Position numbers and translations under genes: made by a program | NCBI GenBank assembly: GCA_026128865.1 | Contig: JAHCJE010000009.1 | Span: 1 to 47,975, forward strand | Length of the DNA stretch: 47,975 nucleotides | DNA from: Phycisphaeraceae bacterium | GTDB lineage: Bacteria > Planctomycetota > Phycisphaerae > Phycisphaerales > UBA1924 | Direction of reading: 5' to 3' | The notes under the pieces: model-generated | What the model saw: the letters and a program-made list of their open reading frames with translations, nothing else | What the model was told of the DNA's origin: nothing | Databases searched by the model: none | Part shown: positions 1 through 47,975 of the stretch, piece by piece | How the letters are laid out: every line of letters starts with the position of its first letter | How positions within the stretch are numbered: position 1 is the stretch's first letter

Positions 1-546
1 GCAACCCGCGCGATCACGTTCTGTCAGGAATACTGTGCCTCTGAGCAAGGAGGCCATGTCATGCGGATCCCTGTGGAGATGCGTCGTCTGGTTCGTGCGG
101 TGGAGCGTTGCGTCTTCCACGCGGCGCACGGGCACTGGCGGACGAGCACGATGATCAGCGCGTTGCGTCTGGGCGGGGTGATCCGCGAGGCGACGCTGCT
201 GCTCGACGGGCCGATGAACGCGGCGACGTTCCTCGGGTACGCCGAGTCGTGCCTGGCTCCGGCGTTGTCGCCGGGCGACGTGGTGGTGATGGACAACCTC
301 GCGGCGCACAAGGTCGCGGGGGTGGAGGCGGCGGTGGAGCGTGCGGGCGCGAGCGTGTGGTGGCTGCCGCCGTACAGCCTGGACCTGAACCCGATCGAGA
401 AGCTCTGGAGCAAGATCAGGGCGTGGCTGCGTCGGGCGATGGCCGAGACGCTCGAAGGCCTGGCCGCGGCCGCCGGCGTCGTCTTCCGGGCCGTCACGCC
501 GGGGGAATGCGCCAACTACTTCAGAGCATCAGGCTACGGAACGTGA
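1..546 (+). CDS. IS630-family transposase, 3' part only
   Basis: This encodes the C-terminal half of a DDE transposase of the IS630/Tc1-mariner type, which cuts and rejoins transposon ends at TA targets. The second catalytic Asp lies in VVMDNLAAHK, and the third acidic residue is the Glu of the hallmark LPPYSLDLNPIEKLWS. The tail TPGECANYFRASGY is also typical. Frame 1 is open from base 1, so the gene may continue upstream of the window. A start at the ATG at 61 would omit the first Asp and the N-terminal HTH. The 20 residues read before base 61 do not resemble the family, so a degenerate or frameshifted copy is possible. The family is certain; whether the element is complete cannot be seen. 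Confidence 0.8.
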   Translation, partial: ATRAITFCQEYCASEQGGHVMRIPVEMRRLVRAVERCVFHAAHGHWRTSTMISALRLGGVIREATLLLDGPMNAATFLGYAESCLAPALSPGDVVVMDNLAAHKVAGVEAAVERAGASVWWLPPYSLDLNPIEKLWSKIRAWLRRAMAETLEGLAAAAGVVFRAVTPGECANYFRASGYGT

Positions 547-562
547 ATAGGCAAGATGCTCT
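523..562. repeat. Short inverted repeat at the transposase 3' end
   Basis: AGAGCATC at 523-530 is exactly repeated inverted as GATGCTCT at 555-562, around the transposase stop codon. It may be part of the element's right end or a small terminator hairpin. A matching left end is not in the window, so this is only suggestive. Confidence 0.3.
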
Positions 563-676
563 AACCGAACATTCGCCGCCGGTCAACGGCATCGCCCGCC
601 CTCCCGGCTAGCATCACCCGTCCGCAACCACGATGCCACCGGCATCCCGTCTGCGCACTATCCACCAACCCCGCCC

Positions 677-949
677 ATGACCGAGATCATCGTCACCACC
701 GTGGTCATTGCCGTCCTCGGCGTGCCCTTCATCCTCCTCTGGTGGAAGATCGCCGACCAGTGGGCCGACGAGGAGCACAAGCGCTTCGGCCGCACGAAGC
801 CCCCCGAAGGCCCGGCCCCGCGTGTCGTCCACGGCTTCAACGCTCCAGCCCGCCGCGAGCACACCACCGCAACGACCAGCGCGTCCACCTCCTCTGCTCT
901 TCCCGACCGTCCCCTCGCCGAGCCGATGGAAGACCGCAGCGCCCCCTGA
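677..949 (+). CDS. Small single-span membrane protein, unknown function
   Basis: This 90-residue protein starts at an ATG with no clear Shine-Dalgarno sequence. Residues 4 to 24 form one hydrophobic helix (IIVTTVVIAVLGVPFILLWW), followed by a charged stretch (KIADQWADEEHKRFG) and a low-complexity Pro/Ala/Thr-rich tail. The N-terminal half looks like real protein; the tail could be disordered. It lies 88 bases upstream of truA on the same strand and may share its transcript. I recognise no family. The alternative is a chance frame, but the clean helix followed by a basic/acidic juxtamembrane segment argues for a gene. Confidence 0.5.
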   Translation: MTEIIVTTVVIAVLGVPFILLWWKIADQWADEEHKRFGRTKPPEGPAPRVVHGFNAPARREHTTATTSASTSSALPDRPLAEPMEDRSAP

Positions 950-1037
950 CCATCACGGCACACCGGCTATGCGCACCGAGGCCACGACTCGACGGCGTCC
1001 GCCGTGGGTGTGCCGCAGCGCAAACCTACCCTCACCT

Positions 1038-2036
1038 GTGCCCCGCTACAGACTCACCATCGCCTACGAAGGCACCGAGTTCCACGGCTGGCAGAAGCAG
1101 GAGCCGCCAGATCCCGCGATCACGCCCGGCGCTGCCCCGGTCCCCCCAGGCTCGGCCACTCGCGACGGCCGCGCCGTCCTCCGCACCGTGCAGGAAATCG
1201 TCGAGCGCGCAGTCCGCGAGGTTGTCCGGGAGCCGGTGTACCTCGTCGGCGCCTCGCGCACGGACGCAGGCGTCCACGCCCGCGCCCAGGTCGCTGCGTT
1301 CACCTGCTCCGGAGACGCGACGACAACTGAGGACGCGGGCGAACCCGTGCCGACCAGCTCATCACGCGCCCGCTCCGGCTGGCCGGTCTCCCGCGGCCTC
1401 GAACGCCTCCGCCTCGCCATCAACGCCCGGCTTCCCGAGGACGCACTCGTGACCGCGATCGAGCCCGTCCCCGACTCGTTCGACCCCATCTCGCACGCAC
1501 GCGAAAAGGCCTACTCCTACACCATCCTCTGCTCACCGCACCGCCCTCTCTGGGAACGCCGCTGGGTCTTTCATTCCTGGCGATCGCTTGACCCCGAGCT
1601 GATGCACCGCGCCGCACGCCACTTCGTCGGCGAGCACGACTTTGCCGCGCTCGCCGCCGCCGGCCACGGCCGCGCGTCCACCGTCCGAACCATCTTCGAC
1701 TGCCGCGTCACCACCCTCGGACGTTTACAGGCCGCACTACCCTCGCTCCCCGACGCCGCGCCTACGGACGCCTTTCCACCCACCATCCTCCGCATCGACG
1801 TCTCCGGCAACGGCTTCCTTTACAACATGGTCCGCATCATCGCAGGCACTCTGCACGAAGTCGGACGCCGCAAACTCGACCCGGACGCCATCCCCGAAAT
1901 CCTCGCCTCATGCGACCGCCGCCGGGCAGGCCCGACGCTCCCACCCGAGGGCCTCTGCCTCGAGTGGATCCGCTACGATCAGCCCGACGATACAACGAAC
2001 GAGCAGCGGCTCGCCGACACCACGCCCACGCCTTAG
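1038..2036 (+). CDS. truA: tRNA pseudouridine(38-40) synthase TruA
   Basis: TruA converts U38-U40 in the tRNA anticodon stem-loop to pseudouridine. The N-terminus RLTIAYEGTEFHGWQKQ is diagnostic, and the catalytic Asp is residue 76 in GASRTDAGVHARAQVAAF. FLYNMVRIIAGTLHEVGRRK near the C-terminus is the second signature. I chose the GTG at 1038 because the family begins exactly at xPRYRLTIAY. An ATG at 969 would add 23 residues of unlike sequence. At 332 residues it is longer than the usual 250-270, because of loop insertions after residue 21 (Pro/Ala-rich) and around residues 96-115. No frameshift is seen. Confidence 0.93.
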   Translation: MPRYRLTIAYEGTEFHGWQKQEPPDPAITPGAAPVPPGSATRDGRAVLRTVQEIVERAVREVVREPVYLVGASRTDAGVHARAQVAAFTCSGDATTTEDAGEPVPTSSSRARSGWPVSRGLERLRLAINARLPEDALVTAIEPVPDSFDPISHAREKAYSYTILCSPHRPLWERRWVFHSWRSLDPELMHRAARHFVGEHDFAALAAAGHGRASTVRTIFDCRVTTLGRLQAALPSLPDAAPTDAFPPTILRIDVSGNGFLYNMVRIIAGTLHEVGRRKLDPDAIPEILASCDRRRAGPTLPPEGLCLEWIRYDQPDDTTNEQRLADTTPTP

Positions 2037-2068
2037 AATGCCCCCGAACCACGCGACAGGAGCAGCAC

Positions 2069-2839
2069 ATGAGAACCGCCAACCCTGCCCTCAACGCCTT
2101 CCAGCCCGGCTCCACCGCCTACGAGGTCGCCGCTCGCTCCAGCACCATGACGCTCAACGGCACCGTCACCGCCTCGGGCGTCCTGCTCAGCCTCTGCGCA
2201 GGCGCGGGACTCGCCTCCTGGATGCTCGTCACTAACCCCGCCAACCAGGGCCTCGCCATCCCCATCCTTCTCGGCGGAATGCTCGGCGGCCTCGTCCTCG
2301 CCCTCATCACGGTCTTCAAGCCGACGGCCGCCCCGTTCACCGGCCCTCTCTACGCCCTCCTCAAGGGCGCGTTCCTCGGCGTGCTCTCGTTCGTCGTCGC
2401 CCAGCGGCTCGGACCGGGCGGCGAGGTCGTCGTCTTCCAGGCCATCGGACTCACCTTCGGCATCTTTGCCGCCGTCCTCCTCGCCTACGTCACCCGCGTC
2501 GTCCGCCCCGGCCGCGTCTTCCGCGCCTGCATCATCTCCGCCACCGCCGGCATCATGATCTTCTACGTCGTCGCCCTCCTCCTCAGCCTCTTCGGCGTCT
2601 ACGGCATGGCCTCGCTCCTCTCCTTCGAGAACGCCTCCATGCTCTCCATCGGCCTCTCCCTCTTCGTCGTCGTCATCGCCTCCATGAACCTCGTTCTCGA
2701 CTTCGAACTCATCGAGACCGGCGTCGAACGCGGCATGCCCAAGCACATGGAGTGGTACGGCGCCTTCGCCCTCCTCGTCACGCTCGTCTGGCTCTACATC
2801 GAAGTCCTGCGACTCCTCGCCAAACTCCGCAGCCGCTGA
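2069..2839 (+). CDS. Bax inhibitor-1/YccA family membrane protein
   Basis: This 256-residue polytopic inner-membrane protein has about seven hydrophobic segments. It starts at an ATG preceded by GACAGGAG. The family features are a short soluble N-terminus (NPALNAF), a membrane core with the Gly-rich segment GGMLGGLVLALITVFKP, and the C-terminal FELIETGVERGMPKHMEWYGAFAL, which carries the acidic and His residues conserved in bacterial YccA-like proteins. Members act as pH-sensitive calcium leak channels or FtsH partners in some bacteria; the role here is not known. It follows truA by 32 bases and is probably co-transcribed. Confidence 0.85.
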   Translation: MRTANPALNAFQPGSTAYEVAARSSTMTLNGTVTASGVLLSLCAGAGLASWMLVTNPANQGLAIPILLGGMLGGLVLALITVFKPTAAPFTGPLYALLKGAFLGVLSFVVAQRLGPGGEVVVFQAIGLTFGIFAAVLLAYVTRVVRPGRVFRACIISATAGIMIFYVVALLLSLFGVYGMASLLSFENASMLSIGLSLFVVVIASMNLVLDFELIETGVERGMPKHMEWYGAFALLVTLVWLYIEVLRLLAKLRSR

Positions 2840-2849
2840 ACGCAGCGGC
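2832..2849 (+). terminator. Hairpin at the end of the YccA-like gene
   Basis: GCCGCTG (2832-2838) and CAGCGGC (2843-2849) form a perfect 7-bp stem with a 4-base loop overlapping the stop codon. No T-run follows, so it may stabilise the mRNA end rather than act as an intrinsic terminator. The kinase gene ends convergently 76 bases away. Confidence 0.35.
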
Positions 2850-2924
2850 CTCGCGAGCGAGCTGGAGCAATCCGGGTCGCCCGCCCGAGCACCCGTCCTC
2901 TGCCTTCGCACGCTTTGCCTGAAC

Positions 2925-5900
2925 CTACCGCCCGCTCCCCCTCAGACGCTCCAGGTTCTCCCGCGGCGTCTCCTCCCCGGCAAACCGGATGATCGCCGCC
3001 TCCACGTTCCCGGCGATGTGCGTGTCGTGGTACCGCAGATCCCACAACTCCGCGTTCCCTGAACTCGTCGCGCACGCAAGCGTCATCCCATCCGGGCTGA
3101 ACGCAACACCCGGGATCGGACCCGACTCCGTCTCCAGGCTCGCAAGCAGCCGACCTGACGACCTTTCCCACAACTTGACTGTCCCGTCATCCCCGCCCGA
3201 CGCCAACGTCGCCCCGTCGCGGCTGAACGCAAGCCCAGCCACCACCAGGTGGTGCCGCGCCGCGCCGATCGTCCGCTCTCCCGTCCCAAGGTCGAAGAAC
3301 TCCACCGTCGCCCCGAACGTTCCCGCCGCAAGCGTCCGGCCGTCAGGCGAGATCGCCACAGACCACGGCGTGCTCGTCGTGCGCAGAGCATCCACGCGCT
3401 CCAGCGTCGCCGCGTCCCACACGATCACGCCGTCCACCGCGCCGGATGTGTACAGCCGGGTCCCGTCAGGCGAATACGCCACGTCTCGAGGCAGCGCGGC
3501 CAGCCCGGACGCCAGCGCAACGACACCGCCGTCCTCCACGTCATACACCACCACCGTCGAGTCACCGTTCACCGCCGCAATCCGCCTCCCCTCGGGGCTG
3601 AAGGCCACCGCGTACACCTCGCCGCGCGCTGGGCCGAACGTCCTCAAGGTCTCACCGCTCGAAGCCTCAAGCAGCCGGACGCTCCCATCGCTGCACGCCG
3701 CGGCGATCGTCGCGCCGTCCGGGCTGTACACCGTCCTGCGTGAGCGGTGCGACCGCCCCAACGCCGTCTCCCACAGCACCTCTCCCGTGGCGAGATCCCA
3801 CAGCCGCACCGCCCCATCGCCTCCTCCAGTCACCAGCCGCTGCATGTCCGCGCTGAAATCAACCCCGAAGACCCAGCTCGTGTGCCCAGGGATCGCGCGC
3901 ATCGCCGGCCACTTGCGCGACTCCCACATCCGCACCCAGCCATCCAACTCGACGGTCACGACGCGGTCGCCAACCCAGTCGCTCTTCTGAATCGACCCGA
4001 CAGGGAACGCGATGATCGACCGCATATCCTCCCGCAGATCCTCCACCATGACGTTCAGATTGCGCACCACGAGCGCGCGTCGGCCGTCCGCGTGCATCAC
4101 CACGCCTCGGCAGTCTGTCGCCCCCTGCATTACACGCGGCTGCGTCTGCCCGCTCACGTCCCAGCGCACGACCGCGCGGTCATTCCCGCCCGAGAACAGC
4201 CACCGCCCGTCAGGGGTGAAGTTCATCCCACGCGTCAACGCGTTGCGGACTCCCAGCGTGCGAGCCGCAGGCTCGCCCTCGCCGAACGACCACACCGACA
4301 CCGAGCCGTCGCGGGCAGCCAAGCCCAGCAACGCACCGCTTGCCGGATCGAACGCCATCGCGTCAACAGCCGCATCCCCCGACTTCCACCGCGCTGCCTC
4401 CGAGCCGTCGTCGGCCGACTGAACCACCACCGTCCCCTCGTTCGAAGCCACAGCCACGAGGGACCGCTCGGGGTCAGCCGCCACCGCTGTAACTCCTCTC
4501 TCGATCGCGCGCCATGCCCCCTCACGGGCGATCGCTCCCGCCCCGTCAACGCGCCACGAACGCACCATCCCGTCCGTGTGAACCGACAGCACACGCTCAC
4601 CACCAATCCAGAACACGCCGATGACCGCAGAGGACCGCGAAGGCTCGTCCAGAGACGCGCTCGCCAGCGCTCTCCCGGTTTCCGGGTCGATCGTCGTCAA
4701 CCCGCCGAACCCGGACCCCACGACGATCAGTGTCCCGTCCGGGCTGCCGGCAACCGCCGTCGCGCTCACCCCCACGCGCGCAGTCCACAGACACGGGAAC
4801 CGCGCGTACAACTCCCACAGCGCCCATCTCGCGGGCCTCGAATCCGGCGCAGCGAAGTACTCCGGCCACAGGAAACTCTCCGCTCCGGGTCCGTTGAACG
4901 CCACGCCCTCCGCACGCCCGCGCTCGATCAATCCCGCGTGCAACTGCTCACGAAGCCGATCGTTGAACTGATGCGCCAGACGACGCTGCTCCTCCGCAAC
5001 GCCACGCGCCACCGCCTCCTCCCGGCGGGCGGCCGACTCACTATCCGCCAACGCACGGTTCTTCGTCGACTGGATCGCCATGTACGTCGCCACCACCGCC
5101 AGCACGAGCGCGACGATCACTCCCGCCGCAAGCGCGCTGCGGTAACGGCGCAGCGAACGACGCAGCAGCTCCGCAGCCGATGACTCCCGCGCCGCGATCG
5201 GCTCGCCCGACAGGTACCGCCGGATGTCCGCGGCCAGTTCCGCCGCCGATTGGTAACGACGCGACTTCTCCTTCGCCATCGCCTTCCCGACGATCGTCTC
5301 AATGTCCCCACGCAGCGTCCGGTCCACCATGCTCAGCCGCGTCGGCGCCTCGTCCCGGATGATCCGCGCCGCCTCAGGGATCGACCGCGACCGAAGGTCG
5401 AACGGCAACTTCCCCGCCAGCAGCTCGAACGCGATCACACCCAGCGCGTACACGTCCGAGCGATTGTCGATCTCCGAAGGGTCCGCAGCGATCTGCTCGG
5501 GACTCATATACGGCAACGTCCCGATCAACTGCCCGACGCTCGTCCGAAGTGTCGTCACCTGCAGGTCCGCGTCCATCGCACGCGCCACCCCGAAGTCCAG
5601 GATCTTCGGCTGACCGTGCGCGTCCACCAGAATGTTCGAGGGCTTCAGGTCGCGGTGGATCACACCACGCTGGTGCGCGTGGTGGATCGCGTCGCACACA
5701 CGCGCAAGCAACGCCAGGCGCTCATGCGTCGAGAGCCGCCGCGCCTCCGCGAAGTCCGTGATCGGAGGACCCTCCACCAGCTCCATCGCAATGAACGGCT
5801 GCGATCCCGCCTCCGTCTCCGCGATCCCCGCTTCAAAAATCTGCGCGATCCCCGCATGGTGCATCCGACCCAGAATCTCCGCCTCGTGCTCGAACCTACG

Positions 5901-6290
5901 AAGCAGCGAGGGCGACGCGATCGCCCCCCGGATGATCTTCAACGCGACCGTTCGCCGAGGACGCTCCTGCTCCGCCAGATACACTACCCCCATACCGCCC
6001 GCGCCAAGGAACCGCACCACCTTGTACGAACCGATCCGACGATCCGACGGAAGCGCTGCCTCGAACCGCACCGGCTCGTTGCTGAACGTCGCACCGATCG
6101 GCGCGGCCACCGGGGGCACGTCCAGCATCCCGATCGACCCGGACGCGTGACCCAGCAGCGATTCGACCTCACGACGCAACTCCTCGTCGCGCCCGCACCG
6201 TGCGGCGACGAACGCGCCACGACGATCCGCGGGCACTTCCATCGCCGCAATGAACAGCGACTCCACCTCGCGCAGCCGATCCGCGTCCAT
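2925..6290 (-). CDS. Membrane Ser/Thr protein kinase with C-terminal WD40 propeller
   Basis: The 1121-residue protein has a short N-terminal helical region, then a Hanks-type kinase domain from about residue 86. Visible are the glycine loop GAGGMGVVY, Lys118 (VALKII), the catalytic loop HRDLKPSN at 212-219, DFG at 232-234 and the activation-segment GTLPYMSPEQ. One transmembrane helix near residues 400-425 is followed by a coiled region and then many WD40 repeats (for example GHTSWVFGVDFSADMQRLVTGG) to the C-terminus. The start MDADRLREVESLF was chosen because an upstream ATG would overlap the sigma gene. It begins 8 bases after the sigma factor stop, so the two are an operon. Such sigma-kinase pairs are common in planctomycetes and probably form a signalling module. 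Confidence 0.92.
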   Translation of the reverse strand: MDADRLREVESLFIAAMEVPADRRGAFVAARCGRDEELRREVESLLGHASGSIGMLDVPPVAAPIGATFSNEPVRFEAALPSDRRIGSYKVVRFLGAGGMGVVYLAEQERPRRTVALKIIRGAIASPSLLRRFEHEAEILGRMHHAGIAQIFEAGIAETEAGSQPFIAMELVEGPPITDFAEARRLSTHERLALLARVCDAIHHAHQRGVIHRDLKPSNILVDAHGQPKILDFGVARAMDADLQVTTLRTSVGQLIGTLPYMSPEQIAADPSEIDNRSDVYALGVIAFELLAGKLPFDLRSRSIPEAARIIRDEAPTRLSMVDRTLRGDIETIVGKAMAKEKSRRYQSAAELAADIRRYLSGEPIAARESSAAELLRRSLRRYRSALAAGVIVALVLAVVATYMAIQSTKNRALADSESAARREEAVARGVAEEQRRLAHQFNDRLREQLHAGLIERGRAEGVAFNGPGAESFLWPEYFAAPDSRPARWALWELYARFPCLWTARVGVSATAVAGSPDGTLIVVGSGFGGLTTIDPETGRALASASLDEPSRSSAVIGVFWIGGERVLSVHTDGMVRSWRVDGAGAIAREGAWRAIERGVTAVAADPERSLVAVASNEGTVVVQSADDGSEAARWKSGDAAVDAMAFDPASGALLGLAARDGSVSVWSFGEGEPAARTLGVRNALTRGMNFTPDGRWLFSGGNDRAVVRWDVSGQTQPRVMQGATDCRGVVMHADGRRALVVRNLNVMVEDLREDMRSIIAFPVGSIQKSDWVGDRVVTVELDGWVRMWESRKWPAMRAIPGHTSWVFGVDFSADMQRLVTGGGDGAVRLWDLATGEVLWETALGRSHRSRRTVYSPDGATIAAACSDGSVRLLEASSGETLRTFGPARGEVYAVAFSPEGRRIAAVNGDSTVVVYDVEDGGVVALASGLAALPRDVAYSPDGTRLYTSGAVDGVIVWDAATLERVDALRTTSTPWSVAISPDGRTLAAGTFGATVEFFDLGTGERTIGAARHHLVVAGLAFSRDGATLASGGDDGTVKLWERSSGRLLASLETESGPIPGVAFSPDGMTLACATSSGNAELWDLRYHDTHIAGNVEAAIIRFAGEETPRENLERLRGSGR

Positions 6291-6298
6291 ACGCCACG

Positions 6299-6928
6299 CT
6301 ACTCCGACTCGTCCCGCGCCGACTCCGTCAACGCACGGTGCAGCCACGCGCGGGAAAACGCCCAGTCCGACTTCACCGTCGCCGGAGACACTTCCAGCGC
6401 CGCCGCGGTCTCCTCGATCGAAAGCCCCGCGAAGTAACGCAGCATCACCACCCGAGACTTCCGACCGTCGATCGCCGCCAACTTCTCCAGCGCCTCGTCC
6501 AGCGCGAGCAGATCGTCCGGCGGCGGCTCCGATACCATCGCCTCGTTCGTCAACTCAACCCGCTTCCGACCCCCGCCGTGTTTCAGCCGCTTCCGGTGAC
6601 GCGCTCGCTCCACCAGGATCCGTCGCATCGCCAGCGCGGCCGCACCAAAGAAGTGCCCCCGGCTGTTCCACTGCAGCTCCGCGTCCCCAACCAGACGCAG
6701 GTACGCCTCGTGGACCAACGCCGTCGGCTGCAGCGTCTGCCCAGGAGACTCCGCACCCAACCGGGAGCGCGCCAGACGCCGCAACTCCTCATACACCAGC
6801 GGAAGCAACTCCGCCGACGCCCTCGGGTCGCCCTCGCTCGCCGCGTTCAGCAGCAACGTCACCTCATGCGGGGACCGCGCCGGAGGCGTCGGGGCGGACG
6901 GCGGCTGGGCGTTCGAGTCTCGCTCCAC
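6299..6928 (-). CDS. ECF sigma factor (PF07638/TIGR02999 type)
   Basis: This is an extracytoplasmic-function RNA polymerase sigma factor. Region 2 is ELLPLVYEELRRLARSRLG, followed by QPTALVHEAYLRLVG and FFGAAALAMRRILVERAR. Region 4 is SRVVMLRYFAGLSIEETAAAL with the recognition helix VSPATVKSDWAFSRAWLHRAL. The GTG at 6928 (209 residues) has GAGGGG five bases upstream; an ATG at 6970 (223 residues) is the alternative, with SD-like bases too close to it. It is followed directly by the kinase-WD40 gene. In this family the downstream kinase, not a classical anti-sigma factor, is thought to regulate activity. That link is an inference here. Confidence 0.92.
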   Translation of the reverse strand: MERDSNAQPPSAPTPPARSPHEVTLLLNAASEGDPRASAELLPLVYEELRRLARSRLGAESPGQTLQPTALVHEAYLRLVGDAELQWNSRGHFFGAAALAMRRILVERARHRKRLKHGGGRKRVELTNEAMVSEPPPDDLLALDEALEKLAAIDGRKSRVVMLRYFAGLSIEETAAALEVSPATVKSDWAFSRAWLHRALTESARDESE

Positions 6929-7102
6929 GGTTTCCCCTCGGGAACGCCGGGCCGACCCGGCAGCCGCCATTCTCCGCCCCAACCCCCCGCCAAGCAACAC
7001 CTTCGCACTTTTCTCCCAAACCGCCAGCCACCCAGCCCCCCAGCGTCGCACTGCCAAGCGACCCTGGAACCAGACACACGCCACCCCCACAGGAGCACAC
7101 GA

Positions 7103-8872
7103 ATGAACCCCCTCAAGACTCGTCAGACCGTCCTCGCCGCCGCAGCCCTTCTGGCGCTCGCCGGCCACGCTTCCGCGCAGTGCGGCTACCAGCACCTCCT
7201 CGCCGCCGACAAGGCCGCGGGCGACAACTTCGCCGCATCCATCGCCACAACCTCCTTCGGCGGCGCGAACACCTACCTCATGGGCGCCCCCTTCGACGAC
7301 AACGCCCGCGGCACAGACGCCGGCGCGGTCTACGCCTTCACCAACAGCAACCAGACCTGGTACGAGTACGCCAAGATCACCCCGCCATACGCCCTTGCCA
7401 ACGGCTACTTCGGCGCGGCCGTAGGCATGCACGGCGCGGAGGCCATCATCTCCGCCGAGGGCGCCGCACGCGTCTTCTTCTACCAGCGGTCAGGCAACGT
7501 CTGGGGCTTCCACAAGGAGTGGAGCGGCTCCACCAGCGACGCCTTCGGCAAGGCCGTCGCCATGAACGGCTCCGTCGCCGTCTGCGGCGCGCCATTCACC
7601 AACATCGAAGGACAGGCCGGCGCTGGACGCATCCACATCTACGAGCGCGACGTCAACTTCACCTGGCACTACACAGGTATCCTCGCTCAGGAGAGCTTCT
7701 ACCGCAACGGCTCCGACTGGATGGGCTGGAGCGTCGCAACCAACGGCACCCAGGTCATGACCGGCGCGCCCAGAGGCGACACCCACGCAAACAAGACCGA
7801 CACGGGCTGGGTCCTCGTCTGTGCAAAGGTCAACAACCTCTGGGCACGCACCCAGACCATCTTCGCCCCGAACAGCGCTGCCGGAGACCGCTTCGGCACC
7901 TCGATCTCCATGGACGGAAACTGGGCCGTCATCGGCGCCCCCAACGCCACCGTCGAGGGCAAGGCGAACGCAGGACTCGCCTACCTCTACTACTACAACG
8001 GCACGACCTGGTCGCACGCCGCGACACTCCAGCCCTACCCCGTCTACGCCGGGGCAAACTTCGGCTCCTCCGTCTCCATCAAGGGCGAACTCGTCTCTGT
8101 CACCTCCGCCAGCAGCGAATACGCCTATGTCTTCCGCAAGGTGTCGCATTCCAACTGGCCCCAGATCGCCCGCTACACCGACCCAGACTCCGGCACCGAC
8201 AACTTCGCACGCACCGCCGTCATCGACTCCGATCGACTCCTCGTCGCCGACCCCACCCACGACCCCTCCGGCCTCAACAACGCCGGCGCGGCCTACCACT
8301 TCCGACTGAACCTCGGAATGTCAGACACCTGCGAGGGTGCGACCCACGTCACACAGGGCGACTACTACACCGGATGCACGACCTATGCCGTCATCGACGG
8401 TGGCGCAGACTGCCAGGGACTCTCCACCTCCCCGGACGTCTACTACAAGATCACCGCCGACAAGGACGGCACGCTCGAACTCGACACCTTCGGCTCCTCG
8501 TTCAACACCGTCCTCAGCATCCACGACGGATGCCCCACCACCTCCCAGAACACCGTCGCATGCAACGACAACTTCAGCCCCTTCGAGCTCAACTCCAAGA
8601 TCGTCGCCCACGTAAAGCAGGGCGTCGAGTACACCGTCCGCATCGGCGGAATGGGCGGCGAGCGCGGCTTCTACGTCCTCAACGTCGGCGAGATCGTCCC
8701 CAACACCTGCGCACCCGACTTCAACAAGGACGGCACCCTCAACTCACTCGACTTCATCCTCTTCCTCAACGCATGGACCGCCCAGGCAGACGTCGCCGAC
8801 TTCAACAAGGACGGCACCGTCAACACCCTCGACGTCCTCGCCTTCCTCAACGCCTTCAACGCCGGTTGCTGA
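7103..8872 (+). CDS. Secreted FG-GAP-like protein with GC-type dockerin tail
   Basis: The 589-residue exported protein has a signal peptide (MNPLKTRQTVLAAAALLALAGHASAQ). Residues 30-410 contain about seven repeats resembling FG-GAP/integrin-propeller blades, each with GAPF/GAPN-like turns (for example DRFGTSISMDGNWAVIGAPN). A beta-rich region with SDTCEGA and YYKI segments follows. The C-terminus has two dockerin-like calcium loops (DFNKDGTLNSLDFILFLNAW, DFNKDGTVNTLDVLAFLNAF) and ends in Gly-Cys. This ending is the planctomycete GC-type dockerin, believed to be a sorting or anchoring tail. The ATG follows ACAGGAG. The gene is transcribed divergently from the sigma-kinase operon, with 132 to 174 bases between starts. 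Confidence 0.88.
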   Translation: MNPLKTRQTVLAAAALLALAGHASAQCGYQHLLAADKAAGDNFAASIATTSFGGANTYLMGAPFDDNARGTDAGAVYAFTNSNQTWYEYAKITPPYALANGYFGAAVGMHGAEAIISAEGAARVFFYQRSGNVWGFHKEWSGSTSDAFGKAVAMNGSVAVCGAPFTNIEGQAGAGRIHIYERDVNFTWHYTGILAQESFYRNGSDWMGWSVATNGTQVMTGAPRGDTHANKTDTGWVLVCAKVNNLWARTQTIFAPNSAAGDRFGTSISMDGNWAVIGAPNATVEGKANAGLAYLYYYNGTTWSHAATLQPYPVYAGANFGSSVSIKGELVSVTSASSEYAYVFRKVSHSNWPQIARYTDPDSGTDNFARTAVIDSDRLLVADPTHDPSGLNNAGAAYHFRLNLGMSDTCEGATHVTQGDYYTGCTTYAVIDGGADCQGLSTSPDVYYKITADKDGTLELDTFGSSFNTVLSIHDGCPTTSQNTVACNDNFSPFELNSKIVAHVKQGVEYTVRIGGMGGERGFYVLNVGEIVPNTCAPDFNKDGTLNSLDFILFLNAWTAQADVADFNKDGTVNTLDVLAFLNAFNAGC

Positions 8873-8881
8873 CCGGACCGG

Positions 8882-8909
8882 AACGAGCCGCGACCGTGAG
8901 GGAGCGGTC
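8882..8909 (+). repeat. REP-like dispersed element, copy 1
   Basis: The core AACGAGCCGCGACCG, then a short linker and GGGAGCGGTC, recurs at 27063-27090, 27199-27223 and 46183-46211. GACCG and CGGTC within it can form a 5-bp hairpin. This copy lies just after the FG-GAP protein gene. Confidence 0.65.
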
Positions 8910-8941
8910 AAGCAAAGAACCACCGATCGTCTCTGACGCGA

Positions 8942-8983
8942 CCCGACCCATTCGCACCTCCGCGGGTGGGTCGGGCTCGTTTT
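8942..8983 (+). terminator. Rho-independent terminator of the FG-GAP protein gene
   Basis: CCCGACCCA at 8942-8950 pairs exactly with TGGGTCGGG at 8967-8975, and the loop can pair further (CACC with GGTG). CTCGTTTT follows. The hairpin sits 70 bases after the stop codon of the FG-GAP protein. Confidence 0.75.
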
Positions 8984-9077
8984 GCGCTCAAAAAAAATAT
9001 CCGGTTCAACCACCCGATCCCGCACCACGCGTCGCACTGACCAGCGCATGCAAGCAACATCGCTCAAGGAGATTCAC

Positions 9078-10262
9078 ATGCGCACTCACCCCGTCGTCGC
9101 CGCCGTCTTCGCCGGCCTCGTCTGCACGGCCGCCCTCGCCGGGCCGATCGACCCCCCCGCAGGCCCCGTCACCAGCACCTACAAGACCCTCGACCAGGTC
9201 GAGCCGCGGATTCCCATTACGGCGCAGACTTGTCCGGGCAACGCCACCGTCCTCCATGTCATTTCCGCGCCAGGCTCCTACTACCTCACGGGGAACCTCG
9301 ACGTGCCCGCGGGCAAGTTCGGCATCAGCATCACGTCGGACGACGTGACGATCGACCTCGCCGGCTACACCATCGCCGGCGGGATCAACGGCAGCGGCGG
9401 CATCACCGGGTTCGGCGTGGCACGCAAGCGCATCACCATCCGCAACGGCAACATCCGCGGCATGGTCCATGGCATCAACCTGACTCAGGAAGCCGGCCCC
9501 GGTTCCGAGTCCTGGTGGCACGTGCTCGAGGGTCTGAACGTCCGAGGGGCGAACACCTCGGGCATCCTGGTCTACTCCGGCATCGTTCGCGACTGCTCCG
9601 CGAGCCACAACGCGGACACCGGTATCCAGGTCGTCACCAACGCAGCCACCGTTGTCGATCGCTGCACAGCCGAGCGCAACGGCGGCACGGGCATCATCGT
9701 TGCCGGGAATGGCTCCGCGACCGTCTCCAACTGCGTCGCCGGGTTCAACTCCAGCGGCGGCATCTACTGCCAGCGCGGCGTCGTCGTGGACTGCTCCGCC
9801 ACGGGGAACTCCGGCTCGGGGATCAATGTCGCCTCCGGCGTCATCCGGAACTCCCACGCCGAGGCCAACACCTGGGGCTTCTATGGCGCGTCGATCACCG
9901 TCGAGGGGTGCAGCGCCGCGGAGAACTCCGCCACGGGCATCACGGCCACCTCCCGCAGCGTCGTGAGCAACAACTTCGTCAACGCCGCCACGCTCAAGGA
10001 AGGGGCGTACGGCATCGAAGTTTGGAACACCGGGTCGCGCGTCGAGAGCAACACCATCGTCAACTACGCCGTGGGCATCAGGGCGACAAACGCCAACAAC
10101 CTCATCGTCCGCAACGCCTTCCGGAGCTGCACCAAGGCCGTCCAGGCCCCAGCAGGCAACCGCGTCGGCACGCTCCTCACAGGCGCCGCCTCAGGCTCGA
10201 TCGACGGCAACACCGGCGGCGGCCTCGGCACCACCGACCCCTACGCCAACATCATCTACTGA
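9078..10262 (+). CDS. Secreted right-handed parallel beta-helix protein
   Basis: The 394-residue protein has a signal peptide (residues 1-21, cleaved near ALA-GPIDPP). It continues with a planctomycete-type segment (PAGPVTSTYKTLDQVEPRIP) and then regular rungs of a parallel beta-helix with pectate-lyase-like repeats, such as GIVRDCSASHNADTGI, TAERNGGTGIIVAGNGSATV and VVDCSATGNSGSGI. No polysaccharide-lyase catalytic set can be identified, so binding or structural roles are as likely as enzymatic ones. The ATG follows CAAGGAG at good spacing. Unlike its two neighbours it lacks a dockerin tail. It lies between two dockerin proteins, which suggests a cluster of cell-surface proteins. Confidence 0.8.
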   Translation: MRTHPVVAAVFAGLVCTAALAGPIDPPAGPVTSTYKTLDQVEPRIPITAQTCPGNATVLHVISAPGSYYLTGNLDVPAGKFGISITSDDVTIDLAGYTIAGGINGSGGITGFGVARKRITIRNGNIRGMVHGINLTQEAGPGSESWWHVLEGLNVRGANTSGILVYSGIVRDCSASHNADTGIQVVTNAATVVDRCTAERNGGTGIIVAGNGSATVSNCVAGFNSSGGIYCQRGVVVDCSATGNSGSGINVASGVIRNSHAEANTWGFYGASITVEGCSAAENSATGITATSRSVVSNNFVNAATLKEGAYGIEVWNTGSRVESNTIVNYAVGIRATNANNLIVRNAFRSCTKAVQAPAGNRVGTLLTGAASGSIDGNTGGGLGTTDPYANIIY

Positions 10263-10301
10263 TCACAACCACGACGACCACGAGCACACAGGAGTCCACA
10301 C

Positions 10302-10958
10302 GTGAACCTCAGGCACATCCCGCTCGTCCCGCTCGCGCTCGCCACCGCCCCCGCTCTCGCCCAGACCAGCAACGTCTCGCCCGTTCACAAGTGGTCCTGG
10401 AGCGAGAACACCGGATGGATGAACTGGCGCGACGCAGGCTCCCCCAAAGCCTCGCACGGCGCACGAGTCCACGACACCTTCCTCTCCGGCTTCGTCTGGA
10501 GCGAGAACCTCGGCTGGATCAGCCTCGGCGACGGCGCCCCAGGACTCGGCGACCGCTACGCCAACACCCATGGCTCCGACTTCGGCGTCAACATCCTCCC
10601 CAACGGCATCCTCGACGGCCTCGCCTGGAGCGAGAACGCCGGGTGGATCAACTTCGGCACAGCCCCCTCCCTCATGCCCTACAACCAGCACGCCCGCCTC
10701 GACGTTGCCACCGGCCGGTTCCGCGGCTACGCCTGGAGCCAGAACGTCGGCTGGATCAGCCTCGACGGCGACGAGCACTACGTCGCCATCATCTGCGCCG
10801 CGGACTGGAACGCCGACGGCCTCGTCAACACCCTCGACTTCATCGCCTTCCTCAACGACTGGGCAGCCAAGCAACCACCCGCCGACGTCAACGGCGACGG
10901 CGTCATCAACACCCTCGACTTCATCGCCTTCCTCAACCTCTGGGCCGCCGGCTGCTGA
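10302..10958 (+). CDS. Secreted W-S-E-N-x-G-W repeat protein with GC-type dockerin tail
   Basis: The 218-residue protein starts at a GTG preceded by CAGGAG, with a signal peptide ending at ALAQ. Four repeats follow: WSWSENTGWMNW, FVWSENLGWISLG, LAWSENAGWINFG and YAWSQNVGWISLD. They are spaced about 40-45 residues apart, as in a small beta-propeller or beta-prism. Two dockerin-like loops close the chain (DWNADGLVNTLDFIAFLNDW, DVNGDGVINTLDFIAFLNLW), which ends in AAGC. It lies 39 bases after the beta-helix gene. The function of the repeats is unknown to me. Confidence 0.85.
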   Translation: MNLRHIPLVPLALATAPALAQTSNVSPVHKWSWSENTGWMNWRDAGSPKASHGARVHDTFLSGFVWSENLGWISLGDGAPGLGDRYANTHGSDFGVNILPNGILDGLAWSENAGWINFGTAPSLMPYNQHARLDVATGRFRGYAWSQNVGWISLDGDEHYVAIICAADWNADGLVNTLDFIAFLNDWAAKQPPADVNGDGVINTLDFIAFLNLWAAGC

Positions 10959-11009
10959 CGCGCGACCCACACACGCAACCACCGCTCCGACGAGTCTGGA
11001 GGGGTGTGC

Positions 11010-11044
11010 GAGGCCCGGAGGCCCACTCCGGGCCTCCGCCGTTT
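11010..11044. terminator. Strong hairpin terminator between convergent genes
   Basis: GAGGCCCGGAG (11010-11020) and CTCCGGGCCTC (11026-11036) form a perfect 11-bp stem with a 5-base loop, followed by CGCCGTTTCG. It lies between the dockerin repeat gene and the convergent ychF, so it may serve both, although the T-run is short. Confidence 0.7.
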
Positions 11045-11046
11045 CG

Positions 11047-12126
11047 TCAAATGTTGAACAGGAAGTGGCACACGTCCCCGTCACGCATCACGTACTCCTT
11101 CCCCTCCGTCCTCTGCCGCCCAGCATCACGGATCGCCTTCTCCGACCCGTACTTCTCCATGTCCTCCACCGAGTAGACCTCGGCCCGGATGAACCCACGC
11201 TCGAAATCCGTATGAATCGCACCGGCGGCCTGCGGCGCTTTGCTGCCCGCGGGGATCGTCCACGCCCGGATCTCCTTCGGTCCCGCCGTGTAGAAACTCT
11301 GCAACCCAAGCAGCGCGTACGCCGCCCGCGCCAGCTTGTGCAACGCAGGCTCTTCCAGCCCAAGCCCCGCGAGCATCTCCGCTCGCTCCGCAGGCTCCAG
11401 CTCCGCAAGTTCCGCCTCGATCTGCGCGCACACAGGCACGAACCCCGCCCCATGCGACGCCGCGTGCTCGCGCACTCGCCGCGACTGCGCGCCCTCCCCC
11501 TTCGGATCGTCCTCACCCACGTTCGCTACGTAGAGCACAGGTTTCGCCGAGAGCATCGCCAGCCCGCGCATCGCACGCCGCTCGTCCTCGCTCTCCAGCG
11601 CCAGCCCGCGCACCGGCCGTCCCTCGCTCAGCAGCGGCTCCGCCTTCTTCAGCACGCTCAGCCGCGCCTCGGAGTCAGCCTCCTTCTTCCGCGCCGACTT
11701 CTCAGCCCGCGGCAGCGCGTTCTCCACCATCTGCAGGTCAGCCAGGATCAACTCCAGCTCCACCGTCTCGATGTCCCGCCCCGCGTCAAGCGACCCGTCC
11801 ACGTGCGGCACCGACACGCTCTCGAAGCACCGAACCACGTGGATCAGCGCGTCCACGTCCCGCACGTGGCTCAGAAACGCGTTCCCGAGACCCCCCCCCT
11901 CAGACGCCCCGCGCACCAGCCCCGGCACGTCAACCACTTTCAGCGATGCAGGCACGATCTTCTTCGTCTCGACGTGCCGCGCCAACGAGTCCAGCCTCGG
12001 GTCCGGGATCGGCGCGACCCCCACGTTCGCCCGCGCAGCTCCGCCGGGGTCCGCCGCGACACCAGTCAGCGCGCGAAACAGAGCGGTCTTCCCCACGTAC
12101 GGCAGCCCGACAATCCCGACTTCCAT
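11047..12126 (-). CDS. ychF: Ribosome-binding ATPase YchF (Obg-like family)
   Basis: YchF is a cytosolic P-loop ATPase that binds ribosomes and is linked to stress responses and translation. The 359-residue length is normal. The P-loop is GLPYVGKT at residues 7-14, where many homologues have GLPNVGKS. NVGVAPIPDPRLDSL is the family switch region, VVDVPGLVRGASEGGGLGN is the DxxG box, and NVGED occupies the place of NKxD, consistent with ATP preference. The C-terminal TGS domain ends IRDAGRQRTEGKEYVMRDGDVCHFLFNI (shown in part by RTEGKEYVMRDGD). A possible -10 (TAGCAT in TGGGATAGCATTGG, read on the minus strand) lies about 40 bases upstream of the start. Confidence 0.95.
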   Translation of the reverse strand: MEVGIVGLPYVGKTALFRALTGVAADPGGAARANVGVAPIPDPRLDSLARHVETKKIVPASLKVVDVPGLVRGASEGGGLGNAFLSHVRDVDALIHVVRCFESVSVPHVDGSLDAGRDIETVELELILADLQMVENALPRAEKSARKKEADSEARLSVLKKAEPLLSEGRPVRGLALESEDERRAMRGLAMLSAKPVLYVANVGEDDPKGEGAQSRRVREHAASHGAGFVPVCAQIEAELAELEPAERAEMLAGLGLEEPALHKLARAAYALLGLQSFYTAGPKEIRAWTIPAGSKAPQAAGAIHTDFERGFIRAEVYSVEDMEKYGSEKAIRDAGRQRTEGKEYVMRDGDVCHFLFNI

Positions 12127-12292
12127 GCACCGCGCTCCACTCCCCAGGCAGGGGGGCCAATGCTATCCCACGCGATGATTCACCCCACTCGACGCCCCGA
12201 GGCCCCGTCCCTCGATGCCTCTCTTCCGTTCAACTCCCCTCCCCGCCCCCCTCCCCTTGCCTCATTCACCCTCGCCCCTCTCCCCTTCTTTC

Positions 12293-12328
12293 CTATTTGC
12301 TATTTGACCATTTGCTATTTGCTATATG
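12293..12328 (-). repeat. Heptamer repeat array (CTATTTG type)
   Basis: Five near-copies of CTATTTG occur in a row, one with an extra base. The array lies between the divergently placed ends of ychF (5' side) and cinA (3' side). It resembles the short tandem heptamer arrays near 18.1-18.2 kb and is AT-rich against its surroundings. The interval 12127-12336 otherwise holds C/T-rich sequence and the ychF promoter region. Confidence 0.7.
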
Positions 12329-12336
12329 CCCTCTCC

Positions 12337-13680
12337 TCACCCCTCTCCCCGCTCAACCTCTCCAAGCAACTCCATCTCCACGCCCAGCAACCTCAACCGC
12401 AGCATCCCCAGCGCGCTCATCGCCGACCACGTCCGCACCGCGTCTCTCCCCCCCCTGAACAGGAACCGCCGCGCATCCACCGTCCCGTCGCGGCTCGCGC
12501 GGCAGATCCACACCGTCCCCACCGGCTTCGCCGCCGTCCCACCATCCGGACCCGCCACGCCCGTGATCGCCAGCGCATGGTCCACACCCGCCGCGCCGCG
12601 CAGCACGAACCGCGCTCTCTCGCGGCAGCCCAGCGCCATCGCCCGCGCTGTCTCTTCGCTCACCGCCCCCGGCGCGCGAGCATCCGCCGCGTCGGGCACG
12701 AACCGGTCCGGCACGCCCAGTTCCGCGTGCTTCATCGCGTTCGTGTAGGTGATCCACCCACCCGCGAACGCTACCGACGACCCCGAAACCCCCGTCAGCA
12801 TCGCCCCCAGCAGCCCCCCGGTGCAACTCTCCGCCACCGCCAGCGTCTCGTTGCGCTCCTTCAGCAGGTCCAGCACGACCTCCGCCAGCGTGCGCTCGCG
12901 CGTATCACCCTCCGGCGTCAGCACGGCCGCGCCCAGCGCTGTCCGCACAGCCCGCTCCGTTTCCGCCAGTGCGCTCTCCGCCTCCTTCGCCCCCCCCTCA
13001 TACCGCAGCCGCACCGTCACCACGCCCACCGACGCCGTCGTCCCCACAAGCGGGTTGCGCCCGCGCCGCATCAGGTCGCCCAGCAACTCCGCCACCCGCG
13101 ACTCGCCGTACCCGAAGGTCGGCAGCACGCGCGTCCGCACCACCCGCCCCGCCGGCGGCCGCAGCGCGGGCAGCACGCACGCCTCGAACATCGGCCCCAT
13201 CTCCCGCGGCGGTCCCGGCAGGCAGAACACATCCGCCCCGCGCAGCCGCGCCCGCAGCCCCGGCGCGGTCCCGTGCGGGTTCGGCAGGCACGACGCCCCG
13301 CTCGGCCGCTGCGACTGCACTCGGTTCGTCGCCGGCATCCGCGCCCCGCGCGCCGCGTACCACCCCTCGATGGCCCGCAGCGCCTCGGCGTCCTCGACAA
13401 GTTCATCCCCCAAGGCTGCCGCGAGCGCGACGCGCGTCAGATCGTCCTCCGTTGGCCCAAGCCCGCCCGTCGAGATCACCAGCGGCGCATCCGCGGCGGC
13501 CTCGCGCACCGCCCGCTCGACCGCCACCGCATCGTCCGGCACCGTCACGTGCCTCGCCGTCACGATCCCGCACTCCAGCAGCCGCGCCGAGAGCCACCGC
13601 GAGTTCGTGTCCAGCGACTGCCCCAGCGTCAACTCGTCGCCGATGGAAACGATGACGCAGGCTGTGTGCTCGCCGGGCAT
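12337..13680 (-). CDS. cinA: CinA-family protein: molybdopterin-like domain plus NMN deamidase domain
   Basis: The 447-residue protein joins an N-terminal MoCF-like domain (VIVSIGDELTLGQSLDTNSRWLS and STGGLGPTEDDLTR, both hallmarks) to a C-terminal CinA domain (AVAESCTGGLLGAMLTGVSGSS, VGTVWICRAS). Family members act in pyridine-nucleotide recycling: ADP-ribose pyrophosphatase in the first domain and nicotinamide mononucleotide deamidase in the second. The deamidase Ser/Cys region ESCTGG is intact. It is somewhat longer than the usual 400-420 residues because of an insertion after the ITYTNAMKHAELGV segment. The ATG at 13680 gives the canonical N-terminus and lies just downstream of a long inverted repeat. 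Confidence 0.92.
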   Translation of the reverse strand: MPGEHTACVIVSIGDELTLGQSLDTNSRWLSARLLECGIVTARHVTVPDDAVAVERAVREAAADAPLVISTGGLGPTEDDLTRVALAAALGDELVEDAEALRAIEGWYAARGARMPATNRVQSQRPSGASCLPNPHGTAPGLRARLRGADVFCLPGPPREMGPMFEACVLPALRPPAGRVVRTRVLPTFGYGESRVAELLGDLMRRGRNPLVGTTASVGVVTVRLRYEGGAKEAESALAETERAVRTALGAAVLTPEGDTRERTLAEVVLDLLKERNETLAVAESCTGGLLGAMLTGVSGSSVAFAGGWITYTNAMKHAELGVPDRFVPDAADARAPGAVSEETARAMALGCRERARFVLRGAAGVDHALAITGVAGPDGGTAAKPVGTVWICRASRDGTVDARRFLFRGGRDAVRTWSAMSALGMLRLRLLGVEMELLGEVERGEG

Positions 13681-13688
13681 AAGAGTGC

Positions 13689-13916
13689 TCACCACAGAGA
13701 CACAGAGAACACCGAGAATGAAACGAGCCACAGATGAACACAGATGGACACGGATGGGAAAGAACGGATGGAAGATGCAATCAGATGCACGCGAGTCCCC
13801 GCTCGTCCTATCCAAGATTCTGTTTCATATCTGTGTTCATCCGTGTCCATCTGTGGCAACACTGCCTTCTCTCTGTGCCCTCTGTGCCCTCTGTGCCCTC
13901 TGTGCCTCTGTGGTGA
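13689..13916. repeat. Long inverted element built from CACAGA-type tandem repeats
   Basis: The left side holds TCACCACAGAGACACAGAG (13689-13707), then CCACAGATGAACACAG with two further 10-base units (13728-13756). The right side holds the inverted counterparts ending CATCTGTGG (about 13828-13856), and four 9-base units CTCTGTGCC running into CTCTGTGGTGA (13870-13916). The halves can fold back on one another with a few mismatches. The element fills the space between cinA and kbl. Similar intergenic repeats occur in several unrelated bacterial phyla, to my recollection without an agreed function. Confidence 0.75.
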
Positions 13917-13922
13917 ATTCGC

Positions 13923-15221
13923 TTACAGTTTCTTCAGCGCCTCAACCAGCGCATCAATGTGCTCGTTCGTGTGCGCCGCCGAGATCTGCACTCGCAGCCG
14001 CGCGTGTCCCTCGGGCACGACCGGGTAGCCGAAGCCGATCACGAACACGCCCATCTCGAGCAGCAGCTTGCTCATGGCGATGGCCTTGGCGGTGTCGTGG
14101 ACGATGATGGGGCAGATGGCCGTCGGCGAGTCGAGCACCTCGAAGCCCGCCGCGCCGATCTTCTGCCGCGCGTACGCCACGTTCTCGCGCAGGCGCGCCA
14201 CCCGCTCCGGCTCGCGCAGCAGCACCTCGATGGCCGCGTTCGCCGACGCCGCGACCGTCACCGGCAGCGCGTTCGAGAACAGCGTCGGCCGCCCCCGCTG
14301 AACAACGAGTTCGGACCCTCGCCGCGGCCCGGCGATGAACCCGCCCGCCCCGCCGCCTAGCGCCTTGCCCAGCGTGCCCGTGAAGTAGTCCACGCGCCCG
14401 GGCGCGACGGACTCGCGCAGGCACTCCGTCACCGGGTGCGCCGCGTCGCGCGTCTGCGGTGCGCAGGGCTTGAGCGGGTCGATCATGCCGAAGTGCTCGT
14501 GCGTGCCGCGCCCGAGCGTGCCCATCACGCCGTGCCCGTGCGAGTCGTCCACCACGAGGATCGCGTCGTACTTGTCGCACAGGGCGCGGATCTCGGGCAG
14601 GTTGGCGACGTCTCCCTCCATGCTGAACACGCCGTCCGTCACCACCCACGCCTGCCCGGTGATCTCCTCGTTCTGCTGCGCCTCGACCAGCCGCTGTTCG
14701 AGCGCATCCAGGTCGCCGTGCCTGAAGACCGCCTTGTGCACGCCCTTCTTGATCTGCGGCGTCAGGCGGATGGCATCGATGATGCAGGCGTGGTTCAGTT
14801 CGTCCGAGATGATGACGTCGCCGCTCTCGCAGAACGTCGGGAAGAGCGCCTCGGTCGCGTTCCAGCACGAGACGAAGGTGTACGCCGACTCGGTGCCCAT
14901 GTAGCGCGCGATCGTCGCTTCCAGCCGCTCGTGCGGCTCGAACGTGCCGCAGATGAACCGCACCGACGCCGTCCCCGCGCCGTAGTCCCGCAGCGCCTTG
15001 ATCCCGGCCTCGACGACCTCGGGGTGGTTGGCCAGGCCCAGGTAGTTGTTCGAGCAGAAGCAGAGGCACTCGCGGGTGCCGCCGTCCTCGGTGCGCATCC
15101 GCACGACGGCGTCCATGGGCGAGCGGATGGTCTGCAGCCGCTTGTACTGCCCCGTGCGGCGGAGCATCTCGAGCGTCTCGTCGGTCCGGGCGTCGAACGG
15201 GTGCGCGGTCGCGGCGGTCAT
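13923..15221 (-). CDS. kbl: Glycine C-acetyltransferase (2-amino-3-ketobutyrate CoA ligase)
   Basis: This PLP enzyme of the alpha-oxoamine synthase family cleaves 2-amino-3-oxobutanoate with CoA to glycine and acetyl-CoA in threonine breakdown. The 432-residue chain has SNNYLGLANHPEV, then YGAGTASVRFICGTFEPHERLE, the signature that favours Kbl over BioF. DDSHGHGVMGTLGRGT binds PLP, and the Schiff-base Lys is in TGTLGKALGGGAGGF. A loop between FGMIDPLKP and GRVDYFTGT is about 30 residues longer than in E. coli Kbl. No threonine dehydrogenase lies beside it. It starts 28 bases after the dehydrogenase stop and may be co-transcribed with it. Confidence 0.88.
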   Translation of the reverse strand: MTAATAHPFDARTDETLEMLRRTGQYKRLQTIRSPMDAVVRMRTEDGGTRECLCFCSNNYLGLANHPEVVEAGIKALRDYGAGTASVRFICGTFEPHERLEATIARYMGTESAYTFVSCWNATEALFPTFCESGDVIISDELNHACIIDAIRLTPQIKKGVHKAVFRHGDLDALEQRLVEAQQNEEITGQAWVVTDGVFSMEGDVANLPEIRALCDKYDAILVVDDSHGHGVMGTLGRGTHEHFGMIDPLKPCAPQTRDAAHPVTECLRESVAPGRVDYFTGTLGKALGGGAGGFIAGPRRGSELVVQRGRPTLFSNALPVTVAASANAAIEVLLREPERVARLRENVAYARQKIGAAGFEVLDSPTAICPIIVHDTAKAIAMSKLLLEMGVFVIGFGYPVVPEGHARLRVQISAAHTNEHIDALVEALKKL

Positions 15222-15249
15222 GGCAACTCCTCCACGGTTCGGGCCAAGT

Positions 15250-17793
15250 CTATTCGCCCCGCAACTCGTCCTCCGTCCACGCTGCCTCGCGCCCCGCGTG
15301 CCGCGCGCGGACCCGCTCGACGAGCGACGGCTCGACCGGTGACGCCTCGTTGCCCCACGCGCGCCGGATGTAGGTCATCACGGCGGCGATGCTCTCGGCG
15401 TCGTCCCACGGCGCGCGGGGCATGAGGCCGTCGTACTCGACGCCGTCGCGCACGACCGGGCCGTCCATGCCGTGCAGCATGATCCTTGCCAGCGCGTCCG
15501 GGTCGCCGAGGACGAGGTCCGCGCCGGCGAGGGGCGGGAACTGTCGCGGCACGCCGAGGCCGTCGGGCTGGTGACACATGGCGCAGGCGGCGTAAAGGGC
15601 GCGTCCGCGCTGGAAAAGTTGGAGCGCGTCGCCGGCGAGCGGGGCGGGCGCGCGAGAGTCGGCACGGCCGGGCCAGCGCAGGTGCGGGTCGATGAGCCGG
15701 GCGAGGGGCGAGACGCCGAGCGTGCCGCTTTCGGCGAGGGCCGACCAGGCGGCAGGCTCGCGGTCGAGGTCGAGGGCGCGCGGGCGGTCGGTGCGCAGAC
15801 GGGCGGACTCGACGAGGTGCGCGAGCGCGGCCTCGGCGAACCAGCGCGTGCGGGCGGACTCGGCGGCGGCGAGTTCGAGCAGGCCCCGCAGGGCTTCGCG
15901 GGAGTTCGATCGCAGGACGCACTCGGCGAGTTCGGCGACCATCTCGCGGGCGGGCTTCGAGTCGAGGGTCCATGCGCCGGAGTCGAGCATCGCGCGCATG
16001 AAGGGGACTTCGAGGTCGGGAAGGCCGGAGGCGATGGCGGTGCGGACGCGGTGGTCGTGGGCGATCGCGGCCGCTTCGGCGAGCAGGCGCAGGCGCGCCG
16101 GCGCCGGGGCTTCGCCCATGGAGAGAACGGCCTGGATTCGCACGTCGCGGGCGGGGTCGGCGGCGAGGGCGCGGAGGAGGTCGTGCGCGGCGGGGTCGTC
16201 GAGGAAGGGTTCGGCGAGGCGGGCGGCGGCGGCTCGGATGGGAGATTCGGAGTCGCGTGCAGCGTGGCGGGCGTCGGCGAGAGTGAGGAGGTTGAGGCCT
16301 TCGAGGGTCCAGAGGGCGTGGAGGCGGGCGCGGGGGTCGTCGCTGGAGTGCGCGAGTTCGCGGATGGCGGGTTGTTGTGAGGTTGCGTTGCGTTCGATGA
16401 GGAGGCGTTGGGCGGTGTCGCGCCACCAGCCGGCGGGGTGGGCGAGCATGGCGACGAGTTCGGCGTCGTCGGCGTCGTGCGGGAGCGTGCCGGCGCGCGG
16501 GTCGCGGTCTTCGGGAACGATGCGCCAGATTCGGCCGAGTCCGATGGGCTGGTCGAGGGCGCGGCCTTCGACCTGGCGTCGGAGCCAGGTGGTCATGTAG
16601 ATGCGGTGCTGGATGATGCCGCGGTAGAAGTCGACGATGTAGAGCGCGCCGTCGGGGCCGGTGAGCGCCCAGACGGGTCGGAAGCGTTCGTCGGTGGAGG
16701 TGAGGAACTCGGCGTGCTCGTAGGCCTGGCGGGCGCGGACGGCGTCGCCGTCGTCGGCGAGGATGTAGCGCTTGACGAGGTTGCCGGCGGGTTCGCAGAT
16801 GAAGGCGTTGCCGAGAAAGTCCGGCCCGAGGAGGTTGTCGCGGTAGACGTGCGTGCCGCACGCGGCGGTGAGCGAGCGGAGGCGGTAGTCGTCGTCGAGC
16901 GTCTCGGGTCGGTAGCCGCGGTTGACGCCGGGCGTGACGCGGGCGGGCCACGTGCGGTGGTCGTTGGTTGTCGGTTCGTCGACGCCAAGGAGCCGGCGGA
17001 GGGCGGGGTTTCGTGAGGCGTAGTGCTTTGGGAAGCGGTCGGTGCGGAGGGCCTCGGAGTTGGGCGTGTAGTAGAGGCGCCCGAGGTCGTCGTGGGCGAT
17101 GCCCCACTGGCCGTGTGCGGGGGTGCGGCGTGTGAGGATGCGGTCGGCGACGAGGCGGAGTTCGGTGTTGTGCTGTGAGAGGTGGATCCAGTTGTCGATG
17201 CCGGGGAGGAGGCCGTTGGCGGCGTGCTCGACGTTGTCGAGTCCGCTGAGGGCGTCGAGGATGGTGCGCTGCTCGTCGGCGCGGCCGTCGCCGTCGGTGT
17301 CGCGGGCGAAGATGAGGTGTGGAGGGGCGATGATGAGCGCGCCATCGCGCATGGGCAAGACGGCGCGCGGGAGGACGAGGTTGTCGAGGAAGGTTGTTGC
17401 GTGGTCGAAGCGGCCGTCGCGGTCGGTGTCTTCGAGGATGACGATGCGGGAGACGGGGGTGTGCTCGCCCGTGCCGTCCGGATCGGGCATGTAGGAGCGC
17501 ATCTCGACGACCCAGAGGCGGCCGCGGGAGTCGAAGGCGGCGGCGACGGGGTCTTCGATGAGAGGTTCGGCGGCGGCGAGTTCGATCCGGAAGCCGGGCT
17601 GAATAGCGAATGCGGCGAGGGCTTCGTCAGGAGAGAGAGGGGGAGCGGGCGGGACGTCGAGGTCGGGCGGAAGATCGGGCTGACGCTCGCCGGGCTGGTC
17701 GCCCTGCTGGGCGAGGGCGGCGCGGGGGGCGTGCGCGGCGAGAACGGCGGCGATGACGAGGGCGATGGGGGTGATGGGGAGTCGTGCGAGCAC
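15250..17793 (-). CDS. PVC-type membrane-bound dehydrogenase with HEAT repeats and cytochrome c
   Basis: The 847-residue exported protein has a signal peptide (MLARLPITPIALVIAAVLAAHAPR segment, cleaved near ALAQ). A six-bladed propeller of the PQQ/sugar-dehydrogenase type spans about residues 55-420 (DSRGRLWVVEMRSYMPDPDG, TDRDGRFDHATTF, VDFYRGIIQHRIYMTTWLR). HEAT-like alpha repeats follow (450-690). A single-haem cytochrome c near residues 740-830 has CAMCH for haem attachment and GLMPRAPW with the distal Met. This architecture is typical of planctomycetes and verrucomicrobia, presumably for sugar or alcohol oxidation in the periplasm. The start is GTG without a good ribosome site, fixed by the signal peptide. 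Confidence 0.9.
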   Translation of the reverse strand: MLARLPITPIALVIAAVLAAHAPRAALAQQGDQPGERQPDLPPDLDVPPAPPLSPDEALAAFAIQPGFRIELAAAEPLIEDPVAAAFDSRGRLWVVEMRSYMPDPDGTGEHTPVSRIVILEDTDRDGRFDHATTFLDNLVLPRAVLPMRDGALIIAPPHLIFARDTDGDGRADEQRTILDALSGLDNVEHAANGLLPGIDNWIHLSQHNTELRLVADRILTRRTPAHGQWGIAHDDLGRLYYTPNSEALRTDRFPKHYASRNPALRRLLGVDEPTTNDHRTWPARVTPGVNRGYRPETLDDDYRLRSLTAACGTHVYRDNLLGPDFLGNAFICEPAGNLVKRYILADDGDAVRARQAYEHAEFLTSTDERFRPVWALTGPDGALYIVDFYRGIIQHRIYMTTWLRRQVEGRALDQPIGLGRIWRIVPEDRDPRAGTLPHDADDAELVAMLAHPAGWWRDTAQRLLIERNATSQQPAIRELAHSSDDPRARLHALWTLEGLNLLTLADARHAARDSESPIRAAAARLAEPFLDDPAAHDLLRALAADPARDVRIQAVLSMGEAPAPARLRLLAEAAAIAHDHRVRTAIASGLPDLEVPFMRAMLDSGAWTLDSKPAREMVAELAECVLRSNSREALRGLLELAAAESARTRWFAEAALAHLVESARLRTDRPRALDLDREPAAWSALAESGTLGVSPLARLIDPHLRWPGRADSRAPAPLAGDALQLFQRGRALYAACAMCHQPDGLGVPRQFPPLAGADLVLGDPDALARIMLHGMDGPVVRDGVEYDGLMPRAPWDDAESIAAVMTYIRRAWGNEASPVEPSLVERVRARHAGREAAWTEDELRGE

Positions 17794-17804
17794 CGGGGGT
17801 GAGA

Positions 17805-18215
17805 ATAGCGGCCGGTGGCGGCGCGGAGGATGGTGGTCGCGGCGCGGCGGCGCTCGACGGGGTGCTCCTCGGCGGCGAGGGCGAGTTTCTCGAGTTCGTC
17901 GGTGGCGGTGATGGCGGAGTCAAGGAGACGCAGCCGGAGCGTGCGCTCGAGGACGACTTCGAGGCGGGCGAGTTTGTCGTCGATGCCGGGGCCTTCGAGG
18001 AAGTCGAGGAGGTCGGTTGCGCTGAGGTCGCAGGCGACGGCGAGAGCGCGCAGTGAGAATCCGAGGCGGGTGAGGAGGTTGAGGAGCGGGGTGGGGTTCG
18101 AGTCCTGAGTCCTGAGGTCGTGAGGGATCGGTGGGTGTTCACCCGGGACGCGGGCGTGGCGGCGAGCGGCTGCCGTGGGAAGGACAGTGGGCAGTGGACA
18201 GTGGAGAGTGGACAT
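17805..18215 (-). CDS. Doubtful hypothetical protein upstream of the dehydrogenase
   Basis: Between about 18110 and 17805 this frame reads like a real helical protein: LLNLLTRLGFSLRALAVACD, LSATDLLDFLEGPGIDDKLA, RLEVVLERTLRLRLLDSAIT and VERRRAATTILRAATGRY. Both ends are unclear. The first residues (MSTLHCPLPTVL) come from a heptamer repeat array. At the 3' end the frame does not stop but continues, out of frame, deep into the dehydrogenase gene, to a stop near 16593. A lost stop codon or a frameshift is likely. The LRALAVACDLSATDLLDFL segment resembles a helix-turn-helix, but I assign no function. Coordinates mark the convincing part only. Confidence 0.4.
18100..18126 (+). repeat. Heptamer repeat array (GAGTCCT type)
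   Basis: GAGTCCT occurs twice in tandem, followed by two decayed units (GAGGTCG, TGAGGGA). It overlaps the likely 5' end of the doubtful hypothetical gene. Confidence 0.5.
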
Positions 18216-18230
18216 GGGTAATGGCAAATG
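18182..18230 (+). repeat. Heptamer repeat array (GGACAGT to GCAAATG)
   Basis: Seven units with a period of seven bases run GGACAGT, GGGCAGT, GGACAGT, GGAGAGT, GGACATG, GGTAATG, GCAAATG. The sequence drifts across the array. Its last units resemble the complement of the array at 12293-12328. Confidence 0.7.
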
Positions 18231-18574
18231 GCAGCGTGGCGGTTCGAGAGAGAGAGAAGGCGAGTGGGCCGTGTACGGAGGCTCCATACTTTCCCTGCGG
18301 GGACGTGGGTGTGCGCGCGCATCGTGGTGGTGCGAGCCGGTGCGTTGATGGCGTGCACGCGCGCAAGGTGCGGGCATCGGGTGGGTTGGCGCGTGGTGGA
18401 GTTTTTTTGTTGAGCGTGGAGAGATTGTGTCGGGGAGGGCACGCGGTGCGCGCTCGGATGGTGGCAACACCGAGCGTCACGTCAACGCGGATGGTGTGCC
18501 GCTGTCTGCTGCCGCTGTGAATGTATCGCGTTGCTCGGTGTGAGCGGGGAGGTGTCGTGGAGGGTGGCGGGCTG
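18216..18574. other. Intergenic stretch without a recognisable gene
   Basis: Apart from the end of the heptamer array, this stretch holds G-rich sequence and a run of seven T at 18404-18410. No frame resembles a protein and no structured RNA was recognised. It lies downstream of the pseudopilin fusion gene, whose terminator was not found. Confidence 0.5.
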
Positions 18575-19825
18575 TTAGAAGTCGTAGCCGTTGAAGCCAT
18601 TGCGGGTAGTGAGGATGGGCCAGAGGGGTGCGCCGTGTTCCGTCCTGTCGACGAGGTTCTCTGAGGTCATGGGCCAGAGTTCGATCCTGGCTGCGCCGTC
18701 GCCGAGGCCGACGGACATTTCGCGTCGTCGAGCGCGTTCGTGGTGGGGTCTTAGCCGGTCGAATAGCCCTGCGTAGTGGTCGAGGAGGATTCCTTTTCTG
18801 GAAGTGAATCTGAGTTCATCCCACTGCATTGCGCGGAAGAGGGCGGGTTCGGTGGGTGCGCGGTCGCCGACCCAGTAGTTTGGGGCGGCGAAGGCGGTGT
18901 ACGTGAGGAAGTGGTCGGATCTGACGACGTCCGGTGGGAACTTGAGGCTTGCGAGGCGCTCCTCGACGCCTTCCTGTTCGATCGCGGATCGTGAGTCGAC
19001 GTAGTTGGGGACGAGGAGCGTTGCGTAGTACCAGGATTGTCCTCTGAGATAGGAGACGGGCAGGTTCTGGTTGAGGAGGATCTTTGGTCCGTTGGGGTCG
19101 CCTGGGGTCGCGAAGAAGGGGAAGCGTTGGTTATTGTCCGAGCCGTACATGTTGAGTGCGAGGAGGATCATCTTGCTTGTGGAGAGGCTTCGCGTGGTGC
19201 GAGCGGAGATTCTCGCCTCGCGCATTGCGGGAAGCGAGAGCGAGACGAGGATGGCGATGACTGCGATGACGACGAGGACTTCGAGGAGGGAGAAACCGGC
19301 GGCTCGTCGGGGGACGTGGGCAGGCGCGGTCGGCTTATTCCGGGTGTTTGTTCGTTGTACGACAGCCCAGACGAGTGCGGCTGCGAGTGCGGCGTTGCGA
19401 GCGATTGCTGCCTGCGGGGTCGTTCCGAGGCGGATGAAGCGGTCTGCCGGGCCGAGGCAGCCGCAGTCCGGGGTTCCTTCCGCGGCGATCGCCCAAGCGG
19501 ACACAGCGGAGAAGGCGGCGAGGAGTGCGACGGCGGCGGGGATGAAGAGTCGCCTGAGCCATCCGGAGAAGAGGGAGAGTGCGACGGCGGCCTCGACGGC
19601 GACGACGATCGCGAGTGTTGGCCTTGCGAGATCGGGGGCGTCGAACCAGTGCCGGAGGAGGAACCGGACGAAAGCGAGGGCTTGTGAGGGGTCTGCGGCC
19701 TTGCCGACAGCAGCGGCAGCGAAGACGGCGGCGACGGCGAAGGTGAGGATGGTTGCGGAGATGGATCGTGGCGAAGGGCGGTGGTTGTGCTGTTCGGGGT
19801 GGTTTGGCGGCGGATCGTGGCTCAT
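18575..19825 (-). CDS. MauE/DoxX-like membrane domain fused to a type II pseudopilin
   Basis: The 416-residue protein joins two modules. Residues 20-165 form about four membrane helices resembling MauE/DoxX proteins, including VGKAADPSQALAFVRFLLRH and the Cys pair of DCGCLGPADRF. Residues 175 onward form a complete prepilin-like protein: AGFSLLEVLVVIAVIAILVS with Gly before Phe for prepilin-peptidase cleavage and Glu at +5, then a globular domain ending NGFNGYDF. In planctomycetes such pseudopilins are common as separate genes, so the fusion is unusual. No stop or frameshift lies between the modules. It follows the 286-residue secreted protein gene by 16 bases in one operon. Confidence 0.85.
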   Translation of the reverse strand: MSHDPPPNHPEQHNHRPSPRSISATILTFAVAAVFAAAAVGKAADPSQALAFVRFLLRHWFDAPDLARPTLAIVVAVEAAVALSLFSGWLRRLFIPAAVALLAAFSAVSAWAIAAEGTPDCGCLGPADRFIRLGTTPQAAIARNAALAAALVWAVVQRTNTRNKPTAPAHVPRRAAGFSLLEVLVVIAVIAILVSLSLPAMREARISARTTRSLSTSKMILLALNMYGSDNNQRFPFFATPGDPNGPKILLNQNLPVSYLRGQSWYYATLLVPNYVDSRSAIEQEGVEERLASLKFPPDVVRSDHFLTYTAFAAPNYWVGDRAPTEPALFRAMQWDELRFTSRKGILLDHYAGLFDRLRPHHERARRREMSVGLGDGAARIELWPMTSENLVDRTEHGAPLWPILTTRNGFNGYDF

Positions 19826-19841
19826 GGCGGGTCCACCGCTC

Positions 19842-20702
19842 TCAGAACTCGAAGGCCATGGTGCGCATGAGGTCGCAGTTGTAGGTGTTGAGGAACTCGA
19901 TTCTCCACTCGTTGTCTCGCGGGTCGAGGACGAGCGTGAGGACGAGTGGGCGTCTTGAGCCGTCTTCGAACTGGAGAAGGATGCCGACTTCGGCGCAGAG
20001 GACGGAGCCGTGCTCCTTCAGCAGCGCTTCGCCGTTTCGCTCGTGTCGCCACCAGTTCCGGAGGGTGCCGTTGGTTGCGCCGGCCCAGGCGTTGCGTCCG
20101 AGCGTGCCGTTTGGGACTGGCCTGTGGGCTCCGTGGAGCGACTCGACGCGAGCGACGGTACAGATGAGTCCTTCGGGAACCCGCGCGATGGCGACCGGCT
20201 TGTTATAGCCGTCCTTGAGGGTGAAGGCATCGGTGAAGAAACGGGCGAAGACCCGCTCGACGGGTGCCTCGTCGGGGAACGGCTCGCTGTAGTGGAACTC
20301 CCAGTCGGTGTGGATGAACCAAGAGCGTTTCATGTCATCGATGGTCCGGAAGGCATAGCCCTGGTTGCGTCGCCATCGAACGTATTGTGCCGGCGCTGGA
20401 TTCGCGAGGCGCAGGCGGACGAACTCGTTGACGGTGTCGAAGAGGTGCGCTTGCGCGAGGGCAAAGTCGTTCGCGCAGTCCTCGGGCAGTTCGATCTCGA
20501 ACGAGCGGGCGCTGAGTGTGGGAACAGCGTCGGCGAATGGCGTCATATCGACGCGGGAGTAGGCGCGCCTGGCGGCCTTGAGGGCGGCGAGCGATTCGAT
20601 GTCGCGAGTGTTGGTCTCGGGTCCGGGCCGCGCCCACGCGGCGAACGCGAGCGCCGAGATGACGCCATAGGCAGCGACGGCGGTCGCGAGGCGACAGTTC
20701 AT
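19842..20702 (-). CDS. Exported or membrane-anchored protein of unknown function
   Basis: The 286-residue protein starts MNCRLATAVAAYGVISALAFAAWA, a hydrophobic N-terminus that fits a signal anchor or signal peptide. The rest is soluble alpha/beta sequence, including RRNQGYAFRTIDDMKRSWFI, HTDWEFHYSEPFPDEAPVER and LVLDPRDNEWRIEFLNTYNC. No family is recognised. It is the first gene of an operon with the MauE-pseudopilin fusion. This suggests an envelope process, perhaps handling of a secreted substrate, but that is a guess from context. Confidence 0.75.
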   Translation of the reverse strand: MNCRLATAVAAYGVISALAFAAWARPGPETNTRDIESLAALKAARRAYSRVDMTPFADAVPTLSARSFEIELPEDCANDFALAQAHLFDTVNEFVRLRLANPAPAQYVRWRRNQGYAFRTIDDMKRSWFIHTDWEFHYSEPFPDEAPVERVFARFFTDAFTLKDGYNKPVAIARVPEGLICTVARVESLHGAHRPVPNGTLGRNAWAGATNGTLRNWWRHERNGEALLKEHGSVLCAEVGILLQFEDGSRRPLVLTLVLDPRDNEWRIEFLNTYNCDLMRTMAFEF

Positions 20703-20821
20703 GTGTCCTCTGCTCAGGAACCGTCGGCGTCGGCGCGGTGCAGGCCGGCGCCTCTGCGGTCAGCGTAAACAACGGGCGGGGTGTGAGTCAAGCGCGTTGC
20801 CTGTCCGAGTCGTACGAGGAA

Positions 20822-20854
20822 GTTGGGGGTTGTCCGCGTAGTTGGCACCCCAAC
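20822..20854 (-). terminator. Hairpin downstream of the lipoprotein gene
   Basis: GTTGGGG (20822-20828) pairs with CCCCAAC (20848-20854) across a 19-base loop. It lies 24 bases after the lipoprotein stop in the direction of its transcription. No clear T-run follows, so the call is weak. Confidence 0.3.
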
Positions 20855-20877
20855 GTCATCCCGCCGCGCGATCAGGC

Positions 20878-21450
20878 TCAGCGGACAGGCGACTCTTGCT
20901 TCGGGTGCGGCTCGGCCGTGACCTGGCCCGATTGCGTGTCGATGACGAGTCGGCCCCAGGGGACGGGGACGGCGAGGCGGCCGTCGGGGAGTTTGTCGGG
21001 ATTTGCGGGCGGGCGGCGCGAGTCGAGGTTGAGCCAGCGGATGTCGGGATCGTGGATGTCGCTGGTGGTAACGCGGAAGTTGCGACTCGCCCACTCGGGC
21101 GGGACTTGCAGGAGCGCGATCGGCGGGTCGATGGCGACGACGGTGATGTTGCCGGGGTAATAGCGGTCTTCGGTTTGTTCGTCGGTCCACCATTCGTGGA
21201 AGTAGCGGTCGGCCTTGCGGCTGAGTTGGTCGAACGAGACATGGCGGCGGCCGGCGGTGTAGTGGAGGCCGCGGTGCGTGCCCTTGACGAGATCGAACTG
21301 CTCGGTGCCGTAGACCTTGGCCCTCTCGCCGGGGCCGATCCAAGGGGCGTCGAGTTGCTTGTAGGTCGGGGCGTGGCCGACGCAGTGCGTGCCGCAGCCG
21401 GGGAGGCAGGCGAGGAGGAAGGCGGCGAGGGGGAGGAGGGGGCGGGGCAC
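20878..21450 (-). CDS. Putative lipoprotein of unknown function
   Basis: The 190-residue protein has a signal sequence MPRPLLPLAAFLLACLPGCG, where the Cys of LPGC could be lipidated, although Pro at -2 is not ideal for a lipobox. The mature part is polar with few hydrophobic stretches (APWIGPGERAKVYGTEQFDL, NITVVAIDPPIALLQVPPEW, VPVPWGRLVIDTQSG). No family is recognised. It is a stand-alone gene divergent from the small membrane protein at 21543. Confidence 0.65.
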   Translation of the reverse strand: MPRPLLPLAAFLLACLPGCGTHCVGHAPTYKQLDAPWIGPGERAKVYGTEQFDLVKGTHRGLHYTAGRRHVSFDQLSRKADRYFHEWWTDEQTEDRYYPGNITVVAIDPPIALLQVPPEWASRNFRVTTSDIHDPDIRWLNLDSRRPPANPDKLPDGRLAVPVPWGRLVIDTQSGQVTAEPHPKQESPVR

Positions 21451-21542
21451 GGGGGAGTGTAGCCGTGCCCGGGAATGCCCTTGCGGGCGTGTTGGCGGTT
21501 CGTTATGCTGCGGGGCGTCGTGTGAAGCGTGGGAGGTCCGCC

Positions 21543-21923
21543 ATAAACGTTCCGAATGTGGCGAAGTATCAGAGGTGGCTGATCCTGGCGATCGCGGCGC
21601 AGTTGGTCGCGATCGCGCTGCGGGTGTGGCTGACGTTGGCCGCGGGTGAGACTCCGAGCGGCGCGGGCGGGGCCGCCGCGTTGGGCGGTGCGCTGCTGAT
21701 GCTGCTGGTGCAACTGGGCGCCTCCCTGTTCGCTCTGGTGATGCTGATCCTGCTGATGAGTGCGCTCGACCGGCCGATCGTGTCGCGCGTGCTGGCGGGG
21801 ATTTCGCAGTTCATCCCGCTCGTGGGGCTGATCGTGCTGTTGTGTGTGAACCAGCGCGCGACGCGGGTGCTGCGCGGGAACGGGTACCACGTCGGGTTTC
21901 TGGGGGCGTCGAAGCGGCGTTGA
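21543..21923 (+). CDS. Small two- to three-span membrane protein, probable ATA start
   Basis: From ATA at 21543 the protein has 126 residues, beginning INVPNVAKYQRWLILAIAAQ (Met in place of Ile if used as start), with hydrophobic helices ALGGALLMLLVQLGASLFAL and FIPLVGLIVLLCVN and a basic C-terminus GFLGASKRR. An ideal GGGAGG (21531-21536) stands six bases before ATA. In-frame GTG codons at 21465 and 21522 lack a good ribosome site, and the next GTG at 21558 is too far from the GGGAGG. No family is recognised with certainty. It is divergent from the lipoprotein gene, and the SRP RNA gene converges on it from the right. Confidence 0.65.
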   Translation: MNVPNVAKYQRWLILAIAAQLVAIALRVWLTLAAGETPSGAGGAAALGGALLMLLVQLGASLFALVMLILLMSALDRPIVSRVLAGISQFIPLVGLIVLLCVNQRATRVLRGNGYHVGFLGASKRR

Positions 21924-22079
21924 ACGTCGTCGGGACGGCACGGCGCGAGCGCCATGATCTCGGGGCGACAGTCCCTGCCGGGCTGCAAGTCTCGGCCGCA
22001 GGCCGGATGGCCCCAGAACGGGGCTGGGAGTCGTCGCAGGCCGGCACTCGTTTGCGCTTCGTGCTCCGTTGAGCCTGTT

Positions 22080-22209
22080 GCGTCGCACCTGCAGGCGGCC
22101 AGGACACCGGGGGCACCGGATGACGGCCGCTTATGGCTGCTGCGGTCAAGCCCTGACCAGGTTCACGGGCCACCCGTGCACCGGGCCCGGCCGCCTGCGG
22201 GGGCGACGC
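22080..22209 (-). ncRNA. ffs: Signal recognition particle RNA (small bacterial type)
   Basis: Read on the minus strand, the core has CCTGGTCAGG, then an apical loop, then GCAGCAGCCATAAG, matching the conserved symmetric and asymmetric loops of the SRP RNA that bind Ffh. The ends pair over a long helix: GCGTCGC (22080-22086) with GCGACGC (22203-22209), and GCAGGCGGCC (22091-22100) with GGCCGCCTGC (22189-22198). The length, about 130 nt, is slightly above the roughly 114 nt of E. coli 4.5S RNA. The usual GGAA tetraloop is missing; the equivalent bases read UUGACC. The gene fills most of the 330-base gap between two + strand genes. Confidence 0.85.
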
Positions 22210-22253
22210 TGGGGGATGGTATGCGGCGTTCTGGGGCCGGGTAGGATGGTGGC

Positions 22254-23504
22254 GTGACCGGGTTGCACGAGTTGTCGCCGGCGGAGATCGCGGCGCGTCA
22301 CCGTTCGCGGATGGTGAACGCGGTGCGGATGACGTTTTTCGTGCTGCTGCTGACGGTGACGCTGCTGAACGTGATCAGCGTGAGCGAGCGTGCGGGGGGG
22401 AGCGGCGCCGGGCGGGCGGGGTGGCTGGCGGAGCGGTGGTACATCCCGCTGTCGGCCGCGCTGGCGTTGTTCGTGGTGTTCCTGGCGGTGGACCTGCTGA
22501 CGCCGCGGAAGAAGATCGCGACGCTGTCGGCGGTGGTGTTCGGGCTGATGGCGGGGATGCTGGCGACGATCGCGTTCGGGTTCGTGATCGACCTGGTGGC
22601 GGAGTCGTGGGACTTCGCGGAGCCGAAGGAGATCGTGGGGACGATCAAGGTGCTGGTGGGGGTGTCGCTGTGCTACCTGGGCATCTCGACGGTGCTGCAG
22701 ACGCAGGACGATTTCCGGCTGGTGATCCCGTATGTGGAGTTCGCCAAGCAGATGCGGGGGACGCGGCCGCTGCTGCTGGACACGTCCGCGCTGATCGACG
22801 GTCGGGTGGTGGAGGTGGCGGGGACGGGGTTCGTGCAGGCGCCGGTGCTGATCCCGCAGTTCGTGGTGCGTGAGTTGCAGACGCTGGCGGACTCGCGTGA
22901 CGGGATGAAGCGGGCGCGGGGGCGTCGCGGGCTGGAGGTGGTGGCGAAGTTGCAGCGGAGCGCGCTGGTGGACGTGGGCATCGACGAGGCGCCGGTGCCG
23001 GGGATGGGCGTGGACCAGATGCTGGTGGAGCGTGCGCGGCAGTTGCCGGCGGTGATCGTGACGACGGACACGGGGCTGGCGCGGGTGGCGGCGATTCACA
23101 ACGTGCCGGTGCTGAACCTGAACGACCTGGCGAACGCGCTCAAGCCGAGCGTGCTGCCGGGCGAGACGCTGCGCGTGCAGTTGATGAAGCGTGGCGAGCA
23201 GCGCAGCCAGGGCGTCGGGTATATGCCCGACGGGACGATGGTGGTGGTAGAGGAAGCGGCGGAGCGCGTGGGGAGCGAGGTCGAGGCGGTGGTGACGAGC
23301 AGCCTGCAGACGAGCGCGGGGCGGATGATCTTCGCGCGGCTTGCGGGCGCGACGGCGCAGCCGGAGATGGAAGCACGCGAAGAGGAACGCGCGGACGCGG
23401 CGGGCGACGGGGCGGCGGTCGAGACTGCGCCCGCGGCGGAGCGGGGGCCTTTCCCGCCTCATGGGCCTGCGCGGGGGAACCGGAAGCGGAATCCGAGGCG
23501 GTGA
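22254..23504 (+). CDS. PIN-TRAM domain membrane protein (YacL-like)
   Basis: The 416-residue protein starts at GTG. Four N-terminal membrane helices (about residues 25-165) precede a PIN domain (LLLDTSALIDGRVVEVAGTG, with acidic residues in LLDTSALIDGR and VIVTTDTGLARVA) and a TRAM domain (LPGETLRVQLMKRGEQRSQG, then GYMPDGTMVVVE). The C-terminal 60 residues are charged and disordered, ending in basic NRKRNPRR. PIN domains cleave RNA, and TRAM binds RNA. The membrane-tethered combination is widespread in bacteria, with an unknown target. The gene ends tail to tail with pilT, four bases apart. Confidence 0.9.
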   Translation: MTGLHELSPAEIAARHRSRMVNAVRMTFFVLLLTVTLLNVISVSERAGGSGAGRAGWLAERWYIPLSAALALFVVFLAVDLLTPRKKIATLSAVVFGLMAGMLATIAFGFVIDLVAESWDFAEPKEIVGTIKVLVGVSLCYLGISTVLQTQDDFRLVIPYVEFAKQMRGTRPLLLDTSALIDGRVVEVAGTGFVQAPVLIPQFVVRELQTLADSRDGMKRARGRRGLEVVAKLQRSALVDVGIDEAPVPGMGVDQMLVERARQLPAVIVTTDTGLARVAAIHNVPVLNLNDLANALKPSVLPGETLRVQLMKRGEQRSQGVGYMPDGTMVVVEEAAERVGSEVEAVVTSSLQTSAGRMIFARLAGATAQPEMEAREEERADAAGDGAAVETAPAAERGPFPPHGPARGNRKRNPRR

Positions 23505-23508
23505 GCCG

Positions 23509-24639
23509 TCAGCCGCCGCCGCCTTTGATGCGGTGGACGAGTGTGGCGGCCTTGACTTCGACTCCCTTGAGGATGCTCTCGAGGGCGTCGCGGTTGGGGG
23601 CGTACCCGCGCGCGGTCTGGAGGTCGATCCACTCCTTTTCGACGAGGTCGGCGAGGGCGGTGGTGAAGGAGCTCATGCCCTCGGCGCGCGAGCCGCTGAT
23701 GATGGCCGGGAGATCGGCGTCCTCGCCTTCGCGTATCTTGTCGCGGACGACGGCGTTTGAGAGGAGGATCTCGCAGGCGGGAACGACCTTGGTCTCGAAG
23801 GTTGGGAGTGCGGGGATGAGTTTCTGGGCGCAGACGCACTTGACGGTGTTGGCGAGGGAGGAGCGGATGAAGTCGCGCTCGTCGGGGGGGAAGAACTCGA
23901 GCATGCGTGCGAGTGACTGCATGGTGTCGGCGGTGTGGAGGGTGGCGAAGACGAGGTGTCCGGTCTCGGCGGCCTGTATGCCGGCGAGGACGGTCTCGGC
24001 GTCGCGCATCTCACCGATGAAGATGACGTCGGGGTCCTGTCGGACGACGAAGCGGAGTGCGGTTTTGAAGGAGTCGATGTCGATTCCGACCTCGCGCTGG
24101 GAGATGATGGCCTTCTTGGGGACGAAGCGGTACTCGACGGGATCTTCGATGGTGATGATGTTGACGTCCTGTGTGCGGTTGATCTGCTCGACCATGGCGG
24201 CGATGGTGGAGGACTTCCCGCTGCCGGTGACGCCGCAGATGAGGATGAGTCCGTCGTTCTCGCGTTCGACGACCTGCGAATAGACGGGCGGGAGGTGGAG
24301 TTCTTCGTAGGAGGGGATTTCGGCCTTGACTCGGCGGATTGCGGCGTGGACGTGGTTTCCGGAGCGGAACATGTCGATGCGGAAGCGGTCGCCGTCGGGG
24401 AGGTGCCAGGCGAAGTCGAGGTTGCCGACTGCCTCGAAGCGTTCGCGCTGGATGGGCATGAGGATGGGGTCGAGGAGGTGGTCGCACTCATCGGCGGAGA
24501 GGGGGGGGGAGTCGATGGGTCGGAGTCGCCCGCCGACGCGGTAGACGGGGGGGAGGCCGACCTTGATGTGGAGATCGGAGGCGTCGAGTTTTTTCATCGA
24601 CGCGAGGAGTCGCTGGATGGTGAGGCTGCCGGTGAGCAC
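23509..24639 (-). CDS. pilT: Twitching-motility ATPase PilT
   Basis: PilT is the hexameric retraction ATPase of type IV pili. The 376-residue chain has the N-terminal PAS-like domain (ASDLHIKVGLPPVYRVGGRL), Walker A GVTGSGKSST, the Asp box ITIEDPVEYRF, Walker B VRQDPDVIFIGEMRD and the His box GHLVFATLHTADT, plus C-terminal helices ending HRIKGGGG. The C-terminal AIRNLIRE-type motif of classical PilT is replaced here by DLPAIISGSRAEGMSSFTTA, similar to other planctomycete PilT. The start is GTG with AGGCGG five bases before it. No other pilus gene is adjacent except the pseudopilin fusion 4 kb away. Confidence 0.9.
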   Translation of the reverse strand: MLTGSLTIQRLLASMKKLDASDLHIKVGLPPVYRVGGRLRPIDSPPLSADECDHLLDPILMPIQRERFEAVGNLDFAWHLPDGDRFRIDMFRSGNHVHAAIRRVKAEIPSYEELHLPPVYSQVVERENDGLILICGVTGSGKSSTIAAMVEQINRTQDVNIITIEDPVEYRFVPKKAIISQREVGIDIDSFKTALRFVVRQDPDVIFIGEMRDAETVLAGIQAAETGHLVFATLHTADTMQSLARMLEFFPPDERDFIRSSLANTVKCVCAQKLIPALPTFETKVVPACEILLSNAVVRDKIREGEDADLPAIISGSRAEGMSSFTTALADLVEKEWIDLQTARGYAPNRDALESILKGVEVKAATLVHRIKGGGG

Positions 24640-24953
24640 CGGGACCGCCTTTCTCCACCAGATGGGTGAGACTGGGGAAGTGTAGGGGGTGGGCGAGGGG
24701 GAGACGGGACCAGCGTGGCCCCGCCCCGAGGGGAGGGGAGGCCGACGGCTGGAGGCCTCGGCACTGAGGGTGAGCAGGACTGGGGGCGAGTCCGGAGTCA
24801 AGGCGGCAATACTGGACGAAGCGGTCGCACCCGGGCCGAGAAAGAGTGGGTGTTCTTGGGGCGCTGCGTGGCGTCGGTGTCGTGGGGTCGGGTGTCCGTG
24901 CGTGCGTGCCCTATTGTGGGCGTCGTCGGGGTCAAAGGGGATGGGAGGCAGGG
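24640..24953. other. Divergent intergenic region between pilT and top6B
   Basis: This 314-base G-rich stretch must hold the promoters of both genes. CCTATTGTGG at 24910-24919 is a possible -10 region for top6B. No protein-like frame or RNA structure was recognised. Confidence 0.4.
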
Positions 24954-27056
24954 ATGCCGGGACAGCGGGGCAAGTCGAGTCCGGGAGCGACGGCGGGGCG
25001 TTCGCGTCGTGTCGGCGGTTCGGGCGCGCCGATGCTTGCCGCGGAGGCGATGGCGGAGAAGCAGCGTGAGATCTCGGTGTCGGAGTTCTTCGCGAAGAAC
25101 CGGCACCTGCTGGGGTTCGACAACCCGCGCAAGGCGTTGCTGACGACGGTGAAGGAGGCGGTGGACAACGCGCTGGACGCGTGCGAGGAGGCGGGGATTC
25201 TGCCGGACCTGCTGGTGGAGATCGTGGAGGTGTCGCCCCCCCCCTCGGCGAGCAAGTCGGGCCGGTACCGGGTGACGGTGCGTGACAACGGGCCGGGGAT
25301 CGTGCGTCGGCAGGTGGAGAACATCTTCGGGAAACTGCTGTACGGGTCGAAGTTCCACCGGCTGAAGATGAGCCGTGGGCAGCAGGGGATCGGGATCTCG
25401 GCGGCGGGGATGTACGGTCTGATGACGACGGGCAAGCCGATGGTGATCCTGACACGGCCGAACCCGAAGAAGCCTGCGCACCACATCGAACTGGCGATGG
25501 ACACGACGAAGAACCGCCCCGAAGTGACGGTGGACCGGGAGACGGAGGAGTTCTACGCGAGTTCGACGGGGACGGGGACGAGCGTGACGGTGGAGATGGA
25601 GGCTCGGTACGCGCGCGGGCGGGCGAGCGTGGAGGAGTACCTGGAGCAGACGGCGATCGCGAACCCGCACGCTTCGATCACGTTCGTGCCGCCGGGGAGG
25701 AACGCGGAGGACGCGGAGGACGCGGATGGGGAGCAGGGGGTTCTGGGCGTCGGCCGATCTGACGACTCCGCGGACTCTGCGGCAGGCACTGTGTCCTCTG
25801 CGTTCGATCGGACGACGGAGTTGGGGGATCGGGTGGTGTATCCGCGGACGGTGGATGCGCTGCCGCCGGAGCCGAAGGAGATCCGGCCGCACCCGTACGG
25901 GGTGGAGTTGGGCACGTTCCTGACGATGTTGAAGAACGCGAAGGCCACGCAGTTGGGGGGGTTCCTGAAGGAGGAGTTCAGCCGCGTGACGCCGGCGGTG
26001 GTGGGCGAGGTGTGCGCGAAGGCGAGCGTGAACGGGGCCAAACTGAGCGAGCACACGTGGCTGAAGTCGATCGACACGGAGACGGCGGAGCGTTTGTACA
26101 CGGCATTGCAGGGGGCGAGGCTGCGGCCGCCGCCGACGGATTGTCTGGCTCCGATCGGTGTTCGGCAGTTGCTTGCGGGGATGCTGAAGGGCGTGCGTGC
26201 GGAGTTCTACGCGGCGTCGACGCGCGAGCCGGCGGTGTACCGTGGGAATCCGTTCCAGATCGAGGCGGCGGTGGCGTTCGGTGGCGACCTGCCGGCGGAG
26301 GAGACGGCGCGGGTGATCCGGTTCGCCAACCGGGTGCCGCTGCTGTATCAGCAGTCGGCGTGCTGCGCGTTCAAGAGCGTGTTGGAGACGTCGTGGAAGA
26401 ACTACGGGCTTGGGCAGCCGCGCGGGTCGCTGCCGGTGGGGCCGCTGGTGGTGATGATCCACATGGCGAGCGTGTGGGTGCCGTTTACGAGCGAGAGCAA
26501 GGAGGCGATCGCGGACTACGACGAGATTCGGAAGGAGATGAGGCTGGCGTTGCAGGAGTGCGGGCGCAAACTCGGGACGTACGTGCGCAAGCGGCAGCAG
26601 ATGCGTCGAGAGAGCGAGCGGCGCGGCGTGTTCGAGCGGTACGTGGGGGAGGTGGCGAAGGCGTGCCACGCGATCACGGGGACGGACGCCGATCGGCTGT
26701 ACGCGGCGTTGCTGGAGCAGGCGCGGAAGCGGACGGCGGTTGCGGACGCGGTGCTGGATGAGGATGGGCGGGTGGTGAGGTCGCGCCCCGAGCCGGGTGA
26801 CGGGGACGACGGGGTGATCATCGTGGAGCGCGACGGGGGGCCGGGGGGGGGCGGCGCGCCGGCCTTGCCGGAGGGTGGGGAAGCGCGGGCGAGCGGCGGC
26901 GGGAAGAGGCGCGCGCGAGAGAAGGAGACTCGGGCGGCGACGCGGGAGAGTGGCGGTGCTCGGAGCGGGCCGAAGCCGGCGCGGCGGGCGAAGCCGCGGA
27001 TGCGTCTGGTGGGCGGGAAGTTGGCGCCGGTGGAGGAAGGGCCCGGGTTGTTTTGA
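24954..27056 (+). CDS. top6B: DNA topoisomerase VI subunit B
   Basis: Top6B is the ATPase subunit of the type IIB topoisomerase that passes one duplex through another. The 700-residue protein has a GHKL ATPase ([48 protein letters not shown]). The H2TH and transducer domains follow, with [19 protein letters not shown] and [19 protein letters not shown], which contains the ATP-sensing Lys. Residues about 250-284 are an insertion, absent from archaeal relatives, that is encoded by an inverted repeat. A charged, disordered tail of about 90 residues follows the transducer. The ATG has GGGAGG five bases upstream. Its partner top6A follows 88 bases downstream. Confidence 0.93.
25701..25804. repeat. 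Inverted-repeat element inside top6B
   Basis: AACGCGGAGGACGCGGAGG (25701-25719) is echoed inverted by TGTGTCCTCTGCGTT (25790-25804), and CTCCGCGGACTCTGCGG (25766-25782) continues that arm. The unit, 104 bases, is read through in frame. Its layout of short tandem units facing inverted copies matches the intergenic element at 13689-13916. Confidence 0.6.
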
Positions 27057-27062
27057 GCGGGG

Positions 27063-27090
27063 GACCGCTCCCTGACGGTCGTGGCTCGTT
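27063..27090 (-). repeat. REP-like dispersed element, copy 2
   Basis: Read on the minus strand it is AACGAGCCACGACCG, linker, GGGAGCGGTC. It fills part of the gap between top6B and top6A. GACCG and CGGTC can form a hairpin in either strand. Confidence 0.65.
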
Positions 27091-27144
27091 GGTCTCGGTT
27101 GATGGCTGGTTGCGGTCGAAGCACAGTGTGTCGGAGCGGGTGCG

Positions 27145-28335
27145 ATGGCGAAGAAGACGACGGCGGGGACGAAGGCCAGTGCGCGGAGCGGGGGAGTGCC
27201 GCTCCATGACGGTCGCGGCTCGTCGGGAGGTCGCGGCTCTGGGCGATCGGGGGGGGGGACGCTGGAGAAGATCGGGGCGTTGGCGGGGGAGGTGGCACGG
27301 GCTGCACACGCGGGGGAGGCGCCGGCGATCGAGGTGCCGACGCGGGCGAAGTCCAACACGACGTGGGACTGCAAGAGCGGCATCCTTCGGATGGGGGATG
27401 CGACGCAGACGCGGGAGTTGTTCAACCTGAATCAGGCGAAGGGGTTCATGCAGACGGTGCTGCACGCGGCGGGGATCAAGGAACTGCTGGAGGCGGACAA
27501 GACTTTGAGCCTGCGCGCGATGTTCTACAAGGGTCTGCACACGATCCCGGGGACGAAGGAGAAGACGTTCGCGGACCAGGACGAGAGCGACGCCGTGCTC
27601 GAGGACCTGGAGGTGACGCTCGGGTCGCTGCGCGAGGAGCTGCACGTCTTCGCGAAGAAGGCGGGGACGATGGTGGGGAACATCACGATCGTGGACTCGG
27701 GTGACGAGATCGACTGCCGGCGGATGGGGTCTGGCGGGTATGCGATCCCGAGCATCGTGGAGCCGGACGTCATTCAGTTCAAGAAGTGCGACGCGAAGTT
27801 CGTGCTGCACGTTGAGAAGAACACGGTGTGGAGCCGGTTCAACGAGGACAAGTTCTGGCAGGAGCACAACTGCATCCTGACGGAGGGCGGTGGTCAGCCT
27901 CCGCGCGGGGTGAGGCGGCTGCTGCGGCGGCTGAACGAGGAGCTGGGGCTGCCAGTGTACTGCCTGCTCGACTGCGACCCGTGGGGGCACTACATCTACA
28001 GCGTGATCAAGCAGGGATCGATCTCGCTGGCGTTCGAGAGCGAGCGGCTGGCGATCCCGGAGGCGAAGTTCCTGGGGCTTCGGGCGATCGACTACCAGCG
28101 GTGCGGGCTGAGCGACGACGTGCAGATCGCGTTGAACGAGAAGGACGTGGCACGAGCGAAGCAGATCGCGGCGTATCCGTGGTTCAAGGACAAGCCGGCG
28201 TGGCGGCGTGAGATCGACCAGTTGCTGCGGAACGGATTCAAGATGGAGGTTGAGTCTCTGATCACGAAGGACATCAGTTACGTGACGGAGACGTACGTGC
28301 CGGAGAGGCTGAAGGCGAAGGATTGGTTGGATTAG
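27145..28335 (+). CDS. top6A: DNA topoisomerase VI subunit A (Spo11-like)
   Basis: Top6A is the DNA-cleaving subunit. The 396-residue chain has the 5Y-CAP domain with SLRAMFYKGLH, where the Tyr after Phe is the catalytic one (as in the FY of yeast Spo11). GTKEKTFADQDESD and VDSGDEIDCRRMGSGGYAIP are strongly conserved with archaeal Top6A. The Toprim domain has the metal-binding Glu in FVLHVEKNTVW and the DxD of LLDCDPWGHYIYSVIKQGS. The conserved part begins near residue 39; residues 1-38 are Gly/Ser-rich, partly encoded by a REP-like repeat. No strong Shine-Dalgarno precedes the ATG. It forms an operon with top6B. Confidence 0.93.
   Translation: MAKKTTAGTKASARSGGVPLHDGRGSSGGRGSGRSGGGTLEKIGALAGEVARAAHAGEAPAIEVPTRAKSNTTWDCKSGILRMGDATQTRELFNLNQAKGFMQTVLHAAGIKELLEADKTLSLRAMFYKGLHTIPGTKEKTFADQDESDAVLEDLEVTLGSLREELHVFAKKAGTMVGNITIVDSGDEIDCRRMGSGGYAIPSIVEPDVIQFKKCDAKFVLHVEKNTVWSRFNEDKFWQEHNCILTEGGGQPPRGVRRLLRRLNEELGLPVYCLLDCDPWGHYIYSVIKQGSISLAFESERLAIPEAKFLGLRAIDYQRCGLSDDVQIALNEKDVARAKQIAAYPWFKDKPAWRREIDQLLRNGFKMEVESLITKDISYVTETYVPERLKAKDWLD
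27199..27223 (-). repeat. REP-like dispersed element, copy 3, inside top6A
   Basis: Read on the minus strand it is ACGAGCCGCGACCG, linker, TGGAGCGG. It is translated in top6A as part of VPLHDGRGS near residues 18-26. It lies 136 bases from copy 2 and in the same orientation. Confidence 0.6.
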
Positions 28336-28356
28336 AGCGCGTGGCGGCGGGTGTCG

Positions 28357-29547
28357 TCAGGCCTCGATGGCCACGGCGACCGCGTTCCCGCCGCCGAGGC
28401 AGAGCGTGACCACCCCGCGCCGCCCGCCCGTTCGCCGCAACTGGTGCACGAGCGTGGTCAGCACGCGCGCGCCCGACGCGCCGATCGGGTGCCCCAGGGC
28501 GATGCCCCCGCCGCAGATGTTGAGTTTGTCCTCGGGGATGCCGAGTTCCTTGACGTTGGCGAGTGTCTGGGCGGCGAAGGCCTCGTTGATCTCGAAGAGG
28601 TCGACGTCGGCGAGCGACCAGCCTGCCTTCGTCAGCACGCCGCGGATGCCGCCGACGGGGGCGTCGAAGATCTCACGCGGCTCCACGCCGTGGGTGTGGT
28701 AGGCGACGATGCGGGCGAGGGGCTTGAGGCCGAGTTCCTCGGCACGTGTCGCGCTCATCACGAGCACGGCCGCCGCACCGTCGGAGATCTGGCTGGCGTT
28801 GCCGGCGGTGATGTACTCGTGCCCCGGCACGGTGCGGAGTTTCGCCAGGGCGTCCGCCGTGGTCTCGGGGCGGATGCCCTCGTCCTGCGAGAGGCCGCCC
28901 TCGGGGCCGGGGTTCTTCTTGTTGCCGAGTTGCTCGCCGGTGAGGGCGGCAATCTCGGCCTTGAACCAGCCCTCCTTCGTCGCCTTCGCCGCGCGCTGGT
29001 GCGATTGCGCGCTGAAGCGGTCGAGGTCTTCGCGGGCGAGGGCGTGCTTGCGCGCGGTGTGGTCGGCGGCGTTGGTCATGCCCCAGCACTCGAAGGCGCA
29101 GCAGAGGCCGTCGTGCTGCATGTGGTCCTCGAACTTCGTCTCGCCGAACTTCACGCCGTCGCGGATGTAGGCGTAGTGGGGAGCGGCGGTCATGTTCTCG
29201 AACCCGCCCGCGATGACGCACTGGGCGTCGCCGGCGCGGATGGCCTGCGCGGCGAGCATGACGGCCTCGAGGCCCGACCCGCAGACCTTGTTGATGGTCT
29301 TGGCCGAGAGCGTCGCGGGCAGCCCCGCCTTCAGCCCCGCCTGCCGCGCCGGGTTCTGGCCCAGGCCCGCCTGGAGGACGCACCCGAAGATGCACTCGTC
29401 GATGGCGCCGCGCGCGGCGGGGGCTTCGTCGAGGACGGCCCGGATGGCAAACGCGCCGAGTTGCGGCGAGGGCGTCCGGGCGAGTGAGCCGAAGAACTTG
29501 CCGACGGGTGTGCGGCGGGCGGCGACGATCACGGGCTGCGCGGGCAT
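28357..29547 (-). CDS. Acetyl-CoA C-acyltransferase (thiolase)
   Basis: The 396-residue thiolase has the acyl-accepting Cys89 in INKVCGSGLEAVM, the NEAFAAQ segment, the catalytic His in GGGIALGHPIGASGAR, and the second Cys in VVTLCLGGGNAV. It probably condenses or cleaves acetoacetyl-CoA or 3-ketoacyl-CoA; the sequence does not decide between biosynthetic and degradative roles. The ATG at 29547 has GGAGG eight bases upstream. An ATG at 29568 would add seven residues. It is convergent with top6A, and no other beta-oxidation gene is beside it. Confidence 0.92.
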   Translation of the reverse strand: MPAQPVIVAARRTPVGKFFGSLARTPSPQLGAFAIRAVLDEAPAARGAIDECIFGCVLQAGLGQNPARQAGLKAGLPATLSAKTINKVCGSGLEAVMLAAQAIRAGDAQCVIAGGFENMTAAPHYAYIRDGVKFGETKFEDHMQHDGLCCAFECWGMTNAADHTARKHALAREDLDRFSAQSHQRAAKATKEGWFKAEIAALTGEQLGNKKNPGPEGGLSQDEGIRPETTADALAKLRTVPGHEYITAGNASQISDGAAAVLVMSATRAEELGLKPLARIVAYHTHGVEPREIFDAPVGGIRGVLTKAGWSLADVDLFEINEAFAAQTLANVKELGIPEDKLNICGGGIALGHPIGASGARVLTTLVHQLRRTGGRRGVVTLCLGGGNAVAVAIEA

Positions 29548-29660
29548 GGCTCGGTCCTCCGTTGGCATGGTCGGCGGGGCGATCCGCCGCCGCCGGGCAA
29601 CTGTAGGCGGTGGCGCGCGGCGTCCGGCCGGCGTGCGACGCGCCGGGAATACGATCACCG

Positions 29661-30347
29661 ATGGCGGACACGGACGATGCGGGGGCGATCGGCGGCGCGC
29701 CGTCAGCGGCGCATCTCGCCGCACGCCGCTGGGCCGAACTCGCTGCAATGTTCGTCGCCGGGCCGGTGGCGTACGCCGCGCTCGATCCCGGACCCGGCTG
29801 GCTCTTCCCCGCGCTCTGGGCGTGGGCGGGCGCGTGCCTGTGGCTGCTGCTGCGCGACCCGACGTTCGACCGGAGACAGTTGTGGAACGCGCGGGCCGCG
29901 CTGGGCGCGGGCGGGCGCATGTTCGCCTCGTTCATCCCGCTCGGCGTCGGGATCGGGCTTGCGGTCGCGGTCTTCGACGCCGAGTCGCTCTTCTCACTCC
30001 CGCGCCGTCGCCCGGAACTGTGGGCGACGATCATGGTGCTCTACCCGCTGGTGAGCGTCTACCCGCAGGAGGTGATCTTCCGCGTCTTCTTCTTCCACCG
30101 CTACGGCACGCTGTTCGCCAGGCCCGGCGTCATGGTCATGGCCAGCGCGGCCGCGTTCGGCCTCGTCCACGTCGTCTTCCACAACTGGATCGCCGTCGCC
30201 ATGACGCTCGTCGGCGGCGCGCTCTTCGCCGCGACCTACGCCCGCACCCGCTCGGCCTTCGCGGCGTCGTTCGAGCACGCGCTCTACGGGTGCCTCGTCT
30301 TCACGATCGGGCTGGGGTCGTACTTCTACAGCGGGCGCTCCGGTTGA
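29661..30347 (+). CDS. CPBP-family intramembrane protease
   Basis: The 228-residue membrane protein has six or so hydrophobic segments. The CPBP (CAAX protease and bacteriocin-processing) motifs are QEVIFRVFFFHRY, which corresponds to EExxxR with Gln for the first Glu, FGLVHVVFHN for the FxxxH motif, and FEHALYG for the last His. The Glu-to-Gln change in the first position should be noted when judging activity. It is divergent from the thiolase gene and followed by the MmgE/PrpD gene. Confidence 0.85.
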   Translation: MADTDDAGAIGGAPSAAHLAARRWAELAAMFVAGPVAYAALDPGPGWLFPALWAWAGACLWLLLRDPTFDRRQLWNARAALGAGGRMFASFIPLGVGIGLAVAVFDAESLFSLPRRRPELWATIMVLYPLVSVYPQEVIFRVFFFHRYGTLFARPGVMVMASAAAFGLVHVVFHNWIAVAMTLVGGALFAATYARTRSAFAASFEHALYGCLVFTIGLGSYFYSGRSG

Positions 30348-30413
30348 GGCATCGATGCTCGACTGCCCTATCCTTCCGCCCTTTCGCACCGACTCTTACG
30401 GAGACCCGTCCTC

Positions 30414-32069
30414 ATGCCCGCCGAGCAGCAGTTTGTCACGCTTCCCGCCGACACGAATCAGGCCCGGGGTCTGGGCGAGTTTGCGATCGCGTTCATGTGG
30501 GGCGGGCAGGGCGCACGCGGCGAGCCGGACGCCGCCGTGCTCGAGCGGACGAACCTCTTCTTCACCGACGCCTGCCTGTGCGGCGTCAGCGCGGTGGCGA
30601 TGGGGTGCAACGCGCCGAACGTGCTGCGGCGCGAGGCGTTCGAGTACGCCGTGCCGGAGGGGCACGCAGGCAGGCCGCTCGGGCGCTGCACGCGGCACGG
30701 GGCGACGGTCTTCGGCTCGGCGACCAGAGTGAAGAGCGAGAAGGCGGTCGTCGCCAACTGCGCGGCCGTGCGCGAGTGGGACGCGAACGGCACCAACTTC
30801 GGCTACAACCCGGCGCGCGGGCACACGGCCGGCGAGTTCGGGCACAACGACTTCTACGCCGTGCCCCTGGCCGCGGCCCAGATGCTCGGGGCGGACGGGG
30901 CGGCCGCGCTGCGCGGCATGGTGCTGCACGACGAGATCCGCGGGCGCCTCGCCGAGGTCTTCAGCCTCAAGGACTGCAAGATCGACCACGTGCTGCACGG
31001 GGCGATCGCGTCGGCGTGCGTGTTCGGGGCGATGGTGGGGGCGACGGCGGAGCAGGTCGAGAGCGCGATCGGCATGGTGGTGGCGCACCACGTGCCGTTC
31101 CGCGCGATCCGCGCCGGCAAGCAACTCTCGGACAGCAAAGGGGCGTCGGCGGCCATCAGCACCGAGGCGGCGATCCTGAGCCTGAAGCGCAGCATGGCCG
31201 GGTTCCAGGGGCCGCGCGACATCTTCCGCAACCCGGAGGCGGTCTTCCGGCTCTTCGAGGGGCCTGGGCAGATGTTCGGGCGGCTGGACAGGAGCGGCGG
31301 GCTGGCCGCCACGCCGAACGCGGAGAAGCGCGACGCCTCCCCGTTCGATCTCGTGCTTGGGCGGGCGGGCGGGGACTTCGCGGTGATGGGGATGCACTTC
31401 AAACTCGCGCTCTACGAGCACCAGTCGGCGGGGGCGGTGCAGGCGGTGGTGGACCTGATCGCGAAGCGCCCCGCGCTGATCGAACGCGCGGACGGGTCTG
31501 CGATCCGGCACATCCGCATCGTGGCGTACGAGCCGGCGTTCGGCATCATCGGCGACCCGGCGAAGAAAGACCCGAAGACCCGCCAGAGCGCGGACCACTC
31601 GATGGCCTACATCATCGCCACGCTGCTGCGCAAGGCGATCGAGAGCCGGGCCGCGAGCAAGCCCACCGACTGGAAGGGCCTGATGCTCAACCCGCTGGAC
31701 TACTCGAAGGACGCGGTCTTCAACCCGCGCACGCGGGCGTTGATGGCGAAGATCGACTTCGTGCACGGCGGGCCGGAGTACGACCGCCGCTATCCCGACG
31801 GCATCCCGACGAGCGTCGTCATCACCGACGACGCGGGGGCGCAGCACGACTCCGGGCTGGTGATGTACCCGGCGGGGCACGCGCGCAACACGGCCGCCGA
31901 TCTTCGCGGGCTGCTGGACCACAAGTTCGGCCTCATGGCGTCGCTCGCCACCGACAGCACGAGGCCGCTGATCGCCCGCTTCGAAGGCCTGGCGGGCAAG
32001 AGCGCGGACGAGGTGCAGACGATCAACGACTTCGAGTACGCGGCGAGGGGGGGGTTCGAGGAGTTCTGA
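30414..32069 (+). CDS. MmgE/PrpD family dehydratase
   Basis: The 551-residue protein belongs to the 2-methylcitrate/iminodisuccinate dehydratase superfamily, cytosolic enzymes that dehydrate or isomerise small polycarboxylates. Family features include the N-terminal helical domain (HDFxD-like GEFGHNDFYAVPLAAAQMLG), AIASACVFGAMVGATAEQVE, the conserved GFQGPRDIFRNPEAVFRLFE region and FKLALYEHQSAGAVQAVVDL. The C-terminal part carries a lid domain. A propionate role would need prpB/prpC neighbours, and none are visible. It starts at an ATG with a weak ribosome site after the CPBP protease gene. Confidence 0.85.
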   Translation: MPAEQQFVTLPADTNQARGLGEFAIAFMWGGQGARGEPDAAVLERTNLFFTDACLCGVSAVAMGCNAPNVLRREAFEYAVPEGHAGRPLGRCTRHGATVFGSATRVKSEKAVVANCAAVREWDANGTNFGYNPARGHTAGEFGHNDFYAVPLAAAQMLGADGAAALRGMVLHDEIRGRLAEVFSLKDCKIDHVLHGAIASACVFGAMVGATAEQVESAIGMVVAHHVPFRAIRAGKQLSDSKGASAAISTEAAILSLKRSMAGFQGPRDIFRNPEAVFRLFEGPGQMFGRLDRSGGLAATPNAEKRDASPFDLVLGRAGGDFAVMGMHFKLALYEHQSAGAVQAVVDLIAKRPALIERADGSAIRHIRIVAYEPAFGIIGDPAKKDPKTRQSADHSMAYIIATLLRKAIESRAASKPTDWKGLMLNPLDYSKDAVFNPRTRALMAKIDFVHGGPEYDRRYPDGIPTSVVITDDAGAQHDSGLVMYPAGHARNTAADLRGLLDHKFGLMASLATDSTRPLIARFEGLAGKSADEVQTINDFEYAARGGFEEF

Positions 32070-32132
32070 GGTCGAGCGCGGGGGCCGAAGGGGAGAGGCC
32101 GAAGGGCGTCGGGGGAGAGGAAGGTCGCGGGC

Positions 32133-32678
32133 ATGGGGCGTTCCGTGGCGGTGTTCTGCGGGTCGGGGCTGGGCACGCGGCCGGAGTACGCGCAGGCCGC
32201 GAGGGACGTGGGGCGATTGCTGGCGGAGCGCGGCGTGACGCTGGTCTACGGTGGGGGCGGCAAGGGGATGATGGGCACGCTGGCCGACGGCGCGCTCGAA
32301 GCGGGCGGGCGTGTGGTCGGCGTCATCCCGCACTGGATGATGGAGAAGGAGGCGGCGCACCCAGGCGTCGCCGAGATGCGCGTCGTGGAGACCATGCTCG
32401 AGCGCAAGACCGTGATGGCGGAACTCGCCGATGCGTTCCTGGTGCTGCCGGGCGGCCTGGGGACGATGGACGAGTTGTTCGAAGTGCTGACCTGGTCGCA
32501 ACTGCGGCTGCACGGGCGCTCGAAACCGACGGGCATCCTGAACGTCGCGGGTTTCTACGACCACCTCAGGGACTGGCTCGCCCGCGCGGCGCTCGACGGT
32601 TACATCCGCGAGTCGTCCGCCGGCGTGCCGGTCGTTGACGACGATCTGGTGCGGCTGCTGTGCGGCGTGCTGCGCTGA
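32133..32678 (+). CDS. LOG-family (TIGR00730) nucleoside monophosphate phosphoribohydrolase
   Basis: The 181-residue Rossmann-fold protein resembles LONELY GUY and YgdH/PpnN-type enzymes that remove ribose phosphate from nucleoside monophosphates. The motifs are SVAVFCGSGLGTRPEYAQAA, VYGGGGKGMMG and the active-site PGGLGTMDELFEVLTWSQL, which is a match to PGGxGTxxE. It probably acts in nucleotide salvage, since cytokinins are not known in this lineage. It starts 63 bases after the dehydratase stop and is likely co-transcribed. Confidence 0.92.
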   Translation: MGRSVAVFCGSGLGTRPEYAQAARDVGRLLAERGVTLVYGGGGKGMMGTLADGALEAGGRVVGVIPHWMMEKEAAHPGVAEMRVVETMLERKTVMAELADAFLVLPGGLGTMDELFEVLTWSQLRLHGRSKPTGILNVAGFYDHLRDWLARAALDGYIRESSAGVPVVDDDLVRLLCGVLR

Positions 32679-32681
32679 CGG

Positions 32682-33770
32682 TCAGCGTTCGGCGTCGCCC
32701 GTAGCAGGGCCACCTGGTGCAACGTCGCGTGCGCGGATGTTGAGTCGGACTTCGCGGTCGCCGGCCTCGAAGCGGACGGTGGTGGGGAGGTCGGCGAACT
32801 CGGCCTGCTTGGCGGCGATGCCGCGTTCGAGTTCCTCGAAGGAGAGGGGGACGAAGGCGATCAGTGTGCGTTGGCCTGAACGGAGCTGGGCGATGTACTC
32901 GGCTGGGCCGGTGACGCGGACGTCGCGCAGGGCTTGGTCCTCGGGGGCGATCTCGACGATCCAGCGGGCCTGCTCGAGCGGGCCGAGCCGCAGGTGCACC
33001 GGCACGTTCGGCAGCACGATCGAGTCCGTGCGCGTGCGCAGCGTGATGGTCACGTCCACGCGCTGCGGCGCGATGAGGAGCGGATCGACGCCGACCAGGG
33101 CGGGGCCGGGCACGAGCGGCACGCCGCGCACCTGCTGCGCACGCCCCGGCGTCAGCGCGGCGAGGTCCGTGCTCGTGAGCCGGGCGACGAGCGTCGGCGT
33201 GCCGGCGAGCGCGGCGTCGGCCTCGCGCGAGAGGCGCACGCGGGCGGTCTCGACGGAGGGGACGGGCTGGCCGTCGGCCTCGCCCTCGGGCACCTCGACG
33301 CGCACGGGCACGGTGCGCTCGACCAGTTCGTAGACGTAGACGGTGATGGTGGGCGGCTCGACGCGTGCGATGGTCACGCCGCGGTTGCGGAAGGCCTCGT
33401 GGGCGCGCAGGACGGCGCGCAGATCGACGACCTGCTCGCCGGGGTCGGGCGGGAAGCCCTCCATGCCCGGTTCGATGGCGATGGCGCGGCGGAGTTCGTC
33501 GTCGATGCCGGCCAGTGCGGCGGTGGTCCCTTCCAGCGACAGGTTCACCTGGCCGCGCCAGTCGGTCTCGCCGGACTGCACGCGGACGAGGCGGGTCGGC
33601 GCGGCGTCGCCGCGGAGGGAGAGGTCAACTCGGCGGGTCTGGCGCTGGAGGCTCTCGCCCTCCGCGAAGACCCAGATGAGGATTGCGACGAGTGTGACGA
33701 GGCCGTAGGTTTTGAAGTCGCGTGCGAGGTGTGGCTTGTGTTCGCCGCTGGCGCGCTCAGTCTGTGCCAT
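32682..33770 (-). CDS. YbbR-like domain protein, CdaA partner
   Basis: The 362-residue protein has one N-terminal membrane helix (TYGLVTLVAILIWVFAEGES) and three or four YbbR-like extracytoplasmic repeats (RTRVDLSLRGD-type beta repeats). In Firmicutes YbbR (CdaR) binds and controls the diadenylate cyclase CdaA. Here it starts at an ATG 14 bases inside the cdaA reading frame, so the two are translationally coupled. The usual third gene, glmM, is not present. It is convergent with the LOG gene. Confidence 0.85.
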   Translation of the reverse strand: MAQTERASGEHKPHLARDFKTYGLVTLVAILIWVFAEGESLQRQTRRVDLSLRGDAAPTRLVRVQSGETDWRGQVNLSLEGTTAALAGIDDELRRAIAIEPGMEGFPPDPGEQVVDLRAVLRAHEAFRNRGVTIARVEPPTITVYVYELVERTVPVRVEVPEGEADGQPVPSVETARVRLSREADAALAGTPTLVARLTSTDLAALTPGRAQQVRGVPLVPGPALVGVDPLLIAPQRVDVTITLRTRTDSIVLPNVPVHLRLGPLEQARWIVEIAPEDQALRDVRVTGPAEYIAQLRSGQRTLIAFVPLSFEELERGIAAKQAEFADLPTTVRFEAGDREVRLNIRARDVAPGGPATGDAER

Positions 33771-34653
33771 TGACGCCTCCTGACTGGCTTGGCGCGGCCA
33801 TGGATTCTGTTTCGGTGGTCTGCTCCGGTTCCTGGGAGGCGGTCTGGGATTGCCGGATTCGGGTGAGGCGTTCCTTGAGGTGGTTGCGGAGTTGGTCTGG
33901 TGTGAGTGTTGGTGTGAATCTCCCGCGCTCGCAGACGCGGATCGAGCCGCGTTCCTCGCTCACGACGATGACGAGGGCGTCGCACTCGCGCGAGAGGCCG
34001 ACCGCGGCCCGGTGGCGCGAGCCGAGCGTCGGGTCGGGCATGTCGGCCGGATCGGCGAGCGGGAGTTGGACGTTGGCGGCGTGGATGACCCGCCCGCGGA
34101 TGACCACGGCCAGGTCGTGCAGCGCGGTGCCGGGGAAGAAGATGGTCTGGAGCAGGCGCGCCGAGAGGGCGGCGTCGAGCCGCGTGCCGCCTTCGGTGAG
34201 CGCGGCCAAGCCGACCTGCCGCTCAAGGACGATGATCGCGCCGAAGCGGCCCTTGGAGAGGTAGGCGCAGGCCTCGGCGATCGGCTCGACCACCTGCGCG
34301 ATCTCGCCGGGCGAGGAGCGGAAGAAGGGGGCCTCCCCGAGCCGGATGAGGGCGCGGCGGAGTTCGGGCTGGAAGATGACGACCAGGCCGATCGCGACGA
34401 TGGCGAGGAACCGCTCGTAGAGGAAGGAGAGCCGCGGGAACGCCTGCCCGCCCCCGATCATGTGCACCACAAGCGTGGCTACCACGATCAGCACCAGCAT
34501 GCCCTTCATCACGCCGGCGGCGCGGGTGCCCTGCACGAAACGCACGACGAGCAGGACGACGACCCAGATAACGGCCAACTCGAACGCGGCCGCGACGGCG
34601 TTGTAGGAAGCGAGCCGCTCCCACAGGTCCTGGATCCGGGGCAGGGCGAACAG
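33757..34653 (-). CDS. cdaA: Diadenylate cyclase CdaA, probable CTG start
   Basis: CdaA makes cyclic di-AMP at the membrane. Three N-terminal helices are seen (AFELAVIWVVVLLVVRFV, GMLVLIVVATLVVHMIG, FLAIVAIGLVVIFQPEL). The DAC domain has LDAALSARLLQTIFFPG, an ATP-site LHDLAVVI where the usual motif is DGA, and GSRHRAAVGLSRECDALVI with the intact RHR motif. No ATG, GTG or TTG lies at a suitable place in frame. CTG at 34651-34653 has AAGGAG seven bases upstream and gives LFALPRIQDLWERL, aligning with CdaA starts. It overlaps ybbR by 14 bases. The 298-residue length is normal for the family. Confidence 0.88.
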   Translation of the reverse strand: MFALPRIQDLWERLASYNAVAAAFELAVIWVVVLLVVRFVQGTRAAGVMKGMLVLIVVATLVVHMIGGGQAFPRLSFLYERFLAIVAIGLVVIFQPELRRALIRLGEAPFFRSSPGEIAQVVEPIAEACAYLSKGRFGAIIVLERQVGLAALTEGGTRLDAALSARLLQTIFFPGTALHDLAVVIRGRVIHAANVQLPLADPADMPDPTLGSRHRAAVGLSRECDALVIVVSEERGSIRVCERGRFTPTLTPDQLRNHLKERLTRIRQSQTASQEPEQTTETESMAAPSQSGGVNGTD

Positions 34654-34773
34654 GGGGGGACTCCTTACGCTCGGGCGCGTGAGTGTACCACCGGCGGCAT
34701 CGGCGCGGGCCGTTCGTGGCCGGCGGAGGGACGGCGAGCCGATTGAGGGATCAGACCGTTCACGGAGCGCCCG

Positions 34774-35613
34774 ATGCGACTTCCCCGGCGGAAGTGGCCG
34801 CTGCTTCTCGTCTTCTGGACCGTGCAGGCGGTCGTGCTGCTCGGGTTCCATGCGTTCATGTGGGGGCAGAGCATTTCGATTGGCGCGAGTCCTCCGACGC
34901 CTCTCGGCTCGAGGCCCCCGGCGCTCTGGGCGTGGCCCACGCTGACGGACATGCTCGGTGCCTTCGAGAGAGGGGCGGGCCTGGTGCACGGAGTCCTGTT
35001 GGTGGTCGTCCCGCCCGTGCTGCAGAGCGTGCTGGTGCTGCCGTTCCGGTTCGACCGGCCGCGGCGGAGCCGGGGCGTCGCGGTGTACTTCAGCCTCGCG
35101 GTGGCGGCGATCGGGCTGGCGGTGCTCGTCGCGGCGGCGGTCGGGTCGGTCGGGACGGTGATCGCTCACTATCTGCCGTCATCGTTCGATGAAGGCCACG
35201 TGCTTGCCCTCATGCTGGCCATGCTTGGCATCAGTTGGATCGGATTCACGATGTTCCTGGTGGCGTACGTGCGTCGATCCGACAAGCCGAGCGATTCGGT
35301 GATCGCGGGCCTTGCGCGGGTTCTCTTTCGCGGGAGCATCGTCGAGTTCGTGGCCTTGATCCCGCTGGACGTGATGGTGCGGCGCAAAACGAGTTGCTAC
35401 TGCGGCGAAGGGACGTTCTTCGCGCTCGTGGGCGTGGGGTCTGTGGCGCTCATCATGGCGGGGCCGGCCGCGCTGTTGCCGCTGTTGGCGAAGCGGCGTG
35501 CCGCGCGGCGTCGGACCTCGTGCGAGTGGTGCGGGTACGACATGACCGGCACGCCGGAGGCGAGCGTCTGCCCCGAGTGCGGCAAGCCGTGGCGGCTCAC
35601 GCGCTCCCCGTGA
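34774..35613 (+). CDS. Multi-span membrane protein with C-terminal zinc ribbon
   Basis: The 279-residue protein has about six hydrophobic helices (WPLLLVFWTVQAVVLLGFHA, VLLVVVPPVLQSVLVLPF, FSLAVAAIGLAVLVAAAVGS and others). A short soluble tail folds as a zinc ribbon: CEWCGYDMTGTPEASVCPEC-GKPW. The C-x2-C-G-Y-D-M-T-G pattern recurs in many planctomycete membrane proteins. An odd YCG-like pair (SCYCGEG) lies between helices. The function is unknown. Its 3' end overlaps the convergent aat gene by 17 bases. Confidence 0.7.
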   Translation: MRLPRRKWPLLLVFWTVQAVVLLGFHAFMWGQSISIGASPPTPLGSRPPALWAWPTLTDMLGAFERGAGLVHGVLLVVVPPVLQSVLVLPFRFDRPRRSRGVAVYFSLAVAAIGLAVLVAAAVGSVGTVIAHYLPSSFDEGHVLALMLAMLGISWIGFTMFLVAYVRRSDKPSDSVIAGLARVLFRGSIVEFVALIPLDVMVRRKTSCYCGEGTFFALVGVGSVALIMAGPAALLPLLAKRRAARRRTSCEWCGYDMTGTPEASVCPECGKPWRLTRSP

Positions 35614-36313
35614 GCGTGTCGAGCGTCCGATCCGGCTCGAAACGGCCCCACGCGGGCGCGTTGGCGAGCGCGGCCCGCAATCGGCGGCGGTACTCGGCGC
35701 GCGGGATCTCGACGCACCCGAGCCGGGCGAGGTGCTCGCTCCAGGCCTGCGTGTCGAGGAGCGTGAAGCCGCGTCGGCGGAGGTGGGCGACGAGGTGGGC
35801 GAGGCAGACCTTGCTCGCGTCGCGCCCGCCGAGGTCGGGGCGGGAGAACATGCTCTCGGCGCAGAACGCGCCGCCGACCGCCAGGCCGTAGAGGCCGCCC
35901 ACGAGGACCGGTGCCCCCCCCTCGGCCGGCGTTCGCCACGCCTCGACGCTGTGGGCGTGCCCGAGGCGGTGCAGGAGTTCGAAGGTGTCGATGATCCAGC
36001 CGTCGATCCACCCGCCGGGTCGGCGGGGGTCGGCGCAGGCACGAACGACGGCGGCGAAGTCGGTGTCGGACCGGATGTCGAACCGTGCGGCTCGGATGGT
36101 GCGGACGAGTCTGCGGGGGAGGTGGAAGGCGTCCAGCGGGATCACCCCGCGCGGGTCGGCCTCGTACCAGCCGAGTTCGGGTGGGCCGCCGGGACGCGTC
36201 GGGACGGCCATGGGGAACAGGCCCTTCCGGTAGGCCGCGAGGACGGCCTCGGCACGGCGGGCGTCCGGGGCGCGGTCGGGGGTGCGGGATTCGGCATTCG
36301 GCGGGGGATTCAT
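35597..36313 (-). CDS. aat: Leucyl/phenylalanyl-tRNA-protein transferase
   Basis: Aat adds Leu or Phe to proteins with basic N-termini, marking them for ClpAP (the N-degron route). The 238-residue length is normal. Motifs are AYRKGLFPM, LGWYEADPRGVIPL, FDIRSDTDFAAVVRACADP, GGLYGLAVGGAFCAESMFSR and LLDTQAWSEHLARLGCVEIP. The ATG at 36313 was chosen over an upstream one because the family begins near the RRAEAVLAAYRKGLFPM segment. No clpS or clpA gene lies beside it. The convergent overlap with the zinc-ribbon gene may allow antisense effects, although this is common in compact genomes. Confidence 0.93.
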   Translation of the reverse strand: MNPPPNAESRTPDRAPDARRAEAVLAAYRKGLFPMAVPTRPGGPPELGWYEADPRGVIPLDAFHLPRRLVRTIRAARFDIRSDTDFAAVVRACADPRRPGGWIDGWIIDTFELLHRLGHAHSVEAWRTPAEGGAPVLVGGLYGLAVGGAFCAESMFSRPDLGGRDASKVCLAHLVAHLRRRGFTLLDTQAWSEHLARLGCVEIPRAEYRRRLRAALANAPAWGRFEPDRTLDTLTGSA

Positions 36314-36343
36314 TGGCCGGACTCGGGGGCGGTCGTTTATAGT
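36313..36343 (+). promoter_or_regulatory. Possible promoter of the small membrane protein array
   Basis: TATAGT at 36338-36343 is a good -10 match. TTGGCC at 36313-36318 is a weak -35 with a 19-base spacer. The first array gene starts about 75 bases downstream. Confidence 0.35.
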
Positions 36344-36423
36344 TGGGGGATCGCCGCTCGCGGGGTGAAATCGCCGGCCGCGCAGGCCCAATGAGGTCTG
36401 AGGCCCGCGGAAGGGGATGCTCC

Positions 36424-36651
36424 ATGAACGAGAACCTGATCCAACAACTGCTCGACAAGGACATCTTCATCTTTGTCGTTGGCGGGGCCGTGGGGATCGT
36501 CGCCATCATCTTCGGGACGGTGTCGTCCATGGTCCGCTCGACCGCCCGCGAGAAGTCCCGCCGCGAGATCGCGGCCTACATCGCCGAGGGATCGATGTCG
36601 CCCGAGCAGGGCGAGCGGCTGATGAAGGCGGGGGAGCCGAAGAAGGGCTGA
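36424..36651 (+). CDS. Small membrane protein 1 of array (AAYxAEGS motif)
   Basis: The 75-residue protein has one membrane helix (IFIFVVGGAVGIVAIIFGTV), a basic juxtamembrane linker (SMVRSTAREKS) and then RREIAAYIAEGSMSPEQGER with a short tail LMKAGEPKKG. The motif reads as two short helices around an Gly-Ser turn, somewhat like a SHOCT hairpin. It is the first of four tandem genes, which have 16-21 base gaps and GGGAGG-type ribosome sites. The N-in/C-out topology cannot be decided; the basic linker favours the tail in the cytoplasm. Function unknown. Confidence 0.75.
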   Translation: MNENLIQQLLDKDIFIFVVGGAVGIVAIIFGTVSSMVRSTAREKSRREIAAYIAEGSMSPEQGERLMKAGEPKKG

Positions 36652-36667
36652 TCCGGGGAGGTTCGGC

Positions 36668-36935
36668 ATGAACGAGCAACTGGCGCATTCGGTCCCGACG
36701 CTGGCGAGCGCCACCGATGAAATGGTGGCGATCGTGGCGGTCGGGGGGGGGGTTGCTGGTCGCGGTCGTGTGGATCGTGTTCGCGACCATTCACGGCCTG
36801 GTCAAGTCCAGGGAGCGTGAGCGCTCACGGCGCGAGATCGCCGCGTACGTGGCGGAAGGCTCGATGACGGCGGAGGAGGGCGAGCGGCTGATGAAGGCCG
36901 GGGCGGAGGCGGCCGCCGCTGAGGACGACGAGTGA
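36668..36935 (+). CDS. Small membrane protein 2 of array, frameshifted at a G10 run
   Basis: The gene starts at ATG 36668 with GGGGAGG six bases upstream and reads MNEQLAHSVPTLASATDEMV, AIVAV and then Gly codons. At 36743-36752 ten G stand in a row. Nine would keep the frame into LLVAVVWIVFATIHGLVKS, RERERSRREIAAYVAEGSMT and AEEGERLMKAGAEAAAAEDD, which clearly belong to the same family as genes 1, 3 and 4. With ten, translation from 36668 goes out of frame. A separate ATG at 36717 opens the second frame but lacks a ribosome site. The restored product would be about 88 residues. Phase variation, slippage or a sequence error are all possible. Confidence 0.65.
36743..36752 (+). repeat. G10 homopolymer in the second array gene
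   Basis: Ten consecutive G follow the GTC codon inside the membrane segment of the second array gene. A multiple of three is needed for an open frame. Such runs are prone to replication and transcription slippage. Confidence 0.9.
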
Positions 36936-36956
36936 CGCGGTCCGGGAGGCGTGGTC

Positions 36957-37202
36957 ATGGATATGCCGTTGACGCTGGCGATTTCGGGCGAGCAGATCGC
37001 GGCGATCGCGATCGTGGGGGCGATCGTGATGATCATCACCGGGATTCTCTCGTCCACGATCGGCGGCGTGTACAAAACGCGCGAGCGCGAGCGCACCAAG
37101 CGCGAGGTGGCCGCGTACGTGGCGGAGGGATCGATGACCCCGGTCGAGGGGGAGCGGATCATCAAGGCCGACATCCCGACCTGGGAGAAGGGCAAGAGTT
37201 GA
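36957..37202 (+). CDS. Small membrane protein 3 of array (AAYxAEGS motif)
   Basis: The 81-residue protein has one membrane helix (QIAAIAIVGAIVMIITGILS), a basic linker (VYKTRERERTK), and the shared motif REVAAYVAEGSMTPVEGERI followed by IKADIPTWEKGKS. ATG 36957 has GGGAGG seven bases upstream, so it was preferred over the GTG at 36951. It lies 21 bases after gene 2 and 16 before gene 4. Function unknown; the repeated layout suggests partner subunits of one membrane complex. Confidence 0.75.
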   Translation: MDMPLTLAISGEQIAAIAIVGAIVMIITGILSSTIGGVYKTRERERTKREVAAYVAEGSMTPVEGERIIKADIPTWEKGKS

Positions 37203-37218
37203 CTCGGGAGGACGTGCG

Positions 37219-37617
37219 ATGCCCGATCTGACAACGACGGACCTGTTCTATCTGCTGCTCGCGGTCGCCGGCGGCTTCGTGCTCGCGGTGTGGCTGGTGG
37301 TGTCGCACCTGACGGCGCGCGAGCAGGCGCGGGCGAAGGCGGAGCAGGCCAAGGCCCGCGAAGAGACCCGGCGCGAGATCGCGGCCTACGTGGCCGAGGG
37401 ATCGATCTCGGCCCAGGATGCCGCCCTGCTGCTCGCCGCGGGAACGGCGGAGGAGGAGTCCGGCCGCGCGCTGATCGCGGCGGTCCTGGCCGGGCGCGGG
37501 CTGACCCCGGAACAGGCCGAGCGTCTGGCAGGAGCCGGCGGCGGCGACATCGCCGACCTGCGCGCCGTGCTCAAGGAACTCGGCGAGCAGTGGGGCGTGA
37601 AGATCGCGGCGGATTGA
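37219..37617 (+). CDS. Small membrane protein 4 of array, with doubled motif
   Basis: The 132-residue protein has one membrane helix (LFYLLLAVAGGFVLAVWLVV) and a charged coiled linker (REQARAKAEQAKAREE). The motif TRREIAAYVAEGSISAQDAA is followed by a second, diverged copy RALIAAVLAGRGLTPEQAER and a third helix pair (ADLRAVLKELGEQWGVKI). The internal duplication makes it the longest member of the array. ATG 37219 has GGGAGG seven bases upstream. Function unknown. Confidence 0.75.
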   Translation: MPDLTTTDLFYLLLAVAGGFVLAVWLVVSHLTAREQARAKAEQAKAREETRREIAAYVAEGSISAQDAALLLAAGTAEEESGRALIAAVLAGRGLTPEQAERLAGAGGGDIADLRAVLKELGEQWGVKIAAD

Positions 37618-37645
37618 ATCGACGGGGGACGTGCCGCAGACGTGC

Positions 37646-37867
37646 TCAGATGTCCGAGAGTCGAGCAACGCTCAGGACGCGCCGGATGCGCTCGGTAGCG
37701 GCGCGTCCATAGGCCATCCGGCGGAGGTATTCGAGCGCTTTCATGCGCTCCTCGGGCGATCTCGTCCGCCAGTATGTGCCGTCGTCATCCTGGTCCCGAA
37801 GCGAGACGGTGTCGAAGGCTGAGCGGTCGAGGCGAAAGGTTCGGTCCGGGTCATCGCGTGCCGACAC
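37646..37867 (-). CDS. Small hypothetical protein, antitoxin-like C-terminus
   Basis: From GTG 37867 the protein has 73 residues: VSARDDPDRTFRLDRSAFDT, then VSLRDQDDDGTYWRTRSPEE, RMKALEYLRRMAYGRAATER and IRRVLSVARLSDI. The YWRTRSPEERMKALEYLRR pattern recalls small proteins that accompany nucleotidyltransferase or PIN toxins in other bacteria. No toxin gene lies on either side here, so an orphan or an unrelated role is possible. It is convergent with the array and divergent from guaB. Confidence 0.5.
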   Translation of the reverse strand: MSARDDPDRTFRLDRSAFDTVSLRDQDDDGTYWRTRSPEERMKALEYLRRMAYGRAATERIRRVLSVARLSDI

Positions 37868-37962
37868 GCACGGAGTATAGACGGTTCGACGCGATCCGGG
37901 CCGCGCGCCGGGGCGATCCGGGCGCCGCTTGACTGTCCGCCCCCGACCCGCCACACTATCCC

Positions 37963-39594
37963 ATGGCGACCATCTCCGATCGTTCCGCCTCGCCCGGGGC
38001 CGCGACTGGCCCGGGGCGTGCGGCAGCGTCCACCCCTTCAGATCCGCGAATGTCGTCCGGTCCCGGCTCCGGGGAGTCGGTGTGGACTGGGAAGGTGGCT
38101 GCGGAGGGGATCACTTTTGATGACGTGCTGCTGTTGCCTCGGCGGTCGGGGGTGCTGCCCGCCGATGCCGACACGACCACGCGCCTGACGCGGACAATCC
38201 GCCTCAACGTGCCGCTCGTGTCGGCCCCCATGGACACCGTGACGGAGTCCGCCCTGGCGATCGCGCTCGCGCAGGAGGGCGGCATCGGCATCATCCACAA
38301 GAACCTGTCGGTCGAGACGCAGGCGCGCGAGGTGGCGAAGGTGAAGCGTTCGGCCAACGGCGTCATCACGGATCCGATCACGCTCGGTCCGGACGACACG
38401 GTCGGTCGTGCGGTGCAGTTGATGCGTCAGCACAACGTCTCGGGCTTTCCGGTGACGGACGACGGCGCGTCTGGGGTGCGGACCGGGGGGAAGGTGCTCG
38501 GCATCCTGACGAGGCGCGACCTGAAGTTCGTGGAGAACGACGGGACGCCTGTTCGTGAGGTGATGACGAAGACGAACCTGATCACCGCGCCGCCGGGGAC
38601 GACGCTCGCCGAGGCGGAGGTGATCCTGAACAGGAACAAGGTCGAGAAGTTGCTGCTGGTGGACGGCCAGATGCGGCTGCGCGGGCTGATCACGATGCGC
38701 GACATCGAGCGGCTGAGCCAGTTCCCACGCGCGAACGTGGACGAGCGCGGTCGTTTGCGGTGCGGCGCGGCGGTGGGGGTTGGGCAGGTCGATCGGGTTG
38801 GGGCCTTGCTGGAGGCCGAGGTTGACGTCGTGGTGGTGGACACGGCCCACGGTCATTCGGAGAATGTGATCCGCACGGTGCGTGAGATCAAGTCGCGTTA
38901 CGGGGTGCAGGTGATCGCGGGGAACGTGGCGACGGCGGAGGGCGCGAAGGACCTGGTGGCCGCCGGGGCGGACGCGGTGAAGGTCGGCATCGGCCCCGGC
39001 GCGATCTGCACGACCCGCGTCGTCACGGGCGTCGGCGTGCCGCAGATCACGGCGATCCTCGAGGCCGTACGCGGCGTGGAGGAGACCGGGGAGGACGTTC
39101 CAGTGATCGCGGACGGCGGCGTACGCATGAGCGGGGACATCGCCAAGGCCATCGCCGCGGGCGCACACAGCGTGATGATGGGGTCGCTCTTCGCCGGGCT
39201 GGACGAGTCGCCGGGCGAACTCGTCATCAGCCAGGGGCGGCGCTACAAGACCTACCGCGGCATGGGGAGCGAGGGTGCGATGAACCGCGGCTCCGCCGAC
39301 CGCTACGGCCAGGCCGACAAGTACGACCGCAGCGGCAAGCCGATGGAGAAGTTCGTCCCCGAGGGCGTCGAGGGGCTGGTGCCCTACCGCGGGCCGCTGG
39401 CCGAGTTCGCCTACCAGTTGGTCGGCGGCCTGCGCAGTGCGATGGGCTACTGCGGCTGCCGCACGATCGAGGAGTTCCGGACGCAGACGCGTTTCTGCAA
39501 GGTGTCGTCCGCAACGGTTGTTGAGAACCACCCGCACGACATCCGCATCACGAAGGAAAGCCCGAACTACACGGTGGAACACCTGCGGGAGTAG
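37963..39594 (+). CDS. guaB: Inosine-5'-monophosphate dehydrogenase
   Basis: IMP dehydrogenase oxidises IMP to XMP, the committed step of GMP synthesis. The 543-residue chain has an N-terminal extension of about 45 residues, [17 protein letters not shown], two CBS domains (about residues 140-260, for example [20 protein letters not shown]-like sequence and [20 protein letters not shown]). The catalytic loop is [20 protein letters not shown] with the active-site Cys, and the flap is [17 protein letters not shown]. The start at 37963 lacks a clear ribosome site; ATG 38050 would give a more usual length. It is convergent with the flotillin operon. Confidence 0.95.
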
Positions 39595-39621
39595 GGTGGG
39601 CGGATGCCGCGGGCGGAAGGT

Positions 39622-41238
39622 TCAGGCTTTCTTCTGGACATCGTGTGGCGGGTTCGTGTCGTCGTCAGTGACTCGGCCGAGTGCGCCGGGGAGTTCGATC
39701 CCTGCCTGCTTCGCCAGTTCGTGCACCGGTGGCAGCGAGCCGATCAAGCCCGAGAGGAAGTCGGCGGTCGCGCCGCGTGTGCCGCCGTTCTTCGGCTCCA
39801 CGCTCCGCCCCGAGTCCCAGACGGTGATCTTGTCGATGCGCAGGTTCTGCACGGCCTTGACCTGCTCGGCGACGAGTTCCGGGAGTTTTTCGATGAGGAG
39901 AAGCGTGGGCGCGACCTGCGGGTTCTGGGCGCAGGCCTGCACGAGTTGGCGGTAGCCGTCGGCCTTCGCTTCGAGCACCTTGCGGACGCCCTCGGCCTCC
40001 GCGCTGTAGCGGGCGAGGATCGCGTCGGCTTCGCCCCGGGCCTCGCGGCGCTGCTTCTCGGCCTCGGCCTCGGCGGCGATCTCGATGCGCTTCTTCTCGA
40101 TCTCCTGCGGCGCCAGTTCGTCCTTCGAGAGCCGCGCCAGTTCCTGCTCGCGCTCGGCGGCGAGGATGGCCTCGGCGGCCTTGGCGGCGGCGACCTCGGC
40201 GCGGCGGCGTGCCTCGGCGCGGATTTCGGCGAGTTTGGCGTTGCTCTCGGCGACCTGGGCGGACGACGTGTTCTCGCCCTCGACGGCGCGGGCCTCCGCG
40301 TCCGCGACGCGGATGCGCTGCTCCTGCTCCGCCTTCTTCTTCGCCGCAACCGTCTCCGCCTCGCGCTCCGCCGCCGCGATCTCCTGGTCGCGCTTGGCCT
40401 CGACCTCCCCCGTGACCGCCTGGGCCTCCAGGGCCGCAACCGCCACGCGCTGCTTCTGCTCGGCGTCCTTCTGGCCCTGCTCGGCGAGGGCGTGCTCCTG
40501 GGCGACGCGGACGTTGCGCTCGCGGACGGCGGCGGCCTCGCCGATCGCGCCGGTGCGCTCCTGCTCGGCGACCTCGACCTTGGCGCGGTTGATGGCCTCG
40601 GCGGCGGCGCGCTTGCCGATGGCCACGATGTAGCCCGACTCGTCGGTGATGTCGCGGATGTTCACGTTGATGAGTTCGAGGCCGATCTTGTTGATCTCCT
40701 GGCCCACGTTCTCGTTGATGTGGTTCATGAACTTCTCGCGGTCCTTGTTGATCTCCTCGATCGTCAGGGTCGCGATGACGAGGCGCAACTGGCCCAGGAT
40801 GATGTCCTGCGCCTGCTCGCGGATCGCCTGGGTGGGGAGCATGAGGAGTCGCTCGGCGGCGTTGTTCATGAGGACGGGGTCGGTGGAGATGCCGACGGTG
40901 AAGGTCGATGGCACGTCCACGCGGATGTTGTTGAGCGAGAGCGCGCCCTGGAGCGGGATGTCGATGACGATCGGTTCGAGCGAGAGGTAGGCGTAGTCCT
41001 GGATGAGGGGGATGACGAACGCGCCGCCGCCGTGCAGGCACTTGGCCGCCCGCTGCGCGCCGACTTTGCCGTAGATGACGAGGATGCGGTTGGACGGGCA
41101 GCGCTTGTACTGCTTGACGATCATCACCGTGACGAACAGCAGGATCATCAGCACCGCGCCGACGATGCCGAGCGCGAGCACGGGGCTGGAGCCGCTTCCC
41201 GAGTTCTGCGCGAGCGTGAGCATGATCGAATCGTTCAC
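39622..41238 (-). CDS. Flotillin-like SPFH membrane protein
   Basis: The 538-residue protein has one N-terminal membrane helix (LALGIVGAVLMILLFVTVMI), an SPFH domain (KRCPSNRILVIYGKVGAQRA, IDIPLQGALSLNNIRVDVPS) and a long coiled coil rich in EAEA/AKAEA-type repeats (residues about 210-440). A conserved C-terminus follows (LLIEKLPELVAEQVKAVQNL). Flotillins scaffold ordered membrane microdomains. Start GTG 41238 has GGGAG eight bases upstream. It is the second gene of an operon with the NfeD-like gene, 27 bases behind it, as in many bacteria. Confidence 0.92.
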   Translation of the reverse strand: MNDSIMLTLAQNSGSGSSPVLALGIVGAVLMILLFVTVMIVKQYKRCPSNRILVIYGKVGAQRAAKCLHGGGAFVIPLIQDYAYLSLEPIVIDIPLQGALSLNNIRVDVPSTFTVGISTDPVLMNNAAERLLMLPTQAIREQAQDIILGQLRLVIATLTIEEINKDREKFMNHINENVGQEINKIGLELINVNIRDITDESGYIVAIGKRAAAEAINRAKVEVAEQERTGAIGEAAAVRERNVRVAQEHALAEQGQKDAEQKQRVAVAALEAQAVTGEVEAKRDQEIAAAEREAETVAAKKKAEQEQRIRVADAEARAVEGENTSSAQVAESNAKLAEIRAEARRRAEVAAAKAAEAILAAEREQELARLSKDELAPQEIEKKRIEIAAEAEAEKQRREARGEADAILARYSAEAEGVRKVLEAKADGYRQLVQACAQNPQVAPTLLLIEKLPELVAEQVKAVQNLRIDKITVWDSGRSVEPKNGGTRGATADFLSGLIGSLPPVHELAKQAGIELPGALGRVTDDDTNPPHDVQKKA

Positions 41239-41265
41239 GTTCCCGTCTCCCTTCGCGGCGCGGGG

Positions 41266-41835
41266 TCAGCCCGCGCGTGCGACCGTCAAGGTGTTGTCCT
41301 CGTTCACGCGCGTGACGCGGACGCGCGTCCCCGTCGGCAGTTCCTCGCCCTCCGTCGTCGCCGTGTAGGTGCGCTGGCGCTGGTCCAGCACCACGCGGAC
41401 CTGCCCGCGCCCCTCGCCGCGAGCGGGCACCGTCGCGTAGACGTCCCCCTCGTGCCCTATCGCGTTGCCGATGGCGACGTTGCCGCTCGCTTCGAGGTCG
41501 TACATGCCCTTGAGGAGGACGGCCAGCAGCCAGACCATCGCCGCGCCGCCGACCGCCGCCAGCAGGAGGCTCGTCGGCATGGACCATCCGAAGCCCTTGA
41601 GCGAGGCCAGCCCGGCCCAGCCGAAGCCCATGGCGAACGCCGTCGCGGACTGGATCGACAGCACCTCGAAGGCCTTGCCGGGGTCGCCGTGGGCGTCGGA
41701 GATGTCGACGTCGCCCAGGTCCGCGCCGCCGCCGCCGATGAGCATGAGTCCGAGCCTGAGCGCGAAGACCACGGTGCCCACAAGGGCCGGGATGGTGAAC
41801 CAGACTGCGCTGCCCGTAAACAGCAGGTCGATCAT
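41266..41835 (-). CDS. NfeD-like membrane protein
   Basis: The 189-residue protein has three or four membrane helices (AVWFTIPALVGTVVFALRLG, TSLLLAAVGGAAMVWLLAVL) and a C-terminal OB-fold (GHEGDVYATVPARGEGRGQV, RVRVTRVNEDNTLTVARAG). NfeD proteins pair with flotillins and are thought to regulate or stabilise their assembly. This member lacks the ClpP-like serine protease domain of long NfeD. It precedes the flotillin gene in the same operon. Confidence 0.85.
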   Translation of the reverse strand: MIDLLFTGSAVWFTIPALVGTVVFALRLGLMLIGGGGADLGDVDISDAHGDPGKAFEVLSIQSATAFAMGFGWAGLASLKGFGWSMPTSLLLAAVGGAAMVWLLAVLLKGMYDLEASGNVAIGNAIGHEGDVYATVPARGEGRGQVRVVLDQRQRTYTATTEGEELPTGTRVRVTRVNEDNTLTVARAG

Positions 41836-41967
41836 GCGACCCCCCTTCGCGGACGGTCGGCCACCCAGGCCGAGGTCGTGCCAGTGTAATGCAACCCGCC
41901 CTTCGCGGCTTGATTCGGCGAACGGGCCTCGCGGTTTCGACGGCTCGGGGGGAGAGTGCCCGGTGAG

Positions 41968-43152
41968 TCAGGCGGCCAGGTCGATGTCGTCGTCGTCGGC
42001 CGCGCCGGGGAGGCCCCATGTGTCCTTCGGCAGGTGCCGGTGGTGGACGTGGATGACGCGGGCGAGTTGTCGGCCGAAGAGATCGGCGATCGTGGCGAGC
42101 AGGCGGACGGCGTCGGCGTTGAAGCCTGTGCGGCGTTCGCGGAAGAGGGCGACGACCGCGAGGCACTCGCCGTCCTGGCGGCAGGAGAAGCAGGCGAGGG
42201 CGTTGCCGGCGATCCAGTCGGCGTCGTCGCCGAGGCGGGCGTGCAGGTCGTCCTCGCCGGCCATGAGTTCGACGGTTTCGGTGCGCTCGAAGCGCGGGGC
42301 GATCACGCCGGCGAGGTGTTCGAGGAGGACTTCGGTCGAGTCGCGTGGGCAGTCGTAGTTGACGTAGGCGCCGAGCGAGTAGTCGCCGCTGGTGGAGGGG
42401 AGGTAGACGGCGGCGTTGGTCGGTCCGATCTTGGCGAGGATGAACTCGAGCACGGTGCGGAGGAGCGCTTCGAGGTCGAGTTCCTGTCTGACGAGGCTGT
42501 TGAACTCGGCGGCCTCGCCGACGTGGGTGATCTGCTCGCTGAGTTCCTGGTAGGCCCCCGCGAGGTCGTCGCAGAGCGAGCCGACCTGCGAGGCCATGCC
42601 CTCGCGGGCGTCGTTGAGTTCGCGGCAGGCGTTGGCGAGGCGGCGGAGGCGGTCGGCGCGCTCGCGGGCGGCGCGCGCTCGGCGCAGCGATGCGGCGATG
42701 CGGTCGCGCAGTTCGGCCGGGCCGAGGTTGCCGACGATCAGGTCCAGCGCGCCGGCGCGCATGGCCCGCACGGCATCGTCGAGCGAGGCGGAGCCGGCGA
42801 GCATCACGGTGCCGAGTGATTCGTCGATCTCGGTCAGTGCGCGAGAGAGTTCGTACCCCGCGCCGCCGGGCAGGTCGGCGGGGATGATGGCCAGGTCGAA
42901 TCGGCTGGTGGAGGCGGCGGCGAGGGCGTCGGCGATGGAGTCCGCCTGCTCGCAGGCGGTGGTGCCGCAGGCGAGGGTGGCGGCGAGGCGCTGGCGTTCG
43001 GCGGGGTCGATGGAGACGATGAGCAGTCGGGCGTTGGCTTCGGCGAGGCTGGCTTCCGCGCCCGCGCCGATGGGGGTCGTGGGGAGCCGCTGGGCGCGCC
43101 GACCGGGGCCGGTGGCGTCCGATCGACCGGGCTGTTCGGGCGTGGCACTCAT
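41968..43152 (-). CDS. Degenerate receiver-GAF protein
   Basis: The 394-residue protein has an N-terminal receiver-like domain (about residues 40-160) and a C-terminal GAF domain (about 205-370), joined by a helical linker (RARAARERADRLRRLANACR). The receiver lacks key residues: LLIVSIDPAERQRL has SID where DDD is usual, FDLAIIPADLPGGAG has Pro at the phospho-Asp position, and GALDLIVGNLGP lacks the conserved Lys. It is therefore probably not phosphorylated. The GAF part carries HARLGDDADWIAGNALACFS. It overlaps the HDOD kinase gene by ATGA and ends the three-gene operon. Confidence 0.82.
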   Translation of the reverse strand: MSATPEQPGRSDATGPGRRAQRLPTTPIGAGAEASLAEANARLLIVSIDPAERQRLAATLACGTTACEQADSIADALAAASTSRFDLAIIPADLPGGAGYELSRALTEIDESLGTVMLAGSASLDDAVRAMRAGALDLIVGNLGPAELRDRIAASLRRARAARERADRLRRLANACRELNDAREGMASQVGSLCDDLAGAYQELSEQITHVGEAAEFNSLVRQELDLEALLRTVLEFILAKIGPTNAAVYLPSTSGDYSLGAYVNYDCPRDSTEVLLEHLAGVIAPRFERTETVELMAGEDDLHARLGDDADWIAGNALACFSCRQDGECLAVVALFRERRTGFNADAVRLLATIADLFGRQLARVIHVHHRHLPKDTWGLPGAADDDDIDLAA

Positions 43153-45410
43153 GCGGCCAGACTCCCTTCCCCGGACGAAGTGCGACGCAGTGGGAGGGAG
43201 ATCGTGGCGGTCGTCCCGTGGTCGGGTTCGCTCTGGAGGGCGATCTCTCCGCCGTGAATCTCGACGATCCGGCGTGCGCGCGTCAGCCCGAGGCCGGTCT
43301 GTCTCCCGGCGGGCTTCTCGCTGAAGAACGGGTCGAATGCGTGACGCGCAGCCTTTGCCGACATGCCTGGCCCCTGATCGACGATCCGAACCAACAGTCG
43401 GCTATCCACGGGGTCGGTTTGAGCCAGAACCCGGATGAGGCACCCCGGGGCGGCCTCGAGGGCGTTGCAGATCACCTCGGACAGGGCGCGCACCAGCAGT
43501 TCTCGGTCGGCGTCGATGACGGCCGGCGCGTCGCCCAGGTCGATCTCCGTCTCTGGTGTGACACCGGTTCGGCGGTGTGCCTCGTCGATCGCGGCGTCGA
43601 TCAAGGCGCGGAGTCCGATGCGCTGGATCGCGGGCGTGGGAGGCGTAGCGAGCAGGTGCAGCGCGGTGATCATGTCGCTCAGGTCGGTTGCGGCTCTGGC
43701 GATCGCCTCGGCGGAAGCGCGGTCGGCGTCGTCATTGAGGCGGCGTGCCAGCAACTGGCTGCGTCCGCTGATGACGGTGAGCGGGTTGTTCATCTCGTGG
43801 GCCGCGCCCGCGGTCACTTCGCCGAGCCGCACGAGGGCTTCGGTCTCGGCGAGGCGGTCGCGGGCCTCGACGAGCGAGCGGTTCACTTCGGCGAGTTGCT
43901 CGCTGATGCGCTGGGCCTGCTCGTGTCGCGCGGCGGCGTCGAGGGCTGCCGCCCAAGTGGCGAGGAGGGCATCGGAGGGGGTGAGGTCGTTGGCGGCTGG
44001 CGTCTCGTCGGACAGCAGCAGGCAGACCTGCGATGCGCCCGTCCCGCGCTGCACGCGGAAGGCCGTGCTCGGCTGGGCGCGGAGGCCGGTCGCGTCGAGC
44101 GCGCCGGACGGGAGCGTCGGCACGTTGCGCCCGCCGGAGGCGATGGCCGCGCTGAGTTTCGACGAAGCGTCGCGTGGCACGGCTGCGGCGTGCTCCACGC
44201 GCCCCTCCGGGCCGAAGCGGACGGCGAGCCAGGGTTCGCCTTCGTGGCGACGCAGGAGGGCGCTCCAGCGGGTCGGGCCGAGCGTGCGTGCGGCGGAGCG
44301 TGCGATCGCGCCGATGGTTTCGATGGTTCCGCGTGCGGCGTCGTGGTCGGCGAGGAAGGTCTCGATGGCTTCGAGTGCGCCGGCGGAGCGCTTGGCCTGG
44401 CGCGCGCGGCGATCGGCGGCGGCGTAGAGGTCACCGAGGCGGCGGTTCGCGTTGGCGATGGACTGGAGGAGGAGTTGGGGGGTTGGGCGTGCGTCGAGGC
44501 CGAGTACTTGGAAGCGTTGCGCGGCTGAGTCGTGCAGGTGCGTGGCGACGTGGTCGATGGCCGCGGCGTCGAGTCCAGCCTGCTCGCAGACGGAGCGTGA
44601 CGGCGGTGGGGGGCCGAAGTCGCCCGACCATCCGATGTGCATTTCTCGGCAGAGCGCCTTGGCAAGGGTGACGAGCGCGATCAGCTCGCGGGGCGAATCT
44701 GCGGGGAGCGACGAGAGCGGCTGGGCGTGGAGCCACATCACGTCGCGCAGCTCGTCGGGGATCCCCCAGCGTTCGGCGATGCGCCTGCCGGCGGTGTGGT
44801 GGTCGATGCCGATGACGCCGCGTTCGACGGGTGCACTGTCGCATCCGCGTTGCTGGGCGACCATGACGACGCGTTGGTAGGCCTCGGGGAGGACGAGGTC
44901 GAGGGCGAGTTTGCCTACGCCGTGGAGGAGGCCCGCGGTGAATGCTTCGTCGGGTCGGACGGCGAGTTTTCGGTAGCGGTGTGCGAAGAGTTCGGCGGCG
45001 CAGGCGACGCCGAGAGCGTGCTTCCAGAAGCCCTCGCGGTCGAAGGCGGCGGAGCCTTGGGCTGGTTCCCTGCGGCGTCGCTTGCTCGCTCCGCTCATCA
45101 GGTCGTAGACGCTGACGCTGAGCACGGAGGACTGAACGGCCTCGAGGCCGAGCATGATGATGGCGCGGCGTACGGTGGTGACGCGGTCTCCGAGGCCATG
45201 TGCGGCCTTTCGGCAGAGTCCGAGGATGCGTGCGGTCAGCGCGGGGTCGGATTCGAGGAGGGTGACGATCTCGTCGAGGTCTGCGTCGTCCGCGCTGCCG
45301 ACCGCGAGGAGGCGCGTGGCGACGGGCGAGAGCGTGGGCAGGGCGTCTACCTGCTGGAGCACCAGTTCGGCGTGGCGGGCGCGGGATGGATCGACTGCCT
45401 GGTCAATCAC
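43149..45410 (-). CDS. HDOD domain-histidine kinase hybrid
   Basis: The 753-residue cytosolic protein has an HDOD domain (about residues 15-265; LLHGVGKLALDLVLPEAYQR shows HGVGK in place of the HD metal pair, so no hydrolase activity is expected). A helical and GAF-like middle follows, then a histidine kinase. The H-box is GEVTAGAAHEMNNPLTVISG with the phospho-His, N-box EVICNALEAAPGCLI, G1 VDQGPGMS, F-box FDPFFSEKPAGRQTGLGL. GTG 45410 lies four bases after the stop of the HTH-receiver gene, which fixes the start. A likely partner is the HTH-receiver protein. Confidence 0.88.
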   Translation of the reverse strand: MIDQAVDPSRARHAELVLQQVDALPTLSPVATRLLAVGSADDADLDEIVTLLESDPALTARILGLCRKAAHGLGDRVTTVRRAIIMLGLEAVQSSVLSVSVYDLMSGASKRRRREPAQGSAAFDREGFWKHALGVACAAELFAHRYRKLAVRPDEAFTAGLLHGVGKLALDLVLPEAYQRVVMVAQQRGCDSAPVERGVIGIDHHTAGRRIAERWGIPDELRDVMWLHAQPLSSLPADSPRELIALVTLAKALCREMHIGWSGDFGPPPPSRSVCEQAGLDAAAIDHVATHLHDSAAQRFQVLGLDARPTPQLLLQSIANANRRLGDLYAAADRRARQAKRSAGALEAIETFLADHDAARGTIETIGAIARSAARTLGPTRWSALLRRHEGEPWLAVRFGPEGRVEHAAAVPRDASSKLSAAIASGGRNVPTLPSGALDATGLRAQPSTAFRVQRGTGASQVCLLLSDETPAANDLTPSDALLATWAAALDAAARHEQAQRISEQLAEVNRSLVEARDRLAETEALVRLGEVTAGAAHEMNNPLTVISGRSQLLARRLNDDADRASAEAIARAATDLSDMITALHLLATPPTPAIQRIGLRALIDAAIDEAHRRTGVTPETEIDLGDAPAVIDADRELLVRALSEVICNALEAAPGCLIRVLAQTDPVDSRLLVRIVDQGPGMSAKAARHAFDPFFSEKPAGRQTGLGLTRARRIVEIHGGEIALQSEPDHGTTATISLPLRRTSSGEGSLAA

Positions 45411-45414
45411 GTGG

Positions 45415-46026
45415 CTACACGTCGGTGTGTTCGAGGCCGAGGAGGGACGCGACGCGCTCGAGGAGCGCGGCGACGTCGAACGGTTTCTTGATGAACTCGT
45501 CCGCGCCGGCACGCCGCAGCGCGGCCACCTCGTCCTGGTTCACGACGCCGCTGACGCAGATGATCCGCGTTCCCTCGAGTTCGGGCTTCTCGCGGATGCG
45601 TTTGCAGACGACGTTGCCGTTCACGTCCGGGAGCATGTAGTCGAGGATGAGGACGTGGGGGCGGAAACTCTCGGTGAGCATGCCCGCGTCGTAGCCCGTG
45701 GCGGCGGTGCGCAGTTCAAAGCGCTCGTCGCCACCCATGATGTCGCGGAAGAGTTCGAGGATGCGCTCGTCGTCGTCGACGACGAGGACGCGTTTGCGTG
45801 CGCCTTCGAGGGCGTCGGTGGGGATGTTGTTGGCGCGCATGAAGCGGATCAGTTCGTCGCGCGGGATGCGGCGGAACTTGGAGCCGGGGACGCGGAACCC
45901 GGAGAGTCGCCCCGAGTCGAAGCAGCGGATGATGGTCTGCTGGCTGACCTTGCAGACCTCGGCGGCTTCGCCGGTGGTGAAGATTTTTTTCTCCGCCCAG
46001 GTCTGCTGGCCGTTGTCGGTGCTCAT
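45415..46026 (-). CDS. MerR/excisionase-type HTH fused to response receiver
   Basis: The 203-residue protein has an N-terminal helix-turn-helix of the excisionase/MerR type (IFTTGEAAEVCKVSQQTIIR, then FRVPGSKFRRIPRDELIRFM). The C-terminal receiver is intact (VLVVDDDERILELFRDIMGG, phospho-Asp in LILDYMLPDVNGNV, CVSG, Lys in EFIKKPFDVA). This order, HTH before receiver, is reversed from most response regulators. It is the first gene of the signalling operon and should receive phosphate from the HDOD kinase. ATG 46026 begins MSTDNGQQTWAEKK. Confidence 0.88.
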   Translation of the reverse strand: MSTDNGQQTWAEKKIFTTGEAAEVCKVSQQTIIRCFDSGRLSGFRVPGSKFRRIPRDELIRFMRANNIPTDALEGARKRVLVVDDDERILELFRDIMGGDERFELRTAATGYDAGMLTESFRPHVLILDYMLPDVNGNVVCKRIREKPELEGTRIICVSGVVNQDEVAALRRAGADEFIKKPFDVAALLERVASLLGLEHTDV

Positions 46027-46182
46027 GGCTGCCGTCCCTGCCCTTGGCGCGGGTGGGCCGTCCATGGCCGCCGACGCGGGGAACCCCGCGCTCCGCCCGT
46101 GCGCTGCTGGTGCATCGGCGCGCAGACCCCCCAACTTCACGGCAACCCATAACCACAGCGAATCAACGGCACGCCGCGATTC

Positions 46183-46211
46183 AACGAGCCGCGGCCGTAA
46201 GGGCGCGGTTC
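46183..46211 (+). repeat. REP-like dispersed element, copy 4
   Basis: AACGAGCCGCGGCCG, linker, GGGCGCGGTTC. It lies in the 210-base gap between tsaB (3' end) and the HTH-receiver gene (5' end), which shows nothing else recognisable. Confidence 0.6.
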
Positions 46212-46236
46212 TGTTCCTGCCCGCCCCAACGTCCGA

Positions 46237-46929
46237 TTACTTCCCCTTCCCCCCCCGAGCGCGCCACAGCCGCACGGCCTCCGGCTCGCGGGCATAGATC
46301 GGGAGCAGGTGCGCGGGATCGACGGCCTCTCGCCCTGCCGCGGCGCGAAGCAGCCACGACGCGCCGAGGACGAGCGGCTCGATCGTCGTGCCGGATGCCG
46401 ACGCGGCGCGCCGGATGGACTCGGGAAGGAAGCCGTCGGCGATGAGGCGCGGCGTGCGGAGCGCGGCGAAGCCCTCGGCGTCGAGCGCTCGCCCTTCGGC
46501 GGTCGGAGCGCCGTGCGCGTCGAACGGGGTGACGAAGGCGTGCTCGCTCTTGGAGGCGAGGGCGACGGCGAAGGGCCGGCCGTCGCGGGAAGCGGCGCAC
46601 GCGGCGATCTCGGCGGTCGGCACGCCGATGCACGGCGCGCCGGTCGCCTCGGCGATGAAGCGGGCGGTGGTGACGGCGATGCGAAGGCCCGTGTAGCCGC
46701 CCGGCCCGAGCGAGACGACCACGGCCCGCAGGTCCGCGGGTCGCACGCCTGCGCGCGCACACAGCCGGTCGATTGCGGGCATCAGGTCGTCGTCGTGGCG
46801 GCGCGCGGGTGAGAGGCGCTCGACGGCGGTCGCCTCGCCGTCGACCGGGCCGAGGCCGACCTCGGCCGGGCAGGCTGACGGGTTGCTGGTCTCGATGGCG
46901 AGGGCGAGAGGAAGTGATGACACTCGCAA
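46237..46929 (-). CDS. tsaB: tRNA threonylcarbamoyladenosine protein TsaB
   Basis: TsaB is the scaffold partner of TsaD in making t6A37 in ANN-decoding tRNAs. The 230-residue length is normal. The N-terminal ASKHA fold shows LALAIETSNPSACPAEVGLG, and the TsaD-like region LRAVVVSLGPGGYTGLRIAVT is diagnostic; TAEIAACAASRDGRPFAVAL follows. It starts at TTG 46929 with GAGGTG eight bases upstream, or at GTG 46923. TsaD, TsaC and TsaE are not in the window. Confidence 0.93.
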   Translation of the reverse strand: MRVSSLPLALAIETSNPSACPAEVGLGPVDGEATAVERLSPARRHDDDLMPAIDRLCARAGVRPADLRAVVVSLGPGGYTGLRIAVTTARFIAEATGAPCIGVPTAEIAACAASRDGRPFAVALASKSEHAFVTPFDAHGAPTAEGRALDAEGFAALRTPRLIADGFLPESIRRAASASGTTIEPLVLGASWLLRAAAGREAVDPAHLLPIYAREPEAVRLWRARGGKGK

Positions 46930-47014
46930 GGCTAGAGCACCTCGGATAGGAGCAACCGGGATCGACTATGCTGTGGGCAAGTACGGCCTGCGTGCGAACC
47001 GGCCGACTTCGGAC

Positions 47015-47020
47015 TATACT
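47015..47020 (+). promoter_or_regulatory. Possible -10 element
   Basis: TATACT stands 35 bases before the start of the decayed Ntn-hydrolase-like gene. No convincing -35 was found at the right distance. Confidence 0.3.
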
Positions 47021-47054
47021 GGCGGCAGTCCAAGACGAAGCGCAGGAGCGGGGA

Positions 47055-47923
47055 ATGACGATCGCGGCGTGCCATTTGTCGCCGGAAGGTGTGGTTCTTG
47101 GCGCTGACAGCGCTACAACGTTGCAGTCCCTTGACGGCAAGACATCATGCCACTTCGATTACGCACAGAAGATGTTCGAGGTAGGGAAGCCTGGGAGTAC
47201 GGTCGGCCTCGTGACATGGGGACTTGGACAAGTTGGTGACGTGAGTCATCGGACATTTGCGGCTCGTGTGGCGGGCGTCCATGACTCGACTCCATTCGAG
47301 TCCATGGAATCGATGGCGAACCGGCTGGGACAAGAGTTGTGGGCGGAGTACTCAACGGCGTATGGGCCCGCGATCGAACAAGTTCGAGTTACGCACGAGG
47401 AACTGGAAGCCCAGTCCGCTCGTGGCGAGTTGACGAACGACGACATTGATACCTTGACAAGCCTGCGTGAAGTCGTCAATCGCCTATCGGGTGGGTACTG
47501 CCTCGCGGGGCGCGTTCGTGATGCGATGCGATGTGAAGCGTGGGAGTTATTGTGTGGGGGCCATTGCAAGATGCCGCATTGATCAAACAGTTGCCTGCGG
47601 AGACCCCGCAGTTCTGGGGCGTGCCCCACATCATGCAGCGGCTGATCTTCGGCTTCGATCAAGATACGCTCATCGGGGTTCTCGCGTCAGGAAAATGGAC
47701 GGGTAGTGATGACGAACTTGTCGACCTCGTTACTCGTCGGTAGTTGATTCAGCCGAGCAATCTGCCGATTCGCGAGGCGATCGACTGGATTCACACAGTC
47801 ATTCACACGACGATTCGTGGCACGAAGTTTGCGAAGTGGCCGCACTGGTGTGGCGGTCCGGTCGAGATCGCGGTCATCACGACCGATCGACCTTTCCGCT
47901 GGGTCCGGCACAAGCGACGATAA
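47055..47923 (+). pseudogene. Decayed Ntn-hydrolase (proteasome-like) gene
   Basis: From ATG 47055 (AGGAG six bases upstream) the frame reads MTIAACHLSPEGVVLGADSA, a start like proteasome-type Ntn hydrolases with Thr next after Met as possible nucleophile, and goes on to GLVTWGLGQVGDVSHRTFAA and beyond. Between about 47540 and 47556 the reading shifts to another frame, which continues VWGPLQDAALIKQLPAETPQ and FWGVPHIMQRLIFGFDQDTL, then meets TAG at 47741. The same frame then continues IQPSNLPIREAIDWIHTVIH, and VEIAVITTDRPFRWVRHKRR to TAA at 47921. One frameshift and one nonsense codon make it a pseudogene. It is visibly less GC-rich than its neighbours. The family assignment is only probable. 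Confidence 0.65.
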
Positions 47924-47975
47924 CGTCCTGACTCTTGCGCACTTTGACAAAGGGGGTCTCCCGCTGGAAGGTGGT

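Follow-up and report, generated by a model that had tools for sequence, protein, structure and literature searches.

The gene considered here was found in a Phycisphaeraceae bacterium, within a stretch of 47,975 nucleotides that was analysed as a whole and is referred to as the window. At positions 18575–19825 on the minus strand, a single uninterrupted frame encodes a protein of 416 amino acids that consists of a MauE/DoxX domain, a basic linker and a pseudopilin. The MauE domain extends over residues 22–156 (19358–19762, minus strand) and is recognised by Pfam MauE (PF07291) with 61 bits against a cut-off of 27, while the linker, residues 157–177 (19295–19357, minus strand), ends at Gly177, after which a cut is predicted from its charge and the conservation of the -1 residue. 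The pseudopilin comprises residues 178–416 (18578–19294, minus strand), with a hydrophobic helix at about residues 179–199; the Pfam model N_methyl (PF07963) matches residues 173–196 with 28.6 bits (cut-off 21.2) and TIGR02532 (GFxxxE) scores 23.3 against a cut-off of 16.3. When 40 homologous fusions were scanned, PF07291 was matched at E 0.01 in all 40 and N_methyl in 34. Averaged over the family, the main hydropathy peaks lie around residues 27–42, 71–83, 92–112, 144–151 and 179–199, which suggests four helices in the MauE part and one in the pilin. A CGC motif at residues 121–123 (19457–19465, minus strand) falls in a K+R-poor loop that is predicted to be periplasmic, and the prepilin site in the middle of the chain reads AAG177|F178SLLE182. 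A preliminary description, made from the sequence alone, had seen here four membrane helices with a CGC motif joined to a complete prepilin-type protein with its own cleavage site in mid-chain, and this is borne out by the open frame, the two domain matches and the hydropathy peaks. Its term type II pseudopilin proved too specific, the GspG model (TIGR01710) reaching 28 bits against a cut-off of 88.85; membership of the BT_3928 family (NF045576) was likewise rejected, at 28.1 bits against an equivalog-domain cut-off of 250.

Seven residues are invariant across 40 aligned fusions, namely Lys42, Glu78, Cys123, Glu182, Tyr227, Lys344 and Gly410, and all of 43 fusions have the second Cys of the CxC motif, while 42 have the first. 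A structure model of the window fusion, built from three sequences (pLDDT 38.9), was too poor for a fold search and carries no weight, and a search of solved structures by sequence matched pilin N-termini alone.

Directly upstream, separated by a 16-bp gap and on the same strand, lies the gene for protein A, of 286 amino acids (19842–20702, minus strand). The span 18575–20702 given earlier for the fusion therefore holds two genes, the fusion itself ending at 19825; the accompanying statement that an exported protein is encoded upstream holds good, the protein having a hydrophobic start; no match to it was found at E 1 among the families of Pfam or NCBIfam. Protein A may have an NTF2-like extracytoplasmic domain. 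A model built from three sequences (pLDDT 69.7, pTM 0.70) gave many structural matches that are NTF2-like among those listed, including the CaMKII hub, VirB8-like proteins and TraM, and the best of the NTF2-like matches listed is weak to moderate (Z 6.0, rmsd 3.7, 119 residues). Foldseek returned no match to the model below E 0.39 and comparison with a viral fold library yielded nothing significant. That protein A is perhaps an anchored NTF2-like protein is offered as a lead.

Third-position GC is 0.76 for the fusion and 0.82 for protein A, and it is higher in many neighbouring genes, up to 0.96; the lower values could reflect a foreign origin or fast change. Upstream of protein A lies a lipoprotein-like ORF of 190 amino acids without a Pfam match (20878–21450, minus strand). 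A gene with a TRAM-domain match (22254–23504, plus strand) is found near the cassette, and a similar-looking protein is encoded near a related cassette, at 535–1896 on the minus strand of locus L177, where ORFs of at least 250 amino acids were listed. The resemblance of these two neighbours suggests the same ancestral locus. The window also carries, at 24846–28335 on the plus strand, a gene pair for both subunits of a type IIB DNA topoisomerase in a bacterial genome, with matches to Topo VI B (PF09239, 3.8e-57) and Topo VI A/Spo11 (PF21180, 3.4e-57).

Recurrence of the fusion and alternation with split genes

Searched against 61 genomes, the window protein gave a match at E 1e-10 in 46, and many of the matches listed span both domains. 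A set of 43 uninterrupted fusions was drawn from the window plus 60 fetched regions, and 40 of these served to build a fusion profile; against 163 genomes of the family to which the window belongs, the profile gave a match at E 1e-40 in 95. With 11 candidates scored per genome, and with rows and genomes counted by hand so that the numbers are lower bounds, the family holds at least 100 full-span fusions, of which at least 94 lack a stop and occur in at least 48 of the 163 genomes. Among these genomes are G107 and G177, each of one contig; at least five different ones occur in genome G015, and the window's own genome carries a second full-length fusion, on contig C112, at 33% identity. The two-domain order that had been singled out earlier for a search in relatives is thus recurrent within the family. 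Outside it, no full-length fusion was found when the order (301 genomes, E 1e-60, five candidates scored per genome), the class (198 genomes, E 1e-50, nine candidates) and the phylum (119 genomes, E 1e-40, 15 candidates) were sampled; matches there were pilin-only, in G038 of the order sample and in G043 and G188 of the class sample. A tblastn search of plasmids with the fusion gave no match.

Because the full-length arrangement recurs in many genomes, the fusion is more than a chance juxtaposition, and it is confirmed as real. An assembly or sequencing error that merged two adjacent genes could have been suspected from the separate genes present in many relatives, and once in the own genome, where the MauE and pilin parts on contig C180 form two separate overlapping frames, as well as from the single stop carried by 6 of the 100 full-span fusions listed. 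Against such an error stand the uninterrupted full-span forms, those of the two one-contig genomes included, and the different fusions that coexist in the own genome and in G015. Separate genes in relatives had been named in the preliminary description as a mark of misassembly; such relatives do exist, but the conclusion fails, since fused and split forms occur side by side, a candidate start of its own was found for 32 of 32 split pilins, and one-contig genomes carry fusions. We consider the probability of an error to be negligible.

A set of 120 pilin-centred cassettes, each with a pilin profile score of 100 bits or more, comprises 58 fused, 32 split into separate MauE and pilin genes and 30 in which no MauE was found; the regions were taken from search matches, fusions first and MauE-less matches next, and the ratio is for this reason not a frequency. 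Nine of the 30 MauE-less cassettes lack a detected partner, and four of these nine lie within 400 bases of a contig end. Rows below 120 bits were excluded from the tree and the motif counts, which left 119 of the 120. On a quick tree of these 119 pilins, in which 24 of the 116 inner branches have good support, the best topology shows 15 switches of the fused or split label, with at least three on supported branches. Moreover, across 88 cassettes the distances between MauE sequences are correlated with those between pilins (r 0.65, the best of 500 permutations reaching 0.11), as expected of a pair that is inherited jointly.

Spacing was taken for 31 split loci, the 32nd having Asp at +5; in these, the MauE stop ends at most 58 nt upstream and at most 52 nt downstream of the point where the -1 codon of the pilin begins. 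The position of these stops indicates that the gene is broken close to the predicted peptidase cut. A candidate pilin start overlaps the MauE stop by 4 bp in 16 of the 31, and the leaders are 4–14 residues long.

A locus from another family of the order (L092, contig C15 of genome G047, about 2801–6678) carries protein A and a stand-alone MauE on the same strand, while a pilin of the window's subfamily lies in two pieces on the opposite strand; between these two pieces lie ORFs that resemble an insertion-sequence transposase.

The internal prepilin site and its predicted cleavage

The residue at -1 is Gly in 36 and Ala in 22 of the 58 fusions, with Phe at +1 in 53 and Glu at +5 in every one; these rows include a second match in locus L081, in which the MauE half is frameshifted. 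Similarly, the 32 split pilins have Gly (16) or Ala (16) at -1 and Glu at +5 in 31. A review (PMC10191384) describes pilin leaders as ending in Gly or Ala and as cytoplasmic by the positive-inside rule. For 43 fusions, the K+R content per 100 residues is 17.0 at the N-terminus, 6.1 in loop 1-2, 29.8 in loop 2-3, 7.5 in the CGC loop and 20.0 in the linker, and the net charge of the linker is positive in 91% of the 58. This pattern places the cut site on the cytoplasmic face and the CGC motif on the opposite face. The fusions thus combine Gly or Ala at -1 and Glu at +5 with a basic side that is predicted to lie inside, and what precedes the site, 177 residues in the window fusion, is a stretch with four membrane helices in place of an N-terminal hydrophilic leader. 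The own genome has one match to Peptidase_A24 and six to secretins, a planctomycete gene for a prepilin peptidase lies on contig C2 of genome G000 (3237–3503), and a gene for a T2SSE-family ATPase is located in the window at 23509–25455.

Release of the pseudopilin by prepilin peptidase is well supported, as far as sequence can support it, by the predicted topology, by the conservation at -1 and of Glu5, and by the split paralogues that are broken nearby; we consider it quite probable that the fusion is cleaved in this way. Separate translation of the pilin would be possible in the 40 of 58 fusions that have some in-frame start codon before the site, and the window fusion and 17 others (18 of 58) lack an in-frame ATG, GTG or TTG in the 30 codons preceding it.

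The main alternative is a five-helix protein that stays uncut, with the pseudopilin tethered to MauE and its head working close to the redox site as a domain for periplasmic binding or docking. It would explain why fusion is favoured, and the fusion is indeed maintained in many genomes, but Gly or Ala at -1 and Glu5 are conserved in all 58 fusions, and the same review explains Glu5 by pairing with a neighbouring subunit's free N-terminal amine (PMC10191384). The split paralogues, 32 of the 120 cassettes, manage untethered, and the repeated changes between fused and split forms on the tree also argue against a tether, which we regard as unlikely.

Two cassette types and a possible redox role for MauE

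Beyond what had been described before, the fusion belongs to a small gene cassette that has been copied repeatedly and of which there are two types, falling on opposite sides of one branch of the tree, and one of which has a Cys-rich partner. In type A, that of the window, the gene for protein A lies directly upstream, and cassettes assigned to it by profile comprise 25 fused, one split and two without MauE. All 22 cassettes of the first type A set have protein A immediately upstream, as members of one BLAST cluster, and 19 of these 22 sequences have an N-terminal hydrophobic segment. In type B, the order is protein B, a small secreted Cys-rich protein and then MauE and pilin. Protein B is exported and has about 380 amino acids, with an N-terminal hydrophobic segment in 10 of 11 sequences and a C-terminal one in 10 of 11. 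That proteins A and B form one family is not supported (hhalign probability 1.9 over 21 columns), nor was protein A found to be related to the pilin head (probability 0.1). Searches of solved structures by sequence gave nothing convincing for protein A, protein B or the Cys-rich family.

Six alignment columns of the Cys-rich family hold Cys in 45 to 50 of its 50 seed sequences, and a hydrophobic stretch precedes the mature part in 48; no match was found above cut-off in Pfam (10 scanned), nor any in NCBIfam (three scanned). Among type B cassettes, its gene occurs in all 33 fused ones and in 28 of the 29 split ones, i.e., in 61 of 62 with MauE, and in 5 of 19 without MauE when called by profile, two of the five being weak (E 0.06 and E 0.9), or 6 of 19 if locus L160 is counted by eye. 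The seeds were ORFs with at least eight Cys just upstream of MauE, a choice that biases this presence table, and the Fisher p value of 9e-10 for the association ignores both kinship and seed choice. Independently of seed choice, the gap between protein B and the pilin is below 300 bp in 12 of the 14 MauE-less loci lacking a profile call. After correction for kinship on supported branches, five contrasts agreed in direction in 3.6 cases on average, with 1.4 ties and 0.0 cases opposed (p 0.125), such that the link between MauE and the Cys-rich protein is suggestive, not proven.

Whole-genome searches were made with the Cys-rich profile. Four genomes with type B cassettes (G000, G015, G034 and G177) gave 12 matches, all of them at MauE-bearing cassettes, against 15 cassettes with a Cys-rich gene known in these genomes; eight of the 12 were rows in the profile build and four are independent. 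In three additional genomes there was a single match, a weak one (G024, E 0.0066). Among the proteins of the cassettes that were scanned, there was no Pfam match of the thioredoxin type (MauD-like). Cys-rich secreted proteins are also encoded upstream of the pilin in the MauE-less cassettes L133, L143, L150 and L160, which may use a MauE encoded elsewhere or mark a different variant.

Disulfide formation in methylamine dehydrogenase has been attributed to MauE as a speculation (PMC7794033), and a gene of the DoxX family accompanies a lasso peptide with disulfides (PMC9266682). MauE of type B probably keeps the Cys-rich protein oxidised, a service for which we think the odds favourable.

For type A the case is weaker, and a redox role there, although possible, is held only tentatively. 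No Cys-rich gene occurs in the 28 type A cassettes and the CxC motif is kept in 25 of 25 type A fusions, which argues against the pairing of MauE with a Cys-rich protein as a general rule. At E 0.01 the Cys-rich profile matched none of five whole genomes (G030, G035, G014, G069 and G089) picked since their typed fusions are of type A, that of G014 carrying a stop. Protein A was rejected as a conserved thiol substrate, because it has no conserved Cys column (maximum 6 of 22) and one of its members is Cys-free. It could then be argued that MauE is a topogenic leader only, removed and discarded, and that in type A it performs no redox task. The 28 cassettes and the five genomes show no redox partner, and cassettes without MauE exist; but CxC is retained in 25 of 25 fusions of this type and Lys42 and Glu78 in 40 of 40 aligned, split cassettes have MauE as a separate gene, and we find the proposal improbable, rather more so than the uncut tether.

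Proposed processing and relation to known systems

The reading that we prefer, with a probability of roughly 0.6, is that the window gene is the fused form of a MauE and pseudopilin gene pair and would encode a two-product precursor cut by prepilin peptidase. The chain would insert with its N-terminus inside, and the four MauE helices would return it to the cytoplasmic face, with the CGC motif outside, so that the basic linker could take the part of a cytoplasmic leader in front of a prepilin that is ordinary in other respects. Cleavage after Gly177 would then yield a MauE-type thiol-redox membrane protein and a pseudopilin in equal amounts, made together with the anchored protein A from the gene just upstream. 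The released minor pseudopilin, with a free Phe at its N-terminus, could join a type IV filament or pseudopilus. The fusion, its recurrence, the alternation of fused and split forms, the conservation of motifs and the cassette partners are computed results; the incorporation into a filament is a step that we infer. A more far-reaching version, in which prepilin peptidase serves as a polyprotein protease whose mid-chain cut gives a polytopic membrane oxidoreductase and a pilin in equimolar amounts, and in which the cassette folds its own extracytoplasmic protein by MauE and displays or exports it by the pseudopilin, the Cys-rich protein in type B, is rather speculative and we lean against it as a whole.

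Prepilin peptidases are known as trimmers of leader peptides. If a leader can be a whole membrane protein of redox type, their role would be wider and the fusion would be a natural two-product membrane precursor; pilus-type filaments would also become tied to oxidative folding. Proteins A and B and the Cys-rich protein, which have no Pfam or NCBIfam name, gain partners, and the many natural pairs of fused and split forms make the question directly testable.

Both halves of the fusion come from known families, while for the arrangement, the likely processing and the cassette we found no counterpart among described systems, and no description of a MauE-pilin link or fusion was encountered in the literature searched, most subscription journals lying outside its scope. 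The beta subunit of methylamine dehydrogenase is rich in Cys and disulfides. The four-helix domain PF07291 is common to the fusions and to MauE, and a type B MauE beside a secreted Cys-rich protein resembles MauE serving that subunit, a role given as speculation (PMC7794033); unlike there, MauE precedes a pseudopilin in one chain, and type A lacks a Cys-rich partner. In the cluster for the lasso peptide sviceucin, with the DoxX-family protein SviE and the thioredoxin SviF, a MauE/DoxX-type protein is likewise encoded with a small exported disulfide product, but the cluster has neither pilin nor fusion, the product is a lasso peptide, and the function of SviE is called ambiguous (PMC9266682). 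With type IV prepilins the fusion shares the prepilin site and the hydrophobic helix with Glu5. The first 60 residues of the pilin part align with the major pseudopilin GspG (TIGR01710, 28 bits), whereas its globular head constitutes a subfamily of its own. Foreign domains grafted onto pilins are known from modular pilins (PMC10191384), but in the fusion the extra part lies on the leader side, has four membrane helices and would be removed, not displayed.

Follow-up and report, generated by a model that had tools for sequence, protein, structure and literature searches.

A family of tandemly encoded small membrane proteins with a predicted SHOCT-like hairpin in Phycisphaerales

Four short genes follow one another on the same strand at positions 36424-37617 of the window, i.e., the whole stretch of 47,975 nucleotides of a Phycisphaeraceae bacterium that was analyzed. 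They raise the question whether they represent a protein family of their own, and what a row of such small membrane proteins could do for the cell. The initial annotation had described four tandem genes, each coding for a membrane helix and one common two-helix motif, and had noted a resemblance to SHOCT domains and to PspB. It turned out that such arrays are real, that they are widespread in one part of the Phycisphaerales, and that none of the protein families, structures and papers covered by the searches describes them.

Organization of the array and anatomy of its proteins

The features of the array are summarized in Table 1. Each of the four genes encodes one hydrophobic helix and a hairpin with the consensus R-x-E-[IV]-A-A-Y-[IV]-A-E-G-S-[MI]-[ST]. 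The intergenic gaps are 16, 21, and 16 bases long, in agreement with the spacing of 16-21 bases reported initially. A GGGAGG-like ribosome binding site had been assigned to every gene; sites of this type are present upstream of genes 2-4, but gene 1 is preceded by a weaker AGGGG. For gene 3 an alternative GTG start exists at 36951. A scan for promoters and terminators was uninformative. Between the array and guaB lies a small open reading frame of 102 amino acids on the minus strand (37646-37954).

Table 1. Positions of the array genes and their elements within the window
Feature	Position	Strand	Details
Gene 1, type A (first-position)	36424-36651	+	75 aa, MNENLIQQ...SRREIAAYIAEGSMSPEQGERLMKAGEPKKG; hairpin 36544-36633
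Gene 2, type B, frameshifted as sequenced	36668-36935	+	hairpin 36813-36902
Run of ten Gs, site of the frame change in gene 2	36743-36752	+	
Gene 3, type B	36957-37202	+	81 aa; hairpin 37083-37169
Gene 4, type B, longer helical linker	37219-37617	+	132 aa; first hairpin 37354-37443
Gene 4, second hairpin (SHOCT-like, diverged)	37459-37536	+	residues about 81-106

While the array as such was verified, one of its four genes is not intact. The frame that starts at 36668 in gene 2 is broken at the run of ten Gs, and the remainder of the gene is found in another frame (36717-36935). Because the equivalent genes are intact in congeners (L033, 9374-9640, minus strand; L034, 8441-8710, minus strand; L103, 4244-4495), the break is probably a slip of sequencing or assembly or a recent lesion. 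This frameshift had been missed, as had the fixed order of the subtypes and the cysteine tails that are described below. The second, diverged copy of the motif in gene 4 had been recognized correctly, and second SHOCT-like hairpins also occur in type B proteins of several relatives (L105, L108, L113, L116, L126, L136, L137, and L144).

The distribution of charges was analyzed for 178 proteins from named loci. In all 178 of them the membrane helix is followed by more basic residues than precede it, the net charge is about -2.4 before and +2.7 after the helix, and the best stretch of 19 residues has a hydropathy of 1.67 or more. This distribution is in accordance with the positive-inside rule, and therefore the topology should be N-out/C-in with the hairpin in the cytoplasm. 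Small-xxx-small motifs, which are common in membrane helices, are present in 162 of the 178 membrane helices. AlphaFold models of single chains were inspected for two of the window proteins. For gene 1 (mean pLDDT 91.8) one helix of residues 12-55 is predicted, which comprises the membrane segment, the linker and the first hairpin helix, followed by a turn and a helix of residues 60-68; the bihelical arrangement is thus predicted with block-mean pLDDT values of 92-98 in the hairpin region. The model of gene 4 has a longer rod (residues 6-60), to which further helices are added at lower confidence.

Relationship of the hairpin to SHOCT-like domains

Scans with Pfam and NCBIfam revealed no named family that covers the array proteins. 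With Pfam the window proteins had only sub-threshold matches, and the sole recurrent and sensible one was PF22746 (SHOCT-like), with 13.5-17.3 bits where listed, compared to a curated cut-off of 27 bits. The second hairpin of one relative scored exactly at this cut-off (27.0 bits). With NCBIfam, 66 members had no family match apart from one chance match. The hairpin profile alone retrieved one PF22746 protein (G041, E = 6e-4). In addition, the hairpin profile was aligned by HHalign to a profile of 11 PF22746 domains of other planctomycetes, which resulted in a probability of 96.4% and a score of 36.6 without gaps over 24 columns, while 100 column-shuffled control profiles scored at most 15.0. 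At the level of profile comparison the hairpin is thus a diverged SHOCT-like domain, and the resemblance to SHOCT that was suspected at first could thus be substantiated. As judged from sequence, the whole protein, composed of a bitopic anchor and a SHOCT-like hook, is an uncurated family.

The hairpin shares with the SHOCT-like domains (PF22746, SHOCT-like_DUF2089-C; also DUF1707, PF08044) the two short helices and the pattern R-x-x-I-...-EG-x-[IM]-[TS]-x-[ED]-x-[AG]-x-x-L-L. However, the first hairpins of the array proteins score below the Pfam cut-off and their conservation is far higher, and while PF22746 is found on DUF2089, Toastrack/YvlB or enzymes, the array hairpin is carried by a bitopic protein that is encoded in ordered tandem arrays. 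The SHOCT domain proper (PF09851; Eberhardt et al., 2013, PMC3581485) is also a short bihelical element near the C-terminus, with strongly conserved glycine and glutamate. In contrast, the Pfam scans did not match the array proteins to PF09851, and arrays of single-helix proteins are absent from the consulted portion of the founding paper.

Other relationships were less informative. A sequence search against solved structures yielded nothing meaningful, and a Foldseek search with the gene 4 model yielded no match at E <= 0.001. Matches to a T4SS pilin, DUF5316, Bestrophin and a holin were rejected as weak, scattered similarity of membrane helices. Small N-out bitopic proteins that are encoded by adjacent paralogous genes are well known from TatA/TatB, and the array proteins resemble such pairs in both respects. 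However, they are built from one continuous helix and a hook, without a hinge plus amphipathic helix, and no Tat family was matched in the Pfam and NCBIfam scans. A literature search found no paper that contains the motif string or that links Phycisphaerales to small membrane proteins.

Distribution, gene order and conservation

The four window copies of the hairpin alone have E-values of 4e-19 to 5e-14, and 43 of the 61 related genomes encode the hairpin, which excludes chance. In these 61 genomes it is confined to array-type genes and is present in no larger protein. A search with the gene 4 protein had matches in 42 of the 61 genomes, mostly in several adjoining copies. A profile was then built from 34 members and run on 301 Phycisphaerales genomes, 133 of which were matched. 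Among the matches listed, 106 of 118 genomes of the window's own family (f1), 20 genomes of f2, one of f3 and six of f4 are represented, but none of f5 and f6; conservation of the array outside of this genome, on which the initial proposal of an undescribed system depended, is therefore clear. No match was found in 361 genomes of planctomycetes outside of Phycisphaerales, which belong to a draw of 392 genomes across the phylum. A scan of 84,980 species genomes led to 178 relatives, 80 of which were kept, and these are records of Phycisphaerales or other planctomycetes, except for a few generic titles and one cyanobacterium title. The latter record (L160) contains a four-gene array, and because its contig is identical to one of a genome of family f1 (G034:C3), the title is probably wrong. 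Some f1 genomes do not contain the array, e.g., all three listed genomes of genus g312, and therefore it can be lost.

The 103 distinct arrays consist of one (22), two (38), three (31), or four genes (12), whereby some of the single-gene arrays may have been cut by contig ends. The order of the genes is fixed. A Q-G (or H-G) form of the second hairpin helix is present in the first gene of 72 of the 81 multi-gene arrays, but only in 14 of 136 later genes, and a value of 72 was reached in none of 100,000 draws of a random gene per array. A tree in which the first-gene label rests partly on the hairpin itself separates first from later genes. A second tree was based on the membrane helix and the linker only, excluding the hairpin, with labels that were assigned by gene position alone. 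This tree, which has few columns and many unresolved forks, also separates first and later genes, with nine label changes compared to 51.6 in shuffles. The first gene thus looks like an old, separately inherited paralog (type A) and the later genes look like a second kind (type B), and the separation in the second tree argues that both types are old and have been kept together.

The initial observation that conservation is concentrated in the soluble motif, while the membrane helices differ, was confirmed. The information content is 3.9 bits per column for the type A hairpin versus 2.0 bits for the membrane helix. For the same genome pairs, the pairwise identity is 82-85% for the type A hairpin but only 27-28% for the membrane helix, and the values of GuaB (74%) and Aat (48%) lie in between. 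Nearly every residue of this 24-residue helical hook is fixed, on all faces and in both subtypes, while only few of these hook positions are kept in ordinary SHOCT-like domains. At the invariant residues the synonymous codons vary freely, and thus selection acts on the protein. Selection at the level of DNA or RNA as well as recent gene conversion were dismissed, because the same codons are used in 53% of the cases within arrays and in 46% between genomes. The near-complete fixation of the hook exceeds what is needed for the folding of a hairpin, and fixed residues on all faces are what would be expected of a surface that a partner holds.

Possible function and genomic neighborhood

What, then, could the arrays do? 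Our favored explanation, which we advance tentatively and with somewhat less than even confidence, is that the array proteins form a hetero-oligomer, which serves as a scaffold in the membrane and presents an unchanging docking hairpin on the cytoplasmic side to one conserved partner. Each subunit has a short acidic N-terminus, predicted to lie outside of the cell, and a glycine/alanine-rich membrane helix that continues as a basic cytoplasmic helix, and it ends with the SHOCT-like hook, to which a terminal cysteine is often added. Type A, the product of the first gene, is near-invariant, while the type B subunits encoded by the later genes are variable. Membrane helices and linkers would most likely assemble side by side into a hetero-oligomer, in which one constant anchor is combined with one to three variable ones, and the identical hairpins, clustered just below the membrane, would dock one conserved partner in the cytoplasm or at the membrane surface. 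The oligomerization, the docking and the single shared partner are what we infer. SHOCT-like domains have been proposed to assemble proteins or to localize them at the membrane (PMC11237479, a broad survey). The one published experiment with a SHOCT domain gave no support for self-oligomerization (PMC3581485), and for this reason docking of another protein is favored over hairpin-hairpin assembly. We therefore assign assembly to the membrane helices together with the linkers, and docking to the hooks. It is doubtful that several subunits are strictly needed, because about a tenth of the family's genomes do not contain the array and single genes occur. More far-reaching, and rather doubtful, is the view that the arrays encode an order-restricted planctomycete complex that has not been described before, in which the constant and one to three variable subunits would form a ring or patch, with SHOCT-like hooks as a fixed crown and a common cysteine site, both facing the cytoplasm, and which would recruit its conserved partner as no known system does. 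The SHOCT-like building block is of a known kind; what is new, within the searches performed, is that constant and variable membrane-anchored hooks are encoded together in ordered arrays.

Three alternatives are weaker than the hetero-oligomer. A sensor or regulator of membrane stress similar to PspB/PspC or LiaF, in which the helices would sense the bilayer and the hairpins would bind and release a cytoplasmic regulator, seems unlikely. Like PspB, the array proteins begin with a membrane helix and continue into a charged, helical segment in the cytoplasm, and SHOCT-like domains occur beside PSP components in other phyla (PMC11237479). However, neither the window proteins nor the members of A2 and A3 had a match to PspB (PF06667) when scanned with Pfam, PspB is not known for tandem paralogs with a SHOCT-like hook, a PspA, PspC or PspF partner is missing, and PspA/IM30 is absent from 149 of 151 Phycisphaerales genomes, including that of the window (G000). 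In addition, no regulator, two-component or sigma factor gene recurs beside the arrays, and thus the lead toward PspB and the PSP system given by the initial annotation was not sustained. We regard as quite improbable that the proteins form a metal or redox complex of the membrane, in which C-terminal cysteines of neighboring subunits would build a shared site, either as metal ligands or as a disulfide. Such cysteine tails, with a cysteine among the final 10 residues and in most cases at one of the last two, are indeed found in 53% of the type A and 48% of the type B proteins, compared to 7% of 203 neighboring proteins. One or more tails are present in 59 of the 64 multi-gene arrays versus 53.8 expected at random (p = 0.013, a value that ignores shared descent). 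Nevertheless, the tail is not invariant: five of the 64 arrays have none, gene 1 of the window ends with KKG (36640-36651) while its congeners end with KKC, and conserved histidines or further cysteines are not present.

The genomic context bears on the third of these alternatives. There is no constant operon around the array and no partner gene that is constantly near. In one set of loci the aat gene (leucyl/phenylalanyl-tRNA-protein transferase, N-degron pathway) is located upstream in divergent orientation, namely in 51 of the 53 loci with aat in their flanks, and guaB or a glycogen-debranching gene follows behind the array. This arrangement would fit a membrane adaptor of protein turnover, but aat was not found in the flanks of the other 67 of the 120 loci (duplicates included), several arrays instead have a PTS EIIA gene on one side and queA/mur genes on the other, and synteny and a common promoter region are frequent reasons why divergent neighbors are conserved, so that we consider such a role very improbable. 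The least credible explanation is that the arrays, maintained by duplication, encode small toxins of the membrane or represent an accessory element that has no structural role. The small size, the tandem copies and the variation of copy number between genomes could be understood in this way, yet the soluble hairpin is nearly invariant despite free synonymous change, and it is widely conserved within the family. To our knowledge, the known arrays of type I toxins do not have a conserved soluble domain.

SHOCT-like hairpins are short and widespread, and their function is unsettled. In the arrays the hairpin is free of other domains, fixed at almost all of its residues across a bacterial family, and displayed on membrane anchors several times per array, with the genes always in the same order, which makes them a clean system for asking what a SHOCT-like hairpin binds. 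They also add an uncurated protein family to a group of planctomycetes without the usual PspA membrane-stress system.

It had been suggested to look for PspA, flotillin and sigma factors as recurring neighbors, and none of them recurs beside the arrays. In the window, genes for a flotillin-type SPFH protein (39622-41238) and an NfeD-like protein (41266-41835) are located on the minus strand behind guaB. A link to the array was rejected, as neither gene is near any of 120 other array loci. Flotillin does not track the arrays; it is missing in many genomes with arrays and present in some without. Within the window's family, roughly every second genome encodes the C-terminal domain of flotillin.
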